64,000 nt of DNA from positions 1,897,501 to 1,961,500 of the forward strand of contig NZ_CP136594.1 in the NCBI RefSeq assembly GCF_032852305.1, in the 5' to 3' direction. Source of the stretch: Parasphingorhabdus sp. SCSIO 66989. GTDB lineage: Bacteria; Pseudomonadota; Alphaproteobacteria; Sphingomonadales; Sphingomonadaceae. This document shows positions 1-64,000 of this stretch, piece after piece. The notes under the pieces were generated by a model. That model ran no database searches and had not been told where the DNA came from. It was given only the letters and a program-made list of their open reading frames with translations. How positions within the stretch are numbered: position 1 is the first letter of the stretch; each line of letters opens with the position of its first letter. Made by a program: the position numbers and the translations under genes.

Positions 1-1
1 T

Positions 2-196
2 TTTCTCACCGAAACCCCCGAAATCCGCACGCGGCTGATGACGATCTACATCATGCTGATGTTTACCGGCGGCGGTCTGGCGAGCTGGGCCGGGACGGCG
101 GTTTATGCCGCTGCCGGGTGGTTCGGCACGGCGATGCTGGTGCTGGTGATGTCACTATTGGTGACGGGATTGTCGGCGGTTGGGATGCGTAGGTAA
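2..196 (+). CDS. C-terminal end of a membrane transporter, probably major facilitator superfamily (partial)
   Basis: The frame is open from the window edge and ends with TAA at 194-196. It encodes 64 residues. A short polar stretch (FLTETPEIRTRL) is followed by two hydrophobic segments separated by a glycine-rich turn and a basic end (VGMRR). This looks like the last two membrane helices of a transporter, and an MFS permease is the likeliest family, but the domain-defining part lies outside the window. It converges on the two minus-strand genes to its right, 4 bases away. Membrane protein is fairly certain; the family is inference. Confidence 0.55.
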   Translation, partial: FLTETPEIRTRLMTIYIMLMFTGGGLASWAGTAVYAAAGWFGTAMLVLVMSLLVTGLSAVGMRR

Positions 197-200
197 CTGA

Positions 201-686
201 TTAATCTATAAGCTTTAGCTGAACTTCTGCGCCTTCTGGCAAGTCCTTGAGCTGCTTATGGACATCAGACAGCATTGTATAGAGCTCACTCGCTGGAACT
301 ACGCCAAGGTTATCAGCGTGGAATTCGCACTCTGCAAATATCGGCAGAATTATAAACTGATAGCATTGACCCTTTTTTGCGATCTTACCCTGTTTGTGAG
401 CTTGTAAAACCAAATCGGGAAGAAACCAAAGCTCTACATCCTGAGCAAATTCTCGGCATAAGTCGTCAAACTCACCGCGGGAATTGGATACGATTTCTAG
501 AGTCCCGTCAGTGCAACATAGCCGCAGGACTTTGCCATCTTGATTTGCAAGAAAACAGTCTCCTACGACCGAACAGAGAAACGGTCTTACGTCTTTAGAC
601 GCCAACAGCCACTCCCAAGTCGATAGGATGTGTTCCGAGAGTGCCTTGTCCGGCTGAAATGCAAGATTTTCCCACTTCAAAGGCAT
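201..686 (-). CDS. Small protein resembling DUF1851/Tdi1-type immunity proteins
   Basis: This 161-residue soluble protein has no signal peptide or membrane segment. The order of elements recalls the DUF1851 domain of T6SS immunity proteins such as Tdi1: an N-terminal helical part with W residues, a strand-rich core (SVVGDCFLANQDGKVLRL), and a C-terminal Y-x-F-I-I-L-P segment followed by a helix (ELYTMLSDVHKQL). The family call comes from memory of the domain pattern and is tentative. It starts 3 bases after the stop of the dehydrogenase upstream and has no clear Shine-Dalgarno of its own, so it is probably translated by coupling. Base composition is a little AT-richer than its neighbours. No matching toxin gene is visible in the window. 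Confidence 0.5.
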   Translation of the reverse strand: MPLKWENLAFQPDKALSEHILSTWEWLLASKDVRPFLCSVVGDCFLANQDGKVLRLCCTDGTLEIVSNSRGEFDDLCREFAQDVELWFLPDLVLQAHKQGKIAKKGQCYQFIILPIFAECEFHADNLGVVPASELYTMLSDVHKQLKDLPEGAEVQLKLID

Positions 687-689
687 TGC

Positions 690-1910
690 TTAAAAGTCCA
701 ACGGCCCGTCCAGCTCTTTCACCTGCCAGGGCAGGCCATGCTGGTTCAGCATCTCCATAAACGGATCAGGGTCCATCTGTTCCATGTTGAACACGCCTTC
801 GCCTGACCACACACCATCCAATATCAAAGCCGCGCCGATCATTGCCGGGACGCCGGTGGTATAACTCACTGCCTGGTTGCCGGTTTCGGCATAGGCCGCC
901 TCATGGTCGCAGATATTGTTGATATAATAGGTTTTTTCCGAACCATCCTTGGCGATGCCAGTGGCGATATCGCCGATATTGGTTTTTCCCTTGGTGGTCT
1001 CGCCAAGTGAGGCGGGTTCGGGCAGCACCGCTTTCAAAAATTGCAGCGGGATAATCTCTTTGCCTTCATAGATCACCGGATCGATCCGGGTCATGCCGAC
1101 ATTTTGCAGCACTTCCAGATGCGTCAGATAGGCATCGCCAAAGGTCATCCAGAAGCGGATGCGCTGGATTTCCGGAATATGGGTTTTCAGGCTCTCAATC
1201 TCCTCATGATACATGAGGTACATATTCTTCTCGCCGACACCTTCGAAATCGAATGTCTGCTTATGGCTCAGCGCCGGGGTTTCGACCCATTCGCCATTCT
1301 CCCAATGCCGCGCCGGGGCGGTGACCTCGCGGATATTGATTTCCGGGTTGAAATTGGTCGCGAAATGCTGGCCGTGATCGCCGCCATTGCAGTCGAGAAT
1401 ATCGAGCGTGTCGATGCGGTCGAGATAATGTTTCTTGAGGTATGCGGCGAAGACACTGGTCACGCCGGGGTCAAAGCCCGAGCCGAGCAGCGCCATAATC
1501 CCCGCCTCTTTGAAGCGATCATGATAGGCCCATTGCCAGTGATATTCGAACTTGGCCTCGTCGCGCGGCTCATAATTGGCGGTGTCCATATAATGCACAC
1601 CGGTCTCGAGGCAGGCATCCATGATCGCCAGGTCCTGATAAGGCAGCGCCAGATTGCAGACGAGATCAGGCGCAACCTGATTAATCAGCGCTACCGTGGC
1701 GGGCACATCATCGGCATCGAGGGCATGGGTTTCTATGGTAACGCCGGTGCGCTCCTTGACCGATTGAGCAATCGCCTCGCATTTGGCAACCGTGCGGCTC
1801 GCCAGAACGATATGCGCGAAGGTATCGCGGCCCGCAGCCTGTAATTGCGCCATTTTATGCACCGCAACCGACCCGACTCCGCCTGCGCCAATGACCAATA
1901 TCTTGCCCAA
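690..1910 (-). CDS. Saccharopine dehydrogenase family protein, carboxynorspermidine synthase-like
   Basis: The protein has 406 residues. It opens with a Rossmann nucleotide-binding motif (GKILVIGAGGVGSVAVHK) followed by LASRT, and continues with the family segments NLALPYQDLAIMDACLETG, GSGFDPGVTSVF and the glycine/histidine run near residue 200. The closest described relatives are carboxyspermidine/carboxynorspermidine dehydrogenases, which condense a diamine with aspartate semialdehyde using NADPH in an alternative spermidine pathway. The chosen start is TTG at 1910-1908, because AGGAG lies 7 bases upstream and the Rossmann motif begins two codons later; the frame extends further upstream but with unlike-family sequence. 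The usual partner, carboxynorspermidine decarboxylase, is not adjacent. It is divergent from the PLP enzyme at 1971. Confidence 0.85.
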   Translation of the reverse strand: MGKILVIGAGGVGSVAVHKMAQLQAAGRDTFAHIVLASRTVAKCEAIAQSVKERTGVTIETHALDADDVPATVALINQVAPDLVCNLALPYQDLAIMDACLETGVHYMDTANYEPRDEAKFEYHWQWAYHDRFKEAGIMALLGSGFDPGVTSVFAAYLKKHYLDRIDTLDILDCNGGDHGQHFATNFNPEINIREVTAPARHWENGEWVETPALSHKQTFDFEGVGEKNMYLMYHEEIESLKTHIPEIQRIRFWMTFGDAYLTHLEVLQNVGMTRIDPVIYEGKEIIPLQFLKAVLPEPASLGETTKGKTNIGDIATGIAKDGSEKTYYINNICDHEAAYAETGNQAVSYTTGVPAMIGAALILDGVWSGEGVFNMEQMDPDPFMEMLNQHGLPWQVKELDGPLDF

Positions 1911-1970
1911 ATCCCTGCTCCTGATAATGATGATGGAAAGCTGTTTGCGCGCACCATATAGAGGCAAGAC

Positions 1971-2963
1971 ATGACTGCACCAAGCCACTTATTGCACCCG
2001 GGCCGCAAACCCTCAGCCGAAGGCGTGGAGCGCGCGGCACACAAGATCGGCGCAATATTGCCGCCAACACCATTGCTGCCGCTGGAGGTCGATGGCCGCA
2101 CCATCTGGTGCAAGGCAGAGTGCTTACAACCCATAGGCGCATTCAAGATACGCGGTGGCTGGCATCGGCTGACCGATCTGACCGAGGAACAGCGCGAGAA
2201 GGGCGTCGTTGCCTTTTCGAGCGGCAACCATGCGCAAGGTGTTGCCTGGGCAGCACAGAAGCTCGGCATATCGGCGGTGATCATAATGCCCGGCGATGCC
2301 CCGGCGGCAAAGATGCAGGCGACCAAGCAAATGGGCGCAGAGGTTATCACCTATGACCGTATGACTGGTTCGCGTGAGGCGATGGCGGCGGATATCGCCG
2401 AACAGACCGGCGCGACGATTGTGCCGAGCTTTGATGATCCCTGGATTATCGAGGGGCAGGGCAGTTGCGGTTTTGAGATATGCGAACAGATGATCGCGCA
2501 GACTGGCCAGGTGCCCGATCAGCTTATCGCCTGTTGCGGCGGCGGCGGGCTGGCAGCGGGCAGCGCGCTGGCCAATCCGGAAGCGGAAGTGGTTGTCGTA
2601 GAGCCCGAGGGCTGGGACGATATGCGCCGCTCGCTGGAATTGGGCGAGATTGTGCCTGTCGGGGATAACCCACCGCCAACACGCTGCGACGCCTTGCAGA
2701 CGATGCGTGTCTCGCCACTCACCTTTGAGGTTCTGCATCAGCGGGGTGCGAAAGGGATAGCCGTTACCGAAGCCGAAGTGGAACACGCCATGCGCGTCGC
2801 TTTTGCCAAGCTGCACTTGGTGCTGGAACCCGGTGGTGCGGTCGCACTGGCTGCGGCTCTTGTGGGCAAGGTACCGCTGACCGACAGCACCGCAATCACC
2901 TTATCGGGCGGCAATGTTGATGCGGCTGTCTATGCGCAGATAGTGGCAAATGGTGACGGATGA
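1971..2963 (+). CDS. Threonine/serine dehydratase-like PLP enzyme (fold type II)
   Basis: The 330-residue protein shows the motifs of the threonine dehydratase/serine racemase family in order. These are the PLP-binding lysine at K59 in IGAFKIRG, SSGNHAQG at about residue 83, the phosphate-binding loop CCGGGGLAAG near 187, and LEPGGAVALAA and LSGGNVD near the C terminus. It has no C-terminal ACT regulatory domain, so it resembles catabolic threonine ammonia-lyase or serine racemase rather than biosynthetic IlvA; the substrate cannot be decided from sequence. AGAGG lies 5 bases before the ATG. Its stop overlaps the start of the sigma factor gene (ATGA), so the two are co-transcribed. Confidence 0.87.
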   Translation: MTAPSHLLHPGRKPSAEGVERAAHKIGAILPPTPLLPLEVDGRTIWCKAECLQPIGAFKIRGGWHRLTDLTEEQREKGVVAFSSGNHAQGVAWAAQKLGISAVIIMPGDAPAAKMQATKQMGAEVITYDRMTGSREAMAADIAEQTGATIVPSFDDPWIIEGQGSCGFEICEQMIAQTGQVPDQLIACCGGGGLAAGSALANPEAEVVVVEPEGWDDMRRSLELGEIVPVGDNPPPTRCDALQTMRVSPLTFEVLHQRGAKGIAVTEAEVEHAMRVAFAKLHLVLEPGGAVALAAALVGKVPLTDSTAITLSGGNVDAAVYAQIVANGDG

Positions 2964-3502
2964 GCGAGCAACTGCTTCACGACCTGTTGCAGCAAATTGC
3001 TGAAGGCGATCAGGCGGCATTGTCCAGCCTGTACCGCCGCACCTCGGCCAAGCTTTTTGGCATCTGCCTGATGATCTGCAAGGACCGGATGATTGCTGAA
3101 GACGTCCTCCAAAGTGCCTATGTCAAAATCTGGAACAAGGCGCGCTACTATAATCCCGAAAAAGCGAGTCCGATCAGCTGGATGGCGGCGATAGCGCGCA
3201 ATGGTTCTATCGACGCTGTACGTAAGACCATGAGACTGGCCGATGGTGAGGAGTTGCAGGACACCATGCTGGCCAAAGATGCGGTTGCGGCGATGGAGCA
3301 GAGCGACGATGCCCGCCATATCCGCCGCTGTCTTGCGCATCTGGAGGCGGACCGCGGCGCGGCCATTCGATCAGCTTATTTTGAAGGACTGAGCTATAGC
3401 CAGGTTGCCGAGCGAATGAATGTGCCGCTAGGGACCATGAAAAGCTGGATAAGGCGGGCCATGGCGCAATTGCGCCAATGTCTGGATGGTGTGCGAATAT
3501 GA
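2960..3502 (+). CDS. ECF-family RNA polymerase sigma factor, SigK-like
   Basis: This 180-residue sigma-70 family protein has region 2 at about residues 25-95 (YRRTSAKLFGICLMICKDR, then AEDVLQSAYVKIWNKA and ISWMAAIARNGSIDAVRK). Region 4 lies at about 115-175 (AAIRSAYFEGLSYSQVAERMNVPLGTMKSW as a helix-turn-helix). There is no region 1 or 3, which defines the ECF class. Start and stop overlap both neighbours by 4 bases, so it is translationally coupled to the PLP enzyme upstream and the anti-sigma factor downstream. The block resembles the SigK group, where an RskA-type anti-sigma factor controls release of the sigma factor. Confidence 0.93.
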   Translation: MSEQLLHDLLQQIAEGDQAALSSLYRRTSAKLFGICLMICKDRMIAEDVLQSAYVKIWNKARYYNPEKASPISWMAAIARNGSIDAVRKTMRLADGEELQDTMLAKDAVAAMEQSDDARHIRRCLAHLEADRGAAIRSAYFEGLSYSQVAERMNVPLGTMKSWIRRAMAQLRQCLDGVRI

Positions 3503-4194
3503 CGATAACCGGCAAAGACAAGCAAGTGCTGGCGGGCGAGTTGGCGCTGGGTGTGCTGGAAGGGCAAGAGCGCGTCGATGCGATGCGACTTATGCTGTCC
3601 GATCCGGATTTTGCCGCAAAGGTCGAGACTTGGCGCGAGGATCTGGGTGGGCTTTATGATGATTTGCCCGAAGCGGAACCGTCAGCCGCTGTCTGGGAGC
3701 GCATAAGTGCGGATATTGGCGGCGTTGCCAATGATAGTGGATCAACCAGATCATTGGCCTTCTGGCGCGGGGGTGCGCTTATGTCGGGCGCGGTCGCAGC
3801 CGCCTTAATGGTCGCGCTGGTTTTGCCGCGTGATGAGGATGTAGTGCCTGAACAGCCACAAAGCTATGCGATAGCGCAGCTCAGCAGCGATATAGAAGGG
3901 TTGAAGCTGGCGGCGCGTTTTGACCCCGCAGCCGCGCAATTGCGGGTTCGGGTTGATGGTATGCCTCAGACCGATACGGTGCCCGTCCTTTGGGTGGTGA
4001 GCGCCGATGCGACGGTGCAGCCGCTCGGGATTATCAATCGCAATGGCGAAACCGTTATGACGGTAGAGAGCGCACCGCGCGCGCTTATCCGTGACGGCGC
4101 GGCTTTCTCTGTCTCGATGGAACCGGAAACCGAGAAACCCTATGCCCAGCCCAGCGCAGACTTTGTCGCGCAGGGGACCATCACAACAATTTGA
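3499..4194 (+). CDS. RskA-like transmembrane anti-sigma factor
   Basis: The protein has 231 residues starting at the ATG that overlaps the sigma factor stop (ATGA). The N-terminal 80 residues (KQVLAGELALGVLEGQERV, then AVWERISADIGG) match the cytoplasmic sigma-binding region of the anti-sigma K/RskA family. One hydrophobic segment follows at about residues 93-115 (GGALMSGAVAAALMVALVLP). A C-terminal domain of about 115 residues, rich in strands and predicted periplasmic (VPVLWVVSADATVQPLG), is typical of the RskA C-terminal domain. It should hold the sigma factor at the membrane until the periplasmic part is cleaved. The fasciclin gene downstream is the likely target. Confidence 0.9.
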   Translation: MTITGKDKQVLAGELALGVLEGQERVDAMRLMLSDPDFAAKVETWREDLGGLYDDLPEAEPSAAVWERISADIGGVANDSGSTRSLAFWRGGALMSGAVAAALMVALVLPRDEDVVPEQPQSYAIAQLSSDIEGLKLAARFDPAAAQLRVRVDGMPQTDTVPVLWVVSADATVQPLGIINRNGETVMTVESAPRALIRDGAAFSVSMEPETEKPYAQPSADFVAQGTITTI

Positions 4195-4248
4195 AGTTGG
4201 TTTTATCGACTATATTTCAATAGGTTGATATTTTTTCTCATCTATAGC

Positions 4249-4274
4249 GCATCCGTTCTTCGAAACCCTTCGTA
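4249..4274 (+). promoter_or_regulatory. Candidate SigK-type ECF promoter for the fasciclin gene
   Basis: GCATCC at 4249-4254 is followed by 16 bases and CGTA at 4271-4274, about 47 bases before the fasciclin start codon. The mycobacterial SigK promoter is CCATCC with a 16-17 base spacer and CCGAAT, so the -35 part and the spacing agree and the -10 part agrees partly. The assignment is inference from one site. Confidence 0.4.
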
Positions 4275-4320
4275 GCTATGGCTGCATCATCCCCCGATGC
4301 AGCTATTTTCGGAGACTATT

Positions 4321-4863
4321 ATGACCAAATCTGCTTTTCGTGTTCTCGGCCTTGCCGGCGCTGCTATGCTGGCGAGCATGTCCATGCCAGCCCATGCTGG
4401 CAATCACGGCCAGAGCCAGAATGTCGTACAAAAGGCCGCCAGCCTGGATGACTTTTCAACCCTGGTCACCGCTGTAAAGGCGGCTGATCTGGCAGGTACA
4501 TTGTCCAGCAAAGGCCCATTCACGGTATTTGCGCCAAACAATGCCGCCTTTGCCAAGCTGCCCAGTGGCACCGTAAGCACTCTGGTTAAGCCGGAGAATA
4601 AGGCCACGCTGCAGAGCATTTTGACCTATCATGTACTTGCGGGCCGCGTGACTGGCGAGGATATATTGTCAGCGATCAACCTTGGCGGCGGCAGTGCGAC
4701 ATTGTTCACTGTGCAGGGTGGTGCATTAACCGCCACGCTGGATTCGCATGGCAGCATCGTACTGATTGACGCAAAGGGCGGCCGGTCCAAGGTCAAGGCG
4801 GCAGATATCAGCCAGTCCAATGGCGTTATCCATGTGATCGATACGGTTGTCATGCCCGGGTAA
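4321..4863 (+). CDS. Secreted fasciclin (FAS1) domain protein
   Basis: The 180-residue protein begins with a Sec signal peptide (basic MTKSAFR, a hydrophobic core, then a PAHA site near residue 26). A single FAS1 domain fills the rest, with both conserved boxes: FTVFAPNNAAFAKL at about residue 70 and ILTYHVLAGRV near 100. The C-terminal VIHVIDTVVMP is also characteristic. The start at 4321 is preferred over an in-frame ATG 24 bases upstream, because CGGAG precedes it and the signal peptide then starts correctly. FAS1 proteins act in adhesion or matrix binding; the exact ligand is unknown. Its position next to sigma and anti-sigma genes mirrors the mycobacterial mpt70/mpt83 loci. Confidence 0.93.
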   Translation: MTKSAFRVLGLAGAAMLASMSMPAHAGNHGQSQNVVQKAASLDDFSTLVTAVKAADLAGTLSSKGPFTVFAPNNAAFAKLPSGTVSTLVKPENKATLQSILTYHVLAGRVTGEDILSAINLGGGSATLFTVQGGALTATLDSHGSIVLIDAKGGRSKVKAADISQSNGVIHVIDTVVMPG

Positions 4864-4890
4864 CATGCGATTAACTTGATTTACAGGAGG

Positions 4891-4919
4891 CGGCACCGGG
4901 GAAATCCGGTGCCGTTTTT
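4891..4919 (+). terminator. Rho-independent terminator after the fasciclin gene
   Basis: A perfect 9-bp stem (4891-4899 with 4906-4914) and a 6-base loop are followed by TTTTTC. It lies 27 bases after the stop codon and separates this unit from btaA. Confidence 0.88.
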
Positions 4920-5036
4920 CGTTGCAATCCGTAACGACAATCTCCGTTACAAATCCGAAATTTTACTGTCACCATAGAGTCACGGGTGATGCGTAGGGCC
5001 GATCAATCAAGTCGATCACCCAGTTGGAGATGCGCC

Positions 5037-6257
5037 ATGGCCCTTAAGCCGAAAAACACCAAAATTCGCGATGCGGTTCGTCTGCATGGGTCAGAGGGCA
5101 AGCAGGGCCTGCTGGAAAAGGCCTTTTCCTTTGCGTTTCGCGGGCTGGTCTATGCCCAGATATGGGAAGACCCGGTTGTCGATATGGAAGCGCTGGCGAT
5201 CACGCCTGATACCCGCATGATCACCATCGCCAGTGGCGGCTGCAACGTGATGTCCTATCTGGTGGATGATCCGGCCGAGATTATCGCGGTGGACCTGAAT
5301 ACCGCGCATATTGCCTATAACCGGCTGAAAGTGACCGCGATCAAGCATCTGCCCGATCATCACAGCCTGTATCGCTTTTTCGGTCTCGCCAATCGCAAGG
5401 AAAACATCACCGCCTATAAACAATATCTCGCACCGCATCTCGACGATATGACGCGCAGCTATTGGGAGGGACGTGACCTGATCGGCCGCAAGCGGATATC
5501 GGGTTTCAAAAAAGGCATTTATCGCACTGGTTTGCTTGGTAATTTTATCGGCATCGCGCATTTGCTCGCCAAATTGTACAAGATTGATCTGAGTGAATTG
5601 CTGCGCGCTGAAAATATGGACGAACAGCGCCGCATTTTTGAGGAAAAGCTGGCGCCGGTTTTCGACAAAAAATTTATCCGCTGGCTCACCGATCAGCCCG
5701 CGTCACTCTTCGGTTTGGGTATTCCGCCCGCACAGTTTGAAGCGCTGGCTGGCGACGACAAAATGGCCAATGTCTTGCGCAAGCGTCTGGAAAAGCTGGC
5801 CTGCGAGTTTGAGATCAAAGACAATTATTTCGCCTGGCAGGCTTTTGGTCGCGGCTATGGTCGCAAGGCGAATATCGCGCTGCCGCCCTATTTGCAGCAC
5901 GCCAATTATGATGTTGTGCGCGATCGGATCGAGCGGGTGCAGATTCGCCATGCCAATTTTGTCGAGTTGCTGGAGAATGAACCGGCAGCCTCTATGGATC
6001 GCTATGTCCTTCTCGATGCACAGGACTGGATGAGCGATGCCGAACTGAACCGCCTTTGGGGTCAGATCACCCGCACCGCCAAGCCCGGCGCACGGGTGCT
6101 ATTCCGCACCGCGGCCGAGCCGACGCTGCTGCCGGGGCGTGTTTCCGATGATATCCTCGGCCAATGGGATTATCGCGAAGAAGAGTCGCTCGATTATACT
6201 AGGCGCGACCGCTCCTCCATCTATGGCGGTGTCCATCTTTATGTCCTGAAAAACTGA
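5037..6257 (+). CDS. btaA: S-adenosylmethionine:diacylglycerol 3-amino-3-carboxypropyltransferase BtaA
   Basis: The protein has 406 residues and belongs to the DUF3419/BtaA family. It transfers the 3-amino-3-carboxypropyl group of AdoMet to diacylglycerol, giving diacylglyceryl homoserine, the first step of betaine lipid (DGTS) synthesis. Visible family features are YAQIWEDPVVDMEAL near residue 40, the AdoMet-fold segment TIASGGCNVMSYL followed by IIAVDLN, and the C-terminal half with YVLLDAQDWM and VLFRTAAEP. The start at 5037 follows GGAGA at 5026-5030; an ATG 51 bases upstream would add an unrelated basic tail. The partner btaB starts 4 bases after the stop, and together they suffice for DGTS in known bacteria. 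Confidence 0.93.
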   Translation: MALKPKNTKIRDAVRLHGSEGKQGLLEKAFSFAFRGLVYAQIWEDPVVDMEALAITPDTRMITIASGGCNVMSYLVDDPAEIIAVDLNTAHIAYNRLKVTAIKHLPDHHSLYRFFGLANRKENITAYKQYLAPHLDDMTRSYWEGRDLIGRKRISGFKKGIYRTGLLGNFIGIAHLLAKLYKIDLSELLRAENMDEQRRIFEEKLAPVFDKKFIRWLTDQPASLFGLGIPPAQFEALAGDDKMANVLRKRLEKLACEFEIKDNYFAWQAFGRGYGRKANIALPPYLQHANYDVVRDRIERVQIRHANFVELLENEPAASMDRYVLLDAQDWMSDAELNRLWGQITRTAKPGARVLFRTAAEPTLLPGRVSDDILGQWDYREEESLDYTRRDRSSIYGGVHLYVLKN

Positions 6258-6261
6258 CGTC

Positions 6262-6933
6262 ATGACATCGGGGGACAGCAATGCGCATGCCGCGCAGATG
6301 GATGATATTTATGGCGGAATCCAGCGCCATATCTATGATATTACACGCAAATATTACCTCTTTGGGCGTGATACGCTCATCGCGGCTTTGCAGGCGGGGC
6401 AGGGCGAGACGATCCTTGAAGTAGGCTGCGGCACAGCGCGCAATTCGATTGTTGCGGCAAAGCAGTTTCCTGAAGCGCAGTTCTTCGGCTTTGATATTTC
6501 CAGCGCGATGCTCGCCAGCGCATCCAAATCGGTGACCAAGGCGGGCCTGAATGAACGTATTGCTTTGACGCAGGGTGATGCCACCGATTTTCAGCCTGAA
6601 GCAGCTTTCGGGATTGAGAAATTTGATCGGGTGTTCTGTTCCTACACCCTCTCGATGATCCCGGACTGGCAGGCGACCATCCGCAACAGCCTGTCCCTGC
6701 TGGCCGATGGCGGCCAGTTGCTGATTGTCGATTTCGGCGATCAACATGGCTGGCCCGGCTTTTTCCGCCGCATGCTTTATGGCTGGTTAGCGAAGTTTCA
6801 GGTAACGCCACGCACGGAATTGGCGGAGTTTTGTGAGAAACTGGCGAAAAAGCATTGCGTGCAATGCGAGGTTACACAGCCTTATCGTGGCTATGCGATT
6901 ATGATCACGATTACGAATAGTCGGTCTGTCTAA
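6262..6933 (+). CDS. btaB: Diacylglyceryl-homoserine N-methyltransferase BtaB
   Basis: This 223-residue class I AdoMet-dependent methyltransferase shows motif I (ILEVGCGTARN, about residue 52), a FFGFDISSAML strand-helix and the post-motif FDRVFCSYTLSMIPDW. In BtaB the enzyme methylates the headgroup of diacylglyceryl homoserine three times to give the betaine lipid. The assignment rests on immediate adjacency to btaA and on the SYTLSMIP segment seen in this family. The last 30 residues end without any membrane anchor, so it is probably a peripheral enzyme. A large hairpin region follows. Confidence 0.92.
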   Translation: MTSGDSNAHAAQMDDIYGGIQRHIYDITRKYYLFGRDTLIAALQAGQGETILEVGCGTARNSIVAAKQFPEAQFFGFDISSAMLASASKSVTKAGLNERIALTQGDATDFQPEAAFGIEKFDRVFCSYTLSMIPDWQATIRNSLSLLADGGQLLIVDFGDQHGWPGFFRRMLYGWLAKFQVTPRTELAEFCEKLAKKHCVQCEVTQPYRGYAIMITITNSRSV

Positions 6934-6938
6934 TCGTC

Positions 6939-7077
6939 GCCCCCGCGAAGGCGGGGGCTGGGCTGTTTCGATCTTTGAACCACGCGGAGGCGCGGAGCCG
7001 CGGAGAAATGATTTCAGTTTCTCCGCGGCTCCGCGCCTCCGCGTGAAATAAAGCCTTAGCCCCGCCTGCGCGGGGCT
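6939..7077. repeat. Composite hairpin region between convergent btaB and ligase genes
   Basis: Three inverted repeats lie in a row. A GC hairpin has arms 6939-6946 and 6951-6958 with loop gaag. A perfect 28-bp inverted repeat has arms 6981-7008 and 7018-7045 with a 9-base loop. A second GC hairpin has arms 7058-7065 and 7070-7077. The outer two belong to a short GC hairpin type common as dispersed repeats in alphaproteobacteria. The central arm repeats the theme cgcgga-g. The region may act as a two-way terminator, although no T-run follows. Confidence 0.85.
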
Positions 7078-7089
7078 GACGAAAGAGTT

Positions 7090-8688
7090 TTACCGAACCA
7101 TATTGCGCAGCGTTGCGATATGATCCGCCTCGTCTGCAGGCTTATCGCGCCTTATACGCGAAATCCTTGGGAAACGCATCGCCAGACCAGACTTATGCCG
7201 TTTGCTATCATGCACCGAGTCAAACGCTACTTCCAATACCAGCGTTTTCTCCACCTCACGCACCGGGCCGAAGCGGTTGACCGTGTTCTGCCGGACAAAA
7301 CGGTCGAGCCATTTCAGCTCATCATCAGTAAAACCTGAATAGGCCTTGCCCACCGGATAGAGCTCGCCGTCATCGGTCCAGCAGCCAAAGGTATAGTCGG
7401 AATAGAAAGAGGAACGCTTGCCCGAGCCGCGCTGAGCGTACATCATCACACAATCGGCAACCAGTGGGTCGCGCTTCCATTTATACCACAGCCCGGTCTT
7501 GCGCCCGGCAACATAGGGGCTGTCGCGGCGCTTGAGCATAACCCCTTCAATCGCGGCGTCGCGGGTGCCGTCACGCAGCTCTGACAGTTCTTGAAAACTG
7601 CTGACATCGATCAATCGCGACAGATCAAATCGTTCGGAATCATATTGCGGCATAACCGCTTCAAGCCGCTCGCGCCGTTCGGTCCAAGATAGTTCGCGCA
7701 GATCATCTTCGCCCTCAATGAGCAGATCATAGAGCCGAACAAAAGCTGGAGACTCTTTCAACATTTTCGCCGATACCTTTTTGCGGTTCAGACGCTGCTG
7801 AAGAGCGTTAAAGCTGGCTGCGCCGCCGCCATGCTCGTCGCCGCCCTGATCCTCCCCGCGCACCATCAGTTCGCCATCCACGACACCGGGACGGCTGACA
7901 TTCTCGGCTATATCGGGAAAGGCTGCGGTAATATCATCGCCGCCGCGGCTGAATAGTTTGACCTCGCTACCGGTGCTGACAATCTGCACCCGTATCCCGT
8001 CCCATTTCCACTCGGCGACATAGTCGGCCATATCGACCGCCTCATCCTCCAAAGGATGTGCCAACATGAAGGGACGGAAAAAGGCCGCGCCGCTGATATC
8101 GGGTTTGTCGGCCTTGCCTTCTCCCCAAGCGAACAGCGAAGCATAGGGCGGCGAGAGGGCATGCCAAAGCTCCTCGACCTCATCGACATTCTTGTCGAAA
8201 GCCTGAGCAAAAGCGGTTTTGGCGAGACGTGCCGAAACCCCGACGCGCATCGCGCCAGTGGCCAGCTTGATCAGCGCATAGCGGCCATTGGCATCGAGCC
8301 TGTCGAGCATGGATGCAACAAGCGCAGGCGCTTCTTTGCGCGATACCGCCATAAGTTGGTCCACGGCTTCGCTGAGTGGCAATGGCGATATCTCCGCCGT
8401 ATCGCGTGTCTCCGCGCCATCGGGCCAGATCAGCGCGATGGTTTCAGCGCTGTCACCGACATAGTCACGGCTTAGCTTGAGCAGAACCGGGTCAACCCGC
8501 TGCTCCGCCGCTTTACGTACTGCCGAGATTTTAACCGCAGGGAAATCCAGATCGCCTGTCATCCCGGCCAGCGCCCATCCGCGATCCGGATCGGGGGTAT
8601 TGCGCAGATAATCGGCGATCAGCGCCAGCTTACCATTGCGCGAGCGGGTGTAGACAAGCCTGTCGATAAGCTGTGCAAAAGCCTGCAT
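7090..8688 (-). CDS. ATP-dependent DNA ligase (LigB/Lhr-cluster type)
   Basis: The protein has 532 residues and three parts: an N-terminal DNA-binding domain (about 1-200), an adenylation domain with the nucleotidyl-transfer lysine K228 in EWKWDGIRVQ, and a C-terminal OB-fold domain. Other ligase motifs seen are LFSRGGDDIT, VVDGELMV, EGVMLKRRDSPY and GLWYKWKRDP. It seals nicks using ATP, alongside the NAD-dependent LigA expected elsewhere. In many bacteria this ligase is encoded with an MBL-fold exonuclease, an MPE phosphoesterase and the Lhr helicase as a repair cluster. Here only the exonuclease is adjacent, 119 bases upstream on the same strand. Confidence 0.93.
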   Translation of the reverse strand: MQAFAQLIDRLVYTRSRNGKLALIADYLRNTPDPDRGWALAGMTGDLDFPAVKISAVRKAAEQRVDPVLLKLSRDYVGDSAETIALIWPDGAETRDTAEISPLPLSEAVDQLMAVSRKEAPALVASMLDRLDANGRYALIKLATGAMRVGVSARLAKTAFAQAFDKNVDEVEELWHALSPPYASLFAWGEGKADKPDISGAAFFRPFMLAHPLEDEAVDMADYVAEWKWDGIRVQIVSTGSEVKLFSRGGDDITAAFPDIAENVSRPGVVDGELMVRGEDQGGDEHGGGAASFNALQQRLNRKKVSAKMLKESPAFVRLYDLLIEGEDDLRELSWTERRERLEAVMPQYDSERFDLSRLIDVSSFQELSELRDGTRDAAIEGVMLKRRDSPYVAGRKTGLWYKWKRDPLVADCVMMYAQRGSGKRSSFYSDYTFGCWTDDGELYPVGKAYSGFTDDELKWLDRFVRQNTVNRFGPVREVEKTLVLEVAFDSVHDSKRHKSGLAMRFPRISRIRRDKPADEADHIATLRNMVR

Positions 8689-8717
8689 CAGGCCTCACCT
8701 TGCCTTTCCCGTTCGCC

Positions 8718-8773
8718 TCGAGCGTAGTCGAGAGGCCCTTGCGCCAAGAGGGCGGTGTCTCGACTGCGCTCGA
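8718..8773. repeat. Short inverted repeat between exonuclease and ligase genes
   Basis: Arms 8718-8733 (tcgagcgtagtcgaga) and 8758-8773 match as an inverted repeat with a single transition. The motif is a frequently dispersed intergenic repeat type in sphingomonads and related groups (from general knowledge). It sits between two genes read in the same direction. Confidence 0.75.
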
Positions 8774-8807
8774 CATGAACGGAGGATTGGGAGAATCTCA
8801 TAATGGC

Positions 8808-9836
8808 CTAACCATCATCCGCTTCATCGCGGCCCACCAGCGCCAAAGCGCGCGCCTTGATCTGGTGCAGGCTGCACCAGTGCACCAGCGCATCCTCGCG
8901 ACCATGGGTGACCCACACTTCGCGCGGATTGACCTCGCGGATGGTGCTGGTCAGCTCGTCCCAATCGGCGTGATCCGAGAGAATAATCGGCAACTCCACA
9001 CTACGCTGCCGCGCGCGCTGGCGGATACGCATCCAGCCGGAAGCCATGGCGGTAATCGGATCGGGCAGGCGGCGGCTCCAGCGATCATTCAGTGCCGATG
9101 GTGGCGCGAGGACGACATGCCCGGCCATATCGGCTTTCTCAGCATCGGCTACGGCATAAATCTCGCCAAGGTCGACGCCGAGGCTATTGTAAAGATTGCA
9201 CATTTTTTCCAGTGCGCCGTGGAGATATATGGGCTTATTATAGCCCAATGCCCGCAATTCAGCGATAACCCGCTGCGCCTTGCCCAGTGCATAGGCGCCG
9301 ATCAGCACCGAGCGTTCGGGTTGTGCCTCCAGCAGGGCAAGCACCTTGCCCAGTTCTTCCTGTGTCGGTGGATGGCGGAATACGGGCAGGGCAAAGGTCG
9401 CCTCAGTGATAAACACATCGCACGGCACCACCTCAAAGGGCGCACAGGTTGGGTCCGGGCGGCGCTTATAGTCGCCGGTCACCACCACCGTCTCACCGCC
9501 ATATTCCAACCGTATCTGCGCTGATCCCAGCACATGGCCGGCAGAGTGATAGCTGACCTTCACCCCGTTCAGATCAAAGCTCTCGCCATAGGGCACGCCA
9601 TGCCCCTCATCGCCGGTGGCGTAGCGCAGATTCATAATGGCAAGCGTCTCAGGCGTGGCAAAAACCCGTTTATGTCCGCCGCGCGCATGATCGGCATGGC
9701 CATGGGTTACAAGCGCAGTATCGACGGCCCGCATGGGATCAATCCAGGCATCAGCGGGCTTCACATAAATCCCATAAGGATGCGGCTCGATCCAGTGATC
9801 GGCGATGATCCTTTGTGCGGTGTTGCCCTTGCTCAT
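8808..9836 (-). CDS. Ligase-associated MBL-fold DNA exonuclease
   Basis: The 342-residue metallo-beta-lactamase/beta-CASP protein contains the metal-binding motif HGHADHARGG at residues 44-53. Further conserved segments are YHSAGHVLGSAQI, VVVTGDYKRRPDPT, FITEATFALPVF, LSDHADWDELTS and VWVTHGRE. This matches the exonuclease (Exo) of the Lhr/ligase repair cluster, a homologue of the SNM1 and CPSF73-like nucleases. It likely trims DNA ends before the neighbouring ligase seals them; that job is inferred from family and context. A start slightly downstream cannot be excluded, but MSKGNTAQ gives a normal length. Confidence 0.92.
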   Translation of the reverse strand: MSKGNTAQRIIADHWIEPHPYGIYVKPADAWIDPMRAVDTALVTHGHADHARGGHKRVFATPETLAIMNLRYATGDEGHGVPYGESFDLNGVKVSYHSAGHVLGSAQIRLEYGGETVVVTGDYKRRPDPTCAPFEVVPCDVFITEATFALPVFRHPPTQEELGKVLALLEAQPERSVLIGAYALGKAQRVIAELRALGYNKPIYLHGALEKMCNLYNSLGVDLGEIYAVADAEKADMAGHVVLAPPSALNDRWSRRLPDPITAMASGWMRIRQRARQRSVELPIILSDHADWDELTSTIREVNPREVWVTHGREDALVHWCSLHQIKARALALVGRDEADDG

Positions 9837-9885
9837 GCATTCACTATGGCGCTCATACCGATAAGTTCCAAATCAATTTCCGCAG

Positions 9886-10686
9886 CTACAGCGTATGAAA
9901 CTCAGTGAATCCAAGGTTCTTAAAATGGCTGTGATAGGGGGTTAGCGCCTTGCTATCGCCAGTGGTAACAAACACCCCATTTTGCCGTGTTTCGGGCCAT
10001 TGCCGGTCTCCGGCCAGCGAGACAATTCGCCTCGCAATGCCTTCCGCTCCGTCAATCAGCGCAACATTATCGGGCAGGAGCGATGCCAGTTCCTCGCGCA
10101 ATAGCGGGAAATGGGTACAGGCGAGGACGATAATGTCCATCTCGTCGCCACGCGGTTGTTCACGCAGACCAGCCAGAGCCTTGGCCAAGACCTCCATCTC
10201 GACACGCTCGCCGCGTATCTTGGCTTCTGCCGGTTCGACCAGATCGGGTGCGGCATGGCGCAGCAGCAGCGTGTCGGGGCCATGGTCCTGATGCAGCCGA
10301 TCAACATAGGGCTGACGCACCGTTGCCTGCGTCCCCAATATGCCGATCACTCCGCTCCTGGTCATCTCCGCCGCTGGCTTGATCGCCGGGACGGTGCCGA
10401 CAACCGGCGTGCTGAGCGCGGCGCGGACATGGTCGAGCGCGATGGTAGAGGCGGTGTTACAGGCGATGGTGACGATCTGCGGCGCATAGCGCTCCACCAG
10501 CCGCCCCAATATCGCAGGAACGCGGGTGGCAATCTCCTCCTCGGTCTTTGTGCCATAGGGCAGGCCGGCATAATCAGCGGCATAGACCACCGGCGCAGTC
10601 GGCAATAAGGCGCGCAAAGCGGGATAGATGGAAAGCGCGCCGACCCCGGTATCGAGCAGCAACAAGGGTTGATCATCTGTCGTCAT
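9886..10686 (-). CDS. murI: Glutamate racemase
   Basis: The protein has 266 residues and interconverts L- and D-glutamate for peptidoglycan in the cytoplasm. Both catalytic cysteines are present: C76 in IACNTAST and C190 in LACTHFP. The N-terminal LLLDTGVGALS has T where most family members have DSG. GILGTQATVRQPYVD is also conserved. The gene is divergent from plsY with 99 bases between, in which I see no clear promoter. The stop is 49 bases before the start region of the exonuclease gene on the same strand, so they may be co-transcribed. Confidence 0.93.
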   Translation of the reverse strand: MTTDDQPLLLLDTGVGALSIYPALRALLPTAPVVYAADYAGLPYGTKTEEEIATRVPAILGRLVERYAPQIVTIACNTASTIALDHVRAALSTPVVGTVPAIKPAAEMTRSGVIGILGTQATVRQPYVDRLHQDHGPDTLLLRHAAPDLVEPAEAKIRGERVEMEVLAKALAGLREQPRGDEMDIIVLACTHFPLLREELASLLPDNVALIDGAEGIARRIVSLAGDRQWPETRQNGVFVTTGDSKALTPYHSHFKNLGFTEFHTL

Positions 10687-10785
10687 CGCCAGCCCTCTAG
10701 CATGCGCGACGCAGTGATCAACTCTCTTGCCGCTGTCGCACGCCTCGCCTAAGTCCGTGTGAGAAGCTGTGATGAAAGGGCTTTC

Positions 10786-11397
10786 ATGTTAGAAAACAGC
10801 GCCATCTGGCTTGCAGCCCTTTTGGGCTATGCCATGGGGTCTATTCCCTTTGGCATGGTGCTGACCAGGCTCGCCGGGGCAGGCGATTTGCGGTCGATTG
10901 GTTCAGGCAATATCGGCGCGACCAATGTCTTGCGGACCGGCCGCAAGGGACTGGCCGCTGCGACATTGTTACTCGATCTCGCCAAAGGTGCGGTTCCAGT
11001 GATGATTGCGCATGCGCTTTGGCCCGATAGCAATGGCGCAATTGCTGCCGGGGCAGGGGCGTTTATCGGGCATCTCTATCCGGTCTGGCTGGGCTTTAAA
11101 GGTGGCAAGGGTGTCGCGACGCTGATGGGTGTTTGCCTCGGCCTGTCATGGATGATCGGGCTGGCTTATGCCGTGGTCTGGCTCGGGACGCTGGCGCTCA
11201 GCCGCTATTCTTCGCTCTCGGGCATGTTGGCGGCGATTGTCGCACCTGTGGTTGCAATCACTTTTTCATTTCCAAACTATGCGATGCTTCTGGCTGGCTG
11301 CGCTGCGCTGGTTGTTTGGCGGCATCGCGACAATATCGGCAGATTGATAAAGGGCGAAGAGCCCAAAGTCGGTCAGGGCAAAAAGGCGCAAAGCTGA
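10786..11397 (+). CDS. plsY: Glycerol-3-phosphate acyltransferase PlsY
   Basis: The integral membrane protein has 203 residues and moves an acyl chain from acyl-phosphate to glycerol-3-phosphate in phospholipid synthesis. The three conserved loops are visible: GSIPFG near residue 20, GSGNIGATNVLR near 40, and the GHLYPVWLGFKGGKGVAT segment near 95. About five hydrophobic helices alternate with these loops. The start at 10786 is preferred, giving a membrane-first N terminus and a GAAAGGG-like ribosome site; a start 27 bases upstream would add a polar tail. dprA follows directly. Confidence 0.95.
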   Translation: MLENSAIWLAALLGYAMGSIPFGMVLTRLAGAGDLRSIGSGNIGATNVLRTGRKGLAAATLLLDLAKGAVPVMIAHALWPDSNGAIAAGAGAFIGHLYPVWLGFKGGKGVATLMGVCLGLSWMIGLAYAVVWLGTLALSRYSSLSGMLAAIVAPVVAITFSFPNYAMLLAGCAALVVWRHRDNIGRLIKGEEPKVGQGKKAQS

Positions 11398-11398
11398 T

Positions 11399-12583
11399 AT
11401 GATGGATCATGCCCGTCTTGTTGCTTCGCTGAGACTGGCGCGATCACGCAATATTGGCCCGGTGGCCTATCATCATTTGATCCAACGCTTTGGCAGTGCC
11501 GAGGCGGCATTGGAGGCGCTGCCTGATCTCGCCAGTCGGGCGGGCAAGAAACAGGTCATTATCGCCAAGGCTGACGATATTGAGCGCGAGATAGATAGTG
11601 TGCAGCGCCTTGGGGCTCAGCATGTTGTTAGTGGTGGCTTGGATTATCCGCCATTGCTCAGCCATATGGAAAACCCGCCACCGGTTCTTATAGTCGCGGG
11701 CGATACCAGTCTGGCAAGTCGTCCGACACTCGCCATGGTCGGCGCGCGCAACAGCTCTGCGGCCGCACGCAAGCTGGCTTTTCAACTGGCATCGGGAGTG
11801 GCGGAACAGGGCATCGTCACAGTCTCCGGTCTGGCGCGGGGGATTGATACACAGGCGCATCAGGGAGCCATACAGGGCAGTCATGACGTCAGCGCAATGA
11901 CGATAGCAGTGATCGCATCGGGCATTGATCTGCAATATCCGCCGGAAAATGCCGATCTGCAGCGGACAATTGCCGAAATTGGTCTGCTGATTACCGAATA
12001 CCCGCCCGGCACCGAGCCATTGGCGCGGCATTTTCCCTTCCGCAACCGGATTATTGCGGGCCTCTCCTATGCGACGTTGGTGGTGGAGGCTGCGCCGCGT
12101 TCCGGTTCGCTGATCACCGCGAGGCTGGCCAATGAGCAGGGGCGTGAGGTTTTGGCTATTCCCGGCTCGCCGCTGGACAAGCGTTCCGAGGGTTGCAACG
12201 GCCTGATCCGCGAAGGCGCTACGCTGGTGCGCAATGTTGATGATATTCTGGAAGCACTGGCCAATATCGGTGATGTTGCAGCAGTGGCTGACAGCAATCA
12301 GGCTCCCGCTGCAGCGGAACCACGTCTGTTGGAAGAGATGCTTGAGCCAACATTGGTACCTACGGAAGCCGAACCACCCATCGCCATTGATCCAGAGGAT
12401 ATAGCCTCAGACCATGACCGCATCTCGGCCCATCTCAGCTTCGCGCCGATCACCGTCAACGACCTTGCGGTTCTTAGTGAAATGGCGGTGGAGCGGGTGC
12501 AGGCGGTGCTGGTCGAACTGGAGATTACCGGGCAATTGACCCGCCTTGCCGGGGGTAAGGTTCAGCGCGCAGAGAGCGATTGA
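11399..12583 (+). CDS. dprA: DNA-processing protein DprA
   Basis: The 394-residue protein loads RecA on incoming single-stranded DNA during transformation. An N-terminal helical region (SRNIGPVAYHHLIQRFG) is followed by the Rossmann-like core with AMVGARNSSAAARKLA, TVSGLARGIDTQAHQGA, ITEYPPG, FPFRNRIIAGLS and SLITARLANEQGREVLAIPG. A C-terminal winged-helix domain covers about residues 330-390. It starts one base after the plsY stop region and is probably co-transcribed. No other competence gene is in the window. Confidence 0.95.
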   Translation: MMDHARLVASLRLARSRNIGPVAYHHLIQRFGSAEAALEALPDLASRAGKKQVIIAKADDIEREIDSVQRLGAQHVVSGGLDYPPLLSHMENPPPVLIVAGDTSLASRPTLAMVGARNSSAAARKLAFQLASGVAEQGIVTVSGLARGIDTQAHQGAIQGSHDVSAMTIAVIASGIDLQYPPENADLQRTIAEIGLLITEYPPGTEPLARHFPFRNRIIAGLSYATLVVEAAPRSGSLITARLANEQGREVLAIPGSPLDKRSEGCNGLIREGATLVRNVDDILEALANIGDVAAVADSNQAPAAAEPRLLEEMLEPTLVPTEAEPPIAIDPEDIASDHDRISAHLSFAPITVNDLAVLSEMAVERVQAVLVELEITGQLTRLAGGKVQRAESD

Positions 12584-12687
12584 TCGTACTACCCTGAACC
12601 ACGAAAAGCTGGACGCCACTGGACAAAAGCGATAGGCGCGCCCACTTAACGGCGTGAATTGTCGCTCATGGAAAGGCTCTGGACCCT

Positions 12688-15258
12688 ATGCAGCTTGTGA
12701 TTGTCGAATCCCCCGCCAAGGCCAAAACCATCGAAAAATATCTCGGCGGAGACTATCGCGTTCTTGCATCCTATGGTCATGTCCGCGACCTGCCGCCTAA
12801 AGATGGTTCGGTCGATCCGGATGATGGTTTTGCCATGACCTGGCAGAATTATGGCGACAAGACCAAGCAGCTTAAAGCGATCACCGATGCGGCGAAAGAG
12901 TCAAGCCGTGTGGTGCTGGCGACTGACCCCGACCGTGAGGGTGAGGCGATTAGCTGGCACGTTTTGGAGGTTCTGAAAAAGCGCAAGGCGCTGCCCGATA
13001 GCGTCGACCGGGTGACCTTTAACGCCATCACCAAAAAAGCGGTGCTGGACGCCATGGCGAGTCCGCGCGAGCTGGATGATGATCTGATCGATGCCTATCG
13101 CGCCCGCCGCGCACTGGATTATCTGGTGGGCTTTACTCTCTCGCCAGTGTTGTGGCGCAAATTGCCGGGTGCGAAATCTGCCGGACGGGTGCAATCGGTT
13201 GCGCTGCGTCTGGTGGTGACGCGTGAGCGCGAGATTGAGGCCTTTGTTCCGCAAGAATATTGGTCGGTTGCAGCTGAGATGGAGCAGGGCGGTCAGCAAT
13301 TTACTGCGCGTCTGGTGCAGCTTAATGGCGAGAAACTCGATAAACTCTCCATCGGTGACAAGGGCGCGGCAGACGCGGCGAAGAAGATCGTCGAGGACAG
13401 CACTTTCCGCGTCGAAAGTGTCGAAACCAAGCCCATGCGGCGCAACCCGCCGCCGCCTTTCACCACATCGACCTTGCAACAGGAAGCGGCACGTAAGCTC
13501 GGCTTTGCCGCCAGCCACACCATGCGTATCGCGCAACGCCTCTATGAAGATGGCGCGATCACCTATATGCGGACCGATGGTGTGCAGATGGACGGCAGCG
13601 CGATTTCCGCGGCGCGCAATGCCATTTCCTCGCGCTATTCGGGCGGCTATCTGCCAGAAAAACCGCGACACTATAGTAGCAAGGCCAAAAACGCCCAGGA
13701 AGCGCATGAGGCGATCCGTCCCACTGATTTCAGCCGTGACAAGGCGGGCAGTGGCGATCATGGCAAGCTTTACGACCTGATCTATAAGCGCGCATTGGCA
13801 AGCCAGATGGCATCAGCCTCGCTGGAACGCACCACGGTGTCGCTGCTTGATGGCACCGGTCAGCATGGCCTGCGTGTCACCGGTCAGGTGGTCAAATTCC
13901 CGGGTTTTCTGACGCTTTATGAAGAAGGTTCGGACGACAAGCGCGATGAGGAAGAGGGCATTCTCCCGCCAATGAGCAAGGGTGATTGCCCGACCTGTCT
14001 CTCGGTCGAAAGCACCCAGCACTTTACTCAACCGCCGCCGCGCTATAGCGAGGCCAGTCTGGTTAAGACTCTGGAAGAAAAGGGCATTGGTCGCCCTTCG
14101 ACCTATGCCGCGACCTTGCAGGTGCTGAAGGATCGCAATTACGTCCGCGTAGAGAAAAATCGTTTCTTTGCAGAGGAAAGTGGGCGGCTGTTGATCGCAT
14201 TTCTTGAACGCTTCTTCACCCGCTATGTCGAATATGACTTTACTGCGGATCTCGAAGAACTGCTCGACGATGTCAGCGGTGGACGTGAGGATTGGCAGAA
14301 GCTGCTGAGCGATTTCTGGCGCGACTTCAAGCCCAAGACCGATGAGGTGATGGAGCAGAAGCCGTCGGATATCACCAAGGAACTCGATATTTTCCTTGAG
14401 CCCTATCTCTTCCCAAAAAAGGAAGACGGCAGCGATCCGCGCGCCTGTCCGGCCTGTGCCGATGGCAAGCTGGCGCTGCGGGGCGGCCGTTATGGCGCTT
14501 TTGTCGCCTGTTCCAACTATCCCGAATGCAAATATACTCGCCGCTTCGCTCAACCGGGCGGTGCGGATGATGGTGAGGATACGGGGCCGCAGGTTCTTGG
14601 TCAGGATCCCGAGACCGGCGAGGATATCAGCATCAAGACCGGGCGGTTCGGGCCCTATATTGAGCGTCGGGCAGGTGAGGGCGAAAAGCCTCAGCGTGCG
14701 TCGATCCCTAAAGACCTGCCGCGCGCAGATATTGATCTCGAATGGGCGCTGAAGCTGCTGTCCTTGCCGCGTGTGCTGGGTCCGCACCCCGAAACGGGCA
14801 AGGATATCTCCGCCAGTATCGGCCGTTACGGGCCTTATCTGGTGCATGAGGGCAAATACGCTAAGTTGCAGTCCACTGCTGAGGTGTTTGAGACCGGCAT
14901 GAATGCCGCGGTGGTCAAGTTGGCCGAAGCGGCGAACCGTCCCGGTCGCGGGCGGGGCAAGGCGGAACCGCTCAAGGTGTTGGGTAAGAACCCGGACACC
15001 GAAGCCGATATCAAGGTGATGGATGGCCGCTATGGTCCCTATGTCACCGATGGCACCACCAACGCCACTATTCCTCGCGACAAGGACAAGGATGCGCTGA
15101 CGCTGGAAGAAGCGATAGCGCTGATCGCTGAGCGTGCTGCCAAGGGACCAGCAAAGAAGCGCAAAAAAGCAGCGCCGAAAAAGAAGGCTGCTACTAAGAA
15201 GAAAACAACGGCCAAGAAAAAGGCACCGGCTAAGAAGAAGGCAGCCGCTAAGAGCTGA
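12688..15258 (+). CDS. topA: DNA topoisomerase I (type IA)
   Basis: The 856-residue enzyme relaxes negative supercoils. The TOPRIM domain comes first (LVIVESPAKAKTIEKYLG, then ATDPDREGEAISWH). The catalytic tyrosine is Y293 in ITYMRTDG, and a gate domain with EEKGIGRPSTYA follows. One four-cysteine zinc finger (CPACADGKLALRGGRYGAF then C-x5-C) precedes three copies of a topoisomerase C-terminal repeat (ETGxDIxxxxGRxGPY) at about 645, 710 and 775. It ends with a Lys/Ala-rich tail of about 35 residues, commonly seen in this group. The ribosome site (GGAAAGG) is 15 bases from the ATG, so initiation may be weak. Confidence 0.97.
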   Translation: MQLVIVESPAKAKTIEKYLGGDYRVLASYGHVRDLPPKDGSVDPDDGFAMTWQNYGDKTKQLKAITDAAKESSRVVLATDPDREGEAISWHVLEVLKKRKALPDSVDRVTFNAITKKAVLDAMASPRELDDDLIDAYRARRALDYLVGFTLSPVLWRKLPGAKSAGRVQSVALRLVVTREREIEAFVPQEYWSVAAEMEQGGQQFTARLVQLNGEKLDKLSIGDKGAADAAKKIVEDSTFRVESVETKPMRRNPPPPFTTSTLQQEAARKLGFAASHTMRIAQRLYEDGAITYMRTDGVQMDGSAISAARNAISSRYSGGYLPEKPRHYSSKAKNAQEAHEAIRPTDFSRDKAGSGDHGKLYDLIYKRALASQMASASLERTTVSLLDGTGQHGLRVTGQVVKFPGFLTLYEEGSDDKRDEEEGILPPMSKGDCPTCLSVESTQHFTQPPPRYSEASLVKTLEEKGIGRPSTYAATLQVLKDRNYVRVEKNRFFAEESGRLLIAFLERFFTRYVEYDFTADLEELLDDVSGGREDWQKLLSDFWRDFKPKTDEVMEQKPSDITKELDIFLEPYLFPKKEDGSDPRACPACADGKLALRGGRYGAFVACSNYPECKYTRRFAQPGGADDGEDTGPQVLGQDPETGEDISIKTGRFGPYIERRAGEGEKPQRASIPKDLPRADIDLEWALKLLSLPRVLGPHPETGKDISASIGRYGPYLVHEGKYAKLQSTAEVFETGMNAAVVKLAEAANRPGRGRGKAEPLKVLGKNPDTEADIKVMDGRYGPYVTDGTTNATIPRDKDKDALTLEEAIALIAERAAKGPAKKRKKAAPKKKAATKKKTTAKKKAPAKKKAAAKS

Positions 15259-15260
15259 TA

Positions 15261-15397
15261 TCCTCCCCGCTTACGGGGAGGGGGACCACCGAAGGTGGTG
15301 GAGGGGGCGAGCCTTCGGGCACAGCGCAAGTGGAAATCCCCCTCCGTCTCGCCTTCGCTAAAGCTATGGCGAGCCACCTCCCCGCAGGCGGGGAGGA
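15261..15397. repeat. Palindromic intergenic element between topA and era (137 bp)
   Basis: The ends tcctccccgc (15261-15270) and gcggggagga (15388-15397) are perfect inverted repeats. Inside are further short inverted repeats (ccacc-gaaggtgg-tgg). This layout, with ggtggtggagggggcgagcc in the middle, matches a dispersed repeat type well known in sphingomonad genomes. It fills the space between convergent stop codons and ends 4 bases from the era stop. I cannot tell from one copy whether it is mobile. Confidence 0.8.
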
Positions 15398-15401
15398 ATA
15401 T

Positions 15402-16307
15402 CTACTGCCCCCACTCCAAGCCAATTTCGCTATATACATCCTTGGTATCGCGCCAATTGGGGTCGACTTTCACGTGCAGATAGAGATGCACCGGCGCCTC
15501 GATCAAACCGCCTAGCTCCTGGCGCGCCTTGGCGCCGATTTCCTTGATCCGGCTGCCGCCCTTGCCAAGAATAATCGCCTTCTGCGTCTCGCGCTCGACC
15601 AGTATTTGCTGGTGAATTTCCAGCGAGCCGTCAGCGCGTTCCTCATATTTTTCGGTCACCACCACACTGGCATAGGGCAGTTCGGCATGAAGCTGATGGT
15701 ATAGCTGTTCGCGGGTGACCTCGGCGGCGAAGAGTCGCTGGCTCACATCGCTGACCTGTTCCTCGGGATAATGCCAAGGCCCCTCTGGCAGCGTCCGCTC
15801 CAGATAGTCGCGCAGCGGATCAATACCTTCGCCGGTTAGCGAATTGGTAAAGAACGTCTCTTCCGCACCAATCTGCGCCGACATCTCCTCCGCCAACAGC
15901 AACAGCTGTGGCTTGTCAGCGCGATCCACCTTGTTGAGGATCAGAACGACATGGCCCTTATAGCCAGTCAGAAACTCCATAATCCGCTCATCGGGATGGT
16001 GTTTTTTGCGCGAGGCATCACGCATTACCAGCACCACATCCGCGCCTTCCAGGCTATCGCGCGCGGCGGCGACCATGGCTCGGTCCATGCGGTCTTTGCC
16101 GTCGAATATCCCCGGCGTATCAAGGATCATCGCCTGGGTGTTGCCGAGCAGCGCGATGCCCGTCATGCGCGTCCGCGTGGTTTGCGCCTTGGAGCTCGTA
16201 ATCGCGACCTTTTGCCCCACCAGCTGATTAACCAGCGTAGATTTCCCGGCATTGGGCGCGCCGATCAGCGCTACAGTTCCGCATCGTAAAGCCATGGTAT
16301 CGCTCAT
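15402..16307 (-). CDS. era: GTPase Era
   Basis: The 301-residue protein binds 16S rRNA and assists 30S subunit maturation. G motifs in order are GAPNAGKST (residues 15-23), the T of TTRTR, DTPG (about 60) and NKVD (about 125). A KH RNA-binding domain (KAIILGKGGSRIKEIGAKAR) lies near residue 245. Its ATG overlaps the rnc stop as ATGA, giving the standard alphaproteobacterial lepB-rnc-era order. A start four codons downstream is possible. Confidence 0.97.
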   Translation of the reverse strand: MSDTMALRCGTVALIGAPNAGKSTLVNQLVGQKVAITSSKAQTTRTRMTGIALLGNTQAMILDTPGIFDGKDRMDRAMVAAARDSLEGADVVLVMRDASRKKHHPDERIMEFLTGYKGHVVLILNKVDRADKPQLLLLAEEMSAQIGAEETFFTNSLTGEGIDPLRDYLERTLPEGPWHYPEEQVSDVSQRLFAAEVTREQLYHQLHAELPYASVVVTEKYEERADGSLEIHQQILVERETQKAIILGKGGSRIKEIGAKARQELGGLIEAPVHLYLHVKVDPNWRDTKDVYSEIGLEWGQ

Positions 16308-16975
16308 GTATATTGCTTCAAAAAGGCCTGGGCGGCGGCGGTTTCAGCTTCCTGCTTGCTGCGTCCGGTTGCAGTGACCGAGCCGACAGAGGGGATAGCC
16401 GCTTCAACTGTAAAATGCAGCGCATGGTCAGGCCCAGAGCGTTCGACCAGCGTATATTCCGGCGTTCTGCGTTGGTTGGCCGCAGCCCATTCCTGCAGCA
16501 ATGACTTGGGGTGTTTGTCGGGCGCACCGGCGCTGTCCATCCGTCCTTGCCAATGCTGCATGATGAACTGCTGCGCCGCTTCCATGCCCTGGTCGAGATA
16601 CAGCGCGCCAATCAATGCCTCCATGACGTCACCCAATATATTGTCGCTTTCACGCCCGCCATCATCGCGCGCCTGCTTGCCGAGAATGATATGCGGCGCA
16701 AGATCAAGGCTGCGCGCAACTTCGGCACAGCTGGCGCGGGACACAAGCCGATTCAACCGTGTGGAAAGCTGTCCCTCTGGTTCATCGGGAAATTGCCGAT
16801 AGAGCGCATCCGCAATAGTCAGGCCGAGAACGCGGTCGCCGAGGAATTCAAGGCGTTGATAGTCGTCCCGCTTGCCCGCACTGCCATGGGTGAAAGCGGT
16901 TTCAAACAGCGATGCATCCTTTGCCGGTGCGGGCAGTAAATCGCCGAGAAAACCATCAAGGTCGCTATCGCTCAA
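16304..16975 (-). CDS. rnc: Ribonuclease III
   Basis: The 223-residue enzyme cuts double-stranded RNA, including rRNA precursors. The catalytic signature RLEFLGDRVLGL lies near residue 40 and the second acidic motif GDVMEALIGALYLD near 110. The C-terminal dsRNA-binding domain (KSLLQEWAAANQRRTPEY through GRSKQEAETAAAQAFL) closes the protein. The chosen start is the TTG at 16975-16973, overlapping the lepB stop (TTGA) with GGAGAAGGG just upstream. Upstream extension would add 20 residues read from lepB sequence and exceed family length. Confidence 0.94.
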   Translation of the reverse strand: MSDSDLDGFLGDLLPAPAKDASLFETAFTHGSAGKRDDYQRLEFLGDRVLGLTIADALYRQFPDEPEGQLSTRLNRLVSRASCAEVARSLDLAPHIILGKQARDDGGRESDNILGDVMEALIGALYLDQGMEAAQQFIMQHWQGRMDSAGAPDKHPKSLLQEWAAANQRRTPEYTLVERSGPDHALHFTVEAAIPSVGSVTATGRSKQEAETAAAQAFLKQYT

Positions 16976-17832
16976 AACCCTTCTCCAATGCGATCCCAAC
17001 GGGCGGCAGTGAACCATGTCCACGGCAGGAGCCATGACGCTGAGCCATCGGTGGAGAAAACGGTGAAGGAGGCCTTTCCGACGAGATTCTCCTGCGGGAC
17101 CATGCCAATGCCTTGTCCTGCAACCTGTGGGAAGCGGCTGTCCTGACTGCGGTCGCGATTGTCACCCATCAGGAACATATGTTCCTCCGGCACGGTATAG
17201 ACGCCACTATTGTCGGGGAAACCGGCATTTTGCAGGTCCAGCACCGCATAGCTTTTGCCATTGGGCAGGGTCTCGCGATAGCGCGGATAGCGGCAATGCC
17301 GCGTGCCATCCTCAGCCCGTTCCTCAAATTCCGGCCGGTAACAGGGTTCACCATCATTGGCGCTGATCATATTCTCGGTCACCGGGATGACGAAATCAGA
17401 GAGCTTCTCGCGCGGGACAAGTGTCCCGTTCAGCACCACCTCGCCATTGACGATCTGCACCGTGTCACCGGGCAACCCGATGACGCGCTTGATATAATCG
17501 ACATCATTCACGGGCGGTGCCTTGAACACCACCACATCGCCGCGTTCCGGCTCGCTGGCGAAAATGCGCCCCGGGATTAGCGGCACGGAATAGGGCAGGC
17601 TGTACTTGCTGTAACCATAGGACCATTTGCTGACGAACAGATAGTCACCGATCAGCAACCGTGGCTGCATCGATTCCGACGGAATGTTGAACGGCGAGAA
17701 GACAAAGCTGCGGAAAATCAGAATGACCAGCAACAACTTTATGAGAAATTTGAAGAAATCGGTCCATTCTTCTTTTTGTGTATTGGCCTTTTCGTCCACC
17801 GTTTCGGCAGTTTTGGCACTTTCTTCGCTCAT
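16972..17832 (-). CDS. lepB: Signal peptidase I
   Basis: The 286-residue membrane protein removes Sec signal peptides. A cytoplasmic N terminus is followed by one membrane helix (about residues 27-45). The catalytic serine is S54 in PSESMQP and the general base is K115 in DYIKRVIGLPGD. The conserved GDNRDRSQDSR (box E) is near residue 230. The start at 17832 (MSEESAK) gives the normal N terminus; the frame is open 105 bases further but that part is unlike the family. It leads the lepB-rnc-era operon and is divergent from pgi, 96 bases away. Confidence 0.95.
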   Translation of the reverse strand: MSEESAKTAETVDEKANTQKEEWTDFFKFLIKLLLVILIFRSFVFSPFNIPSESMQPRLLIGDYLFVSKWSYGYSKYSLPYSVPLIPGRIFASEPERGDVVVFKAPPVNDVDYIKRVIGLPGDTVQIVNGEVVLNGTLVPREKLSDFVIPVTENMISANDGEPCYRPEFEERAEDGTRHCRYPRYRETLPNGKSYAVLDLQNAGFPDNSGVYTVPEEHMFLMGDNRDRSQDSRFPQVAGQGIGMVPQENLVGKASFTVFSTDGSASWLLPWTWFTAARWDRIGEGF

Positions 17833-17928
17833 TCTTTGGCCCTTGTTGACTTTATGCCCGCTTTGGCGGCATGGCCCGACAAGGTCAAGCGGCGTCATGC
17901 CCGGCCAGTTTCTGCATGGAGTATCGAA

Positions 17929-19443
17929 ATGACGCAATCATGGGCATGGTTGGATAAAGCCGCTGCCGCAAGCACGCCGATCGAGGATATGTTCGCGGAA
18001 GACTCAGAGCGGCTTTCGCGCCTCTCGCTCGACGTTAATTGCGGCGATGCCACGCTCTATTTTGATTTCAGTAAGACGCATCTGACGACTGATGATGTGG
18101 GCAGGTTCGCCGAGATGGCTGAGAAGTTTCATCTTTCAGCCGCACGGGAGCGGTTATTTGGTGGCGAGGTGATTAATATTACCGAAGAGCGGGCAGCTGA
18201 GCACAGTGCTGAGCGCGGCACCGGAGCCACTGAGGCGGTAGAGCGTGCCTTTAGCCTGCGACAACGCATGTATGGGCTGGTGGGCGCTATTCAGGCCGGG
18301 GCTTTTGGCGAGATCAAGCATCTTATCCATATCGGCATTGGCGGGTCGGCGCTGGGGCCGGATATGCTGTACGACGCCCTGGCGCGTGAGGATGCACAAT
18401 GCGATGTTCATATCGTCTCCAATGTGGATGGCGCGGCGCTGGCAGAGGCGTTTGCCGCCTGTGATCCGCAGACAACCATGATCGCCATCGCTTCCAAGAC
18501 ATTCACCACGACCGAAACACTGCGCAATGCGGAAAGCGCGGTGAACTGGCTCAAGCAAGAGGGTGTCGAAGACCCCTATGGCCGTTGCATTGCGCTCACC
18601 GCCGCGCCGGAAAAAGCGAGCGAATGGGGCATTGATGATGCGCGCATCTTGCCATTTTCCGAAACCGTAGGCGGTCGCTATTCGCTATGGTCATCCATTG
18701 GCTTTCCCTTCGCTCTGGCGGGCGGGCAAGAAGCGTTTGACGCACTGCTGGCCGGCGCTGCGGCGATGGATGCGCATTTCCGCGACGCGCCTTTTGAACG
18801 CAACGCGCCGATCCTTGCTGCTTGCGTCGATCAATATTATGCGCGCGGTCGCAAGGCGCAAACGCGGGCGATATTCGCCTATGATGAGCGGCTGCGGCTG
18901 CTGCCTGATTATCTTCAGCAATTGGAGATGGAGAGTAATGGTAAGTCAGTGACGCTCAACGGTGACGTGGTTGATGTACCGACAGCCGCGATAAGCTGGG
19001 GCGGGGTCGGCACCGATGCGCAACATGCCGTTTTCCAGTTACTGCATCAGGGTACGCATATTCTGCCGATCGAATTTGTCGCCAGCGCAGAGCCGGGTCA
19101 TGATCTCGACCCGGAACATCATGCGATATTGCTCTCCAACTGCTTCGCCCAAGGCGCGGCATTGATGCAGGGCAGGGCATCGGATGACCCACACCGCCAT
19201 TATGGTGGTGATCGACCCTCAACCACCATCTTGCTCGATGATGTGTCACCCGCAGCTCTGGGCGCATTGATCGCCTTTTATGAGCACCGCGTTTTTGCCA
19301 ATGCGGTGTTTATGAACATCAACCCGTTTGACCAGTTCGGTGTTGAATTGGGCAAAGCAATCGCCAAATCCATAGCAACTGATGCCGATACGGCATTTGA
19401 TCCCTCAACACAGGCGCTGCTGAGCCGCGTTGGCTTGCAATAA
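17929..19443 (+). CDS. pgi: Glucose-6-phosphate isomerase
   Basis: The 504-residue enzyme interconverts glucose-6-phosphate and fructose-6-phosphate. Family segments include HIGIGGSALGPDML (about residue 135), ASKTFTTTETL, GRYSLWSSIGFPFAL (near 250), QQLEMESNGKS (near 330), the catalytic-region GGVGTDAQHAVFQLLHQGT and NPFDQFGVELGK. The start is the ATG at 17929 with GGAG 7 bases upstream. Earlier in-frame codons lie in the lepB promoter region. gor follows after 30 bases and may be co-transcribed, linking hexose phosphate flow and NADPH use. Confidence 0.96.
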   Translation: MTQSWAWLDKAAAASTPIEDMFAEDSERLSRLSLDVNCGDATLYFDFSKTHLTTDDVGRFAEMAEKFHLSAARERLFGGEVINITEERAAEHSAERGTGATEAVERAFSLRQRMYGLVGAIQAGAFGEIKHLIHIGIGGSALGPDMLYDALAREDAQCDVHIVSNVDGAALAEAFAACDPQTTMIAIASKTFTTTETLRNAESAVNWLKQEGVEDPYGRCIALTAAPEKASEWGIDDARILPFSETVGGRYSLWSSIGFPFALAGGQEAFDALLAGAAAMDAHFRDAPFERNAPILAACVDQYYARGRKAQTRAIFAYDERLRLLPDYLQQLEMESNGKSVTLNGDVVDVPTAAISWGGVGTDAQHAVFQLLHQGTHILPIEFVASAEPGHDLDPEHHAILLSNCFAQGAALMQGRASDDPHRHYGGDRPSTTILLDDVSPAALGALIAFYEHRVFANAVFMNINPFDQFGVELGKAIAKSIATDADTAFDPSTQALLSRVGLQ

Positions 19444-19473
19444 CCAGCCGCCGATAGAAGGAATCCGAAGATT

Positions 19474-20823
19474 ATGACCGATTATGATTATGACCTGTTT
19501 GTCATTGGCGCCGGCTCGGGCGGTGTCCGTGCTGCGCGGGTTTCTGCCTCGTTTGGCGCCAAAGTCGCCGTTGCCGAAGAGTATCGCGTTGGCGGCACCT
19601 GCGTTATCCGTGGCTGTGTGCCGAAAAAGATGCTGGTCTATGGTTCGCACTTCTCTGAAGAGCTGGAAGACGGCAAGAATTTTGGCTGGACGTGGGACAA
19701 TGCCCGGTTTGACTGGCACACCCTGCGCGATCATGTCCTGAAAGATGTGGATCGATTGAACAGTGCCTATACCGATACGCTGCAAAACCATGATGTTGAG
19801 ATCATCCTGGAGCGCGCCGAGATTGCCGGACCCCATGAAGTCAAGCTGGCCAGCGGCAAAACGGTTACGGCGAAATATATCCTGATCGCCACCGGTGCAT
19901 GGCCGGTTATTTCGGATTTTCCGGGCAGCGAACATATGTCGACCTCGAACGATATGTTCCATCTCGAGAAGCTGCCCAATCTCGTCATCATTTCCGGCGG
20001 CGGTTACATTGCCAATGAATTTGCCGGGATTTTCAATGGTCTTGGTAGCGAGGTGTTTGTCGTCAACCGCTCTGATGTGATCCTGCGCGGTTATGACGAA
20101 AGCCTCCGTGACCGCCTGCTGCAGATCGGCATGAGCAAGGGCATCAACTATCGTTTCAACTGCACCTTCGACAAGATAGAGAAGCGCGAAGATGGCGCGC
20201 TCGATGTCTATATGGATGGCCGTGAGATGCCGGTTGTCGCCGACGTCGTGCTGGCTGCAACCGGACGACGCCCGAAAATCGAGGGCCTAGGTTTGGAAAA
20301 TGCGGGTGTCGAGATCAGCGATGATGGTGCGATTAAGGTTGATGAATATAGCCGCACCAATGTTGAGAGCATCTATGCCGTTGGTGATGTCACCGACCGG
20401 GTACAGCTGACCCCTGTCGCCATTCGCGAGGGTCAGGCTTTTGCCGAGACGGTGTTTAACAACAATCCGAAAACGGTGGACTATAACTGCATCCCGTCCG
20501 CGGTATTCTCGCAGCCGCCGATTGCCTCAGTCGGCCTCACCGAAGGCGAAGCACGCAATCGCTATGGCAATATCCGTGTCTATTCCTCGGATTTCCGCGC
20601 CATGCGCAATGTCTTTGCTGATAGGCATGAGCGCAGCCTCTACAAAATGGTAGTCGAGCATCCGACCGGCAAAATCCTGGGTCTGCATATGATCGGTCCT
20701 GATGCACCGGAAATCTTGCAGGCGGCGGCTGTTGCGGTGAAGGCGGGCCTCACCAAGGATGATTTTGACGCGACGGTTGCGCTGCACCCCAGCATGGCCG
20801 AGGAACTGGTCTTGCTGAAATAG
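19474..20823 (+). CDS. gor: Glutathione-disulfide reductase
   Basis: The 449-residue FAD flavoprotein reduces glutathione disulfide with NADPH. FAD-binding GAGSGGVRAARV is at residues 12-23, and the redox pair is C43 and C48 in GGTCVIRGCVPKK. The nucleotide-binding SGGGYIANEFAGIF is near 175, YAVGDVTDRVQLTPVA near 305, and the C-terminal catalytic LHPSMAEE near 440. The IRG variant of the redox motif is typical of the plant/alphaproteobacterial glutathione reductase branch rather than of Lpd or Mer. AAGGAA precedes the ATG. Confidence 0.95.
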   Translation: MTDYDYDLFVIGAGSGGVRAARVSASFGAKVAVAEEYRVGGTCVIRGCVPKKMLVYGSHFSEELEDGKNFGWTWDNARFDWHTLRDHVLKDVDRLNSAYTDTLQNHDVEIILERAEIAGPHEVKLASGKTVTAKYILIATGAWPVISDFPGSEHMSTSNDMFHLEKLPNLVIISGGGYIANEFAGIFNGLGSEVFVVNRSDVILRGYDESLRDRLLQIGMSKGINYRFNCTFDKIEKREDGALDVYMDGREMPVVADVVLAATGRRPKIEGLGLENAGVEISDDGAIKVDEYSRTNVESIYAVGDVTDRVQLTPVAIREGQAFAETVFNNNPKTVDYNCIPSAVFSQPPIASVGLTEGEARNRYGNIRVYSSDFRAMRNVFADRHERSLYKMVVEHPTGKILGLHMIGPDAPEILQAAAVAVKAGLTKDDFDATVALHPSMAEELVLLK

Positions 20824-20868
20824 GCAGCACCTATTACGGTCATGGCTTAATCCTGAAAGGAGAGAGCC

Positions 20869-21897
20869 ATGACCGAGCAGCGCGTTCTGGTAACCGGCGG
20901 TACCGGCTATATTGGCGGCGAATTGATCGACCAGCTTTTGAAGAAAGGCTGGGCAGTCAACACCACGGTTCGCTCAAAAGCAAAAAGCGAGAGCAGATTG
21001 CGCAATCGCTGGCCGGATGCGGGCGACAGGTTGCAAATATTCGAAGCCGATCTGATGTCCGATAGTGGCTGGGCCGAGGCCAATCAGGGCTGCACCCATG
21101 TCGCGCATGTCGCTTCACCTTTCCCTATGGCGGTGCCGAGCAATGCCGATGAACTGATCGTCCCGGCGCGCGAAGGCACATTGCGCGCCTTGCGCTTTGC
21201 CAAAGATGCGGGCGTCACCCGCTTTGTTCAGACCAGTTCAGCAGCCGCAATTGCCTATGGCCATGGCGGAGCCAAGACGCTTTTTGACCAGAATGACTGG
21301 ACCAATCTCGACGCGCCCAATGTCGCGCCCTATATCCAGTCCAAGACCGTTGCCGAACGCGCGGCGCGTGATTGGGTCTTGGAAAACGCGCCCGAGATGG
21401 AGTTTTGTTCGGTTAATCCGGTGGCTGTGCTTGGCCCGGTCGAGAATGATGATCTATCTACCTCGGTCGAGATGATCAAAATGCTTATGGATGGCTCGGT
21501 GCCGCTCATCCCCAATATGGGAATAGGCGTGGTTGATGTGCGCGACGTTGCTAAAACGCATCTGTTGGCGCTTGAAGCGCCTGCGGAAACCGTAAATGGC
21601 GAGCGTTTCCCCGCCAGCCAGAGTTTTTTATGGATGGCCGATATGGCCGCAACACTGCGCCAGCGTGTGCCGGAGCATGCCAAGAAGGTTCCTACCGGAA
21701 ATATGCCGGATTTTCTGGTCAAGATTCTCGCGCTGTTTATGGCCGAGATGAAACAGGTCAAAGGTGAGCTTGGCAATTTGCGCGATGTTGACGGCAGCCA
21801 TACCACCAAAACGCTAGGCTTTGATTATATCCCTGCAGAACAGTCGATTGAGGACACGGCGCGCAGTCTGGTCGCGCATGGCATCATAAAGGGCTGA
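20869..21897 (+). CDS. NAD-dependent epimerase/dehydratase (dihydroflavonol reductase-like)
   Basis: The 342-residue extended short-chain dehydrogenase has the Rossmann motif [13 protein letters not shown] at residues 8-20. The segment [12 protein letters not shown] and the catalytic [12 protein letters not shown] (Y-x3-K) near residue 155 are clear. [11 protein letters not shown] supplies the serine. This arrangement is typical of the dihydroflavonol-4-reductase/aldehyde reductase subgroup, which reduces carbonyls; the real substrate is unknown. A strong ribosome site (GGAGAGAG) precedes the ATG. It lies between gor and pccB with no obvious functional tie. Confidence 0.85.
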
Positions 21898-21906
21898 CAG
21901 GCCTTG

Positions 21907-21922
21907 CCAGCCCTTTGGCTGG
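21907..21922 (+). terminator. Short hairpin after the epimerase gene (weak terminator)
   Basis: ccagcc (21907-21912), loop cttt and ggctgg (21917-21922) form a perfect 6-bp stem 9 bases after the stop. No T-run follows, so it may be only an mRNA end stabiliser. Confidence 0.3.
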
Positions 21923-21967
21923 GCCGTATCGCAACAGCATAATTTCAAAGAGCAAGAGGGTGCATCT

Positions 21968-23500
21968 ATGCAGGATATTATCGAGGCGCTGGAAGCCAAG
22001 CGCGAAGCGGCGCATCTGGGCGGTGGTCAGAAACGGATCGACGCCCAGCATGCCAAGGGCAAGCTGACCGCGCGCGAACGTCTCGATATCCTGCTTGATC
22101 CGGACAGCTTTGAAGAGCTTGACCAATATGTCGAGCATAATTGCACCGATTTCGGCATGGCGGATCAGAAGATCCCCGGCGATGGTGTTGTCACCGGATC
22201 GGGCACGATCAATGGCCGTTTGGTCTATGTCTTCAGCCAGGACTTCACTGTATTCGGCGGCTCGCTGTCCGAACGCCATGCAGAGAAAATCTGCAAGGTG
22301 ATGGACATGGCGATGAAGGTCGGCGCGCCGGTTATTGGTCTGAATGACTCGGGCGGTGCGCGTATTCAGGAAGGTGTCGCATCCCTGGGTGGCTATGCCG
22401 AAGTGTTCCAGCGCAATGTGCTCGCAAGCGGTGTGGTGCCGCAATTGTCGCTGATCATGGGGCCGTGTGCTGGTGGTGCGGTTTATTCGCCCGCGATGAC
22501 CGACTTTATCTTCATGGTGAAGGACTCGAGCTACATGTTCGTCACCGGCCCCGATGTGGTCAAGACGGTGACCAATGAGGTGGTGACGCAGGAAGAGCTG
22601 GGTGGGGCGGTGACGCACACCACCAAAACCTCAGTCGCAGATGTCGCCTATGACAATGATATCGAGGCGCTGCTGGCGGCGCGGCGCATGATTGACTTTC
22701 TGCCGCTCTCCAATCGCGAGGATGTTCCCGAACGCCCCACCGCCGATGCCTGGGACCGGATTGAGGACAGCCTTGATACGCTGATCCCCGATAACCCCAA
22801 CCAGCCCTATGATATGCATGAGCTGATCCGCAAGACACTCGACGAAGGGGATTTCTTCGAGATTCAGCCAGCACATGCGGCCAATATCATCTGCGGTTTT
22901 GGCCGGGTGGAGGGGCGCACTGTCGGTGTGGTTGCCAATCAGCCGATGGTGCTTGCCGGCTGTCTCGATATCGGCGCGTCGAAAAAGGCCGGGCGCTTTG
23001 TCCGCTTCTGCGATGCTTTTGATATTCCGATCATCACCTTTGTCGATGTGCCGGGCTTCCTGCCGGGCACGGCGCAGGAATATGGCGGCATTATCAAACA
23101 TGGCGCGAAACTGCTCTTCGCCTATGCCGAGGCGACGGTGCCGAAAATCACCGTCATCACCCGCAAGGCCTATGGCGGCGCCTATGATGTGATGGCCTCA
23201 AAGCATCTGCGCGGAGACCTCAACTATGCCTGGCCCAGCGCCGAAATCGCGGTGATGGGCGCAAAAGGCGCGGTGGAGATTATCTTTCGCAAGGAGATGG
23301 GCGATCCGGAAAAGATCGCCGAGCGCACCAAGGAATATGAAGACCGCTTCGCCAACCCGTTTGTGGCGGCGGCCAAGGGCTTTATCGACGAGGTGATTAT
23401 GCCGCATTCGACGCGGAAACGGATCGCGCTGGGGCTACGCAAGCTGCGCAACAAGCAGCTGGAGAACCCCTGGAAGAAGCATGATAATATTCCGCTATGA
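21968..23500 (+). CDS. pccB: Propionyl-CoA carboxylase beta subunit (carboxyltransferase)
   Basis: The 510-residue biotin-dependent carboxyltransferase moves CO2 from carboxybiotin on PccA to propionyl-CoA. Family segments are [14 protein letters not shown] near residue 36, [71 protein letters not shown] near 355 and [14 protein letters not shown] near 400. RBS is AGAGGG. It opens a long plus-strand region ending with pccA at 34143. In related bacteria pccB and pccA are similarly separated by mutase and biotin genes. Acetyl-CoA carboxylation is a possible side activity. Confidence 0.95.
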
Positions 23501-23757
23501 ACTCCATAGCAGTTATCTTTGGTATCGTCTCTTTGGGGATATCTTACATAGGGTCTAAAACCCTCATTAATGGGCTTAAGACTGGCCAAATGTACTTCAT
23601 TGTTCCGAAGCTATTTCACGCAGGGCAATTTGGTCCTTTCGATAGGCAAGACACTCCATTTTTCTTCTGGATTTCAACGTTGTGGGCAAGTTTTTTTAGT
23701 TCAGCCTTTGTCTTCTGGTTGATTTCATATTTGGGAGGCAGGTTTGAAGAATATTAA
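23497..23757 (+). CDS. Small AT-rich membrane protein of unknown function
   Basis: This 86-residue frame begins in the pccB stop (ATGA overlap). Two hydrophobic segments are visible, residues 3-22 ([17 protein letters not shown]) and 55-80 ([20 protein letters not shown]). Codon use is clearly more AT-rich than in pccB and DUF808 on either side. I recognise no family. The overlap and hydrophobicity support a real gene, but no ribosome site of its own is evident. It could be a recent insertion that uses pccB translation. Confidence 0.6.
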
Positions 23758-23823
23758 TAGGGACCGAGATCGTTAGATCTTAGTCAAAACTTTGCTCATT
23801 TCCGAACACACACGAGATTTCTA

Positions 23824-24825
23824 ATGCCCTCAGGCCTAGTTGCCCTTCTCGATGATGTAGCCGCCATCGCTAAAGCCGCCGCTGCATCGATCGATGACGC
23901 CGCCGCGATGGCCAAAGTCGCTGCGGCCTCAGCCGATGACATCGGCACAGCCGCAGCGCGGGCAGGGACCAAGACTGCCGGGGTGGTGATTGACGATGCG
24001 GCGGTGACGCCAAGCTATGTCACCGGCTTTTCGCCGGCGCGCGAATTGCCGCTGATCTGGCGCATCGCCAAGGGCTCGTTTTTCAACAAGCTGGTGATCC
24101 TGTTGCCGATTGCGGTGCTGCTTGGCCAGTTTGCGCCGTTTCTGATCCCGATCATTCTGATTATCGGCGGGCTGTTCCTCAGCTACGAGGCGGCGGAAAA
24201 GGTGCTGGAATGGCTCAAGGTCGATGAGACCAATGTGCATGAGGAACCCGCTGTGGCCGTCGGGCCAGAGCGCGAGGAGGAAATGGCATCGGGCGCGATC
24301 CGCACCGACCTGATCCTGTCGGCGGAGATCATGGCCATCGCCCTCTCCGAAGTAGCCGAGGAAGTCTGGTGGCAACAAGCGCTGGTGCTGGCGCTGATCG
24401 GCGTTGCGATTACCGTGGTGGTCTATGGCGCGGTCGCACTGATCGTCAAAATGGATGATATCGGCCTGCATCTCGCCAAGGAAAATACTGGCGCAACCGC
24501 CGCCTTCGGTCGCGGCCTAGTCGCGTTTATGCCCAAGCTGCTGACCACCATCTCGATTGTCGGCACCCTGGCCATGGCCTGGGTCGGCGGCGGATTGCTG
24601 GTGCATAATGCTGCGGTACTGGGCTGGCACGGGCCTGAGCATTGGATTGAGGGGGCAGGGCATTGGCTTTCCGCTATTGCTCCCGCCGGGCTCAGTGGTT
24701 TTGTGGAATGGCTGGTGTTTGCGGTGCTGTCCGGCATATTGGGTATTGCCATCGGCGCGATTATCGCGCCTATCGCGCACAAGCTGCTGCATTCGAGCGA
24801 TCATGAGGAAGAGCAGATTGCTTAA
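23824..24825 (+). CDS. DUF808 family inner membrane protein (YedI-like)
   Basis: The 333-residue protein matches the DUF808 family (E. coli YedI). The N-terminal SGLVALLDDVAAIAKAAAAS, the segment KTAGVVIDDAAVTPSYVTGF and RELPLIWRIAKGSFFNKLVI are family features. About six to seven hydrophobic segments occupy residues 90-325. The charged stretch VDETNVHEEPAVAVGPEREEE separates the first two membrane segments from the rest. The molecular function of this family is unknown. It has no clear Shine-Dalgarno and starts 66 bases after the small membrane protein gene. Confidence 0.88.
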   Translation: MPSGLVALLDDVAAIAKAAAASIDDAAAMAKVAAASADDIGTAAARAGTKTAGVVIDDAAVTPSYVTGFSPARELPLIWRIAKGSFFNKLVILLPIAVLLGQFAPFLIPIILIIGGLFLSYEAAEKVLEWLKVDETNVHEEPAVAVGPEREEEMASGAIRTDLILSAEIMAIALSEVAEEVWWQQALVLALIGVAITVVVYGAVALIVKMDDIGLHLAKENTGATAAFGRGLVAFMPKLLTTISIVGTLAMAWVGGGLLVHNAAVLGWHGPEHWIEGAGHWLSAIAPAGLSGFVEWLVFAVLSGILGIAIGAIIAPIAHKLLHSSDHEEEQIA

Positions 24826-24841
24826 AGGGTGGTGACTGTGC

Positions 24842-24897
24842 TTGAAAATTCTCGCAAAACATTATAATATCCTTATAATGATAAGGAGCTTATAATG
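24842..24897 (+). promoter_or_regulatory. Promoter with overlapping 8-5-8 palindromic operator and a third half-site
   Basis: TTGAAA (24842-24847), a 17-base spacer and TAATAT (24865-24870) form a good promoter. It is overlapped by the perfect palindrome cattataa-tatcc-ttataatg at 24860-24880. The same half-site ttataatg recurs at 24890-24897, so that its last three bases are the ATG of the next gene. The Shine-Dalgarno aaggag at 24883-24888 lies between. The layout predicts autorepression by the ribbon-helix-helix protein encoded immediately downstream. Confidence 0.75.
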
Positions 24898-25194
24898 CAC
24901 AATGAGCGTGTTACCTATTTGACCAGCGCGGAACGTAAGGCAGAACTCGAAGCCTTTGCCAAGGCGCGCGGCGAATCCGTTGGCAGCGTGCTGCGCGAAG
25001 CTACCGCGCGCTATATAGCGGAGCCGCAATCTGGCCCTACACCAGAAGAGGAAGAGGCGCTGAAAGCGCTTGTTAATGAGGTTAACGACGCTATCCCGCT
25101 TATGAATGCTTCACTTGAAGATATGAGCAAAACCATCCGCAAGACCCGCAGCAAACTTGACAAGACATTGCGCGAGGCAGGAATCCGCAAATGA
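24895..25194 (+). CDS. Ribbon-helix-helix type DNA-binding protein with coiled-coil tail
   Basis: The 99-residue protein has an N-terminal ribbon-helix-helix pattern. A short strand (RVTYLTS) is followed by helix A (SAERKAELEAFAKARG) and helix B after ESVGSVLREATARYIAE. Residues 50-95 are a charged helix (EEEEALKALVNEVNDAIP and SKTIRKTRSKLDKTLRE) likely to form a coiled coil. RHH proteins bind palindromes as dimers or tetramers, and a palindrome overlaps this gene's promoter. The stop overlaps the next gene (ATGA). Unlike a classical antitoxin, its partner shows no toxin fold. The regulator role is inference. Confidence 0.78.
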   Translation: MHNERVTYLTSAERKAELEAFAKARGESVGSVLREATARYIAEPQSGPTPEEEEALKALVNEVNDAIPLMNASLEDMSKTIRKTRSKLDKTLREAGIRK

Positions 25195-25403
25195 GCAGTT
25201 TTTCAGATGCGTTAGGCGCGCTGAAAAATGTCCTTCTTCTGCAAGATAATATGAGTCAGGTGCGACAGGATATTGCTGATCTGACCGACGATGTGGATGA
25301 CCTGAATGATTATGTTGTCTCGATAGACAAACGTGTCGTCCGCATTGAAACCATGATCGAGATGTCGCAGAACGCACCTTCACAGAAAAGGTTGGAAGAA
25401 TGA
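25191..25403 (+). CDS. Small coiled-coil protein paired with the RHH protein
   Basis: The 70-residue protein is almost wholly one amphipathic helix with heptad-like spacing, for example LLLQDNMSQVRQDIADL, then DDVDDLNDYVVSIDKRVVRIE. It has no signal peptide, membrane segment, cysteine or catalytic motif. The gene overlaps both its neighbours by 4 bases, with the RHH gene upstream and mce downstream, so all three are translated together. The likely role is to bind the coiled-coil tail of the RHH protein; this is inference. I recognise no family name. Confidence 0.7.
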   Translation: MSSFSDALGALKNVLLLQDNMSQVRQDIADLTDDVDDLNDYVVSIDKRVVRIETMIEMSQNAPSQKRLEE

Positions 25404-25834
25404 AACTCGGCCCCCTGAATCATGTCGGCGTTGCCACGCCATCCATTCCCGAAAGCATCGCCTTCTACCGCGATGTGATGGGTGCAACAGAAATCCATGA
25501 ACCGTTCGATATGCCCGCACAGGGCGTCAAGGTGTGCTTTGTCGACACGCCTGCGCAAGACGGCGGCCAGGGCACGCAGATCGAATTGATTGAGCCACTG
25601 GGCGAGGATTCGCCAATTCACGGTTTTCTCAAAGCCAACCCCAAAGGCGGGCAGCATCATATGTGCTATGAGGTGCCCGATATCCATGTCGCCAAGGCCG
25701 AATTTGAAGCCATGGGCAAAAAGGTTCTCGGCGAGCCGCGTATCGGCGCGCATGGCACACTGATTTTCTTTGTGCATCCCAAAGATATGGGTGGGGTCTT
25801 GACCGAGATAATGGAAACGCCGAAAGACGGGTAG
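25400..25834 (+). CDS. mce: Methylmalonyl-CoA epimerase
   Basis: The 144-residue vicinal oxygen chelate protein interconverts (S)- and (R)-methylmalonyl-CoA between propionyl-CoA carboxylase and the mutase. The metal-binding H at LNHVGVATPSI (residue 7), the E in TQIELIEPLG, HHMCYEV near residue 89 and E in LTEIME near the end are the expected ligands. The HG segment GAHGTLIFFVHP is conserved. It overlaps the coiled-coil gene by ATGA, so its expression is coupled to the RHH pair upstream. scpA lies two genes downstream. Confidence 0.93.
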   Translation: MKLGPLNHVGVATPSIPESIAFYRDVMGATEIHEPFDMPAQGVKVCFVDTPAQDGGQGTQIELIEPLGEDSPIHGFLKANPKGGQHHMCYEVPDIHVAKAEFEAMGKKVLGEPRIGAHGTLIFFVHPKDMGGVLTEIMETPKDG

Positions 25835-25850
25835 CAAAATAAAACCGTTG

Positions 25851-25930
25851 TTATCTTGAGCTTGTTTCAGAATCATATTCCCCATGCCCTAACTAACGTG
25901 GCGCCAGATGCTGAAACGCGTACAGCGTGA
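25851..25930. repeat. Imperfect inverted repeat between mce and enoyl-CoA hydratase genes
   Basis: Arms 25851-25874 (with cttgtttcagaatc) and 25907-25930 (with gatgctgaaac) are imperfect inverted copies. The theme ttgtttcag/ctgaaac is a dispersed intergenic repeat type in sphingomonads. It lies directly upstream of the hydratase start, and codons from here should not be counted in that gene. Confidence 0.65.
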
Positions 25931-25952
25931 CGAAAAAAGAGAGAGGATGTCC

Positions 25953-26750
25953 ATGTCAGAGTTTCAGACCATCAAATATGACCTCAGCGACAATATCGCC
26001 ACCATCACCCTGAATCGCCCCGAGCGGCTCAACGCCGCACCGGTGGAAATGGCCACGGAAATCAGCGATGCATTGGCACAGGCAGTCAGCGAAGGCGCAC
26101 GCTGTGTGCTGATGACTGGCGAGGGCCGCGCCTTCTGTTCGGGTGCCGATCTGGCCGCTGGCAGCGACGGAAGCTCGCGTGGTCTTGGCGGTGATGGTGC
26201 CAAATGGTCGCTCAACTATGCCTATAACCCGATGATGCGGGCGCTGGCGGAATTGCCTATTCCCTTGGTCACGGCGGTCAATGGTCCGGCGGCGGGCGTC
26301 GGCTGTTCCATGGGGCTGGCTGGTGACTTTGTTGTTGCATCAGAAAGCGCGTATTTCCTGCAAGCATTCGTCAATATCGGCCTGGTGCCCGATGGCGGCG
26401 CGACATGGATGCTGCCGCGGCTGATTGGCAAGGCGCGGGCGATGGAGATGATGATGCTGGGCGAAAAGATTCGCGCGGACAGAGCCTATGAATGGGGCAT
26501 GGTGCACAAGGTCGTCGATAATGACAGCCTGATGGACGAGGCACTTGCGCTGGCCAAACGTCTCGCCGAAGGGCCGACCATGGCGCTGGGTCTCATGCGC
26601 CGTCTGGCTGTGGAAAATCTCGACCGCAGCTATGCCGAAGCGCTTGATGCCGAGGCGAATGCCCAACGCGAGGCAGGCAATAGCGACGATGCGCGTATTG
26701 GCGCGGTGGCGTTCCTCAAGAAGGAAAAGGCGCAGTTTACAGGGAAGTGA
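25953..26750 (+). CDS. Enoyl-CoA hydratase/isomerase family protein
   Basis: The 265-residue crotonase-fold protein shows TITLNRPERLNA at about residue 17, the oxyanion-hole segment GRAFCSGADLA near 65 and AVNGPAAGVGCSMGLAGD near 108. The region VNIGLVPDGGATWMLPRL near 133 supplies the second catalytic-type acidic position (D in PDGG). The start at 25953 has GAGAGG 6 bases upstream; earlier in-frame ATGs either abut that site or lie in the repeat. It hydrates or isomerises an enoyl-CoA, but substrate cannot be assigned. Position between mce and scpA suggests fatty acid or branched-chain degradation feeding propionyl-CoA. Confidence 0.88.
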   Translation: MSEFQTIKYDLSDNIATITLNRPERLNAAPVEMATEISDALAQAVSEGARCVLMTGEGRAFCSGADLAAGSDGSSRGLGGDGAKWSLNYAYNPMMRALAELPIPLVTAVNGPAAGVGCSMGLAGDFVVASESAYFLQAFVNIGLVPDGGATWMLPRLIGKARAMEMMMLGEKIRADRAYEWGMVHKVVDNDSLMDEALALAKRLAEGPTMALGLMRRLAVENLDRSYAEALDAEANAQREAGNSDDARIGAVAFLKKEKAQFTGK

Positions 26751-26772
26751 ATTCCATACCGCCAGTGCTGAT

Positions 26773-26838
26773 CCTGAGCCTGTCGAAGGATCGAAGCACG
26801 TTTCGCGCAACGGACAGACGCCCTTCGACAAGCTCAGG
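26773..26838. repeat. Short inverted repeat upstream of scpA
   Basis: Arms cctgagcctgtcgaagg (26773-26789) and ccttcgacaagctcagg (26822-26838) are inverted copies with one mismatch. This is a very frequent dispersed repeat type in sphingomonads and other proteobacteria. It ends 22 bases before the scpA ATG, so it may sit in the leader or act as a processing site. Confidence 0.75.
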
Positions 26839-26860
26839 GCCAACGGTTATATGATTGCCC

Positions 26861-28989
<2,129 letters not shown>

Positions 28990-28993
<4 letters not shown>

Positions 28994-29577
28994 TTGCCTT
29001 GCGGCTCTTTCTCATCGGCGGTGCCATAGCTCTGGCTGCACCCGCCTTTGCGCAGAGCAATGATTTCAGCGATCAGGATGCGGCAGAAGCGGAAAGCGAG
29101 CCGCTGCTCCCGGCGGCATCTTCCAGTCAGATGATCGCGGTTTTTCGTGACCTCTGCTTTGCGCCTTTCCCGTCACGCGAGGATTTTATTCGCGGCATGG
29201 AGGATAATGTGTCCGGCTTCCGGCGTGACCGCACCCGGCGCGGGCCCTGGCGCTGGGACAATGGCCGTTTTCAGCTCGATTATATCAGCGACCGCATGGC
29301 CCCTGCTGGTGTTCCTGCGCCACAATGCTCGGTTAGCGCCACCATAGCGGCGGACCCCGATCACCTCTCACTGGCGCGAAGCCTCGATAGCAAGCTTTTG
29401 ATTGGCAAAGGCAAATCCTCAGGGCGCCGAGGCCGCAATTCGACTATCTGGACATTGGATTCCGGTGAGGACAGCCGTTTCCGCATTTTTTTGAAGAGCG
29501 AACCCCATGGCCCGGAACGGCTCAAGGCGCGCATGATCATTATGAAATTACCCGAATATGTGATTGAAGGGGAATAA
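28990..29577 (+). CDS. Secreted protein of unknown function
   Basis: The 195-residue frame overlaps the scpA stop (ATGA). A signal peptide covers about residues 1-22 ([21 protein letters not shown], cleaved before QSND). The mature part carries two cysteines (about 55 and 113), which may pair in the periplasm, and several aromatic residues in [17 protein letters not shown] recognise no domain. It is probably translated together with scpA, but a periplasmic protein with a cytoplasmic B12 enzyme suggests simple co-transcription rather than a shared job. Composition is like its neighbours. Confidence 0.75.
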
Positions 29578-29664
29578 TTTCCCTTTACAGTGAAAAGCGC
29601 CCTCAGCGCATCATGCGCGTTTCCCTTGCAGGGCCCATAGCGACAAGAGGATGGTAAGGAAGCG

Positions 29665-30939
29665 ATGACCCACAAGCCCGAAACGCTCGCCGTTCATGCC
29701 GGGACCGAGCCCGATCCGACGACCAATGCGCGCATCACGCCGATCTATCAGACATCGTCCTATGTCTTTGACAATGCCGAGCACGCAGCCGATCTTTTTG
29801 CGCTCAAAGAGTTTGGCAATATCTATTCGCGGATTATGAACCCCACCAATGCTGTGCTGGAAGCCAAGATAGCGGCATTGGAAGGCGGCGAAGGCGCACT
29901 GGCGGTGGCATCGGGCCATGCGGCGCAGCTCATTGTGTTCCATACGCTGATGGAACCAGGCTGCAATATTGTCGCGGCGAAAAAGCTCTATGGCGGATCG
30001 CTCAACCAGTTGGGTGAGAGCTTTCTGAAATTCGGATGGGAAACGCGTTTTGTCGATGCCGATGACCCCGCCAATATCGCCGCAGCGATTGACGACAAAA
30101 CCCGCGCTGTCTTTATCGAGAGCCTCGCCAACCCAGGCGGTGTGGTGCAGGATATCGCTGCCATCGCGAAAGTCGCGCATGATGCCGGCGTGCCTTTGGT
30201 CGTCGACAACACTATGGCAACGCCGATGCTGTGCCGCCCGTTTGAGCATGGCGCGGATATTGTCGTCCATTCGGTGACCAAATTCCTCAACGGCCATGGC
30301 AATTCGGTCGGCGGCGTGATTGTTGACAGTGGCAAATTCGACTGGACCGCTTCCGACAAATTCCCCAGCATGACCGCGCCCAGCGGTTCCTATCATGGCG
30401 CGGTATTGAGCGAGGCGGTTGGGCCGATTGCCTTTATCATCGCCTGCCGCGTTCTCGGCCTGCGTGATTTGGGGCCTGCCATGGCGCCGATGAATGCCTT
30501 TCTGACCCTAACCGGTATGGAAACGCTGAGCCTGAGAATGGAGCGCCATTGCAGCAACGCAATTGCGCTCGCCAAATGGCTTGAGGCGCATCCTAAAATC
30601 GATTGGGTCTCCTATGCCGGACTGCGCTCCAGCGCTTATCACGAGCTTGCTCATACCTACCTAGGCGGACGCGGCGGATCGGTTTTCACCTTTGGCCTGA
30701 AAGGTGGTTATGATGCCGGGGTCAAGCTGGTGAGCAGCGTCAATCTGTTCAGCCATCTCGCCAATATCGGCGACACCCGCTCGCTGATTATCCACCCGGC
30801 ATCGACGACGCACAGTCAACTGGATGAGGCCGCGCTGGTCGAGGCTGGTGCTGGACCCGATGTGGTGCGTGTGTCCGTGGGCATTGAGCATATTGATGAC
30901 ATTATCGCCGATATGGAACAGGCGCTGGGGACGATTTGA
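29665..30939 (+). CDS. metY: O-acetylhomoserine sulfhydrylase (MetY type)
   Basis: The 424-residue PLP enzyme of the Cys/Met metabolism family makes homocysteine from an O-acyl-homoserine and sulfide. The opening [52 protein letters not shown] and [18 protein letters not shown] are characteristic of the longer MetY branch, and the length matches. The PLP lysine is K206 in HSVTKFLNG. MetZ with O-succinylhomoserine is the main alternative. It overlaps or abuts bioB closely, so the two are co-transcribed. No SAM riboswitch is visible in the 87 bases upstream. Confidence 0.92.
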
Positions 30940-30944
30940 GCGCC

Positions 30945-31964
30945 ATGACCGATATCCGCACCGAGTGGACGCGCGAAGAGATCGCTGCGTTGTTTGACAA
31001 GCCGCTGTTGGACCTGCTGTTTGAGGCGCAGACTGTGCATCGTGAGGTCCATGCGGCCAATGAGGTGCAGCTTTGCACGCTGTTGTCAATCAAGACCGGT
31101 GGCTGCCCGGAAGATTGCGGCTATTGCTCGCAATCGGTCCATGCCGATAGCGGGGTGGAAGCCACCAAGCTGATGGATGTGCGCGCAATCCTGCAAATGG
31201 CGGCGCAGGCCAAGGATAATGGCTCACAGCGTTTCTGTATGGGGGCGGCCTGGCGCAACCCCAAAGACCGCGACATGCCGGCGATTGTCGAGATCGTCAA
31301 AGGCGTGCGCGATATGGGGCTGGAGACCTGCATGACGCTGGGCATGCTGACGCGCAAACAGGCGGATATGCTGGCTGAGGCGGGACTCGACTATTACAAC
31401 CACAATATAGACAGCTCGCCCGAATATTATGAGCGGGTGATTTCGACACGCAAGTTCGACGAGCGGATTGAGACGCTCGAGCATGTGCGCGAAAGTGGGA
31501 TCAATGTCTGTTCCGGCGGCATTGTCGGCATGGGCGAAACCCGCGAGGATCGCGTCGGCTTTATCCATACGCTGGCGACGCTGCCGAAACATCCTGAAAG
31601 CGTGCCGGTCAATGCACTGGTCCCGGTCAAAGGCACAGTGCTGGGAGATATGCTCGCCGATACGCCGCTGGCCAAGATCGATGATATCGAATTTGTCCGT
31701 ACCGTTGCAGTGGCACGGATCGCCATGCCCATGTCTATGGTCCGCCTCAGCGCAGGCCGCGAAAGCATGAGCGAGGCAACACAGTCGCTATGCTTTATGG
31801 CGGGAGCGAACTCGATCTTTACCGGCGACAAGCTGCTGACCGCTCCCAATGCTGGCGATGATAGCGATGCCGAGCTGTTTGCCAAGCTGGGCCTTAAAGC
31901 GTTGCAAGGTGAGGAGCCTATGCGGGCGGAGAAGATGCAGCAGGTTGTCGAGGCAGCTGAGTGA
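30945..31964 (+). CDS. bioB: Biotin synthase
   Basis: The 339-residue radical SAM enzyme inserts sulfur into dethiobiotin. The [4Fe-4S] cysteines are C54, C58 and C61 in [13 protein letters not shown]. Further family features are [45 protein letters not shown] and the arginine-containing RLSAGRES, and the terminal [15 protein letters not shown]. The start is ATG at 30945; a TTG nine bases earlier overlaps the metY stop. No other bio gene is present. Its place next to pccA suggests that supply of biotin is tied to the biotin carrier PccA. Confidence 0.96.
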
Positions 31965-32191
31965 GTAGAATGGCCAAAATGGCAGTTAACTTTCTTGGCA
32001 CTACCTTAGGTATGCTATTCTGTCTGCTTACAAATATTGCAATAATTGGAGCTGCGATTTGGCTTGCCAAAAATGATATTGGTGGCAGGTATGCTCCAAT
32101 CCTGTTGTTTGTCGCTTGGTTGACATTCAATTTTGCTGTCGGCGTTGCAAATTCCATAAGGAACGAAGCTGAATGTTCAAAAAAATCTTGA
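31961..32191 (+). CDS. Small AT-rich membrane protein of unknown function
   Basis: The frame has 76 residues from a GTG overlapping the bioB stop (GTGA); an ATG at 31970 is also possible. Two hydrophobic segments are visible ([19 protein letters not shown] and [19 protein letters not shown]) with a short NDIGG link. The last 19 bases overlap the 5' end of pccA. Composition is markedly more AT-rich than bioB and pccA. No family is recognised. It resembles the 86-residue gene after pccB in size, topology, composition and overlapping start. Confidence 0.6.
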
Positions 32192-34143
32192 TCGCCAATC
32201 GCGGCGAAATCGCCTGTCGGGTTATCCGCACCGCCAAGAAAATGGGCATTGCCACGGTTGCGGTGTATTCCGACGCCGATGCGCGGAGCCCGCATGTGCA
32301 GATGGCGGATGAGGCGGTGCATTTGGGGCCGCCGCCTGCTGCGGAATCCTATCTGCTTGCCGACAAGATCATCCAGGCGTGCAAGGATACCGGCGCAGAG
32401 GCGGTGCATCCGGGCTATGGTTTTCTCTCCGAGCGCGAAAGCTTTGCCAAGGCGCTGGCGGAGAATGATATCGCCTTTATCGGCCCGCCGGCCAATGCCA
32501 TTGCCGCGATGGGCGACAAGATTGAATCGAAGAAGCTGGCGCGTGAGGCCGGGGTCAATATTGTGCCCGGCTATGTCGGAGAGATTGACGACACCGACCA
32601 TGCGGTGAAAATCGCCAATGATATCGGCTATCCGGTGATGATGAAGGCCAGCGCTGGCGGCGGCGGCAAAGGTATGCGGCTTGCCTGGTCCGAAGAGGAT
32701 GTGCGCGAAGGCTTTGAGGCGACCAAGCGCGAGGGGCTGAACAGCTTTGGCGATGACCGGGTGTTTATCGAGAAATTTATCGAGCAGCCGCGCCATATCG
32801 AGATCCAGGTGCTGGGCGATCAGCATGGCAATACGCTGTATCTCGGGGAGCGCGAATGTTCGATCCAGCGGCGGCACCAAAAGGTTGTCGAGGAAGCGCC
32901 ATCGCCTTTCGTTGATCCGGAAATGCGCAAAGCCATGGGTGAACAGGCAGTCGCTCTCGCCAAAGCCGTGGGCTATTACAGCGCGGGTACGGTCGAGCTG
33001 ATCGTCGGCGCCGACAAGAGCTTCTACTTCCTCGAAATGAACACCCGGCTTCAGGTTGAGCATCCGGTGACCGAGCAGATTACCGGGCTTGATCTGGTCG
33101 AGCAGATGATCCGTGTTGCCGCAGGCGAAAAACTGGAACTCACACAAGATGATGTGACGCTCACAGGCTGGGCGGTCGAGAACCGTGTCTATGCGGAAGA
33201 CCCGTATCGCGGTTTCCTGCCCTCCATCGGACGCCTGGTACGCTATCAGCCGCCGGAAGCGAAGGACGGGGTGCGCGTCGATGATGGTGTCGCCGAGGGT
33301 GGCGAGGTCTCCATCTATTATGATCCGATGATCGCCAAGCTGATCAGCTATGCCGATACCCGTGAAGAAGCCATCGACAAGCAGATCGCTGCGCTCGACC
33401 GCTTCGTTATCGAAGGGCTCGGCCATAATCTCGATTTCCTCTCGGCAGTAATGCAGCATGAGCGTTTCCGTTCGGGCGATATCAGCACCGCCTTTATCGC
33501 CGAGGAGTATCCCGAAGGCTTTGAAGGCGCACCCGCATCGGCACAGCTCTTGCGCCAACTTGCGGCGATTGCGGCGTTTATCAAGACCGCCGAAGCCGAT
33601 CGCGATCTGCGCATTACCGGCCAGCTGGGCAAGCGCCTGCGACCGTCATCGGAGTGGCAGGTGGTCAGCGGCGATGCTGCAATGGAAGTAACTATCGGCG
33701 AAGACGTTATTATCGTTGACGGCACCGAGGTTGACCTCTCCATGGCCTATACGCCTGGAGATGGTCTGGTGATTGCCGAAGTTGATGGCGCGGAATTGGC
33801 GGTCAAGGTCGCGACGTCCGAAACCGGACTGACCCTGACAACGCGCGGGGCAATCCACACACTGCGCGTCCTGCCCGATCATGTTGCACGTCACGCGGTG
33901 CATATGCTCGAAAAAGTGCCGCCTGATCTTTCCAAGCTGCTGATATGCCCAATGCCCGGCCTGTTGGTGAAAACCATGGTGGAAGAAGGCGACAAGGTCG
34001 AGGAAGGCCAACCGCTTGCCATTGTCGAGGCGATGAAGATGGAAAACATCCTGCGTGCCGAGAAACCGGCGACCGTAGTGTCGATCAAGGCCGAGGCGGG
34101 GGACAGTCTGGCGGTCGATGAAGTGATCATGGAACTGGACTGA
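32173..34143 (+). CDS. pccA: Propionyl-CoA carboxylase alpha subunit (biotin carboxylase plus carrier)
   Basis: The 656-residue protein carboxylates its own biotin with ATP and bicarbonate. The biotin carboxylase part (1-450) opens with [19 protein letters not shown] and has the ATP-grasp loop SAGGGGKGMRLAW, GERECSIQRRHQKVVEEAPSP and EMNTRLQVEHPVTEQITG. A linker/BT domain (about 450-585) follows. The C-terminal biotinyl carrier has K622 in EAMKMEN. The start inside the preceding small gene is fixed by the family N terminus. With pccB at 21968 it forms the alpha6beta6 enzyme; the 8.7 kb separation holds mutase and biotin genes. Confidence 0.95.
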   Translation: MFKKILIANRGEIACRVIRTAKKMGIATVAVYSDADARSPHVQMADEAVHLGPPPAAESYLLADKIIQACKDTGAEAVHPGYGFLSERESFAKALAENDIAFIGPPANAIAAMGDKIESKKLAREAGVNIVPGYVGEIDDTDHAVKIANDIGYPVMMKASAGGGGKGMRLAWSEEDVREGFEATKREGLNSFGDDRVFIEKFIEQPRHIEIQVLGDQHGNTLYLGERECSIQRRHQKVVEEAPSPFVDPEMRKAMGEQAVALAKAVGYYSAGTVELIVGADKSFYFLEMNTRLQVEHPVTEQITGLDLVEQMIRVAAGEKLELTQDDVTLTGWAVENRVYAEDPYRGFLPSIGRLVRYQPPEAKDGVRVDDGVAEGGEVSIYYDPMIAKLISYADTREEAIDKQIAALDRFVIEGLGHNLDFLSAVMQHERFRSGDISTAFIAEEYPEGFEGAPASAQLLRQLAAIAAFIKTAEADRDLRITGQLGKRLRPSSEWQVVSGDAAMEVTIGEDVIIVDGTEVDLSMAYTPGDGLVIAEVDGAELAVKVATSETGLTLTTRGAIHTLRVLPDHVARHAVHMLEKVPPDLSKLLICPMPGLLVKTMVEEGDKVEEGQPLAIVEAMKMENILRAEKPATVVSIKAEAGDSLAVDEVIMELD

Positions 34144-34209
34144 TTGCGACAAAGCGGGCATTGCAGAATATCCGACGCAGGGTAACATTGCGCGGACAGG
34201 GGAGATAAA

Positions 34210-35841
34210 ATGGCTGAGACACTCAGCAGCGATGCCGCCGCATCGGGCGCGCAAGACGTTTACGTACCATCGAAAAAAGATATCCGCCTCGTCATAGGCG
34301 CGTCTTCGCTCGGCACAATTTTTGAATGGTATGATTTCTTTATCTACGGCACGCTTGCAGCGATTATCGGGCGGACATTCTTCCCCAGCGATAATGCGAC
34401 ACTGGAAGTGCTGCTGGTCTGGGCAGGCTTTGCTGTCGGCTTTGGTTTCCGACCGCTGGGCGCGATTCTGTTCGGTTTCCTCGGCGACAGGTTGGGGCGC
34501 AAATATACCTTTCTGGTGACAGTGACACTGATGGGCATTGCTACCGCGGGGGTGGGTATGATCCCTTCGGCGGAAACCATCGGCATCGCGGCGCCGATCA
34601 TCATTATATTCTTCCGGGTATTACAGGGATTGGCGCTGGGCGGCGAATATGGCGGCGCGGCGATCTATGTCTCTGAACATGCGCCGCCAGAAAAGCGCGG
34701 TTTTTATACCAGCTTTATTCAGGCCAGCGTGGTCGGCGGCTTTGTGCTCAGCCTGATTGTTGTCCTCTCCAGCAAGGCGCTCATGAGCGATGCAACATGG
34801 AATGACTGGGGCTGGCGGGTGCCGTTCCTGTTGTCGCTGGTATTGCTTGGCATCTCCTTGTGGATGCGGCTGATGCTCTCTGAAAGTCCGGTGTTTCAGG
34901 CGATGAAGGCTGAAGGCACCATTGCCAGCAATCCATTTAAAGAGAGCTTTACCTATCCGGGCAATATCAAGCGACTTGCGGTTGCGCTGTTCGGCATTGC
35001 GGCTGGTCTGACTGTTATCTGGTACACTGCTATGTTCTCGGGGCTCAGTTTTCTGCGCGGACCGATGCGCGTAGAGGATACGACTGCCGAGATATTGGTG
35101 GGTGTCGCCGCCGCTCTGGGCATGGGTTTCTTCATTCTTTTTGGCTGGCTTTCGGACAAGGTTGGACGAAAGAAACCGATTGTCTATGGCTATGTGCTGA
35201 CTTTGCTGCTGCTTTTCCCCTGTTTTTGGCTGATGGGCAGCGTTGCCAACCCTGATCTGGAAGCGGTGAAGGAGAAAGCACCAATCACCATCAGCGGTAG
35301 CGATTGTGAGTACAGCCCCTTTGCCGAGCTGCAAGCCACGGATTGCGGCAAAACGATCAGCTATTTCACTACCAAAGGGTTACCCTATACGCTGAATGAG
35401 GAAGACGGTGCAGGCTCTGAGGTCTTGGTTACGATAGGCATGCAAAGCCTGGCAAACCCAAGTGATACCGAGCTTGACAATGCCATTGCTGAAGCAGGTT
35501 ATGACTTTACGCCTATAGTGCCAACACCGGGCGCGATGGCAGGAATCATATTCGCTCTATTGGTTCTGAGCGGCTTGTCGGGTGCGACCTATGGTTCGGT
35601 CGCGGCGCTTCTGGCGGAGATGTTCCCGCCGCGTATCCGCTATAGTTCCATGTCGATCCCCTATCACATCGGCACTGGCTATTTTGGCGGCTTTCTGCCG
35701 TTTATCGCCAGCTATATCATCGCCAAGACAGGCGACCCTTATGCCGGGCTGTGGTACACCATGGCGGTGGTCGCCATGGCGTTTGTGGTGACGGCCTTTG
35801 GCCTGAAGGAAACACTCAACGCCAATGAATGGGATGATTGA
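34210..35841 (+). CDS. MHS-family MFS transporter with a large extracytoplasmic loop
   Basis: The 543-residue permease belongs to the metabolite:proton symporter branch (ProP/KgtP-like). GTIFEWYDFFIYGTLA begins the first helix, and the MFS signature is GFLGDRLGRKYT near residue 95 with a second copy GWLSDKVGRKKP near 315. GLALGGEYGGAAIYVSEHAP is typical. Between two late membrane segments (about 345-440) there is an insertion of roughly 95 polar residues with two cysteines (SDCEY and TDCGK), uncommon in MFS proteins. Substrate is unknown; an organic acid or betaine would fit the family. The stop overlaps the alr start. Confidence 0.9.
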   Translation: MAETLSSDAAASGAQDVYVPSKKDIRLVIGASSLGTIFEWYDFFIYGTLAAIIGRTFFPSDNATLEVLLVWAGFAVGFGFRPLGAILFGFLGDRLGRKYTFLVTVTLMGIATAGVGMIPSAETIGIAAPIIIIFFRVLQGLALGGEYGGAAIYVSEHAPPEKRGFYTSFIQASVVGGFVLSLIVVLSSKALMSDATWNDWGWRVPFLLSLVLLGISLWMRLMLSESPVFQAMKAEGTIASNPFKESFTYPGNIKRLAVALFGIAAGLTVIWYTAMFSGLSFLRGPMRVEDTTAEILVGVAAALGMGFFILFGWLSDKVGRKKPIVYGYVLTLLLLFPCFWLMGSVANPDLEAVKEKAPITISGSDCEYSPFAELQATDCGKTISYFTTKGLPYTLNEEDGAGSEVLVTIGMQSLANPSDTELDNAIAEAGYDFTPIVPTPGAMAGIIFALLVLSGLSGATYGSVAALLAEMFPPRIRYSSMSIPYHIGTGYFGGFLPFIASYIIAKTGDPYAGLWYTMAVVAMAFVVTAFGLKETLNANEWDD

Positions 35842-36872
35842 TGCGCACCTTGCGGCTTGACCTGGATAGCGACGCGCTGGTGGAGAACTGGCGCGTGCTG
35901 GACCGTATGAGCGGTTCCGCCAGCACCGGCGCAGCGGTTAAGGCAGAGGGCTATGGCCTTGGCGGGCGTGCGGTCACCGAGAAGCTACGCGAAGCAGGAT
36001 GCAGCGATTTCTTCGTAGCACACTGGACCGAGGCGCGCGATATTTTACGGGCAACATCCGAGGCGGGCATATCGGTGCTGCATGGCGTCGGCAGCAATGA
36101 CCTTGATCTTGCCAGCCAAATGCCTGCCAAGCCGGTGATTAACTCGCTGGCGCAGGCCAAAGTCTGGATTGAGGCTGGTGGCGGGCTTTGTGATCTGATG
36201 ATCGACACCGGCATGTTCCGCTTGGGGCTGGCACCCGAAGAGGTGTCCGACCCGCTTATCGGGAAGCTGAAAATCGATATCTGCATGAGCCATCTGGCGT
36301 CTGCTGATGAGGATTGTGCAAAAAATGCTGCGCAGCAAAGTGCGTTTTCAGCGCTCAAGGATCAGGTCAGAGCCAAGCGCTATAGCCTCGCCAATAGCGC
36401 CGGAATTGCGCTGGGAAGCGATTATCATTTTGATCTCACACGCCCCGGCATTGCCATTTATGGCGGTGTGGTGCGTCCCGAATTGTGCGACAACATCAGA
36501 CAGGTTGTCTATCCCAAGGCAGCGATATTGCAGACGCGCGATGCGCCTAAAGGCTCAACCCTGGGCTATAACGGCATCTATACCGCGCCGCATGATATGC
36601 GTCTGGCGACGATCTCGCTGGGTTATGCCGATGGTTATTTGCGTGGGTTTTCCAATAAGGGCCATGTGCATCTTGGCGGACAGGACTTGCCGGTTGTCGG
36701 ACGCGTGTCGATGGACCTGACAATTATCGACATTACCGAAGCGACCGATGTCGGTGAGGGCGATTGGGTTGATGTCGATTATAGTTTGCCTGAGGCTGCT
36801 GCAGCATCGGGTCTGTCGCAATATGAGCTACTGACGGTCTTGGGCAGCCGCTTCCAACGTCGCTGGTCCTGA
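35841..36872 (+). CDS. alr: Alanine racemase
   Basis: The 343-residue PLP enzyme makes D-alanine for peptidoglycan. The PLP lysine is K34 in AAVKAEGYGLG and the catalytic tyrosine is probably Y243 in STLGYNGIY. The C-terminal beta domain includes GRVSMDLTIIDIT, typical of the family, and ends in LTVLGSRFQRRW. Start is ATG at 35841, overlapping the transporter stop (TGATG). The barrel shows E in VKAEGYG where D is usual in many homologues, and the protein is shorter than the 360-380 residues of model enzymes, consistent with the sphingomonad/alphaproteobacterial branch. Confidence 0.92.
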   Translation: MRTLRLDLDSDALVENWRVLDRMSGSASTGAAVKAEGYGLGGRAVTEKLREAGCSDFFVAHWTEARDILRATSEAGISVLHGVGSNDLDLASQMPAKPVINSLAQAKVWIEAGGGLCDLMIDTGMFRLGLAPEEVSDPLIGKLKIDICMSHLASADEDCAKNAAQQSAFSALKDQVRAKRYSLANSAGIALGSDYHFDLTRPGIAIYGGVVRPELCDNIRQVVYPKAAILQTRDAPKGSTLGYNGIYTAPHDMRLATISLGYADGYLRGFSNKGHVHLGGQDLPVVGRVSMDLTIIDITEATDVGEGDWVDVDYSLPEAAAASGLSQYELLTVLGSRFQRRWS

Positions 36873-36913
36873 GTCTTGAAGCATATGCATATACCTAGCT
36901 GATCGGAGTTTCG

Positions 36914-37348
36914 ATGCTGTTGCTATTTGCCAAATCACTCATGTTTTTCAATGCATTACATGGGCTTGTTGTACTTGTGTACGGTCGCGTAATCACACAG
37001 CAGTATCCAGAGTTATTAGTAGCTATGCTGGCTTTGGCTACTTTGCTTGCGCACTTCACTTTTAAGACGGCATCTCCTAGGCTCTTAACGAAAGCTGGCA
37101 ACTGGTTGTTTTACGCTATAATGGCAGTTTTGACTGTGTTCTTTTTGGAAACTGTATATTCATTATATAAATCAATATATTATGGTTATAGCCTTCAACC
37201 ATATGGAGTTAGACTGATCCTGCTCTTAACAGGCAGCGCCGATTATGCTGAAAGCGATAGCATCTATGGATTTATCGAGATTTTAGGGTCTATTACACTT
37301 GCGCTAATTATAAACCATAAGATGACCCCATCAGACCAGAAACCTTAA
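36914..37348 (+). CDS. AT-rich membrane protein of unknown function
   Basis: The 144-residue protein has four hydrophobic segments, at about residues 2-26, 30-48, 60-80 and 115-135. The loop ETVYSLYKSIYYGYSLQPYG between the third and fourth is aromatic-rich. CGGAG lies 8 bases upstream of the ATG. Codon use is strikingly AT-rich relative to alr and the PHA-synthase-like gene. No family is recognised. It converges on the minus-strand gene to its right with only 8 bases between stops. Confidence 0.65.
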   Translation: MLLLFAKSLMFFNALHGLVVLVYGRVITQQYPELLVAMLALATLLAHFTFKTASPRLLTKAGNWLFYAIMAVLTVFFLETVYSLYKSIYYGYSLQPYGVRLILLLTGSADYAESDSIYGFIEILGSITLALIINHKMTPSDQKP

Positions 37349-37356
37349 TGATTTCT

Positions 37357-38430
37357 CTAATTGTTGACCAGCCACTCACTAATATCTTTCCAGCTTCTCT
37401 GCTTGGCGCTGCCACCGACAACCATCCCGACATGCCCGCCGGCGTAGACATGGCGATTGGCAAAGCCCGCTGATGTCGCCATTGGCGTGATCTGATCGCT
37501 TGCCGACACCAGTTCCAGCGCAGGTGCCTGGACGGCATCTGGCGAAATCTGTGTTCCATCAATCTTCCACTGTCCCTCAACCGAAGCATTCTTCTCGATA
37601 AATTCGCTAAAAAGCTGATCCGCAAAAGCAAAGGGCAGGGGCTCGCCGCCATTGGCCCAGTCTTCAATTGCGACAAAGATCGCTCTGCCAGGGCTGTCGG
37701 CATCCATTTTGCCAAAGGCGCGATATTTCTCTACCACGCGCCTTTTGTCGAGTGACCAGAAACCCTGCTGCACCATTTCGATGGGGGCGACCCGCATGGC
37801 TTTGCATTGCGCCCGGTTACGCGCCCATAAAGCCATCATCTCGCTGCGGCGATCAGGTCCATAGCCGGAAAAATCCCAGGGGCTGGCGATCAGGGTCAGG
37901 CTGCGTATCTCGCTCAAACACGCCGCGCCCAACGCCAGTAATCCGCCGAGACAATAGCCGACAAGATGCACCGGGCGTTTTTGCCTTTGCAGCAATGGGC
38001 GCAGATAGTCGGCAACAAAGCTGCTGATTGTTTCATCACCACGCTGTGGCGTAATCGCACCCCAATGTAGCAATCCGCAGCCAAGGCCCTGCGCCTCCAA
38101 ATGGGCTATTAGCGAGCGCCCCTCGACCATATCGAGTATCTGTGGAGCATTAATAGGCGAGGGGACAATCAACACGTCGATATCGCGGTTGAGATCAGCA
38201 CTGGCATGGCGCGTCACCGTAACCGGCCCCTGTGTTCCAATGACGAAAGCCTCAGATTTTGCTGCAGGTCTTGCTGCACTTTGAAATGCGCTCAACCCGT
38301 GCAGCAATTCGGCCATAGCCTCAGGATCATGCTGCAATTGCTCACGCGCCATTTCCAGAAAAAGCGGCAAAGGGCGCGGACCATGTTGCGGTGCATCATC
38401 TTTGGATGCTAGAGGGAGATTACCGGCCAC
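37357..38430 (-). CDS. PHA synthase-like alpha/beta hydrolase (PhaC family, short form)
   Basis: The 357-residue protein has the PHA synthase lipase-like box GYCLGG with the nucleophile C160. An acidic residue in SASDQITP near 318 and the histidine in GGHVGMVVGGS near 335 complete the triad. The size fits class III PhaC (about 355) rather than class I (about 600), and it lacks the long N-terminal domain. The start is GTG at 38430, with AAGGAAGG upstream. It is divergent from phaR, the PHA regulator. Class III enzymes need a PhaE subunit, which is absent here, so it may be an accessory paralogue or depolymerase. Confidence 0.78.
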   Translation of the reverse strand: MAGNLPLASKDDAPQHGPRPLPLFLEMAREQLQHDPEAMAELLHGLSAFQSAARPAAKSEAFVIGTQGPVTVTRHASADLNRDIDVLIVPSPINAPQILDMVEGRSLIAHLEAQGLGCGLLHWGAITPQRGDETISSFVADYLRPLLQRQKRPVHLVGYCLGGLLALGAACLSEIRSLTLIASPWDFSGYGPDRRSEMMALWARNRAQCKAMRVAPIEMVQQGFWSLDKRRVVEKYRAFGKMDADSPGRAIFVAIEDWANGGEPLPFAFADQLFSEFIEKNASVEGQWKIDGTQISPDAVQAPALELVSASDQITPMATSAGFANRHVYAGGHVGMVVGGSAKQRSWKDISEWLVNN

Positions 38431-38460
38431 TCATGCCTTCCTTTTTGGAGTCTCGCCCCT

Positions 38461-39039
38461 ATGCCCGCTTCGAAACACAAAAGCGATGATGGCGTTATCA
38501 TCATCAAAAAATATGCCAACCGTCGGCTCTATAACACCCATTCGTCAAGCTATATCACACTCGACTATATTGCGACGCTGATCCGCAATGGCGATGAGTT
38601 CAAGGTAATTGATGCCAAGAGCGGCGATGATATCACCCGCTCGATCCTGACCCAGATCATCATGGATGAGGAGAGCGGTGAGGAACAGATTTTGCCGACC
38701 AGCTTCCTGCGCCAGATTATCGGCATGTATGGCAATTCGATGCAGGCGATGATGCCGGGCTATTTGGAAGCTTCGATGCAGGCGTTTCGCGACAATCATC
38801 AGAAGCTGCAAAATGCTGTCGGTGATAGCATCGCCAATAACCCGTTCGCCAAAATGGCGCAGCGCAATATGGAAATGTTTGAAGCGGCGACACGGGCTTT
38901 CACTCCCGGTGTTGGCTCAAAGCATAAAGAGCCCGAGGCTGAAGATACACAGTCGGCTAAAAGCGACGATATTGATGCATTGAAGACGCAATTGGCGGCG
39001 ATGCAGGAACAGCTTGACCGCATGGCTGACAAGAACTGA
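38461..39039 (+). CDS. phaR: Polyhydroxyalkanoate synthesis repressor PhaR
   Basis: The 192-residue protein starts with the DNA-binding domain of the PHB/PHA accumulation regulators: IIIKKYANRRLYNTHSS, then ITLDYIATLIRNGDEF and FKVIDAKSGDDITRSILTQII. The C-terminal half is helical, ending in a coiled coil (DDIDALKTQLAAMQEQLDRM). PhaR binds PHA granules and releases phasin promoters. It is 30 bases from the divergent PHA-synthase-like gene, so a shared regulatory region there could be its own target. Confidence 0.95.
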   Translation: MPASKHKSDDGVIIIKKYANRRLYNTHSSSYITLDYIATLIRNGDEFKVIDAKSGDDITRSILTQIIMDEESGEEQILPTSFLRQIIGMYGNSMQAMMPGYLEASMQAFRDNHQKLQNAVGDSIANNPFAKMAQRNMEMFEAATRAFTPGVGSKHKEPEAEDTQSAKSDDIDALKTQLAAMQEQLDRMADKN

Positions 39040-39096
39040 AAAGCGTCGCTCGCCGATTAGCGAAACCAATTTATCTGACCTAGAAAGACCATAGTC

Positions 39097-40629
39097 TTGC
39101 CCAAGAAAAATGCCCTGCCTGTCACCCGGGCGGAAGATTTTGCCAAATGGTATCAACTTGCCATCTCCGAGGGGGAGCTGGCCGAGGAATCCGGCGTGCG
39201 CGGATCAATGATCATGCTGCCATGGGGCTATGGCATCTGGGAGCGGATGCAGCGCTTGCTCGATGACCGGATCAAGGCCAGCGGGCATGAGAATTGCTAT
39301 TTCCCGCTGTTCATTCCCTTGTCCTATTTCGCCAAGGAAGCCGAGCATGTCGAAGGCTTTGCCAAGGAAATGGCGGTGGTGACCCATCACCGGCTAAAGG
39401 CGGGTGAAAATGGTCTCGATGTCGATCCAGAGGCCAAGCTGGAAGAGCCGCTGGTGGTGCGGCCGACATCGGAAATGATTATCGGCTCAGCCTTTGCCCG
39501 CTGGCTGCAAAGCTGGCGCGATCTGCCGATCAAGATCAACCAATGGGCCAATATTGTCCGCTGGGAGATGCGCACCCGCATGTTCCTGCGCACCAGCGAG
39601 TTTCTTTGGCAGGAAGGCCATACCGCTCATGCCACCGAGGAAGATGCGGTCGATGAGACTCTGGAAATCCTGGAAATGTATCGCAGCTTTGCCGAAGAAG
39701 ATCTGGCGATGCCGGTGATTGCTGGCGAGAAGCCGGAAAACGAACGCTTCCCCGGTGCCGATGCGACCTATTCGATCGAGGCGATGATGCAGGATGGCAA
39801 GGCACTGCAGGCGGGTACTTCGCATTATCTCGGCCAGAATTTCAGCAAGGCACAGAATATCCGCTATCAGGACAGGGAAGGGCAGTTCCAGTTCGCCTAT
39901 ACCACCAGCTGGGGTGTTTCGACGCGGATGATCGGCGGCGTTATCATGAGCCATGGCGATGATGACGGCCTGCGCGTGCCACCCGCCATTGCACCCTATC
40001 AGGTCGTGATTATCCCGATGCTGCGCGATCAGCCCGAGGATGAGGCACTGCTTGAGTATTGCCGCGAGGTGGCGGCTTCGCTCAAAGGCGTCAGCGCCTT
40101 GGGCGAGCCGGTGCGTGTGCATCTCGACAGCCGTCCGGGCAAGGCCGCGGTCAAACGCTGGGCATGGGTCAAGAAGGGCGCGCCGATACTCGTTGAGGTC
40201 GGTGGCCGTGATGCTGACGGTGGCAATGTCACCGTGCTTAACCGCACCGCACTTTATCAGGACAATGGCAAGATCGCCAATGATGTGATGCCGCGTGGAG
40301 CGTTTGCCGACAAGGTTACGCCGATGCTCGAAGCGATCCAACAGCAACTGTTCGATGAGGCGGCGGAACGCACCAAGGCGAATATCCGTCATGACGTCAC
40401 CACCATGGAAGAGCTGACCGCGCACTTTAAGCAGAAGGGACATATTGGCTGGCTTGAGGTTAGCTGGAGCAAGCCGACTGGCGATGCACTGGAGAAGGTG
40501 GAGGAAATGCTCAAGGATCGCAAGCTGACACTGCGCAATGTGCCGCAAAATGCGCCTGCCGCAGAAGGTGCCTGTATCTTCACCGGCGAGCCAGCGGTTG
40601 AACGCATCCTTGTCGGCAAGGCCTATTAG
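39097..40629 (+). CDS. proS: Prolyl-tRNA synthetase, archaeal/eukaryote-like type
   Basis: The 510-residue class II synthetase charges tRNA-Pro. Class II motif 1 is around SMIMLPWGYGIWERMQR, motif 2 in NIVRWEMRTRMFLRTSEFLWQEGH and motif 3 near the C terminus of the core. SYFAKEAEHVEGFAKE and YLGQNFSKAQNI also match the archaeal/eukaryotic-like class (type 3). No bacterial editing insertion is present, and a C-terminal domain with CIFTGEPAVERILVGKAY, ending in Tyr, is typical of that class. The start is TTG at 39097; no ATG gives a complete N terminus. Confidence 0.94.
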   Translation: MPKKNALPVTRAEDFAKWYQLAISEGELAEESGVRGSMIMLPWGYGIWERMQRLLDDRIKASGHENCYFPLFIPLSYFAKEAEHVEGFAKEMAVVTHHRLKAGENGLDVDPEAKLEEPLVVRPTSEMIIGSAFARWLQSWRDLPIKINQWANIVRWEMRTRMFLRTSEFLWQEGHTAHATEEDAVDETLEILEMYRSFAEEDLAMPVIAGEKPENERFPGADATYSIEAMMQDGKALQAGTSHYLGQNFSKAQNIRYQDREGQFQFAYTTSWGVSTRMIGGVIMSHGDDDGLRVPPAIAPYQVVIIPMLRDQPEDEALLEYCREVAASLKGVSALGEPVRVHLDSRPGKAAVKRWAWVKKGAPILVEVGGRDADGGNVTVLNRTALYQDNGKIANDVMPRGAFADKVTPMLEAIQQQLFDEAAERTKANIRHDVTTMEELTAHFKQKGHIGWLEVSWSKPTGDALEKVEEMLKDRKLTLRNVPQNAPAAEGACIFTGEPAVERILVGKAY

Positions 40630-40644
40630 AGTCGCATCCATGTC

Positions 40645-40759
40645 TAAATCGTCATTGCGAGGAGCCGAAGGCGACGCGGCAATCCAGAGCGGCACGAGAT
40701 GCCCTGGATTGGTTGACCTTCGGTCGCCTTCGGCCCGCTGCGCTCGCAATGACGATTTA
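40645..40759. repeat. Inverted-repeat element between proS and rnr (115 bp)
   Basis: The ends are perfect 17-bp inverted repeats (40645-40661, taaatcgtcattgcgag, and 40743-40759). Internal inverted stretches include ggcaatccag and ctggatt. This matches a dispersed, MITE-like repeat type common in sphingomonads and other alphaproteobacteria. It lies 20 bases upstream of the rnr ATG. Confidence 0.85.
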
Positions 40760-40778
40760 AGTTTGGTTGTTTAGCCGT

Positions 40779-43016
40779 ATGTCCCGCAAGACATCTGCCG
40801 GTCACCTACCTAGCCGCGAGGCGATACTCGACTTTATCACCCAGTCCGATCAGCCTGCAGGCAAGCGCGAGATTGCCAAGCATTTCAAACTGCGCGGGGC
40901 AGACAAGATCGCGCTCAAGGCGCTGCTCAAGGATATGGCCGATGAGGGCCTGATCGACAGCGCACCGGGCCGCGCTTTCCACAAAATGGGCGGCGTGCCT
41001 AAGGTCACTGTGCTGCGGATTGTCGAGGTTGCCGACGGCAACGTGATTGGGGTGCCCGAAACCTGGCATGCGGCGACACCGGCACCCAAGCTGCGGATCA
41101 TCGAACGCGGTCGCCGTTCGGCCTTGGGCAAGGGCGACAGGGTGCTGGCGCGGACCGAGGAAGCGGGCAAGGGCTGGCGTGCTTATCCGATGAAGAAGCT
41201 CGCCAATGCCTCGGAGATGCTGCTTGGCGTGGTGCAGGAGGATGAGCGCGGCAAGCCTGTGCTCACCATGACCGACAAGTCCAAGCGTTTTAGTGTGCCG
41301 ATATCCGATATGGGCGATGCGGAAATCGGCCAGCTGGTCCGCGCCGAGCAGAAAGGTACGCGTGATCGTGCCCGTGCCTATGTCCGTGAGGTCATTGGCG
41401 ATGCAATGGAACCGGGCGCGTTCTCGGCGGTGGCGATCCACAAATATGGCATCCCCGATCATTTCAGCGAGAAGGTGCTGGACGAGGCGGAGCGGGTCTC
41501 GAAACAGCCGCTGAAAACCGACAAACGCGAGGATCTGCGTCATCTGCCGATTATCGCTATCGACCCTGCGGATGCGCGAGATCATGATGATGCAGTCTGG
41601 GCTGAACCCGATGACAGCGCCGACAATGCAGGCGGCTTCCGCCTGATTGTCGCCATTGCCGATGTCAGCTTCTATGTCCGCTCCGGCAGCGCGATTGACC
41701 GCGAGGCGCGCAAGCGTGGCAACAGCGTCTATTTCCCGGATCGTGTGGTGCCGATGCTGCCGGAAACGCTGTCGGCCAATATGTGCTCGCTGAAACAGGG
41801 CGAAGACCGTGCGGCGATGGTCTGCCATTTGCGCATTGACGCAGAGGGCGAGTTGAAAGACTGGCGCTTTGCCCGCGCCATCATCAAGCTGACGCACAAT
41901 ATCGCCTATGAGGATGCGCAGGCGCAATATGATGCGGGCGAGACGGCGCTTGCCAAAGAGGTGCTGACCCCGCTGTGGGATTGCTGGAAACTGCTGCGCG
42001 AGGCGAGGGCGCGGCGCAAGCCGCTTGATCTGGAACTGCCCGAACGGCGCATTGTCCTGAGCGAAGAAGGCAAGGTCACCGGCGTTGCCATGCGCGAGCG
42101 GCTTGATGCGCATATGCTGATCGAGGATATGATGATCGCCGCCAATGTCGCCGCAGCCAAGGCATTGGAGGCGAAGAAACAGCCGGTCGTCTATCGCGTC
42201 CACGAAACCCCGGCGCGCGAGAAGTTGGAAGCGCTGCGCGATTATCTGCGCAGCATGGAGATGAATCTGGCGCTTGGTCAGGTGATCCGCCCCGAACTGT
42301 TCAACCGGGTGCTGGAGCGCGTTGAGGATGAGGATATGCGCATGCTGCTCACCATGCAGGTGCTGCGCAGCCAGACCCAGGCCTATTATGGCCCGGACAA
42401 TCTCGGCCATTTCGGCCTTAATCTTGGCCATTATGCGCATTTCACCAGCCCGATCCGCCGCTATGCTGATCTGCTGGTCCATCGCGCGCTGGTGCAGGGC
42501 TATGGGCTTGGTGGCAAGGAGGAAGGGTTGAGCAGTGATGATGCCAATAAGCTCAGCACCATATGCGAGGCGATCAGCGGCTTTGAGCGCCGCGCCATGG
42601 AAGCCGAACGCGAAACGGTGGACCGCTATGTTGCCGCCTATCTCGCCGAGCATATCGGCAAAATCTATCATGTGCGGATCACCGGGGTGCAGAGCTTTGG
42701 CTTTTTTGTGACTATTGTCGATTTTGGCGGCGACGGGCTGGTGCCGGTCTCAACCCTTGGCCGTGAGCGTTTTGCCTATGATGAGGCGGCGCAAAGCCTG
42801 ACCGGCGAAATCAGCGACACCAGCTACAAGGTCGGCCAACGCCTCAAAATGCGATTGGTCGAAGCCAATCCGGTTTCCGGCGCGATGAAGTTTGAGCCGG
42901 AAAAACTGGAACCGCTGCCTTATGAAGCGAGCGCCAAACGATTGCGGCCATCTGGTCGTCGTGCGGGCAAATACCGTCAAGGCAAACGCGGTAAGCCTAG
43001 GAATATTAGAAAATAA
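40779..43016 (+). CDS. rnr: Ribonuclease R
   Basis: The 745-residue 3'-5' exoribonuclease degrades structured RNA. An N-terminal winged-helix part (REILDFITQSDQPAGKREIA) and cold-shock-like segment are followed by the RNB catalytic core with metal-binding DPADARDHDDAVWAE near 265 and LPETLSANMCSLKQGEDRAAMV near 330. FTSPIRRYADLLVHRAL near 565 is the conserved C-terminal part of the core. An S1 domain (ITGVQSFGFFVTI) near 640 and a basic tail (GRRAGKYRQGKRGKPRN) end the protein. ATG at 40779 gives a normal start; an earlier TTG is less likely. Confidence 0.96.
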   Translation: MSRKTSAGHLPSREAILDFITQSDQPAGKREIAKHFKLRGADKIALKALLKDMADEGLIDSAPGRAFHKMGGVPKVTVLRIVEVADGNVIGVPETWHAATPAPKLRIIERGRRSALGKGDRVLARTEEAGKGWRAYPMKKLANASEMLLGVVQEDERGKPVLTMTDKSKRFSVPISDMGDAEIGQLVRAEQKGTRDRARAYVREVIGDAMEPGAFSAVAIHKYGIPDHFSEKVLDEAERVSKQPLKTDKREDLRHLPIIAIDPADARDHDDAVWAEPDDSADNAGGFRLIVAIADVSFYVRSGSAIDREARKRGNSVYFPDRVVPMLPETLSANMCSLKQGEDRAAMVCHLRIDAEGELKDWRFARAIIKLTHNIAYEDAQAQYDAGETALAKEVLTPLWDCWKLLREARARRKPLDLELPERRIVLSEEGKVTGVAMRERLDAHMLIEDMMIAANVAAAKALEAKKQPVVYRVHETPAREKLEALRDYLRSMEMNLALGQVIRPELFNRVLERVEDEDMRMLLTMQVLRSQTQAYYGPDNLGHFGLNLGHYAHFTSPIRRYADLLVHRALVQGYGLGGKEEGLSSDDANKLSTICEAISGFERRAMEAERETVDRYVAAYLAEHIGKIYHVRITGVQSFGFFVTIVDFGGDGLVPVSTLGRERFAYDEAAQSLTGEISDTSYKVGQRLKMRLVEANPVSGAMKFEPEKLEPLPYEASAKRLRPSGRRAGKYRQGKRGKPRNIRK

Positions 43017-43052
43017 ACCAGGTTCAGTGCAGACGGAACCAGAGTGTCTTTA

Positions 43053-43132
43053 TAGTTCACACTAAGCCACAAAGGCACAAAAGTGGATTTTGCTATAGTC
43101 GCCTTCGTGCCTTTCTGGCTTAGTGTGAACTA
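43053..43132. repeat. Long hairpin between convergent rnr and stress-protein genes
   Basis: Arms 43053-43078 and 43107-43132 are 26-bp inverted repeats with one mismatch, flanking a 28-base loop. The theme ttcacactaagccacaaaggcac belongs to a widely dispersed bacterial repeat style. Position between convergent stops suggests a bidirectional terminator, although no T-run follows. Confidence 0.8.
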
Positions 43133-43147
43133 AAATTCGCACCCTGT

Positions 43148-43603
43148 TTAACTCAACCGATCAATTTCCTCATTGGACAAGCTACCGGGAATAACCATCA
43201 CCGGACAGGGCAGCGATCCCGCCTGACTGCCGGCAAAATAGCTGACCAGCGGCCCTGGCGCACCGCTGGCGGCGGCTCCGAGCACCAGTGCGGTGATGTC
43301 GTCATTTTCCTCAAGGAATTTTTTCAGGCTTTCCACCCCTTCACCGCGCTTGACCGAGATAGCGGGGCGCTGGCCCGATTGATTGAAATAATCCCCGGCT
43401 GCACTCGCCACCAAAGCCTCGGCACGGCGCGCTGCTTCGTCTTCCATGGTTGCCTGCACCGCGCCCCAGGCGACGAAATCCTCTTTCGGCACCAGCGCCA
43501 AAATATGCAGCGTGCCATTGGTTTTTGCCGCCCGCCGCGAGGCAAATCGCAGTGCAATTCGCGCTTCTTCGGTCTCGTCAATCACGACCAGATATTTGCG
43601 CAT
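43148..43603 (-). CDS. Universal stress protein family protein
   Basis: The 151-residue cytoplasmic UspA-fold protein starts with KYLVVIDETEEARIALRFA and has the C-terminal nucleotide-binding region around LVLGAAASGAPGPLVSYFAGSQAGSLPCPVMVIPG. The classic G-2x-G-9x-G(S/T) spacing is present in variant form, so ATP binding is likely but unproven. A strong GGGGGAGGA site precedes its start. It is divergent from pdhC; the 150 bases between hold no promoter I can call with confidence. Confidence 0.9.
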   Translation of the reverse strand: MRKYLVVIDETEEARIALRFASRRAAKTNGTLHILALVPKEDFVAWGAVQATMEDEAARRAEALVASAAGDYFNQSGQRPAISVKRGEGVESLKKFLEENDDITALVLGAAASGAPGPLVSYFAGSQAGSLPCPVMVIPGSLSNEEIDRLS

Positions 43604-43753
43604 TGTCTGTCCTCCCCCTTTTTCGGGACTGAATACCTATAGATTGTGTCAAAAAACGCATCGGTGCAAGCGATATGGGCTTGACCATGATACGGTATAA
43701 ACGACACAAGGGCCTTCATCTCAATTCCTCCCCGAATGAAAGAGGTTTCCGAC

Positions 43754-45070
43754 ATGCCTATCGCACTGAAAATGCCCGCGCTTTCTCCGACGATGGAGGA
43801 GGGGACATTGGCCAAATGGCTGGTGAAGGAGGGTGATGAGGTCACCAGCGGCGATTTGCTGGCGGAGATTGAAACTGACAAGGCGACCATGGAATTCGAA
43901 GCGGTGGATGAAGGCACCATCGCCAAAGTGCTGGTCGATGAGGGCAGCGAGAATGTTGCTGTCGGTGAGGTCATCGCGATTCTGGCTGAGGATGGCGAGG
44001 ATATTGCCGAAGCGGCGAAGATGGATGTTGGCGGCGGTGCGGTCCCTGCTGCGCCTTCTCCAGCGCCTGCACCGGCACCGGCCGCACCAGCCCCGGCTCC
44101 AACACCTGCGCCTGTAGCCGCACCGGCCCCAACACCTGTTGCAGCAGCACCTGCGCCCGCTCCAGCGGCATCAGCCGCTACCCGCATAAAGGCCAGCCCA
44201 TTGGCGCGGCGTATTGCGGCGGACAAGGGGCTTGATCTTGCTGCGATCAGCGGCACGGGGCCGAAGGGACGGATTATCAAGGCCGATGTGGAAGGCGTTG
44301 ACGCATCCGGCATTGCCGCACCCGCAGCCACCGAAAAGGCTCCTGCTGCTGCCCCTGCGGCAAGCGAGTTTGTCACCGATATCCCGCATGAGGCGGAGAA
44401 GCTGGGCAATGTCCGCAAGGTGATCGCCCGCCGCCTGACCGAGGCCAAGCAGACGATCCCGCATATCTATCTCACGCTCGACATCCGGCTCGATGCGCTG
44501 CTGAAACTGCGCAAGGAACTAAATACTGCGCTTGAACCAAAGGGTATCAAGCTCTCGGTCAATGATCTGCTGATCAAGGCGCTGGCCAAAGCACTGATGG
44601 AAGTGCCGAAATGCAATGTCAGCTTTGCCGGCGACCAACTCATCAAATATAGCCGTGCCGATATCTCGGTCGCAGTCGCCGCGCCTTCGGGCCTGATCAC
44701 GCCGATTATCAAAGAAGCCGATACCAAATCGCTCTCTGCCATCTCGACCGAGATGAAGGAGCTTGCTGGCAAGGCGCGCGACGGCAAGCTGCAACCGCAT
44801 GAATATCAGGGCGGTACGGCGAGTATTTCCAATATGGGCATGTTCGGCATCACGCAATTTGATGCGGTCATCAACCCGCCCCAGGGCATGATCTTGGCGG
44901 TAGGAGCAGGGGAGAAGCGCCCTGCGGTCATCGACGATTCCTTACAGATCGCCACAATGATGAGCGCCACCGGCAGTTTCGACCACCGCGCGATTGATGG
45001 TGCAGATGGTGCAGAACTGATGCAGGCGCTGAAGCAGCTGATCGAAAGCCCGATGGGATTGGTGGCGTGA
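43754..45070 (+). CDS. pdhC: Pyruvate dehydrogenase E2, dihydrolipoamide acetyltransferase
   Basis: The 438-residue protein has a lipoyl domain (residues 2-76) with the lipoylated K43 in ETDKATME. A Pro/Ala-rich linker of about 45 residues, an E3/E1-binding domain ([20 protein letters not shown]) and the catalytic domain with the HRAIDG active site (near 413) follow. It transfers acetyl groups to CoA and forms the core of the complex. The start at 43754 gives the family [15 protein letters not shown]1 genes are not here; E3 (lpdA) follows. Confidence 0.95.
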
Positions 45071-45181
45071 TCATCAAACCCTCTCCAAATCCCTCTCCGA
45101 CTTCGCCTAAGGCGCTCCGCACCTAAGGCTCCGTATCCTCTTCCGTAAAGGGAGAGGATGGGTATTGTTAAAGGATATGTA

Positions 45182-46576
45182 ATGCCCGAAAAATTCGATC
45201 TTGTAGTCCTCGGTTCCGGCCCCGGTGGCTATGTCGCTGCCATCCGTGCGGCGCAGTTGAAGATGAATGTCGCGATTGTCGAGCGTGAGCGGCTTGGCGG
45301 GATTTGCCTCAACTGGGGCTGTATCCCGACCAAGGCGTTGCTGCGGACGTCGGAAATTTTCCACTATATGAGCCATGCCGATGCCTATGGCCTGAAGGTG
45401 GAGAAGGCCGGTTTCGAGCTCGACAAGATCGTACAGCGCTCGCGTAAGGTTTCCGGCCAGCTCAACTCCGGCGTTAAGACGCTGATGAAGAAGAACAAGA
45501 TTACCGTGGTCGAGGGGACAGGTACGATCACCGGGGTCGGCAAACTCTCGGTGACACAGGGCGATCAAACCCGCGAATTGGAAGCACCTGAAATCCTTGT
45601 CGCTACCGGAGCGCGGGCGCGGGATCTGCCTTTTGCTCAAGCCGACGGGAAACGCATCTGGACCTATCGCCATGCGATGACGCCCGAAGTGATGCCGGAG
45701 AAGCTGCTGGTCATAGGTTCCGGTGCGATCGGAGTCGAATTTGCCAGCTTTTACAGTGACATGGGCGCGGATGTTACCATTGTTGAGATGCTCGACCGTA
45801 TCCTTCCGGTCGAGGATAAAGATGTCAGCGCGCATATGGAAAAGACGCTGAAAAAACAGGGCATGACTATCCTTACTGGCGCTGGAGTTGAGGAACTCAA
45901 GACCAGCGGCAAGGGCGTTACCGCCAAGATCAAGACCAAGGATGGCAAGACGGCTGCGCATGAGTTCAGCCATGCGATTGTCGCCATCGGCATCGTGCCG
46001 AATACCGAGAATATCGGGCTGGAAGCGCTGGGCGTTGAAACCGATCGTGGCCATATCAAGGTCGACGGCTTTGGCCGCACCAATGTGAAGGGCATTCGTG
46101 CCATTGGCGATGTCACCGGCCCGCCCTGGCTGGCGCATAAGGCGAGCCATGAGGGTATTGTCGCGATTGAGCATATGGCCGGCCTTAACCCGCATCCGTT
46201 CGACACCTGGAATATCCCGGGCTGCACCTATTCGCGGCCGCAAGTTGCCTCGGTGGGCCTCACCGAAGCGAAAGCCAAGGAAGCCGGGCATCAAGTCAAA
46301 GTCGGCAATTTCCCCTTTATCGGCAATGGCAAGGCGATTGCGCTGGGCGAGGCCGATGGTTTTATCAAAACCGTTTTTGACGCCAAGACCGGCGAATTGC
46401 TCGGCGCGCATATGATTGGCGCGGAAGTCACCGAACTGATCCAGGGCTATGCCATTGCCCGCCAGTTGGAGAGCACCGAGGAAGAATTGATGCACACCGT
46501 CTTCCCGCATCCGACACTTTCTGAAATGATGCATGAATCTGTGCTATCAGCCTATGACCGGACGCTGCATATGTAA
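45182..46576 (+). CDS. lpdA: Dihydrolipoamide dehydrogenase (E3)
   Basis: The 464-residue FAD flavoprotein reoxidises dihydrolipoyl groups with NAD+. FAD-binding VVLGSGPGGYVAAIRAAQL is at residue 8, the redox pair C42 and C47 in GGICLNWGCIPTK, NAD-binding VIGSGAIGVEFASFY near 179 and the C-terminal HPTLSE near 442. The ribosome site AAAGGA is 6 bases before the ATG. It lies 111 bases after pdhC and serves at least the pyruvate dehydrogenase complex. Confidence 0.96.
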   Translation: MPEKFDLVVLGSGPGGYVAAIRAAQLKMNVAIVERERLGGICLNWGCIPTKALLRTSEIFHYMSHADAYGLKVEKAGFELDKIVQRSRKVSGQLNSGVKTLMKKNKITVVEGTGTITGVGKLSVTQGDQTRELEAPEILVATGARARDLPFAQADGKRIWTYRHAMTPEVMPEKLLVIGSGAIGVEFASFYSDMGADVTIVEMLDRILPVEDKDVSAHMEKTLKKQGMTILTGAGVEELKTSGKGVTAKIKTKDGKTAAHEFSHAIVAIGIVPNTENIGLEALGVETDRGHIKVDGFGRTNVKGIRAIGDVTGPPWLAHKASHEGIVAIEHMAGLNPHPFDTWNIPGCTYSRPQVASVGLTEAKAKEAGHQVKVGNFPFIGNGKAIALGEADGFIKTVFDAKTGELLGAHMIGAEVTELIQGYAIARQLESTEEELMHTVFPHPTLSEMMHESVLSAYDRTLHM

Positions 46577-46589
46577 GTAAGGGGGCATC

Positions 46590-47813
46590 ATGGCGGGCAA
46601 CAAAGATCAGGAACTCGCCCGTGTCGTGTCCCCCAATATGCTCGCGGTCTATGGTCTGGCGACCATCTTGGGCGCAGGTATCTATGTCGTTATCGGCGAG
46701 ATAGCAGGGGAGGCGGGGTATCTCGCACCGCTGTCCTTCCTTATCGCCGCCATTGCCGCGGGTTTCAGCGCGCTAAGCTATGCTGAATTGGGCGCGCGCT
46801 TCCCGCATAGCGGCGGTTCTGCTGTCTATATTGATGTCGCTTTTGGCTATCGTTGGCTGACATGGATCACCGCCTGGGCAGTTATTGCGGCGGGTCTGGT
46901 GTCTGCGGCGACGATTGCGACCGGTTTTGCGGGATATCTCACCGCGTTCCTGCCGATCCCGAAAGAGGTTTCTATTCCAGTGCTGCTGATCGCGCTGACC
47001 ACCATCGCGGCGATTGGCATCAAGGAATCGGTCTGGTTTATGCTGCTGTGCACCGGCGCTGGATTGCTGGGCTTGACCATTGTCCTGATCGTCGGCGGCC
47101 CAAATATCGTCGACTATCCATCGCTTGTCGCGCAAGGCTTTGGCAGCAGCGAGGGTTGGGCCATGGGCGTTCTGATCGGCAGCTTTCTCGCCTTTTATGC
47201 CTTTATCGGTTTTGAGGACCTGGTGACTTTGGGCGAGGAGGTCCAGGACGTTCAGCGCTCATTGCCGCGTGCCATCTTAATCGCACTCGCGATCTCACTA
47301 TTCTTTTATGTCTCCATAGCTTTGGTCGTTGTTTCTACACTGTCTCCTGAAGAACTTGCCGCCACCGGCGCACCGCTGGTCGAGGTGGTGCGCGCCAGCG
47401 GCTATAGCGGCGATTTTCTGGCGGTGCTTGGGCTGTTGGTCATCGTTGACGGTGCACTGGCGCAGATCGTCATGGCATCGCGCGTCGTCCATGATCTGGG
47501 TAAGCGCCGCGGCGGCGCTCCTGCATGGATGGCTGCCATTAACAGCCGCACTCAAACGCCTCTTGTTGCGACATTGCTCGCAGGCGCAGTTGTGCTGCTC
47601 CTGGCCCTGTTTTTCCCGACCGGCGCGCTTGCCGGGGCTACCAGCTTTATCACCTTATGCGTCTTTATCGCCATCAATGCGGCATTGCTGCGGCTGAAAC
47701 TGACGGGCAGGGCAGGTGGTGACGGGATTGTCAGCTATCCGCTGCTTGTCCCTGTTTCCGGGCTAGTATTGAGCGTCGTCCTGCTTGCCGCGCAGATATT
47801 CGCCGCATCTTGA
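46590..47813 (+). CDS. APC-family amino acid permease
   Basis: The 407-residue membrane protein begins with the APC signature VVSPNMLAVYGLATILGAGIYVVIGEIAGEAG. About eleven hydrophobic helices follow. GFEDLVTLGEEVQDVQRSLPRAILIAL near residue 207 is the conserved eighth-helix loop of the family, and SYAELGARFPHSGGSAVYI near 62 is typical. The substrate cannot be read from sequence. It begins 14 bases after lpdA with an AAGGGGG site and may be co-transcribed. Confidence 0.9.
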   Translation: MAGNKDQELARVVSPNMLAVYGLATILGAGIYVVIGEIAGEAGYLAPLSFLIAAIAAGFSALSYAELGARFPHSGGSAVYIDVAFGYRWLTWITAWAVIAAGLVSAATIATGFAGYLTAFLPIPKEVSIPVLLIALTTIAAIGIKESVWFMLLCTGAGLLGLTIVLIVGGPNIVDYPSLVAQGFGSSEGWAMGVLIGSFLAFYAFIGFEDLVTLGEEVQDVQRSLPRAILIALAISLFFYVSIALVVVSTLSPEELAATGAPLVEVVRASGYSGDFLAVLGLLVIVDGALAQIVMASRVVHDLGKRRGGAPAWMAAINSRTQTPLVATLLAGAVVLLLALFFPTGALAGATSFITLCVFIAINAALLRLKLTGRAGGDGIVSYPLLVPVSGLVLSVVLLAAQIFAAS

Positions 47814-47881
47814 GCTTGGGTTATGGCTCTTTTCTAAAGCAATGATCTGGTTTATAAATCGGCGCATAAAGGGGAAGGAAA

Positions 47882-48217
47882 ATGCTGATTACCGCACTCA
47901 CCTTGATGGTCACCGCACAGGCTATGGACGCCGATTCGCTGCGCAAAGCCTATTCCAACTGTATGGTCGATGTGACCATTGAAAATCTCGACAACAAGGT
48001 AAAGGAACGCGCCTTTCGCAAGGTCGCAGAGGGGGCCTGTCCCGCCGAACGCGCGGCCTATATGGAAGCCATTGTCAAAGACGAGATGGAATATGATGCG
48101 TCCCAGGAAGACGCGGAAGCCTATGCCACTGAAGAGGCGAACGGGATAATCGAGGCCATGGCTGGCGGCTATCGTGATATGGCTGCAACCAACACACGGC
48201 CTTCAAAAGAAGACTAA
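47882..48217 (+). CDS. Small secreted protein of unknown function
   Basis: The 111-residue protein has a short signal peptide (MLITALTLMVTAQA) and a mature helical, acidic part. Two cysteines (about residues 27 and 53 in SNCMVD and GACPAE) may form a disulfide. GGAAGGA precedes the ATG. I recognise no domain. It is downstream of the APC permease and converges on the hydrolase gene, 42 bases apart. Confidence 0.72.
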   Translation: MLITALTLMVTAQAMDADSLRKAYSNCMVDVTIENLDNKVKERAFRKVAEGACPAERAAYMEAIVKDEMEYDASQEDAEAYATEEANGIIEAMAGGYRDMAATNTRPSKED

Positions 48218-48259
48218 CTGCATAATTAGAGGTTGAGCTAAACCACTGGCGCGCGCCGC

Positions 48260-49153
48260 TTATGGCGTAGCAATATGCTGCGCACAGGCGGCGAATATGT
48301 CGTGCCAGTTCTCGATATTCAGATGCCCCTTTCCGGGCACCATATGCAGCTCGGCATTCGGGATATGCTGCGCTAAATAGCGGCCCATGGATTGTGGCAC
48401 GAAAATATCCTCATCGCCGAGCCAGATATAGGTCGGCACCCGCACGTCCGTGATATCAAAGCCCCAATCCTGATAGGCAATCAGCGCTTCATGCGCCGGG
48501 CCGCGGCTGCCCTGACGGAAGGCTTCTTTCTCGGTTTGGCGGAATATGTGGAGTATCTCCGGCTGCTCCAGCATCGCCTTGTCTGCCGCGGAAACATTGG
48601 CTTTCATGATGCCGAAGAAGAGATCAGGCCAATAGAGCGCCGCCCAACCAATGGGCGCAAAAGCGGCGTGCATGGTCCATGGTAGCTGTCGGGCAATCGC
48701 CATATAGCTGCGGTCCAGCGCGTTAAGGCTGTTCGCGGTATCCGCTGTGGCTATCGGTCCCCAAGGTCCCAATGCTCCGATAAACTTCAGTCGCTCCGGG
48801 CTGATCATGGCGCCACAGGCAAAGAGATGCGGCCCCGCACCGGAATGTCCGGCAACCCCGAATGCCCCGACGCCGAGATAGTCGGCCAAAGCGATCACAT
48901 CATCGGGCCAATCGATAAATTTGCGACCAGGCAGGAAATCGGATTGACCAAAGCCGGGGCGATCAATCGCAATTAATCGTAAGCCATGATCAAGTGCGGC
49001 GGCATCGGCGAAACCCGCTTCCAATCTGCTGCTGGGCGTGCCGTGAAAATAGAATGTCGGGAAGCCGGAAGCATCGCCGAAGCATTGATAGGCAAGCGCC
49101 CGTCCATCCTTGAGGCGGAATATAGACGCGCTACGCTGGTCGTCAGGTTGCAA
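48260..49153 (-). CDS. Alpha/beta hydrolase
   Basis: The 297-residue protein has the nucleophile elbow GHSGAG with S104, the oxyanion HG at residues 37-38 in FHGTPSS and a C-terminal histidine in GKGHLNI near 285. The aspartate is likely in WLGDEDIFVP near 260. The cap region (about 130-210) is rich in aromatic and Met residues. No signal peptide is seen. The substrate is unknown; esterase, haloperoxidase-like or epoxide hydrolase-like roles are open. It is divergent from the giant adhesin, with 433 bases between. Confidence 0.88.
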   Translation of the reverse strand: MQPDDQRSASIFRLKDGRALAYQCFGDASGFPTFYFHGTPSSRLEAGFADAAALDHGLRLIAIDRPGFGQSDFLPGRKFIDWPDDVIALADYLGVGAFGVAGHSGAGPHLFACGAMISPERLKFIGALGPWGPIATADTANSLNALDRSYMAIARQLPWTMHAAFAPIGWAALYWPDLFFGIMKANVSAADKAMLEQPEILHIFRQTEKEAFRQGSRGPAHEALIAYQDWGFDITDVRVPTYIWLGDEDIFVPQSMGRYLAQHIPNAELHMVPGKGHLNIENWHDIFAACAQHIATP

Positions 49154-49331
49154 TATTTCTGTCCCGATACGTTCAGTAGATCAGATCATTACCGCAACGC
49201 GCAAACTCCGGAAACGGGGTATTTGCAGTGATATTGCGCAGTGTTGTCCCTACAAAAAGATCTTGTAGCCACTGTATCATTATGAAACTTTGTGTTTAGC
49301 CATTACTAAAAGATACACTCAGTTCAGCACA

Positions 49332-49360
49332 TTGACAATTGCTGTAAGTCCAGCATTTGT
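49332..49360 (+). promoter_or_regulatory. Weak promoter candidate for the adhesin gene
   Basis: TTGACA at 49332-49337 is a perfect -35 box; 17 bases later ATTTGT at 49355-49360 is only a poor -10 box. If used it gives a leader of about 220 bases. Confidence 0.25.
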
Positions 49361-49403
49361 GCGCGACTTAGCAAAAATTCCAAAAACATCCTCCTCTTTA
49401 AAG

Positions 49404-49420
49404 CATTACAGTCCGTAATG
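49404..49420. promoter_or_regulatory. Perfect 6-5-6 palindrome upstream of the adhesin gene
   Basis: cattac (49404-49409), agtcc and gtaatg (49415-49420) are exact inverted copies. The site lies 167 bases before the adhesin start codon and may bind a regulator. No owner can be named. Confidence 0.4.
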
Positions 49421-49586
49421 GAGTGTTTCACGCCATAAAGAACCATTCCCAACCTTGTTGAAATTGTAACGCCCTCTTGTCCCTTTACACATTGTCGCTG
49501 GAGAATACGCGCGTGATGCGGGGAGTCTTTCTGTCAGTTTACGCGCAGTTTTCAGGAACAGGGCAAGTAAAAAACAGGGGATGATC

Positions 49587-49814
49587 ATGCGTAAGGTTGT
49601 AAATGGCGACTCACTGAACGGTAGCGATTCGCATATTCCATATAATCAGGATCGCGGCGGGCGCGTTGTAAAGACGCATTGGGGCGCGGGCAGCTATGCG
49701 CCGACCATGCGCTTCTTCGGCGGCCTGATGTCGGGAGCCAGTGCAACCTCCATGGCGCTTGCGGCGATGTTTGCCGGCACGATGATGGTGGTGCCTGGTG
49801 AAACGGCGCTTGCC
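49587..49814 (+). other. Extended signal peptide of the adhesin
   Basis: About 76 residues precede the likely cleavage in ETALA before NTIP. A polar, partly basic extension (MRKVVNGDSLNG to APTMRFF) comes before a hydrophobic core (SMALAAMFAGTMMVV). Long signal peptides are usual in large autotransporters and may slow inner-membrane transport. Confidence 0.7.
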
Positions 49815-52800
49815 AATACCATCCCGTCTAATGGTAACTGTGTTAGTGGCCCTGGCACGCAAGTGGGGAACGAGCCAGGTGGCTCACCACCTACGACTGG
49901 TAATGCGGTCGATGGCAGCGGCACATATGCGACGGTTGCAGGCTGCGGTGCTGATGGCAACAATACGCTGGCGTCCACGGTGTTCGGCTCTTTAGCGGAA
50001 GTCACTGGCACTGGCGGCGTAGCTATCGGTTTCTCCACTACTGCCGAGCGCTGGTCAACGGCACTCGGGCTTCAGGCGGACGCCAATGCCGGCGGTGTTG
50101 CTCTGGGCTTTAGCGCGCGGGCGCTGGGCACAAATTCTGTATCCATCGGTAGCGCCAACGGAGATGGCACAACCCCGCTATCGCGCGCCGACTCAACCAC
50201 TGCAACTGGCGCAAACGCCATTGCGATCGGCAGCAACGGTGTGCGCGGCGCGCAGGCTGTGGGTAATGACACGATAGCCATTGGTGGCGAATCGGAGGCC
50301 CTCGATCTTGGGTCTATCGCTATTGGTGACAATAGCCGTTCCGCCAGCTTGAATTCGGTTACGTTGGGAGTTGATACTAATGCCACGGGTCAAAATGCCA
50401 TATCTATGGGTACAGACGCTCTCACCGATGGTGCCAACGCCGTAGCGTTGGGGGGATTTACCGATGCCGTCGGAAATTTTGCGGTAGCTATCGGCTCTGA
50501 TGCTCAAGCTCTAAATGATCGGGCTATTGCGGTGGGTCGCCTAGCTCAGGCAACTGGTGTTCGTTCGATAGCTGTAGGCTTTGATGCGCAGTCAACCAAT
50601 GAAAACGCGATTGCAGTCGGTAATGAGTCTCGCGCGAGTGGGAATACTTCTTCCGCGTTTGGCTGGCAGGCGCAAGCCGGTGACAACATTGCGACGGCCA
50701 TCGGGGATCGCGCAAATGCTGCTGGCTTTGCTTCGACATCGGTTGGTGGACAATCAAGTGCCGCCGGTGGCAACGCGTCCGCCTTTGGTGCGGGCTCAAG
50801 TGCCAGTGGGGACGATTCGACCGCCATCGGTTGGCGCACCACGGCATCAGGCGAGGCGTCCGCAGCCGTCGGTGATCGCTCTAGGGCCACTGGGGTCAGA
50901 GCAATTGCCATTGGCGGCGATGGTGATCTTGATAACTCAACAGGAGACCTTGCTGGTTCTGGCAACCCGCTTCAAATTGGCGCAGAGGCTCTTGCCGACG
51001 ATGCTATCGCTATTGGTACGGATTCGGTTGCCAATGCGACCGCTAGTATCGCAATGGGCCAAGGGGCGTTGGCTCAGGGTGCCAGCAGCATCGCTCTGGG
51101 CGATGGTGCCAGTGTAGATGCGGCCGGAGGCAACTCTGTGGCGATCGGTGCTGCCGCTTCCGCTAACGGAGGCAATGGCGTCGCCATTGGCAACCTGGCG
51201 AATTCTGTCAATAACAGCGTTGCCGTCGGTGATGGCGCTCGATCTGGTGCCTTGGGCGTTTCCGTGGGCGCCGGAGCCTCTACCGTAACCGGCGCGTCTG
51301 TTATGATCGGCAACAATGCGGGCAACTCCTTTGGCGGCGGAACAGCGTTCCTAGGCATCGGTATTGGTCAGGACGCAGCGCGTTTTGTTAACGGCTCCAA
51401 TAATATCGGTGTAGGAACCAATACGGGCGCAAATGTTACCGGCGATGACAATGTTGCCATCGGCAATGGTGCGGGTGATGCGATTACCGCATCACGCACG
51501 GTCTCTATTGGTCAGGATGCCCAGGCCAATGAAGATGATGCCATTGCCATTGGTAGCGAGGCGCGCGCTTTGGGCGCTTCGTCCACCGCTATTGGCGATG
51601 GGGCTATTGCCTTTGGCTCCACCTCATCGGGTGCGGGCGCACAAGCCGGTGGCGATGGCACGGCTATCGGTGAAGACTCGCGTGCTGGCGTTGTTACCGC
51701 TGGTGGTGCGACAGATGGCTCGACCAATGGCACCGCTCTTGGCCGTGGTGCCGTAGCCAATGGCACAAACTTCACCACCGCTTTGGGCGATGGTGCCGTG
51801 GCCGATACCGCCGATGGCAATGTCGCTCTGGGCGCAGGCGCAACGACAACCAGTGCGGCAGGTACGCAATATATCGTTGGCGGCACACAACCTGATGCAC
51901 AGGTTTCCGTTGGCGGCGGCGCCTTTGCGACGCGTCGAATCACCAATGTCGCCGCCGGTTCCGCGCCGACCGATGCGGTGAATGTCAGCCAGCTAAGCAC
52001 ACAAACCGAAGCGCTGGACGGCTTTATTTCGCCAACCAATGACCTGTTTGACGCCAATGGTGTGCCCACGGCAACGGGCAATGTGGTGACCGTCGACATT
52101 GGCGGTACCTCTACCAACTTTGGTTCTGTCGAAGAGGCGGTTCAGGCTGTGGCCAACGCTTCTGGCGGAGATTCGCAATTTGTTACCGAGGACTTTGCCA
52201 ATTCCGATGCGCCCAGCGCGACGGGTGTAGATTCCTCTGCGGGCGGCGATAATGCCAATGCGGCGGGTGATCGCGCGCTGGCTCTGGGGCATGATTCCTC
52301 GGCTGCCGGGCTTGAGTCGGTCGCTCTGGGTGATGCCGCGGTTGCCGATGGCAATGGCTCAGTCGCTATTGGTGATGCTGCCGATGCTGGCGGCAATAAC
52401 TCGGTTGCCATCGGTAATGAAAGCGATACCGGCATTAACGGTGTCGGCATCGGTAATGATGCGGATGCGACAGGCGGCCAGTCGGTCGCTATCGGCGCAA
52501 ACGCGGATGCTAGTGGCGGTAACGGTATCGCCATTGGTAACAATGCCGATTCGAATACCGGCAACTCAATCGCCATCGGTAACTCCTCCGGGGCGACCGC
52601 GAACAGCGCCGTTGCCATTGGTAACGGTTCAAGCGCAACACAGGGAAGCGCGATTGCCCTTGGCAATGGTGCCAATGCGGGCGTTGCCGTAGGTGATGTT
52701 GCTCTGGGTTCGGGCTCATCGACGGTTGCGGTCAACAATGTTGGCTATGGCGGGGTCGCGAACACCGCGACATCCGCTGTGGCCGTTGGTAACCGCCAAA

Positions 52801-55800
52801 TTCAGGGCGTTGCAGCGGGCACACTCGGCACCGATGCAGTCAATGTCAGCCAGTTGCAGGCGCAGGGCGACAATCTGAACTCGGTCATCGGGCAGACGGT
52901 TATCAACGCCGATGGTACTTATACCGATCCTACGTTCACCGTAGGCGGCAATAATTTCAACAATATCACTGATGCGCTGACCGAAGTGGAGAATGTCGGA
53001 ACCCGCTATTTCCAGGCGAATTCGACAGACCCGGATGCTACGGCTGCAGGAAATGACTCGGTCGCTATCGGCCCGAATGCGGTCGCCAATGGCAATAACA
53101 GCCTGGCCGCCGGCAATGGCGCCAATGCGGCACTCAACAACACGTTGGCACTGGGTAATGGCGCTTCGGCCAATAACCAGAATGGCGATGTTGCCATCGG
53201 TGCGGGGTCGGATACGGCGGCAGTGGGCGGTCTCTCCTATGGCACCCAGGCTGCTGCGCCGGGTTCTGTTGTGGCCTTTGGCAATCGCCGTTTGCAGGGC
53301 GTTTCCGATGGTGTGAATGGCACCGATGCGGTGAACGTCAACCAGCTGCAGAACAGCAATGAAGCGCTGGATCGCTTTATCTCGCCGTCGCAAAATCTGT
53401 TCGACGATGCGACCGGCGCGCCGACACCTGGACCGGTTATTGATGTCGCTGGAACCACCTATAATTCGGTGGAAGAGGCGGTAAATGCTGTGGCGACAAC
53501 GGCTGCAAATGTGCCGTTTACCTCGAATCAAGGCGCAGGCCTTTCGACAGCGCCAGTCTCTAACGGCAATAACAGCACAGCAGGCGGCTTCCGCGCCAAT
53601 GCGGGTGGTAACAACGCCACGGCAATTGGTGTCGATGCCGATACCGGCAATAATGAGGATGCAACCGCGCTTGGTCAGGGTGCAACCGTCAATGGCCAAA
53701 ACGGCACCGCGCTGGGCCAAAATGCGAGTGCCGATCAGGCCGGTCTGGCCGTCGGTACCGATGCTTCGGCCAATGGCTTGGGGGCAACCGCGCTGGGTCG
53801 CAACGCCAATGCACAATATGCCGATAGCATCGCCATTGGCACCAATAGTGCTACCAGCGGATCGGTTCCGACCGTTGCCGGCTATGGCACGGGTAATGCA
53901 GCGCCTGCGTCGGAAGCCTCTTTCGGCACCGCAGGCGATGAGCGTCGTCTGACCAATGTCGCCGATGGTGCGGCGTTGACCGATGCGGCAACCGTCGGCC
54001 AGCTTGTCAATCAGGCGAGCGATATCAATACGCTGGTTGGCCAGACTGTGTTTGATGCCGCAGGTGTATTCACCGCGCCGACCTTCGTAACCCCCAATGG
54101 CGGTACCGCAGGCAATATCAGTGACGCTTTCCAGGCGGTAACCACGCAGGTGGACACCAACACCACCAATATCGCCAACATCACAAATGGCACAACGCAA
54201 CTGCCTTACTTCAAGGCGAACTCGACACTGCCGGGTGATGCGGATGCACAGGCCACTGGCGCAGATGCTGTGGCGATTGGCACGCGTTCGCTCGCCGATT
54301 CTGAGCAAGCCGTTGCGATTGGTGATGGTGCGACTGCCAGCGATGTTTTCGGAATTGCGATCGGCGCGCAGGCTCAGGTCTCCGGTGGAGGCGGTCAGGC
54401 TATTGCTATCGGCCAAACAGCTGAGGCGGTCAATGCAAGGGCATTGGCTGTGGGCACGCAAGCTCGTGCGGGGGGGACCGACTCAATCGCAATAGGCTCC
54501 TTTGCAGGTTTTGGCACCGGAACCGGATCATCAGACACAGTTTATGTTGGCGGCAGTGCCGGACAGAATGCCTCTGGTGCAGGTAGTGTCGGGATTGGCT
54601 CATTAGCAGGCACCGAGAGCAATGGGGTCTTTAACACGGCGGTGGGCCGGTCCTCGGGTCAACGCGTCAATGGCAGTCAAAACGCCGGTTTTGGCTACCT
54701 GGCGGGTAATGATGTGACAGGGCCTAGCAATGTTGCGATGGGTACCCTTACGGGCAATAGTGTTGTTGGCCAATCCAATACTGCATTAGGAAATGGGGCA
54801 GGGACGACCGTAACTGGTTCCTGGAACTTTGCAGGTGGCGGCTTTGCTGGCACGCTGGTTGAAGGGGACAGCAATGTTGCCATCGGACTCGGAGCTGGTA
54901 CTGGAACCAGCGCGACCGACCTTTTGACAGCCTCTCGAACGATTTCCATCGGTGAACGCTCCCGTGCTTCTTCTGATGACGGGATTGCCATTGGCACGGC
55001 GGCGGTCGGTAGCGCGCTCAACACCATCGCCATCGGCAACACCGCCGCCGCCACTTCCGACGGCGCGGTTGCCATTGGCCAGAACGCCACGGCGCAAAAT
55101 GGTCAGGCGGTTTCCATCGGTGTTGCCAACATCGCCGACGGAGATGGTGCGGTGGCCATTGGTGACCCGAACCTTGCCACCGGAACCGGAGCGGTTGCGC
55201 TGGGTGCGGATAATACCGCGACGGGTGATGGTGCGACGGCGATTGGTGATACCAACACCGCTATTGGGCTTGGTTCGGTTGCTCTCGGCAGCAATGCGCA
55301 GGCAAATTCCGGCGGTGCTGCTGGCGATGTCGGCGCAGTTGCCCTGGGCGACCAGGCCAATGCGCAATATGCCAATTCGGTTGCACTGGGCTCAGGCTCG
55401 GCCACCAGCGCTGATCTCGGTACGCTGCAGGGCGGCGTTGCCTACAATCCTGCCACCGGCACGCTGGCTGGCGTAACGCCTGCGGGCGAAGTCTCGGTCG
55501 GCTCGGCAGGCAATGAGCGCCGCGTAACCAACGTGGCAGCAGGCTCGGCAGGAACCGATGCGGTGAATGTCAGTCAGCTGCAAAGTCTGGCGGACTCTGT
55601 GACCGCAGGCGCAGGCAGCCAGTTTGTCACCGAGGACTTCGCTGGTTCGACGGCTCCGGTTGCCAGCGGAACCAATGCTTCTGCAGGTGGTGATGGCGCT
55701 GTTGCCAGTGGCAACAGTTCATTGGCTCTGGGTGAAGGGGCAACCGCCAGCGAGACTCGCGCAATTGCGCTGGGTGCAGATGGCGATGAAAATGGCGGCC

Positions 55801-58800
55801 CAGATGATCTGCTCGCTGCAACGGCTTCGGGCGTAGACAGCATCGCCATTGGTACCGACACTACGGCATCCGGTGAAGATGGTGTGGCCATCGGTCGCTT
55901 CGCATCAGCTACGGCTGAAGGGGCAACCGCAGTTGGCTCGGAATCGCTTGCAAGCGCAGCTGGCGCTTCGGCCTTTGGTGACGATGCCAATGCACAGGCG
56001 GACTTCTCAACCGCATTGGGTGATGGCGCTGAAGTGAGCGGCGCTGCCAGTGTCGGAGCGGTAGCGATCGGTGCGGATTCGGTCGTCACCGACGCGCTCA
56101 GCGCCATAGCCATTGGCTCTGCAACCAGCGCCACGGGCGATCTTGCCACCGCTTTGGGTACATTGGCCACCGCGACCAATCTGCAAGCGACAGCTTTGGG
56201 TGCCGGAGCTGATGCGACCGCCGATCAGGCAACCGCCATCGGTGCCAGCGCAGTCGCTAGCGGTGACAGTGCCGTGGCGATTGGCGGGGCCGGATTACTT
56301 GATCCGAATACAACTGCATCAGGCGTCAATTCGGTCGCTTTGGGCACCGGCGCACAAGCAACCAATGATGATGCCGTTGCTCTTGGTACAGACTCTGTCA
56401 CCGCAGCGGCTAATGCCACGGCCAACACGACGATTGCTGGTACAACCTACAATTTCGCCGGCGATGCACCGACCAGCGTTGTCTCGGTTGGTTCGGTCGG
56501 CAATGAGCGTCAGGTCACAAATGTCGCTGCTGGTCAGATCACGGCAACGTCAACCGATGCCATTAACGGCTCACAGCTCTTCGCTACCAATCAGGCGGTT
56601 GAGCAGCTTGCAACCGGCGCGGTTGGTCCGTTTGTTTCTGAGAATGCAGCCGGTGATCCAGCGCCATCGAACACGGGAACCGATGCCGTGGCAGGTGGCT
56701 TTGGTGCTGAGGCTAACGCAGATCAGGCAACGGCTGTCGGTAATGATGCAACTGCGACAGGTGCGGGCGCCACAGCGATTGGCTTTGATGCCGATGCAGG
56801 TCAAAATTCCGCAGTTCTGGGCGCCAGCGCATCTGCTGGCACTAACGCCGTTTCTGTGGGCCGAGGCACAACCGCAAATGCTAATGCAACAACCGCCATT
56901 GGTGCTGATGCGGTAGCAAGTTACGAGCGTAGCGTTGCTATTGGCGCGGGCAGTCAAACCGGCGGCGCAGCGCCGACCGATGCCGCCTACGCAACAAGCG
57001 CCGCAGCTCCAGATTCAGAGGTCAGCTTCGGCACCGCTGGCAATGAACGTCGTTTGACCAATGTAGCTGCTGGCGCTGCTCCGACCGATGCGGTCAATGT
57101 CAGCCAGCTGGATCAGCAAACCCAGGCTATTGACGATCTGCTTTCAGGCGACGATCTATTCGATGCTGACGGTACACCCACAGGTAATGGCTTTGACTAT
57201 GATGGTCCAACCGCTGTTGCCGATGGCACTGTTCAGACTGTTTTTGATAATATTACGACCGACATAACCAACATTGCCAATGGCGATGTTGGTCTGGTCC
57301 AGCAAGCAGGCATTCCGGGTGCAGGCAATGCTAACCCGATAACGGTCGGCGCTGCCACTGGCGGAAATCTGGTGGACTTCACCGGAGCCGACGGTGCGCG
57401 CACTTTGAGCGGCGTGGCCGATGCTGTGGACGCGGATGATGCAATCACCGCAGGCCAGGCACAAACCATTGTCAATGATGCTTCGGCAGCCATTGGCGGC
57501 GGCGCAGCCTATGATGTTCTGACCGGCGCGGGCACTTTGCCGACGATCAGCGTCGGCGGCACCGCGACGCCGCAGAGCGTCGCCGATGCGGCCAATGCGC
57601 AGGATGCGATTGTGGTCCAGCAGGGGAACACAACGGCAGCCTCATTCGGCGGAGCTTCGACCTATGATGCCGCAACCGGCACGGTCTCTGCTTCCATCGA
57701 TTATGATGGCAACACCTTCACCAATGTGCAGGATGTTGTGAACAGCATCGACACCAGCATTACCAGTGGTGCAGGCAGCCAGTTTGTGACTGAAGGCTAT
57801 GATCAGACGACAAATGCACCAACTGCTTCGGGTACGGCTGCATCTGCGGGCGGTCAGAATGCTCTCGCCGAGGGCAATGGCTCACTGGCTTTTGGTGTAG
57901 GTGCTGAAGTCACCGATACCACTGGAGGAGCCACGAGCGTTGGCAGTATCGCCATCGGTCAGGGCAGCACGGTAAACGATGCGCCGCTCAGTATTGCTCT
58001 GGGTCAGGGCAATACGATCAACGGCGGCAATGGCTCGGTTATCGGTGCGGGCAACACGCTCAATGCCAACAATGTGGTCTCTGTAGTAGCGTCCACAAGC
58101 ACCGTAAGCGACAGCGAACGCGTGGCAGTTTTCGGAACGGGTGCGACCGTATCCAATGTCACGGATGCGACCGTATTTGGCTCTGGCAATACCGTTAGCA
58201 CTGTAGAGGGTGGCTTTATCGCAGCCGATAGCGAGGTGAGTGACAGTAGTGACGTTCTCGCCATTGGCCGCGGCAACAGCGCGATTACCAATGCTCAAAA
58301 TCTCGGAGTTATTGGCTCCGGGAACACCATTGGTGACGAAGTTAGCGATACGGTTGTTTTTGGCGACGGCGGTACCGTTGCTGATGGCACAGAAGGTGGC
58401 GTGTTGATTGGTAGCGGCGGGTCGGTAGACTCATCCAGTGTTGCTATCGGTTCGCTTGCTAATGCTTCAATGGGTAGCGGCGTGGCAATTGGTGCGCAGT
58501 CAGCAGCGGGCAATGAATCGATTGCTATTGGCCAGGATTCTGATGCCACTCAAGCGTCCAGCATAGCGATTGGGACCGAGAGCGGGGCCAACACGGAAGC
58601 TGTTGCTCTAGGTATCAATGCGAACGCCGTAAATGCTGGCGACGTTGCCCTTGGCGCGAATAGCGTAACCGCAGCAGCGGTTGATACGCCAAATACCACC
58701 TTGGCTGGCACGACCTATACCTTCGCAGGCAGTTCTGCTGGTGCGGGTGCGCCGACCAGTGTTGTCTCGGTTGGTGCCGCAGGCGCTGAGCGCCAGGTCA

Positions 58801-61800
58801 CCAACGTCGCCGCTGGTCAGATCACGGCAACGTCAACCGATGCCATTAACGGCTCGCAACTTTTCGCCACCAATCAGGCGGTTGAGCAGCTTGCATCCGG
58901 CGCGGTAGGTCCGTTCGTTTCTGAGAATGCCGCCGGTGATCCCGCTCCTTCGAATATAGGCACGGACGCGGTTGCCGGTGGCTTCGGCGCGATGGCTGAT
59001 GCGGATCGAGCGACGGCTGTCGGTAATGATTCAAGAGCAGGAGTCGAAGGTACCGCGTTTGGCTTTGGTGCGGCTGCAGCCGAAGACGCTGTCGCTGTGG
59101 GTAATATCGCATCAGCAGGTGGGCGCAGCACAATTGCTATCGGGTCTAACTCCTTCGCGGATGATGACGATAGCATTTCCATAGGACGCAACGCCTCATC
59201 ACCTGGTATCCAAAGTGTTGCATTGGGTGCGGACACGAATGCAGCCCCAACTGCTGTTGCAGTGGGCTTTAACGCCAATGCTACAGCGGTTAACGACGTT
59301 GCGCTTGGCGCGAACAGTATAACCGCAGCAGCGGTTGGCGTCACCGATGCGACGGTGGGCAACACAACCTTTGGCGGCTTTGCCGGTACGACGCCGGGCA
59401 GCGTCGTCTCGGTTGGTGCTGTTGGCGCTGAGCGTCAGGTTACTAATGTCGCTGCTGGCCAGATCACCGCGACCTCGACCGATGCGATTAACGGCTCGCA
59501 GCTCTTCTCGGTTGCGACAGTTGTTGACCAGATTGCATCAGGTGCAACCGGCCCATTCCAGTCGGATGACACAGCGGCTGCCGGTGATCCGACGGTTGGC
59601 GGTGCCAATGCATCTGCAGGTGGCTTTGGCGCTACCGCTGATGGCGATGCCTCAACGGTTCTGGGTAACAGCGCAAGCGACAATGCCGTGGCCAACTCGA
59701 CGGTCCTCGGCAATGGCGCAAGCGTTGCCGCTGGCACTGCTGGCTCCAATGTAGCTCTGGGCCAAGGCACTGCGGCTTCGCGTGGCGAGCAGACCAACTA
59801 TACCGGCTATGGCCTGTATACGCCGGGCACCGGCGCGCCTTTGGGCACGGAAAGCTCGGTTGGTGAAGTAGCTGTCGGCGATGCGGTAGGCGGTAACCGT
59901 CAGATTACCGGTGTAGCTTCAGGCACGGATGCCAATGATGCGGTGAATGTGTCGCAGCTCAATGCGGTTGCTCAGGCTGGCGCTGAAGTGCTGGGCGGCG
60001 GCGCAGCGGTTGACCCGACCACGGGTGCAACCACGGCACCAACCTTCACCGTTGGTAATGTCGACAGCAACACAGTTGCTGACGCGATCACCGCAGCGGA
60101 CGACAAGGCTGATCTGCAGGGCACCACGCTGGCCGGAGACATTCTGGGCGGTGATGTGACCTATGATCCAGATACCGGCGCATTTGCCGGTGGTCTCGAC
60201 TATACCGCGCAGACCACTGCAGGCACCAATGTCGATGACGGCACGGTGCAGGAAGTGTTTGACGAAATCGGCAATGATGTCGGCCAGAACCGCACGGATA
60301 TCACCAATATCCTGAACGGTGATGTTGGTCTGGTGCAGCAAGCGGGTGTTCCGGGGGCTGGTAACGCCAACCCGATAACGGTCGGTGTAGCCACTGGCGG
60401 CACGGTCGTTGACTTTACCGGTACGGACGGAGAGCGCACGCTGTCCGGTGTTGCTGGCGGTACAGCTGGCACCGATGCGGTGAATATCGATCAGGCACAG
60501 GCTGCGGCGGATGCGGGTGCGGCTACCTTTGGCGGCGGCGCTGCCTTTGATGTCGCAACCGGCGTTGCAACAGCACCGACCTTCACTGTGGGTAATGTTG
60601 ACTCCGACAATGTCGCCGATGCGATCACCGCAGCGGACGACAAGGCCGATCAGACCGGTGGCGACACCGCGACAGCCTTTGGCGGAACGTCTACCTATGA
60701 TCCCGATACGGGTGCGCTGGTTGCAGGTCTTGAATATGACGGCACCACGGAGACCAGTGTTCAGGATGTCATCACCAATATCGAAGGTGACATTACAAGC
60801 ATCACCAATGGCGATGTGGGCTTGGTCCAGCAGGTTGGCGTTCCTGGTCCAGGCAATGCCAACCCGATAACGGTCGGTGCGCAGACTGGCGGTACGCAGG
60901 TTGACTTTACCGGTACGGACGGAGAGCGCACGCTGTCCGGCGTAGCTGGCGGTACTGCTGGCACCGATGCGGTGAACATCGATCAGGCACAGGCTGCGGC
61001 GGATGCGGGTGCCGCGACCTTTGGCGGCGGTGCTGCCTTTGATGTCGCAACCGGCGTTGCAACCGCACCGACGTTCACCGTGGGGAATGTCGACTCTGAC
61101 AATGTCGCCGATGCGATTACCGCAGCGGATGACAAGGCTGACCAGACCGGTGGCGACACCGCGACAGCCTTTGGTGGAGCATCAACCTATGATCCGGATA
61201 CCGGCGCTCTGGTTGCGGCCATCGATTATGATGGCAACACCTTCACCAATGTGCAGGATGTTGTGACCAATATCGAAGGTGACATTACCAATGTCACCAA
61301 CGGCACAGCCGGTCCGTTCCGTTCGGAAAACGCGGCGATGGATGCTGAGCCTTCCAACACCGGCACTGATGCAGTAGCAGGCGGCTTTGGCTCACAGGCC
61401 AATGCGAATGAGGCAACTGCCATCGGTAATGATGCCCTTGCCAATGCAGAGGGCGCAACGGCGCTCGGCTTTGGGGCACAGGCTACCGGTGCCGGTGATC
61501 TAGCTCTCGGCTCTGGCACAGTGACAGCGGCTTCGACCGATGCCTCATATGGCACCGCAGAAGCCGCACCAACCAACGGCGTTGCCTCGGTTGGCGGTCG
61601 CCGTATCCAGGGTGTTGCTGCTGGTGCCGCAGATGATGAGGCGGTCAACGTCGCGCAGCTGCGTAACCAAGGCGATGCCATCAATGAGGTGATTGGACAG
61701 GATGTGATCAACCCGGATGGCACCACCACACCGCCGGTGTTCACAACGCCCGATGGCACCACCGCCGGTGATGTCACCACGGCGATTGAGAACATCACCA

Positions 61801-63458
61801 CCTCGGTTGACAATAACAGCACCGAGATCACCAATCTGACCAACGGTACCACTGGTCTGGTGCGTCAGACTGGCGGTGCGCCGGGCAATGGTGACATTAC
61901 GGTCGGTGAGGCTACAGGCGGCACGGTGGTTGACTTTACCGGCACCGATGGTGCGCGTCAGCTTACGGGTCTCGCCAATGGCAATGTCGCCGCCGGATCG
62001 ACCGATGCGGTGACCGGGGATCAGCTCTTCGGTGTTGGCAGCAACATCAACGATTTCCTCGGTACCGGTGATGTCTTCGATGGAACAGCGCCAGTGTTCA
62101 ACGTGCCCAATGGCGGCACGGAGAGCAGCGTGGCTGACGCCTTTGACCAGATCACCGATCAGGTTGATGGCAACACCACCAATATCGCCAATAACACCAC
62201 CGCAATTGAGAACATCAATAATGGTACGACCGGTCTGGTCCGCCAGGTCGGTGGGGCGCCAGGTGGTGGTCTGATCACGGTCGGTGCGGAAACCGAAGGT
62301 ACCGAAATATCTCTGGCCAATTCCAATGCCGAAGACCGCACATTATCCGGCGTTGCCGATGGTGAGATCAGCGATACGTCAAACCAGGCGGTCAATGGTT
62401 CGCAGCTGTTCGAGACCAATGAGAATGTCGCGGGTAACACCACGGCCATCGAAAATCTCGACAACCGCGTGACCACCAATGAGACCAATATCGCAGGCAA
62501 CACCACAGCGATTGAAAATCTCGACGATCGTGTGACGACCAACGAGACGAATATTGCGGGAAATACCACCGCGATCGAGAATCTTGATGGGCGGGTTACG
62601 ACCAACGAGACCAATATTGCGGGCAACACCACCGCGATTAACAATCTCGACAATCGGGTCACCGACAACCGCACCGATATTGACAATCTGGTCAACGGTA
62701 CCGCCGGTCTGGTTCAGCAGGACCCGACCACCCGCGATATTACTGTCGGCGCGGATACCGATGGCACAAGGGTTGATCTCACCAACAATGCCGGGGAAAC
62801 CCGGACAGTGGCGGGTGTCAGCGATGGCCTGATTGCGGCAGACTCAACTGAGGCGGTGAACGGCTCACAGCTGTTCGCCACCAACGAGAAGGTGACGCAG
62901 AACATGATGGACATTGCCGCCAATCATGTGAAGATCCAGGGCAATAGTGATGCGATCAATGATCTGAACAACACCGCGGTGCGCTATGACACCGATATGA
63001 ACGGTGATCCGATCAACTCCATCACCCTGGGTCAGAGTGCGGGTCTCGACGGTCCGGTCATCATCCGCAATGTCGCCACCGGCGTTGCTGACACCGATGC
63101 GGTCAATGTCGGCCAGCTCAACAACGCACTGGCACAGGCCAATGGCTATACCGATGCACAGGTCGGCTTGCTGCGCGATGAGGTGAACAACCGCTTCGCC
63201 CAGGTGGACTTTGACTTGAACCGTCTGCGCAATGACATGGATGCCGGTCTTGCGGGGGCAGCCGCCATGGCCGCCATCCCTGACTCGCAAAATCCGAACA
63301 AGGTGATGTTCGGCGGCGGTGTCGGTGTGCGCAATGGTCAGGCCGGGTTTGCGGTCGGTGCATCCTTCCGCAGCGACGATGACCGCGCGACCTTCAACCT
63401 GCGCGCCGGTTGGGACAATGACTTCACTGCCGCTGCAGGCTTTGGTGTCGAGTTCTAA
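49587..63458 (+). CDS. Giant YadA-like trimeric autotransporter adhesin
   Basis: This single uninterrupted frame of about 4,623 codons encodes a type Vc secretion adhesin. Order: an extended signal peptide; a very long passenger of YadA-type head repeats (motifs such as NAIAIGxxA and SVALG repeated dozens of times) interrupted by neck/insert motifs of the type RxxTNVAAGxxxTDAVNVSQL, starting near 51930 and recurring to 63100; coiled-coil stalk repeats at 62430-62681; and a C-terminal YadA anchor (63246-63455) ending in Phe. Three chains form one outer-membrane pore and a long surface fibre. The start at 49587 has CAGGGG 6 bases upstream. The passenger is poor in Cys and Lys. Ligand is unknown; surface or cell attachment is inferred from the family. 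Confidence 0.95.
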   Translation: MRKVVNGDSLNGSDSHIPYNQDRGGRVVKTHWGAGSYAPTMRFFGGLMSGASATSMALAAMFAGTMMVVPGETALANTIPSNGNCVSGPGTQVGNEPGGSPPTTGNAVDGSGTYATVAGCGADGNNTLASTVFGSLAEVTGTGGVAIGFSTTAERWSTALGLQADANAGGVALGFSARALGTNSVSIGSANGDGTTPLSRADSTTATGANAIAIGSNGVRGAQAVGNDTIAIGGESEALDLGSIAIGDNSRSASLNSVTLGVDTNATGQNAISMGTDALTDGANAVALGGFTDAVGNFAVAIGSDAQALNDRAIAVGRLAQATGVRSIAVGFDAQSTNENAIAVGNESRASGNTSSAFGWQAQAGDNIATAIGDRANAAGFASTSVGGQSSAAGGNASAFGAGSSASGDDSTAIGWRTTASGEASAAVGDRSRATGVRAIAIGGDGDLDNSTGDLAGSGNPLQIGAEALADDAIAIGTDSVANATASIAMGQGALAQGASSIALGDGASVDAAGGNSVAIGAAASANGGNGVAIGNLANSVNNSVAVGDGARSGALGVSVGAGASTVTGASVMIGNNAGNSFGGGTAFLGIGIGQDAARFVNGSNNIGVGTNTGANVTGDDNVAIGNGAGDAITASRTVSIGQDAQANEDDAIAIGSEARALGASSTAIGDGAIAFGSTSSGAGAQAGGDGTAIGEDSRAGVVTAGGATDGSTNGTALGRGAVANGTNFTTALGDGAVADTADGNVALGAGATTTSAAGTQYIVGGTQPDAQVSVGGGAFATRRITNVAAGSAPTDAVNVSQLSTQTEALDGFISPTNDLFDANGVPTATGNVVTVDIGGTSTNFGSVEEAVQAVANASGGDSQFVTEDFANSDAPSATGVDSSAGGDNANAAGDRALALGHDSSAAGLESVALGDAAVADGNGSVAIGDAADAGGNNSVAIGNESDTGINGVGIGNDADATGGQSVAIGANADASGGNGIAIGNNADSNTGNSIAIGNSSGATANSAVAIGNGSSATQGSAIALGNGANAGVAVGDVALGSGSSTVAVNNVGYGGVANTATSAVAVGNRQIQGVAAGTLGTDAVNVSQLQAQGDNLNSVIGQTVINADGTYTDPTFTVGGNNFNNITDALTEVENVGTRYFQANSTDPDATAAGNDSVAIGPNAVANGNNSLAAGNGANAALNNTLALGNGASANNQNGDVAIGAGSDTAAVGGLSYGTQAAAPGSVVAFGNRRLQGVSDGVNGTDAVNVNQLQNSNEALDRFISPSQNLFDDATGAPTPGPVIDVAGTTYNSVEEAVNAVATTAANVPFTSNQGAGLSTAPVSNGNNSTAGGFRANAGGNNATAIGVDADTGNNEDATALGQGATVNGQNGTALGQNASADQAGLAVGTDASANGLGATALGRNANAQYADSIAIGTNSATSGSVPTVAGYGTGNAAPASEASFGTAGDERRLTNVADGAALTDAATVGQLVNQASDINTLVGQTVFDAAGVFTAPTFVTPNGGTAGNISDAFQAVTTQVDTNTTNIANITNGTTQLPYFKANSTLPGDADAQATGADAVAIGTRSLADSEQAVAIGDGATASDVFGIAIGAQAQVSGGGGQAIAIGQTAEAVNARALAVGTQARAGGTDSIAIGSFAGFGTGTGSSDTVYVGGSAGQNASGAGSVGIGSLAGTESNGVFNTAVGRSSGQRVNGSQNAGFGYLAGNDVTGPSNVAMGTLTGNSVVGQSNTALGNGAGTTVTGSWNFAGGGFAGTLVEGDSNVAIGLGAGTGTSATDLLTASRTISIGERSRASSDDGIAIGTAAVGSALNTIAIGNTAAATSDGAVAIGQNATAQNGQAVSIGVANIADGDGAVAIGDPNLATGTGAVALGADNTATGDGATAIGDTNTAIGLGSVALGSNAQANSGGAAGDVGAVALGDQANAQYANSVALGSGSATSADLGTLQGGVAYNPATGTLAGVTPAGEVSVGSAGNERRVTNVAAGSAGTDAVNVSQLQSLADSVTAGAGSQFVTEDFAGSTAPVASGTNASAGGDGAVASGNSSLALGEGATASETRAIALGADGDENGGPDDLLAATASGVDSIAIGTDTTASGEDGVAIGRFASATAEGATAVGSESLASAAGASAFGDDANAQADFSTALGDGAEVSGAASVGAVAIGADSVVTDALSAIAIGSATSATGDLATALGTLATATNLQATALGAGADATADQATAIGASAVASGDSAVAIGGAGLLDPNTTASGVNSVALGTGAQATNDDAVALGTDSVTAAANATANTTIAGTTYNFAGDAPTSVVSVGSVGNERQVTNVAAGQITATSTDAINGSQLFATNQAVEQLATGAVGPFVSENAAGDPAPSNTGTDAVAGGFGAEANADQATAVGNDATATGAGATAIGFDADAGQNSAVLGASASAGTNAVSVGRGTTANANATTAIGADAVASYERSVAIGAGSQTGGAAPTDAAYATSAAAPDSEVSFGTAGNERRLTNVAAGAAPTDAVNVSQLDQQTQAIDDLLSGDDLFDADGTPTGNGFDYDGPTAVADGTVQTVFDNITTDITNIANGDVGLVQQAGIPGAGNANPITVGAATGGNLVDFTGADGARTLSGVADAVDADDAITAGQAQTIVNDASAAIGGGAAYDVLTGAGTLPTISVGGTATPQSVADAANAQDAIVVQQGNTTAASFGGASTYDAATGTVSASIDYDGNTFTNVQDVVNSIDTSITSGAGSQFVTEGYDQTTNAPTASGTAASAGGQNALAEGNGSLAFGVGAEVTDTTGGATSVGSIAIGQGSTVNDAPLSIALGQGNTINGGNGSVIGAGNTLNANNVVSVVASTSTVSDSERVAVFGTGATVSNVTDATVFGSGNTVSTVEGGFIAADSEVSDSSDVLAIGRGNSAITNAQNLGVIGSGNTIGDEVSDTVVFGDGGTVADGTEGGVLIGSGGSVDSSSVAIGSLANASMGSGVAIGAQSAAGNESIAIGQDSDATQASSIAIGTESGANTEAVALGINANAVNAGDVALGANSVTAAAVDTPNTTLAGTTYTFAGSSAGAGAPTSVVSVGAAGAERQVTNVAAGQITATSTDAINGSQLFATNQAVEQLASGAVGPFVSENAAGDPAPSNIGTDAVAGGFGAMADADRATAVGNDSRAGVEGTAFGFGAAAAEDAVAVGNIASAGGRSTIAIGSNSFADDDDSISIGRNASSPGIQSVALGADTNAAPTAVAVGFNANATAVNDVALGANSITAAAVGVTDATVGNTTFGGFAGTTPGSVVSVGAVGAERQVTNVAAGQITATSTDAINGSQLFSVATVVDQIASGATGPFQSDDTAAAGDPTVGGANASAGGFGATADGDASTVLGNSASDNAVANSTVLGNGASVAAGTAGSNVALGQGTAASRGEQTNYTGYGLYTPGTGAPLGTESSVGEVAVGDAVGGNRQITGVASGTDANDAVNVSQLNAVAQAGAEVLGGGAAVDPTTGATTAPTFTVGNVDSNTVADAITAADDKADLQGTTLAGDILGGDVTYDPDTGAFAGGLDYTAQTTAGTNVDDGTVQEVFDEIGNDVGQNRTDITNILNGDVGLVQQAGVPGAGNANPITVGVATGGTVVDFTGTDGERTLSGVAGGTAGTDAVNIDQAQAAADAGAATFGGGAAFDVATGVATAPTFTVGNVDSDNVADAITAADDKADQTGGDTATAFGGTSTYDPDTGALVAGLEYDGTTETSVQDVITNIEGDITSITNGDVGLVQQVGVPGPGNANPITVGAQTGGTQVDFTGTDGERTLSGVAGGTAGTDAVNIDQAQAAADAGAATFGGGAAFDVATGVATAPTFTVGNVDSDNVADAITAADDKADQTGGDTATAFGGASTYDPDTGALVAAIDYDGNTFTNVQDVVTNIEGDITNVTNGTAGPFRSENAAMDAEPSNTGTDAVAGGFGSQANANEATAIGNDALANAEGATALGFGAQATGAGDLALGSGTVTAASTDASYGTAEAAPTNGVASVGGRRIQGVAAGAADDEAVNVAQLRNQGDAINEVIGQDVINPDGTTTPPVFTTPDGTTAGDVTTAIENITTSVDNNSTEITNLTNGTTGLVRQTGGAPGNGDITVGEATGGTVVDFTGTDGARQLTGLANGNVAAGSTDAVTGDQLFGVGSNINDFLGTGDVFDGTAPVFNVPNGGTESSVADAFDQITDQVDGNTTNIANNTTAIENINNGTTGLVRQVGGAPGGGLITVGAETEGTEISLANSNAEDRTLSGVADGEISDTSNQAVNGSQLFETNENVAGNTTAIENLDNRVTTNETNIAGNTTAIENLDDRVTTNETNIAGNTTAIENLDGRVTTNETNIAGNTTAINNLDNRVTDNRTDIDNLVNGTAGLVQQDPTTRDITVGADTDGTRVDLTNNAGETRTVAGVSDGLIAADSTEAVNGSQLFATNEKVTQNMMDIAANHVKIQGNSDAINDLNNTAVRYDTDMNGDPINSITLGQSAGLDGPVIIRNVATGVADTDAVNVGQLNNALAQANGYTDAQVGLLRDEVNNRFAQVDFDLNRLRNDMDAGLAGAAAMAAIPDSQNPNKVMFGGGVGVRNGQAGFAVGASFRSDDDRATFNLRAGWDNDFTAAAGFGVEF
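60318..61301 (+). repeat. Two tandem 492-bp (164-residue) modules inside the adhesin
   Basis: The unit begins at GDVGLVQQ (60318) and again at 60810, keeping frame. Most of the unit is nearly identical at both DNA and protein level, for example GGTAGTDAVNIDQAQAAADA and ATAFGG. A more diverged related unit begins near 57283. Confidence 0.9.
62430..62681 (+). repeat. Four tandem 63-bp (21-residue) stalk repeats in the adhesin
   Basis: Copies start at 62430, 62493, 62556 and 62619, with the core AGNTTAIENLDNRVTTNETN. The last copy diverges (INNLDNRVTDNRTD). Heptad-like spacing of I, L and V fits a trimeric coiled coil just before the anchor. Confidence 0.92.
63246..63455 (+). other. YadA-type C-terminal membrane anchor of the adhesin
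   Basis: The last 70 residues contain KVMFGGGVGVRNGQAGFAVG, then short alternating strands and the terminal GFGVEF. Each chain supplies four strands to a 12-stranded trimeric barrel in the outer membrane; the C-terminal Phe is the usual assembly signal. Confidence 0.92.
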
Positions 63459-63480
63459 GGGCTAACCAGATACGCCACAT

Positions 63481-63519
63481 AAAAAAGGGCATGGAGTTTA
63501 TCTCCATGCCCTTTTTTTT
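63481..63519 (+). terminator. Rho-independent terminator after the adhesin gene
   Basis: A perfect 10-bp GC-rich stem (63487-63496 with 63502-63511), extended by six A-T pairs, has a 5-base loop and is followed by eight T. The A-run on the left makes it effective in both directions. Confidence 0.93.
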
Positions 63520-63520
63520 A

Positions 63521-63697
63521 TATCGGCTATGATGCTTGGTTCGGCAGATTATTGCATCCAGCAAAACTATTGAGCGGCCTCAGCACCCAAGCAACGCACC
63601 AAACACGGGTTTAGAACGGCGCGCATACTCTGCTGGAAAGCTGCCAAAATGCGATGCTTACGCTTCGATGCGTGCAACAGTTTCAATTGAGGGGAAG
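63521..63697. other. Short region between adhesin terminator and tRNA-Ser
   Basis: I see no gene, repeat or convincing promoter here. Open frames across it are short and run through the tRNA. Confidence 0.6.
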
Positions 63698-63787
63698 TGG
63701 CGGACAGGGTGGGATTCGAACCCACGGTGGGCTTGCACCCACGCCGGTTTTCAAGACCGGTGCATTCAACCGCTCTGCCACCTGTCC
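63698..63787 (-). tRNA. tRNA-Ser with anticodon UGA
   Basis: The minus-strand sequence folds as a tRNA with acceptor GGACAGG/CCTGTCC, discriminator G and an encoded CCA (63698-63700). The anticodon stem is CCGGT/ACCGG with loop CTTGAAA, giving anticodon TGA, which reads UCA. A long variable arm (GTGGG/CCCAC) and the T-loop GTTCGAATC identify a serine tRNA. Its 3' end faces the adhesin gene. Confidence 0.97.
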
Positions 63788-63911
63788 GCGTTCCGCCTCC
63801 CTAAGCGCATATGGCCCAGGTTGCAAAAGCAAAATTCATGCTGGCGTATAATGCTGTCACTTTATGGGTTAGGCCTTTGGTAAATCATGTTGCTGTGCCA
63901 AATATACGGTC

Positions 63912-64000
63912 ATGAACTTCACGACATTTATCCTTCGCCGTTCGCGTTTTTCCCGCACTAGCTCTGCTGCGTCAAAGCCTATCGGCCGCATTGCCAAGGT
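63912..64000 (+). CDS. Start of an unidentified frame (partial)
   Basis: From the ATG at 63912 the frame stays open to the window edge (29 codons). It begins MNFTTFILRRSRFSRTSSAA, basic with few hydrophobic residues, so it may be the start of an exported or membrane protein. No good ribosome site precedes it. TATAAT occurs at 63847-63852, but the TTGCAA upstream is 20 bases away, which is too far for a normal promoter. Too little is visible to name it. Confidence 0.35.
   Translation, partial: MNFTTFILRRSRFSRTSSAASKPIGRIAK

What the first reader, a model, noticed from the sequence alone, without database searches (positions are those of the whole stretch)
24842..25403. RHH and coiled-coil gene pair with a promoter-overlapping palindrome and a third half-site on the start codon
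The -10 box lies inside a perfect palindrome with half-site cattataa, and the same half-site occurs a third time ending in the start codon of the RHH gene. This layout predicts cooperative autorepression that could also block the ribosome site. The partner is a 70-residue coiled coil with no toxin fold, and the pair is translationally fused to mce. It may be a regulator of the propionyl-CoA pathway with a co-regulator or antagonist.
Basis: partly seen in the sequence, partly recalled or inferred. Interest (0 to 1): 0.78.

Follow-up and report, generated by a model that had tools for sequence, protein, structure and literature searches.

The report
Roaming self-regulated gene pair beside mce
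Two small overlapping genes, a DNA-binding repressor and a coiled-coil partner, appear to form a self-regulated pair that moves between bacterial species and lodges beside core metabolic genes; it is built like a toxin-antitoxin pair but has no known toxin, and is probably not a dedicated regulator of the pathway it sits in.

Summary
CATTATAA-N5-TTATAATG (24860-24880) overlaps the -10 of an RHH gene (24895-25194) that overlaps a 70-aa coiled-coil gene (CC, 25191-25403), which overlaps mce (25400). Among 19 homologous loci, 10 keep a perfect 8+5+8 palindrome and 3 keep 7/8, with symmetric arm changes, so it is very probably the operator. The 'third half-site' on the start codon occurs only in the window (1 of 19).

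The pathway-regulator reading is weakened. The pair is patchy (11 of 397 family genomes). Both congeners held lack it: there DUF808 meets mce directly. Its tree conflicts with that of adjacent pccB (AU p 5e-6 or less). The pccB-mce gap is a cargo slot: 18 of 25 pair-free loci hold 243-1234 bp there, including Abi_alpha and GIY-YIG genes. The exact operator occurs once in the window's genome. Diverged RHH-CC pairs, one with a MazE/AbrB-type DNA-binding domain, occur elsewhere, also on Marinobacter and Xanthomonas plasmids, both genes annotated hypothetical.

Best reading: a horizontally exchanged, autorepressed two-gene module with type II toxin-antitoxin architecture but a coiled-coil partner of no known toxin fold. 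Binding, complex and toxicity are untested.

The parts
24842..24847 (+). -35-like hexamer TTGAAA
   Evidence: Consensus match, 17-nt spacer to TAATAT. Several homologs show TTGNNN 16-17 nt before TATAAT, by eye.
24863..24870 (+). -10 region: TATAAT (24863-24868) overlapping TAATAT (24865-24870), inside the left arm and spacer of the palindrome
24860..24880 (.). Operator: CATTATAA-tatcc-TTATAATG; two TTATAA cores 11 bp apart
   Evidence: Perfect in 10 of 19 homologous loci, 7/8 in 3 more. Arms change symmetrically in L006, L011 and L015-L017. The only exact copy in the genome.
24877..24897 (.).
   Evidence: 2 mismatches; third half-site absent from the 18 other loci.
24882..24888 (+). Shine-Dalgarno-like TAAGGAG
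   Evidence: Read directly from the sequence.
24895..25194 (+). RHH gene, 99 aa: N-terminal ribbon-helix-helix (about residues 2-47) and a 45-residue C-terminal helix (50-94)
   Evidence: AlphaFold mean pLDDT 88.5; Foldseek and VIA-align matches to CopASO, CopG, PutA, Arc, VapB12; relative L012 reaches Pfam RHH_1 E 6e-4, just under the cut-off.
25191..25403 (+). CC gene, 70 aa coiled coil with core motif DKRVVRIETMIEM; ATGA overlap with the RHH gene
   Evidence: Alignments A2 and A3: in A3 R48 and E53 are invariant in 25 of 25 rows, R51 and M1 in 90% or more.
25400..25403 (+). ATGA overlap: CC stop and mce start; right boundary of the cassette
   Evidence: In congeners L098 and L099 the DUF808 gene meets mce at this point instead.
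25400..25834 (+). mce, methylmalonyl-CoA epimerase (core gene, right border of the slot)
   Evidence: TIGR03081 E 2.7e-37, above its cut-off; found in 81 of 89 family genomes.
23824..24825 (+). DUF808 membrane protein, another occupant of the pccB-mce slot
   Evidence: Pfam PF05661 E 8e-114; abuts mce in L098, L099, L115 and L123.
23497..23757 (+). 86-aa ORF in the slot (function unknown)
   Evidence: No Pfam family; similar ORF in L006.
21968..23500 (+). pccB, propionyl-CoA carboxylase beta (core gene, left border of the slot)
   Evidence: Pfam Carboxyl_trans E 8e-199; upstream of the pair in 18 of 19 loci (window; others).

Best explanation
The RHH and CC genes are a self-contained, horizontally exchanged two-gene cassette. 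RHH dimers bind two TTATAA boxes one helical turn apart over the -10 and repress their own promoter. CC most likely binds the long C-terminal helix of RHH through a coiled coil and tunes or antagonises it, the layout of a type II toxin-antitoxin operon. The cassette lives in the pccB-mce gap, a slot shared with unrelated cargo, and spreads between sphingomonads by homologous recombination in the flanking core genes; ending on the mce start codon keeps mce translated. mce is probably a coupled passenger, not the regulatory target. Shown by computation: the operator-like palindrome, its conservation and uniqueness, the RHH fold (predicted), patchiness, tree conflict, the cargo slot, relatives elsewhere. 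Inferred: binding, repression, the RHH-CC complex, the route of transfer. Unknown: whether CC is toxic.
For: Palindrome kept with symmetric arm changes, exact once in the own genome, and in 7 of 10 other pair genomes the only exact match to a degenerate form is at the pair. Patchy: 11 of 397 family genomes. In congeners L098 and L099 DUF808 meets mce directly. The pair's data reject the pccB tree, AU p 4.7e-6, and pccB data reject the pair's tree, p 8e-68 (16 loci). 18 of 25 pair-free loci hold 243-1234 bp between pccB and mce; of 8 slot cargo proteins scanned 4 have a Pfam family: Abi_alpha, CdiI_2, GIY-YIG, zinc ribbon. mce 5' remnants lie before the pair in L002, L003, L004 and L012 and in pair-free L125. 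Diverged pairs at other sites, one with a MazE-type domain just under the Pfam cut-off (L082); plasmid pairs in Marinobacter and Xanthomonas. Purifying selection on both genes. Flanking-core-gene recombination as a hotspot mechanism: PMC5635113 (passages).
Against: No binding or expression data. All 19 loci of this subfamily lie beside acyl-CoA carboxylase genes (18 downstream of pccB; L011 about 0.6 kb before a biotin-carboxylase gene named by eye), which a pathway regulator would also explain. Three loci (L005, L007, L008) keep only 4-5/8 of the palindrome, and their genomes show no operator match at all. The right-arm shuffle test is modest (117 against 110.8 matched pairs, 1.7% of shuffles reach it) and ignores relatedness. 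No Foldseek match to the RHH model has E below 0.1. The fused RHH-CC model was uninformative (pLDDT 54), so the complex has no structural support. In L087 the RHH frame is broken while CC stays open, which speaks against CC being a potent toxin, unless it is a sequencing error.
Confidence: 0.66

Rival explanations
1. A true type II toxin-antitoxin pair of a new family: RHH (or a MazE-type protein in L082) is the antitoxin and autorepressor, and CC is a toxin that acts as a coiled coil, for example by binding an essential helical partner.
For: Two small overlapping genes, DNA-binding protein first; patchy and exchanged; inserted in a metabolic operon with the site unoccupied in congeners; exchange of the DNA-binding domain on a constant partner; plasmid carriage; other toxin-antitoxin genes in the neighbourhood of L021 (PemK, about 1.9 kb away) and, by eye, of L081, L082, L087 and L101. 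PMC2701414 (passages) uses mobile, patchy two-gene modules as a criterion for new systems and names RHH as an antitoxin hub.
Against: No toxin fold or enzyme motif found. CC open beside a broken RHH in L087. Toxicity untested.
Confidence: 0.3
2. One reading: a local regulator of the propionyl-CoA pathway, RHH repressing and CC acting as co-regulator or antagonist, with mce as the controlled gene.
For: 18 of 19 loci lie downstream of pccB; 8 of 19 end in an ATGA overlap with mce and L008 ends 4 nt before it; an internal promoter under RHH control would feed mce.
Against: Absent from most genomes that have mce (mce in 81 of 89; pair in 11 of 397). In L004, L013, L019 and L020 other sequence lies between the pair and mce; L014-L018 show no mce in the 1.3-3 kb fetched downstream. 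No second exact operator in the own genome or in 7 other pair genomes. Tree conflict. Diverged pairs in other contexts.
Confidence: 0.2
3. A DNA-binding remnant of mobile-element machinery (relaxosome or partition type) with a coiled-coil accessory.
For: RHH proteins of several diverged pairs pass the Pfam NikA-like cut-off; plasmid copies exist.
Against: No relaxase or ParA seen next to the chromosomal pairs read (by eye); window CC and L080 CC have no match in 72,556 plasmids; the model matches RHH domains of many functions.
Confidence: 0.08

Closest known systems
RHH-fronted type II toxin-antitoxin operons such as relBE (PMC2812701, abstract and passages)
   Same: Antitoxin-like RHH gene first, small partner second, overlapping genes, autorepression site at the promoter. 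relO contains a TTGTAATTACAA half-site; the L006 operator is CATTACAA-TGACA-TTGTAATG.
   Different: The partner is a coiled coil without a RelE, ParE, PIN, MazF or GNAT domain; toxicity unknown; cores 11 bp apart here against abutting 12-bp half-sites in relO.
Arc and CopG repressors
   Same: The predicted fold of about residues 2-46 matches CopG (1ea4_H, Z 5.8, rmsd 2.2 over 44 residues) and Arc (1bdv_C, Z 5.7, rmsd 2.3 over 43).
   Different: A 45-residue C-terminal helix and an overlapping coiled-coil partner gene.
Core-gene-bounded hotspots fed by flanking homologous recombination (PMC5635113, abstract and passages)
   Same: Variable cargo between two conserved genes, and transfer that fits recombination in the flanks.
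   Different: Here several cargos end on or beside the start codon of the right-hand core gene, and five loci carry a duplicated 5' end of that gene.
Pfam NikA-like mobilisation proteins (PF21983)
   Same: RHH domain of several diverged pairs exceeds the cut-off.
   Different: No relaxase neighbour noticed at the chromosomal loci; the window's RHH itself did not match the family.

Membership tests
Type II toxin-antitoxin system | Two small adjacent co-directional genes, often overlapping | tested here: met
   4-nt overlap in 17 of 19 loci, 1-nt in 2 of 19.
Type II toxin-antitoxin system | One partner has an antitoxin-type DNA-binding domain and a site at its own promoter | tested here: met
   Predicted RHH fold; conserved palindrome over the -10. 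In silico only; binding not shown.
Type II toxin-antitoxin system | Patchy distribution and horizontal mobility | tested here: met
Type II toxin-antitoxin system | Partner has a known toxin fold | tested here: not met
   No toxin family for CC above a cut-off in Pfam or NCBIfam, none in PADLOC, weak coiled-coil-type hits only in PHROGs.
Type II toxin-antitoxin system | Partner is toxic and is neutralised by direct complex formation | not testable with these tools
   Needs expression and pull-down; the fused model was uninformative.
Ribbon-helix-helix (CopG/Arc/MetJ) superfamily | Beta strand, helix, helix N-terminal domain | tested here: met
   Residues 1-11 extended (no strand assigned in the monomer), then helices 12-24 and 29-42; best VIA Z 5.9 to PutA, 5.8 to CopG. 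Middling Z and no Foldseek E below 0.1, but most of the top Foldseek rows are RHH proteins.
Propionyl-CoA pathway regulator | Operators at pathway promoters other than its own | tested here: not met
   One exact operator in the own genome; in 7 of 10 pair genomes the only exact match is at the pair, 3 of 10 have none. Degenerate sites could be missed.
Propionyl-CoA pathway regulator | Co-inherited with the pathway | tested here: not met
   Pair in 11 of 397 genomes against mce in 81 of 89; tree conflict with pccB.
Plasmid relaxosome accessory (NikA/MobC) | Adjacent relaxase or transfer origin | tested here: inconclusive
   None noticed by eye in the chromosomal loci read; plasmid neighbourhoods only partly read, 4 of 12 records.

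The most novel reading that the evidence does not exclude
An undescribed class of mobile addiction or defence module in which a DNA-binding partner (RHH or MazE/AbrB type) is paired with a pure coiled-coil effector of 57-81 residues, and which, in this slot, persists by fusing its last codon to the start codon of a core metabolic gene, so that excising it threatens expression of that gene.
Probability: 0.28. Interest if true: 0.78.

Novelty: new variant of a known kind. Interest (0 to 1): 0.55.

Why it matters
If right, the unnamed pair is a rare but widely scattered mobile module that current libraries miss: none of the 7 CC proteins scanned against Pfam or NCBIfam passed a curated cut-off, and in the 4 plasmid records read both genes are annotated hypothetical. 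It offers a compact test of whether a coiled coil can act as the effector half of an antitoxin-style operon. The pccB-mce slot is a small hotspot in which unrelated cargo, including a phage-defence-type gene (Abi_alpha), is docked onto a core metabolic gene, so it could be mined for further conflict genes in sphingomonads.

Tried and rejected
Third half-site as part of the conserved mechanism: rejected (0 of 18 other loci). Regulon search: exact operator once in the own genome. In one search three pair genomes (G156, G253, G205) show no match even at 1 mismatch because their palindrome is degenerate, and G374 shows 3 extra 1-mismatch sites against 2 for the reversed control. The pattern was derived from these sites, so it tests uniqueness, not presence. 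Solved-structure search by sequence gave mostly coiled-coil proteins; the one RHH antitoxin chain I recognised (3h87_C) had E 0.42. PADLOC: of 10 proteins only the L021 RHH had a hit (E 0.014). Phages: no match for the L074 CC, the only CC tried there. Plasmids: none for the window CC or the L080 CC; one weak Marinobacter hit from the L021 CC, which led to 11 Xanthomonas plasmids at 36-39% identity, 3 of them opened. Outside the family the module is rare: 20 of 385 class genomes match the CC profile, of which the window and 5 others (L045-L049) have an RHH gene beside CC; 4 of 299 phylum genomes match, of which 2 besides the window are pairs. Fused RHH-CC fold: pLDDT 54, not used. Two-copy mobility in G134 (L089/L090, 94% over 1356 bp): insertion sequences nearby by eye, boundaries not resolved. 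Literature: searches listed no title or abstract start describing this pair or the pccB-mce slot. Only held open-access papers are searched and the listings are capped, so this is not proof of absence.

Limits of counts: genome searches score at most 12-20 candidates per genome, so they are lower bounds. The 30 pair-free mce loci are the best-scoring ones plus the congeners, so biased to near relatives; 25 of 30 show the pccB end. L010 and L013 are the same contig, so L010 was dropped before alignment; L016 and L017, close relatives of L015, were dropped; L011 was left out for want of pccB. Many neighbour names (nrdAB, purC, purS, uvrA, trmFO, sdhB, Phd, MazF in L101, thiolase, the biotin carboxylase in L011, acyl-CoA dehydrogenases, transposases) are my own recognition by eye and come from no call.

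Full report
OBSERVATION. The sequence is as described. The RHH gene (24895-25194), the CC gene (25191-25403) and mce (25400-25834) overlap in series by ATGA. The palindrome CATTATAA-tatcc-TTATAATG at 24860-24880 is perfect and holds the -10; TTATAATG recurs at 24890-24897 and ends in the RHH start codon. mce is a methylmalonyl-CoA epimerase by TIGR03081; pccB and DUF808 lie upstream, and an enoyl-CoA hydratase and methylmalonyl-CoA mutase lie downstream.

THE PROTEINS. AlphaFold on 19 homologs gives helices 12-24, 29-42 and 50-94 (mean pLDDT 88.5). Structure matches are mostly RHH proteins: CopASO, CopG, PutA, Arc, VapB12, TacA. The best VIA Z is 5.9 and no Foldseek match has E below 0.1, so the fold is likely rather than proven. 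No Pfam RHH model matched the window protein; homolog L012 comes just under the cut-off. CC is a coiled coil. Across 25 diverse members R48 and E53 are invariant, and the larger internal gaps are 7 or 14 residues, that is whole heptads. Both genes are under purifying selection: among L015-L017 dN is 0.009-0.039 against dS 0.39-0.62 for RHH, and 0.026-0.058 against 0.30-0.39 for CC.

OPERATOR. Nineteen loci of the same subfamily were collected. A perfect 8+5+8 palindrome stands before the RHH gene in 10 of 19, 7/8 in 3, 6/8 in 3, and 4-5/8 in 3 (L005, L007, L008). Perfect palindromes come in four arm versions (CATTATAA, CATTACAA, CCTTATAA, CCTTATCA), so both arms have changed together, most strikingly in L011, the RHH least like the window's (31%). 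The chance of a perfect one in shuffled 70-bp regions is 0 to 0.0013 per locus; shuffling right arms among 17 loci reaches the observed symmetry in 1.7% of trials. The two TTATAA cores are 11 bp apart, one helical turn. The third half-site is unique to the window and 17 bp from the second core; it does complete an imperfect copy with a 5-bp spacer over the Shine-Dalgarno (24877-24897), which may be a local weak operator. In the own genome the exact site occurs once. In 10 other pair genomes a degenerate form is matched exactly once in each of 7, always at the pair; 3 show none; G374 adds three 1-mismatch sites, against 2 for its control.

WHERE IT SITS. In 18 of 19 loci pccB is upstream; in the window two other ORFs, 1.4 kb in all, lie between. 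In 13 mce is visible downstream; in 8 the CC stop overlaps the mce start and in L008 it ends 4 nt before it. In L004, L013, L019 and L020 other sequence separates them (about 0.3 kb, a DUF808 gene, and twice a thiolase-like gene named by eye); in L014-L018 no mce appears in the 1.3-3 kb fetched. The two congeners held have mce but no pair: their DUF808 gene meets mce directly at the same point, so the pair was inserted, or lost cleanly, exactly at the mce start. Four pair loci (L002, L003, L004, L012) carry a broken copy of the mce 5' end between pccB and the pair, and a pair-free locus with GIY-YIG cargo does too (L125). Among 30 pair-free mce loci, 25 show the pccB end: 7 have 10-119 bp between the genes and 18 have 243-1234 bp. 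Of 8 slot cargo proteins scanned, 4 have a Pfam family above cut-off (Abi_alpha, CdiI_2, GIY-YIG, zinc ribbon) and 4 have none. In 7 of the 30 loci the longest cargo ORF ends on the mce ATGA, as CC does, not counting two 14-codon ORFs. Because mce usually begins ATGAA, any ORF in that frame must stop there, so this alone does not prove selection for coupling; but CC keeps the same C-terminal length where no mce follows (L015-L017).

HISTORY. The pair is in 11 of 397 family genomes by the window protein. A profile search gives 34 of 397; the same 11 have E 1.3e-29 or better, and the next best is 2.3e-14, a diverged RHH. On 16 loci, RHH+CC data reject the pccB tree (AU p 4.7e-6) and pccB data reject the pair tree (p 8e-68). 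For example L002 and L009 have sister pccB genes but distant pairs. The pair has therefore moved between lineages into the same slot, which fits recombination in the flanking core genes, a mechanism proposed for integrase-free hotspots in PMC5635113 (abstract and passages).

WIDER FAMILY. Diverged RHH-CC pairs occur elsewhere in Alphaproteobacteria, in two genomes of other classes in the phylum (L100, L101), in a Desulfobacteraceae MAG (L021), and on Marinobacter and Xanthomonas plasmids with a 4-nt overlap and both genes annotated hypothetical in the 4 records opened. It is rare: the class and phylum profile searches matched 20 of 385 and 4 of 299 genomes, and only 6 and 3 of these, window included, are seen pairs. 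Contexts are diverse; by eye they include nrdA-nrdB, purC-purS, uvrA-trmFO, acyl-CoA dehydrogenase genes and DNA with transposases. L082 pairs the same kind of CC with a MazE-type domain (PF04014 E 4.8e-5, just under the cut-off). Partner exchange, patchiness and mobility are hallmarks used to predict toxin-antitoxin systems (PMC2701414, abstract and passages). RHH and SpoVT/AbrB are two of the three antitoxin DNA-binding types in PMC4803016 (passages).

MECHANISM. Most likely RHH dimers occupy the two boxes and block RNA polymerase, with the right arm close to or over the Shine-Dalgarno in many loci. CC, made in coupled amounts, binds the long RHH helix and modulates it. This is inferred; the fused L021 chain gave no usable model. 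Whether CC also harms the cell is open: its lack of a toxin fold and an open CC beside a broken RHH in L087 argue against, the genetic behaviour argues for. A feature that defines known toxin-antitoxin systems (a known toxin fold) was tested and not met, so I do not file it as one, only say that it is built like one.

VERDICT. Observation confirmed; autorepression well supported in silico; third half-site incidental or local; pathway-regulator reading weakened in favour of a mobile, self-regulated, possibly selfish pair in a cargo slot. Interest 0.55.

Noticed in passing
pccB-mce gap: window 23501-25399 and L098, L099, L103-L130: Variable cargo slot between two core genes in Sphingomonadaceae: 18 of 25 pair-free loci hold 243-1234 bp (Abi_alpha in L122, CdiI_2 in L112, GIY-YIG in L125), several cargos ending on the mce start codon.
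   Followed up: partly
L125:982-1056 in the orientation of mce: A pair-free locus with a 25-codon duplicate of the mce 5' end upstream of a GIY-YIG endonuclease gene, like the remnants at pair loci L002, L003, L004 and L012; a homing-type route into the slot is conceivable.
   Followed up: partly
L082:971-1653 (- strand): A CC gene paired with a MazE/AbrB-type DNA-binding protein instead of an RHH protein, near an Xre/MbcA-like antitoxin and a tyrosine-recombinase-like gene (both named by eye).
   Followed up: partly
L089 and L090: Two 94% identical copies of a diverged pair on two contigs of one genome (G134), over 1356 bp, with transposase-like genes nearby (names by eye).
   Followed up: partly
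L131-L134: Plasmid-borne pairs in Marinobacter and Xanthomonas, 4-nt overlap, both genes annotated hypothetical.
   Followed up: partly
L007, between mce and the mutase gene: A ParE-type toxin gene (PF05016 E 2.2e-7) sits just downstream of mce in a pair-bearing locus.
   Followed up: no
window 24877-24897: An imperfect second palindrome with the same 5-bp spacer lies over the Shine-Dalgarno and start codon; its right half-site is absent from the 18 other loci.
   Followed up: partly
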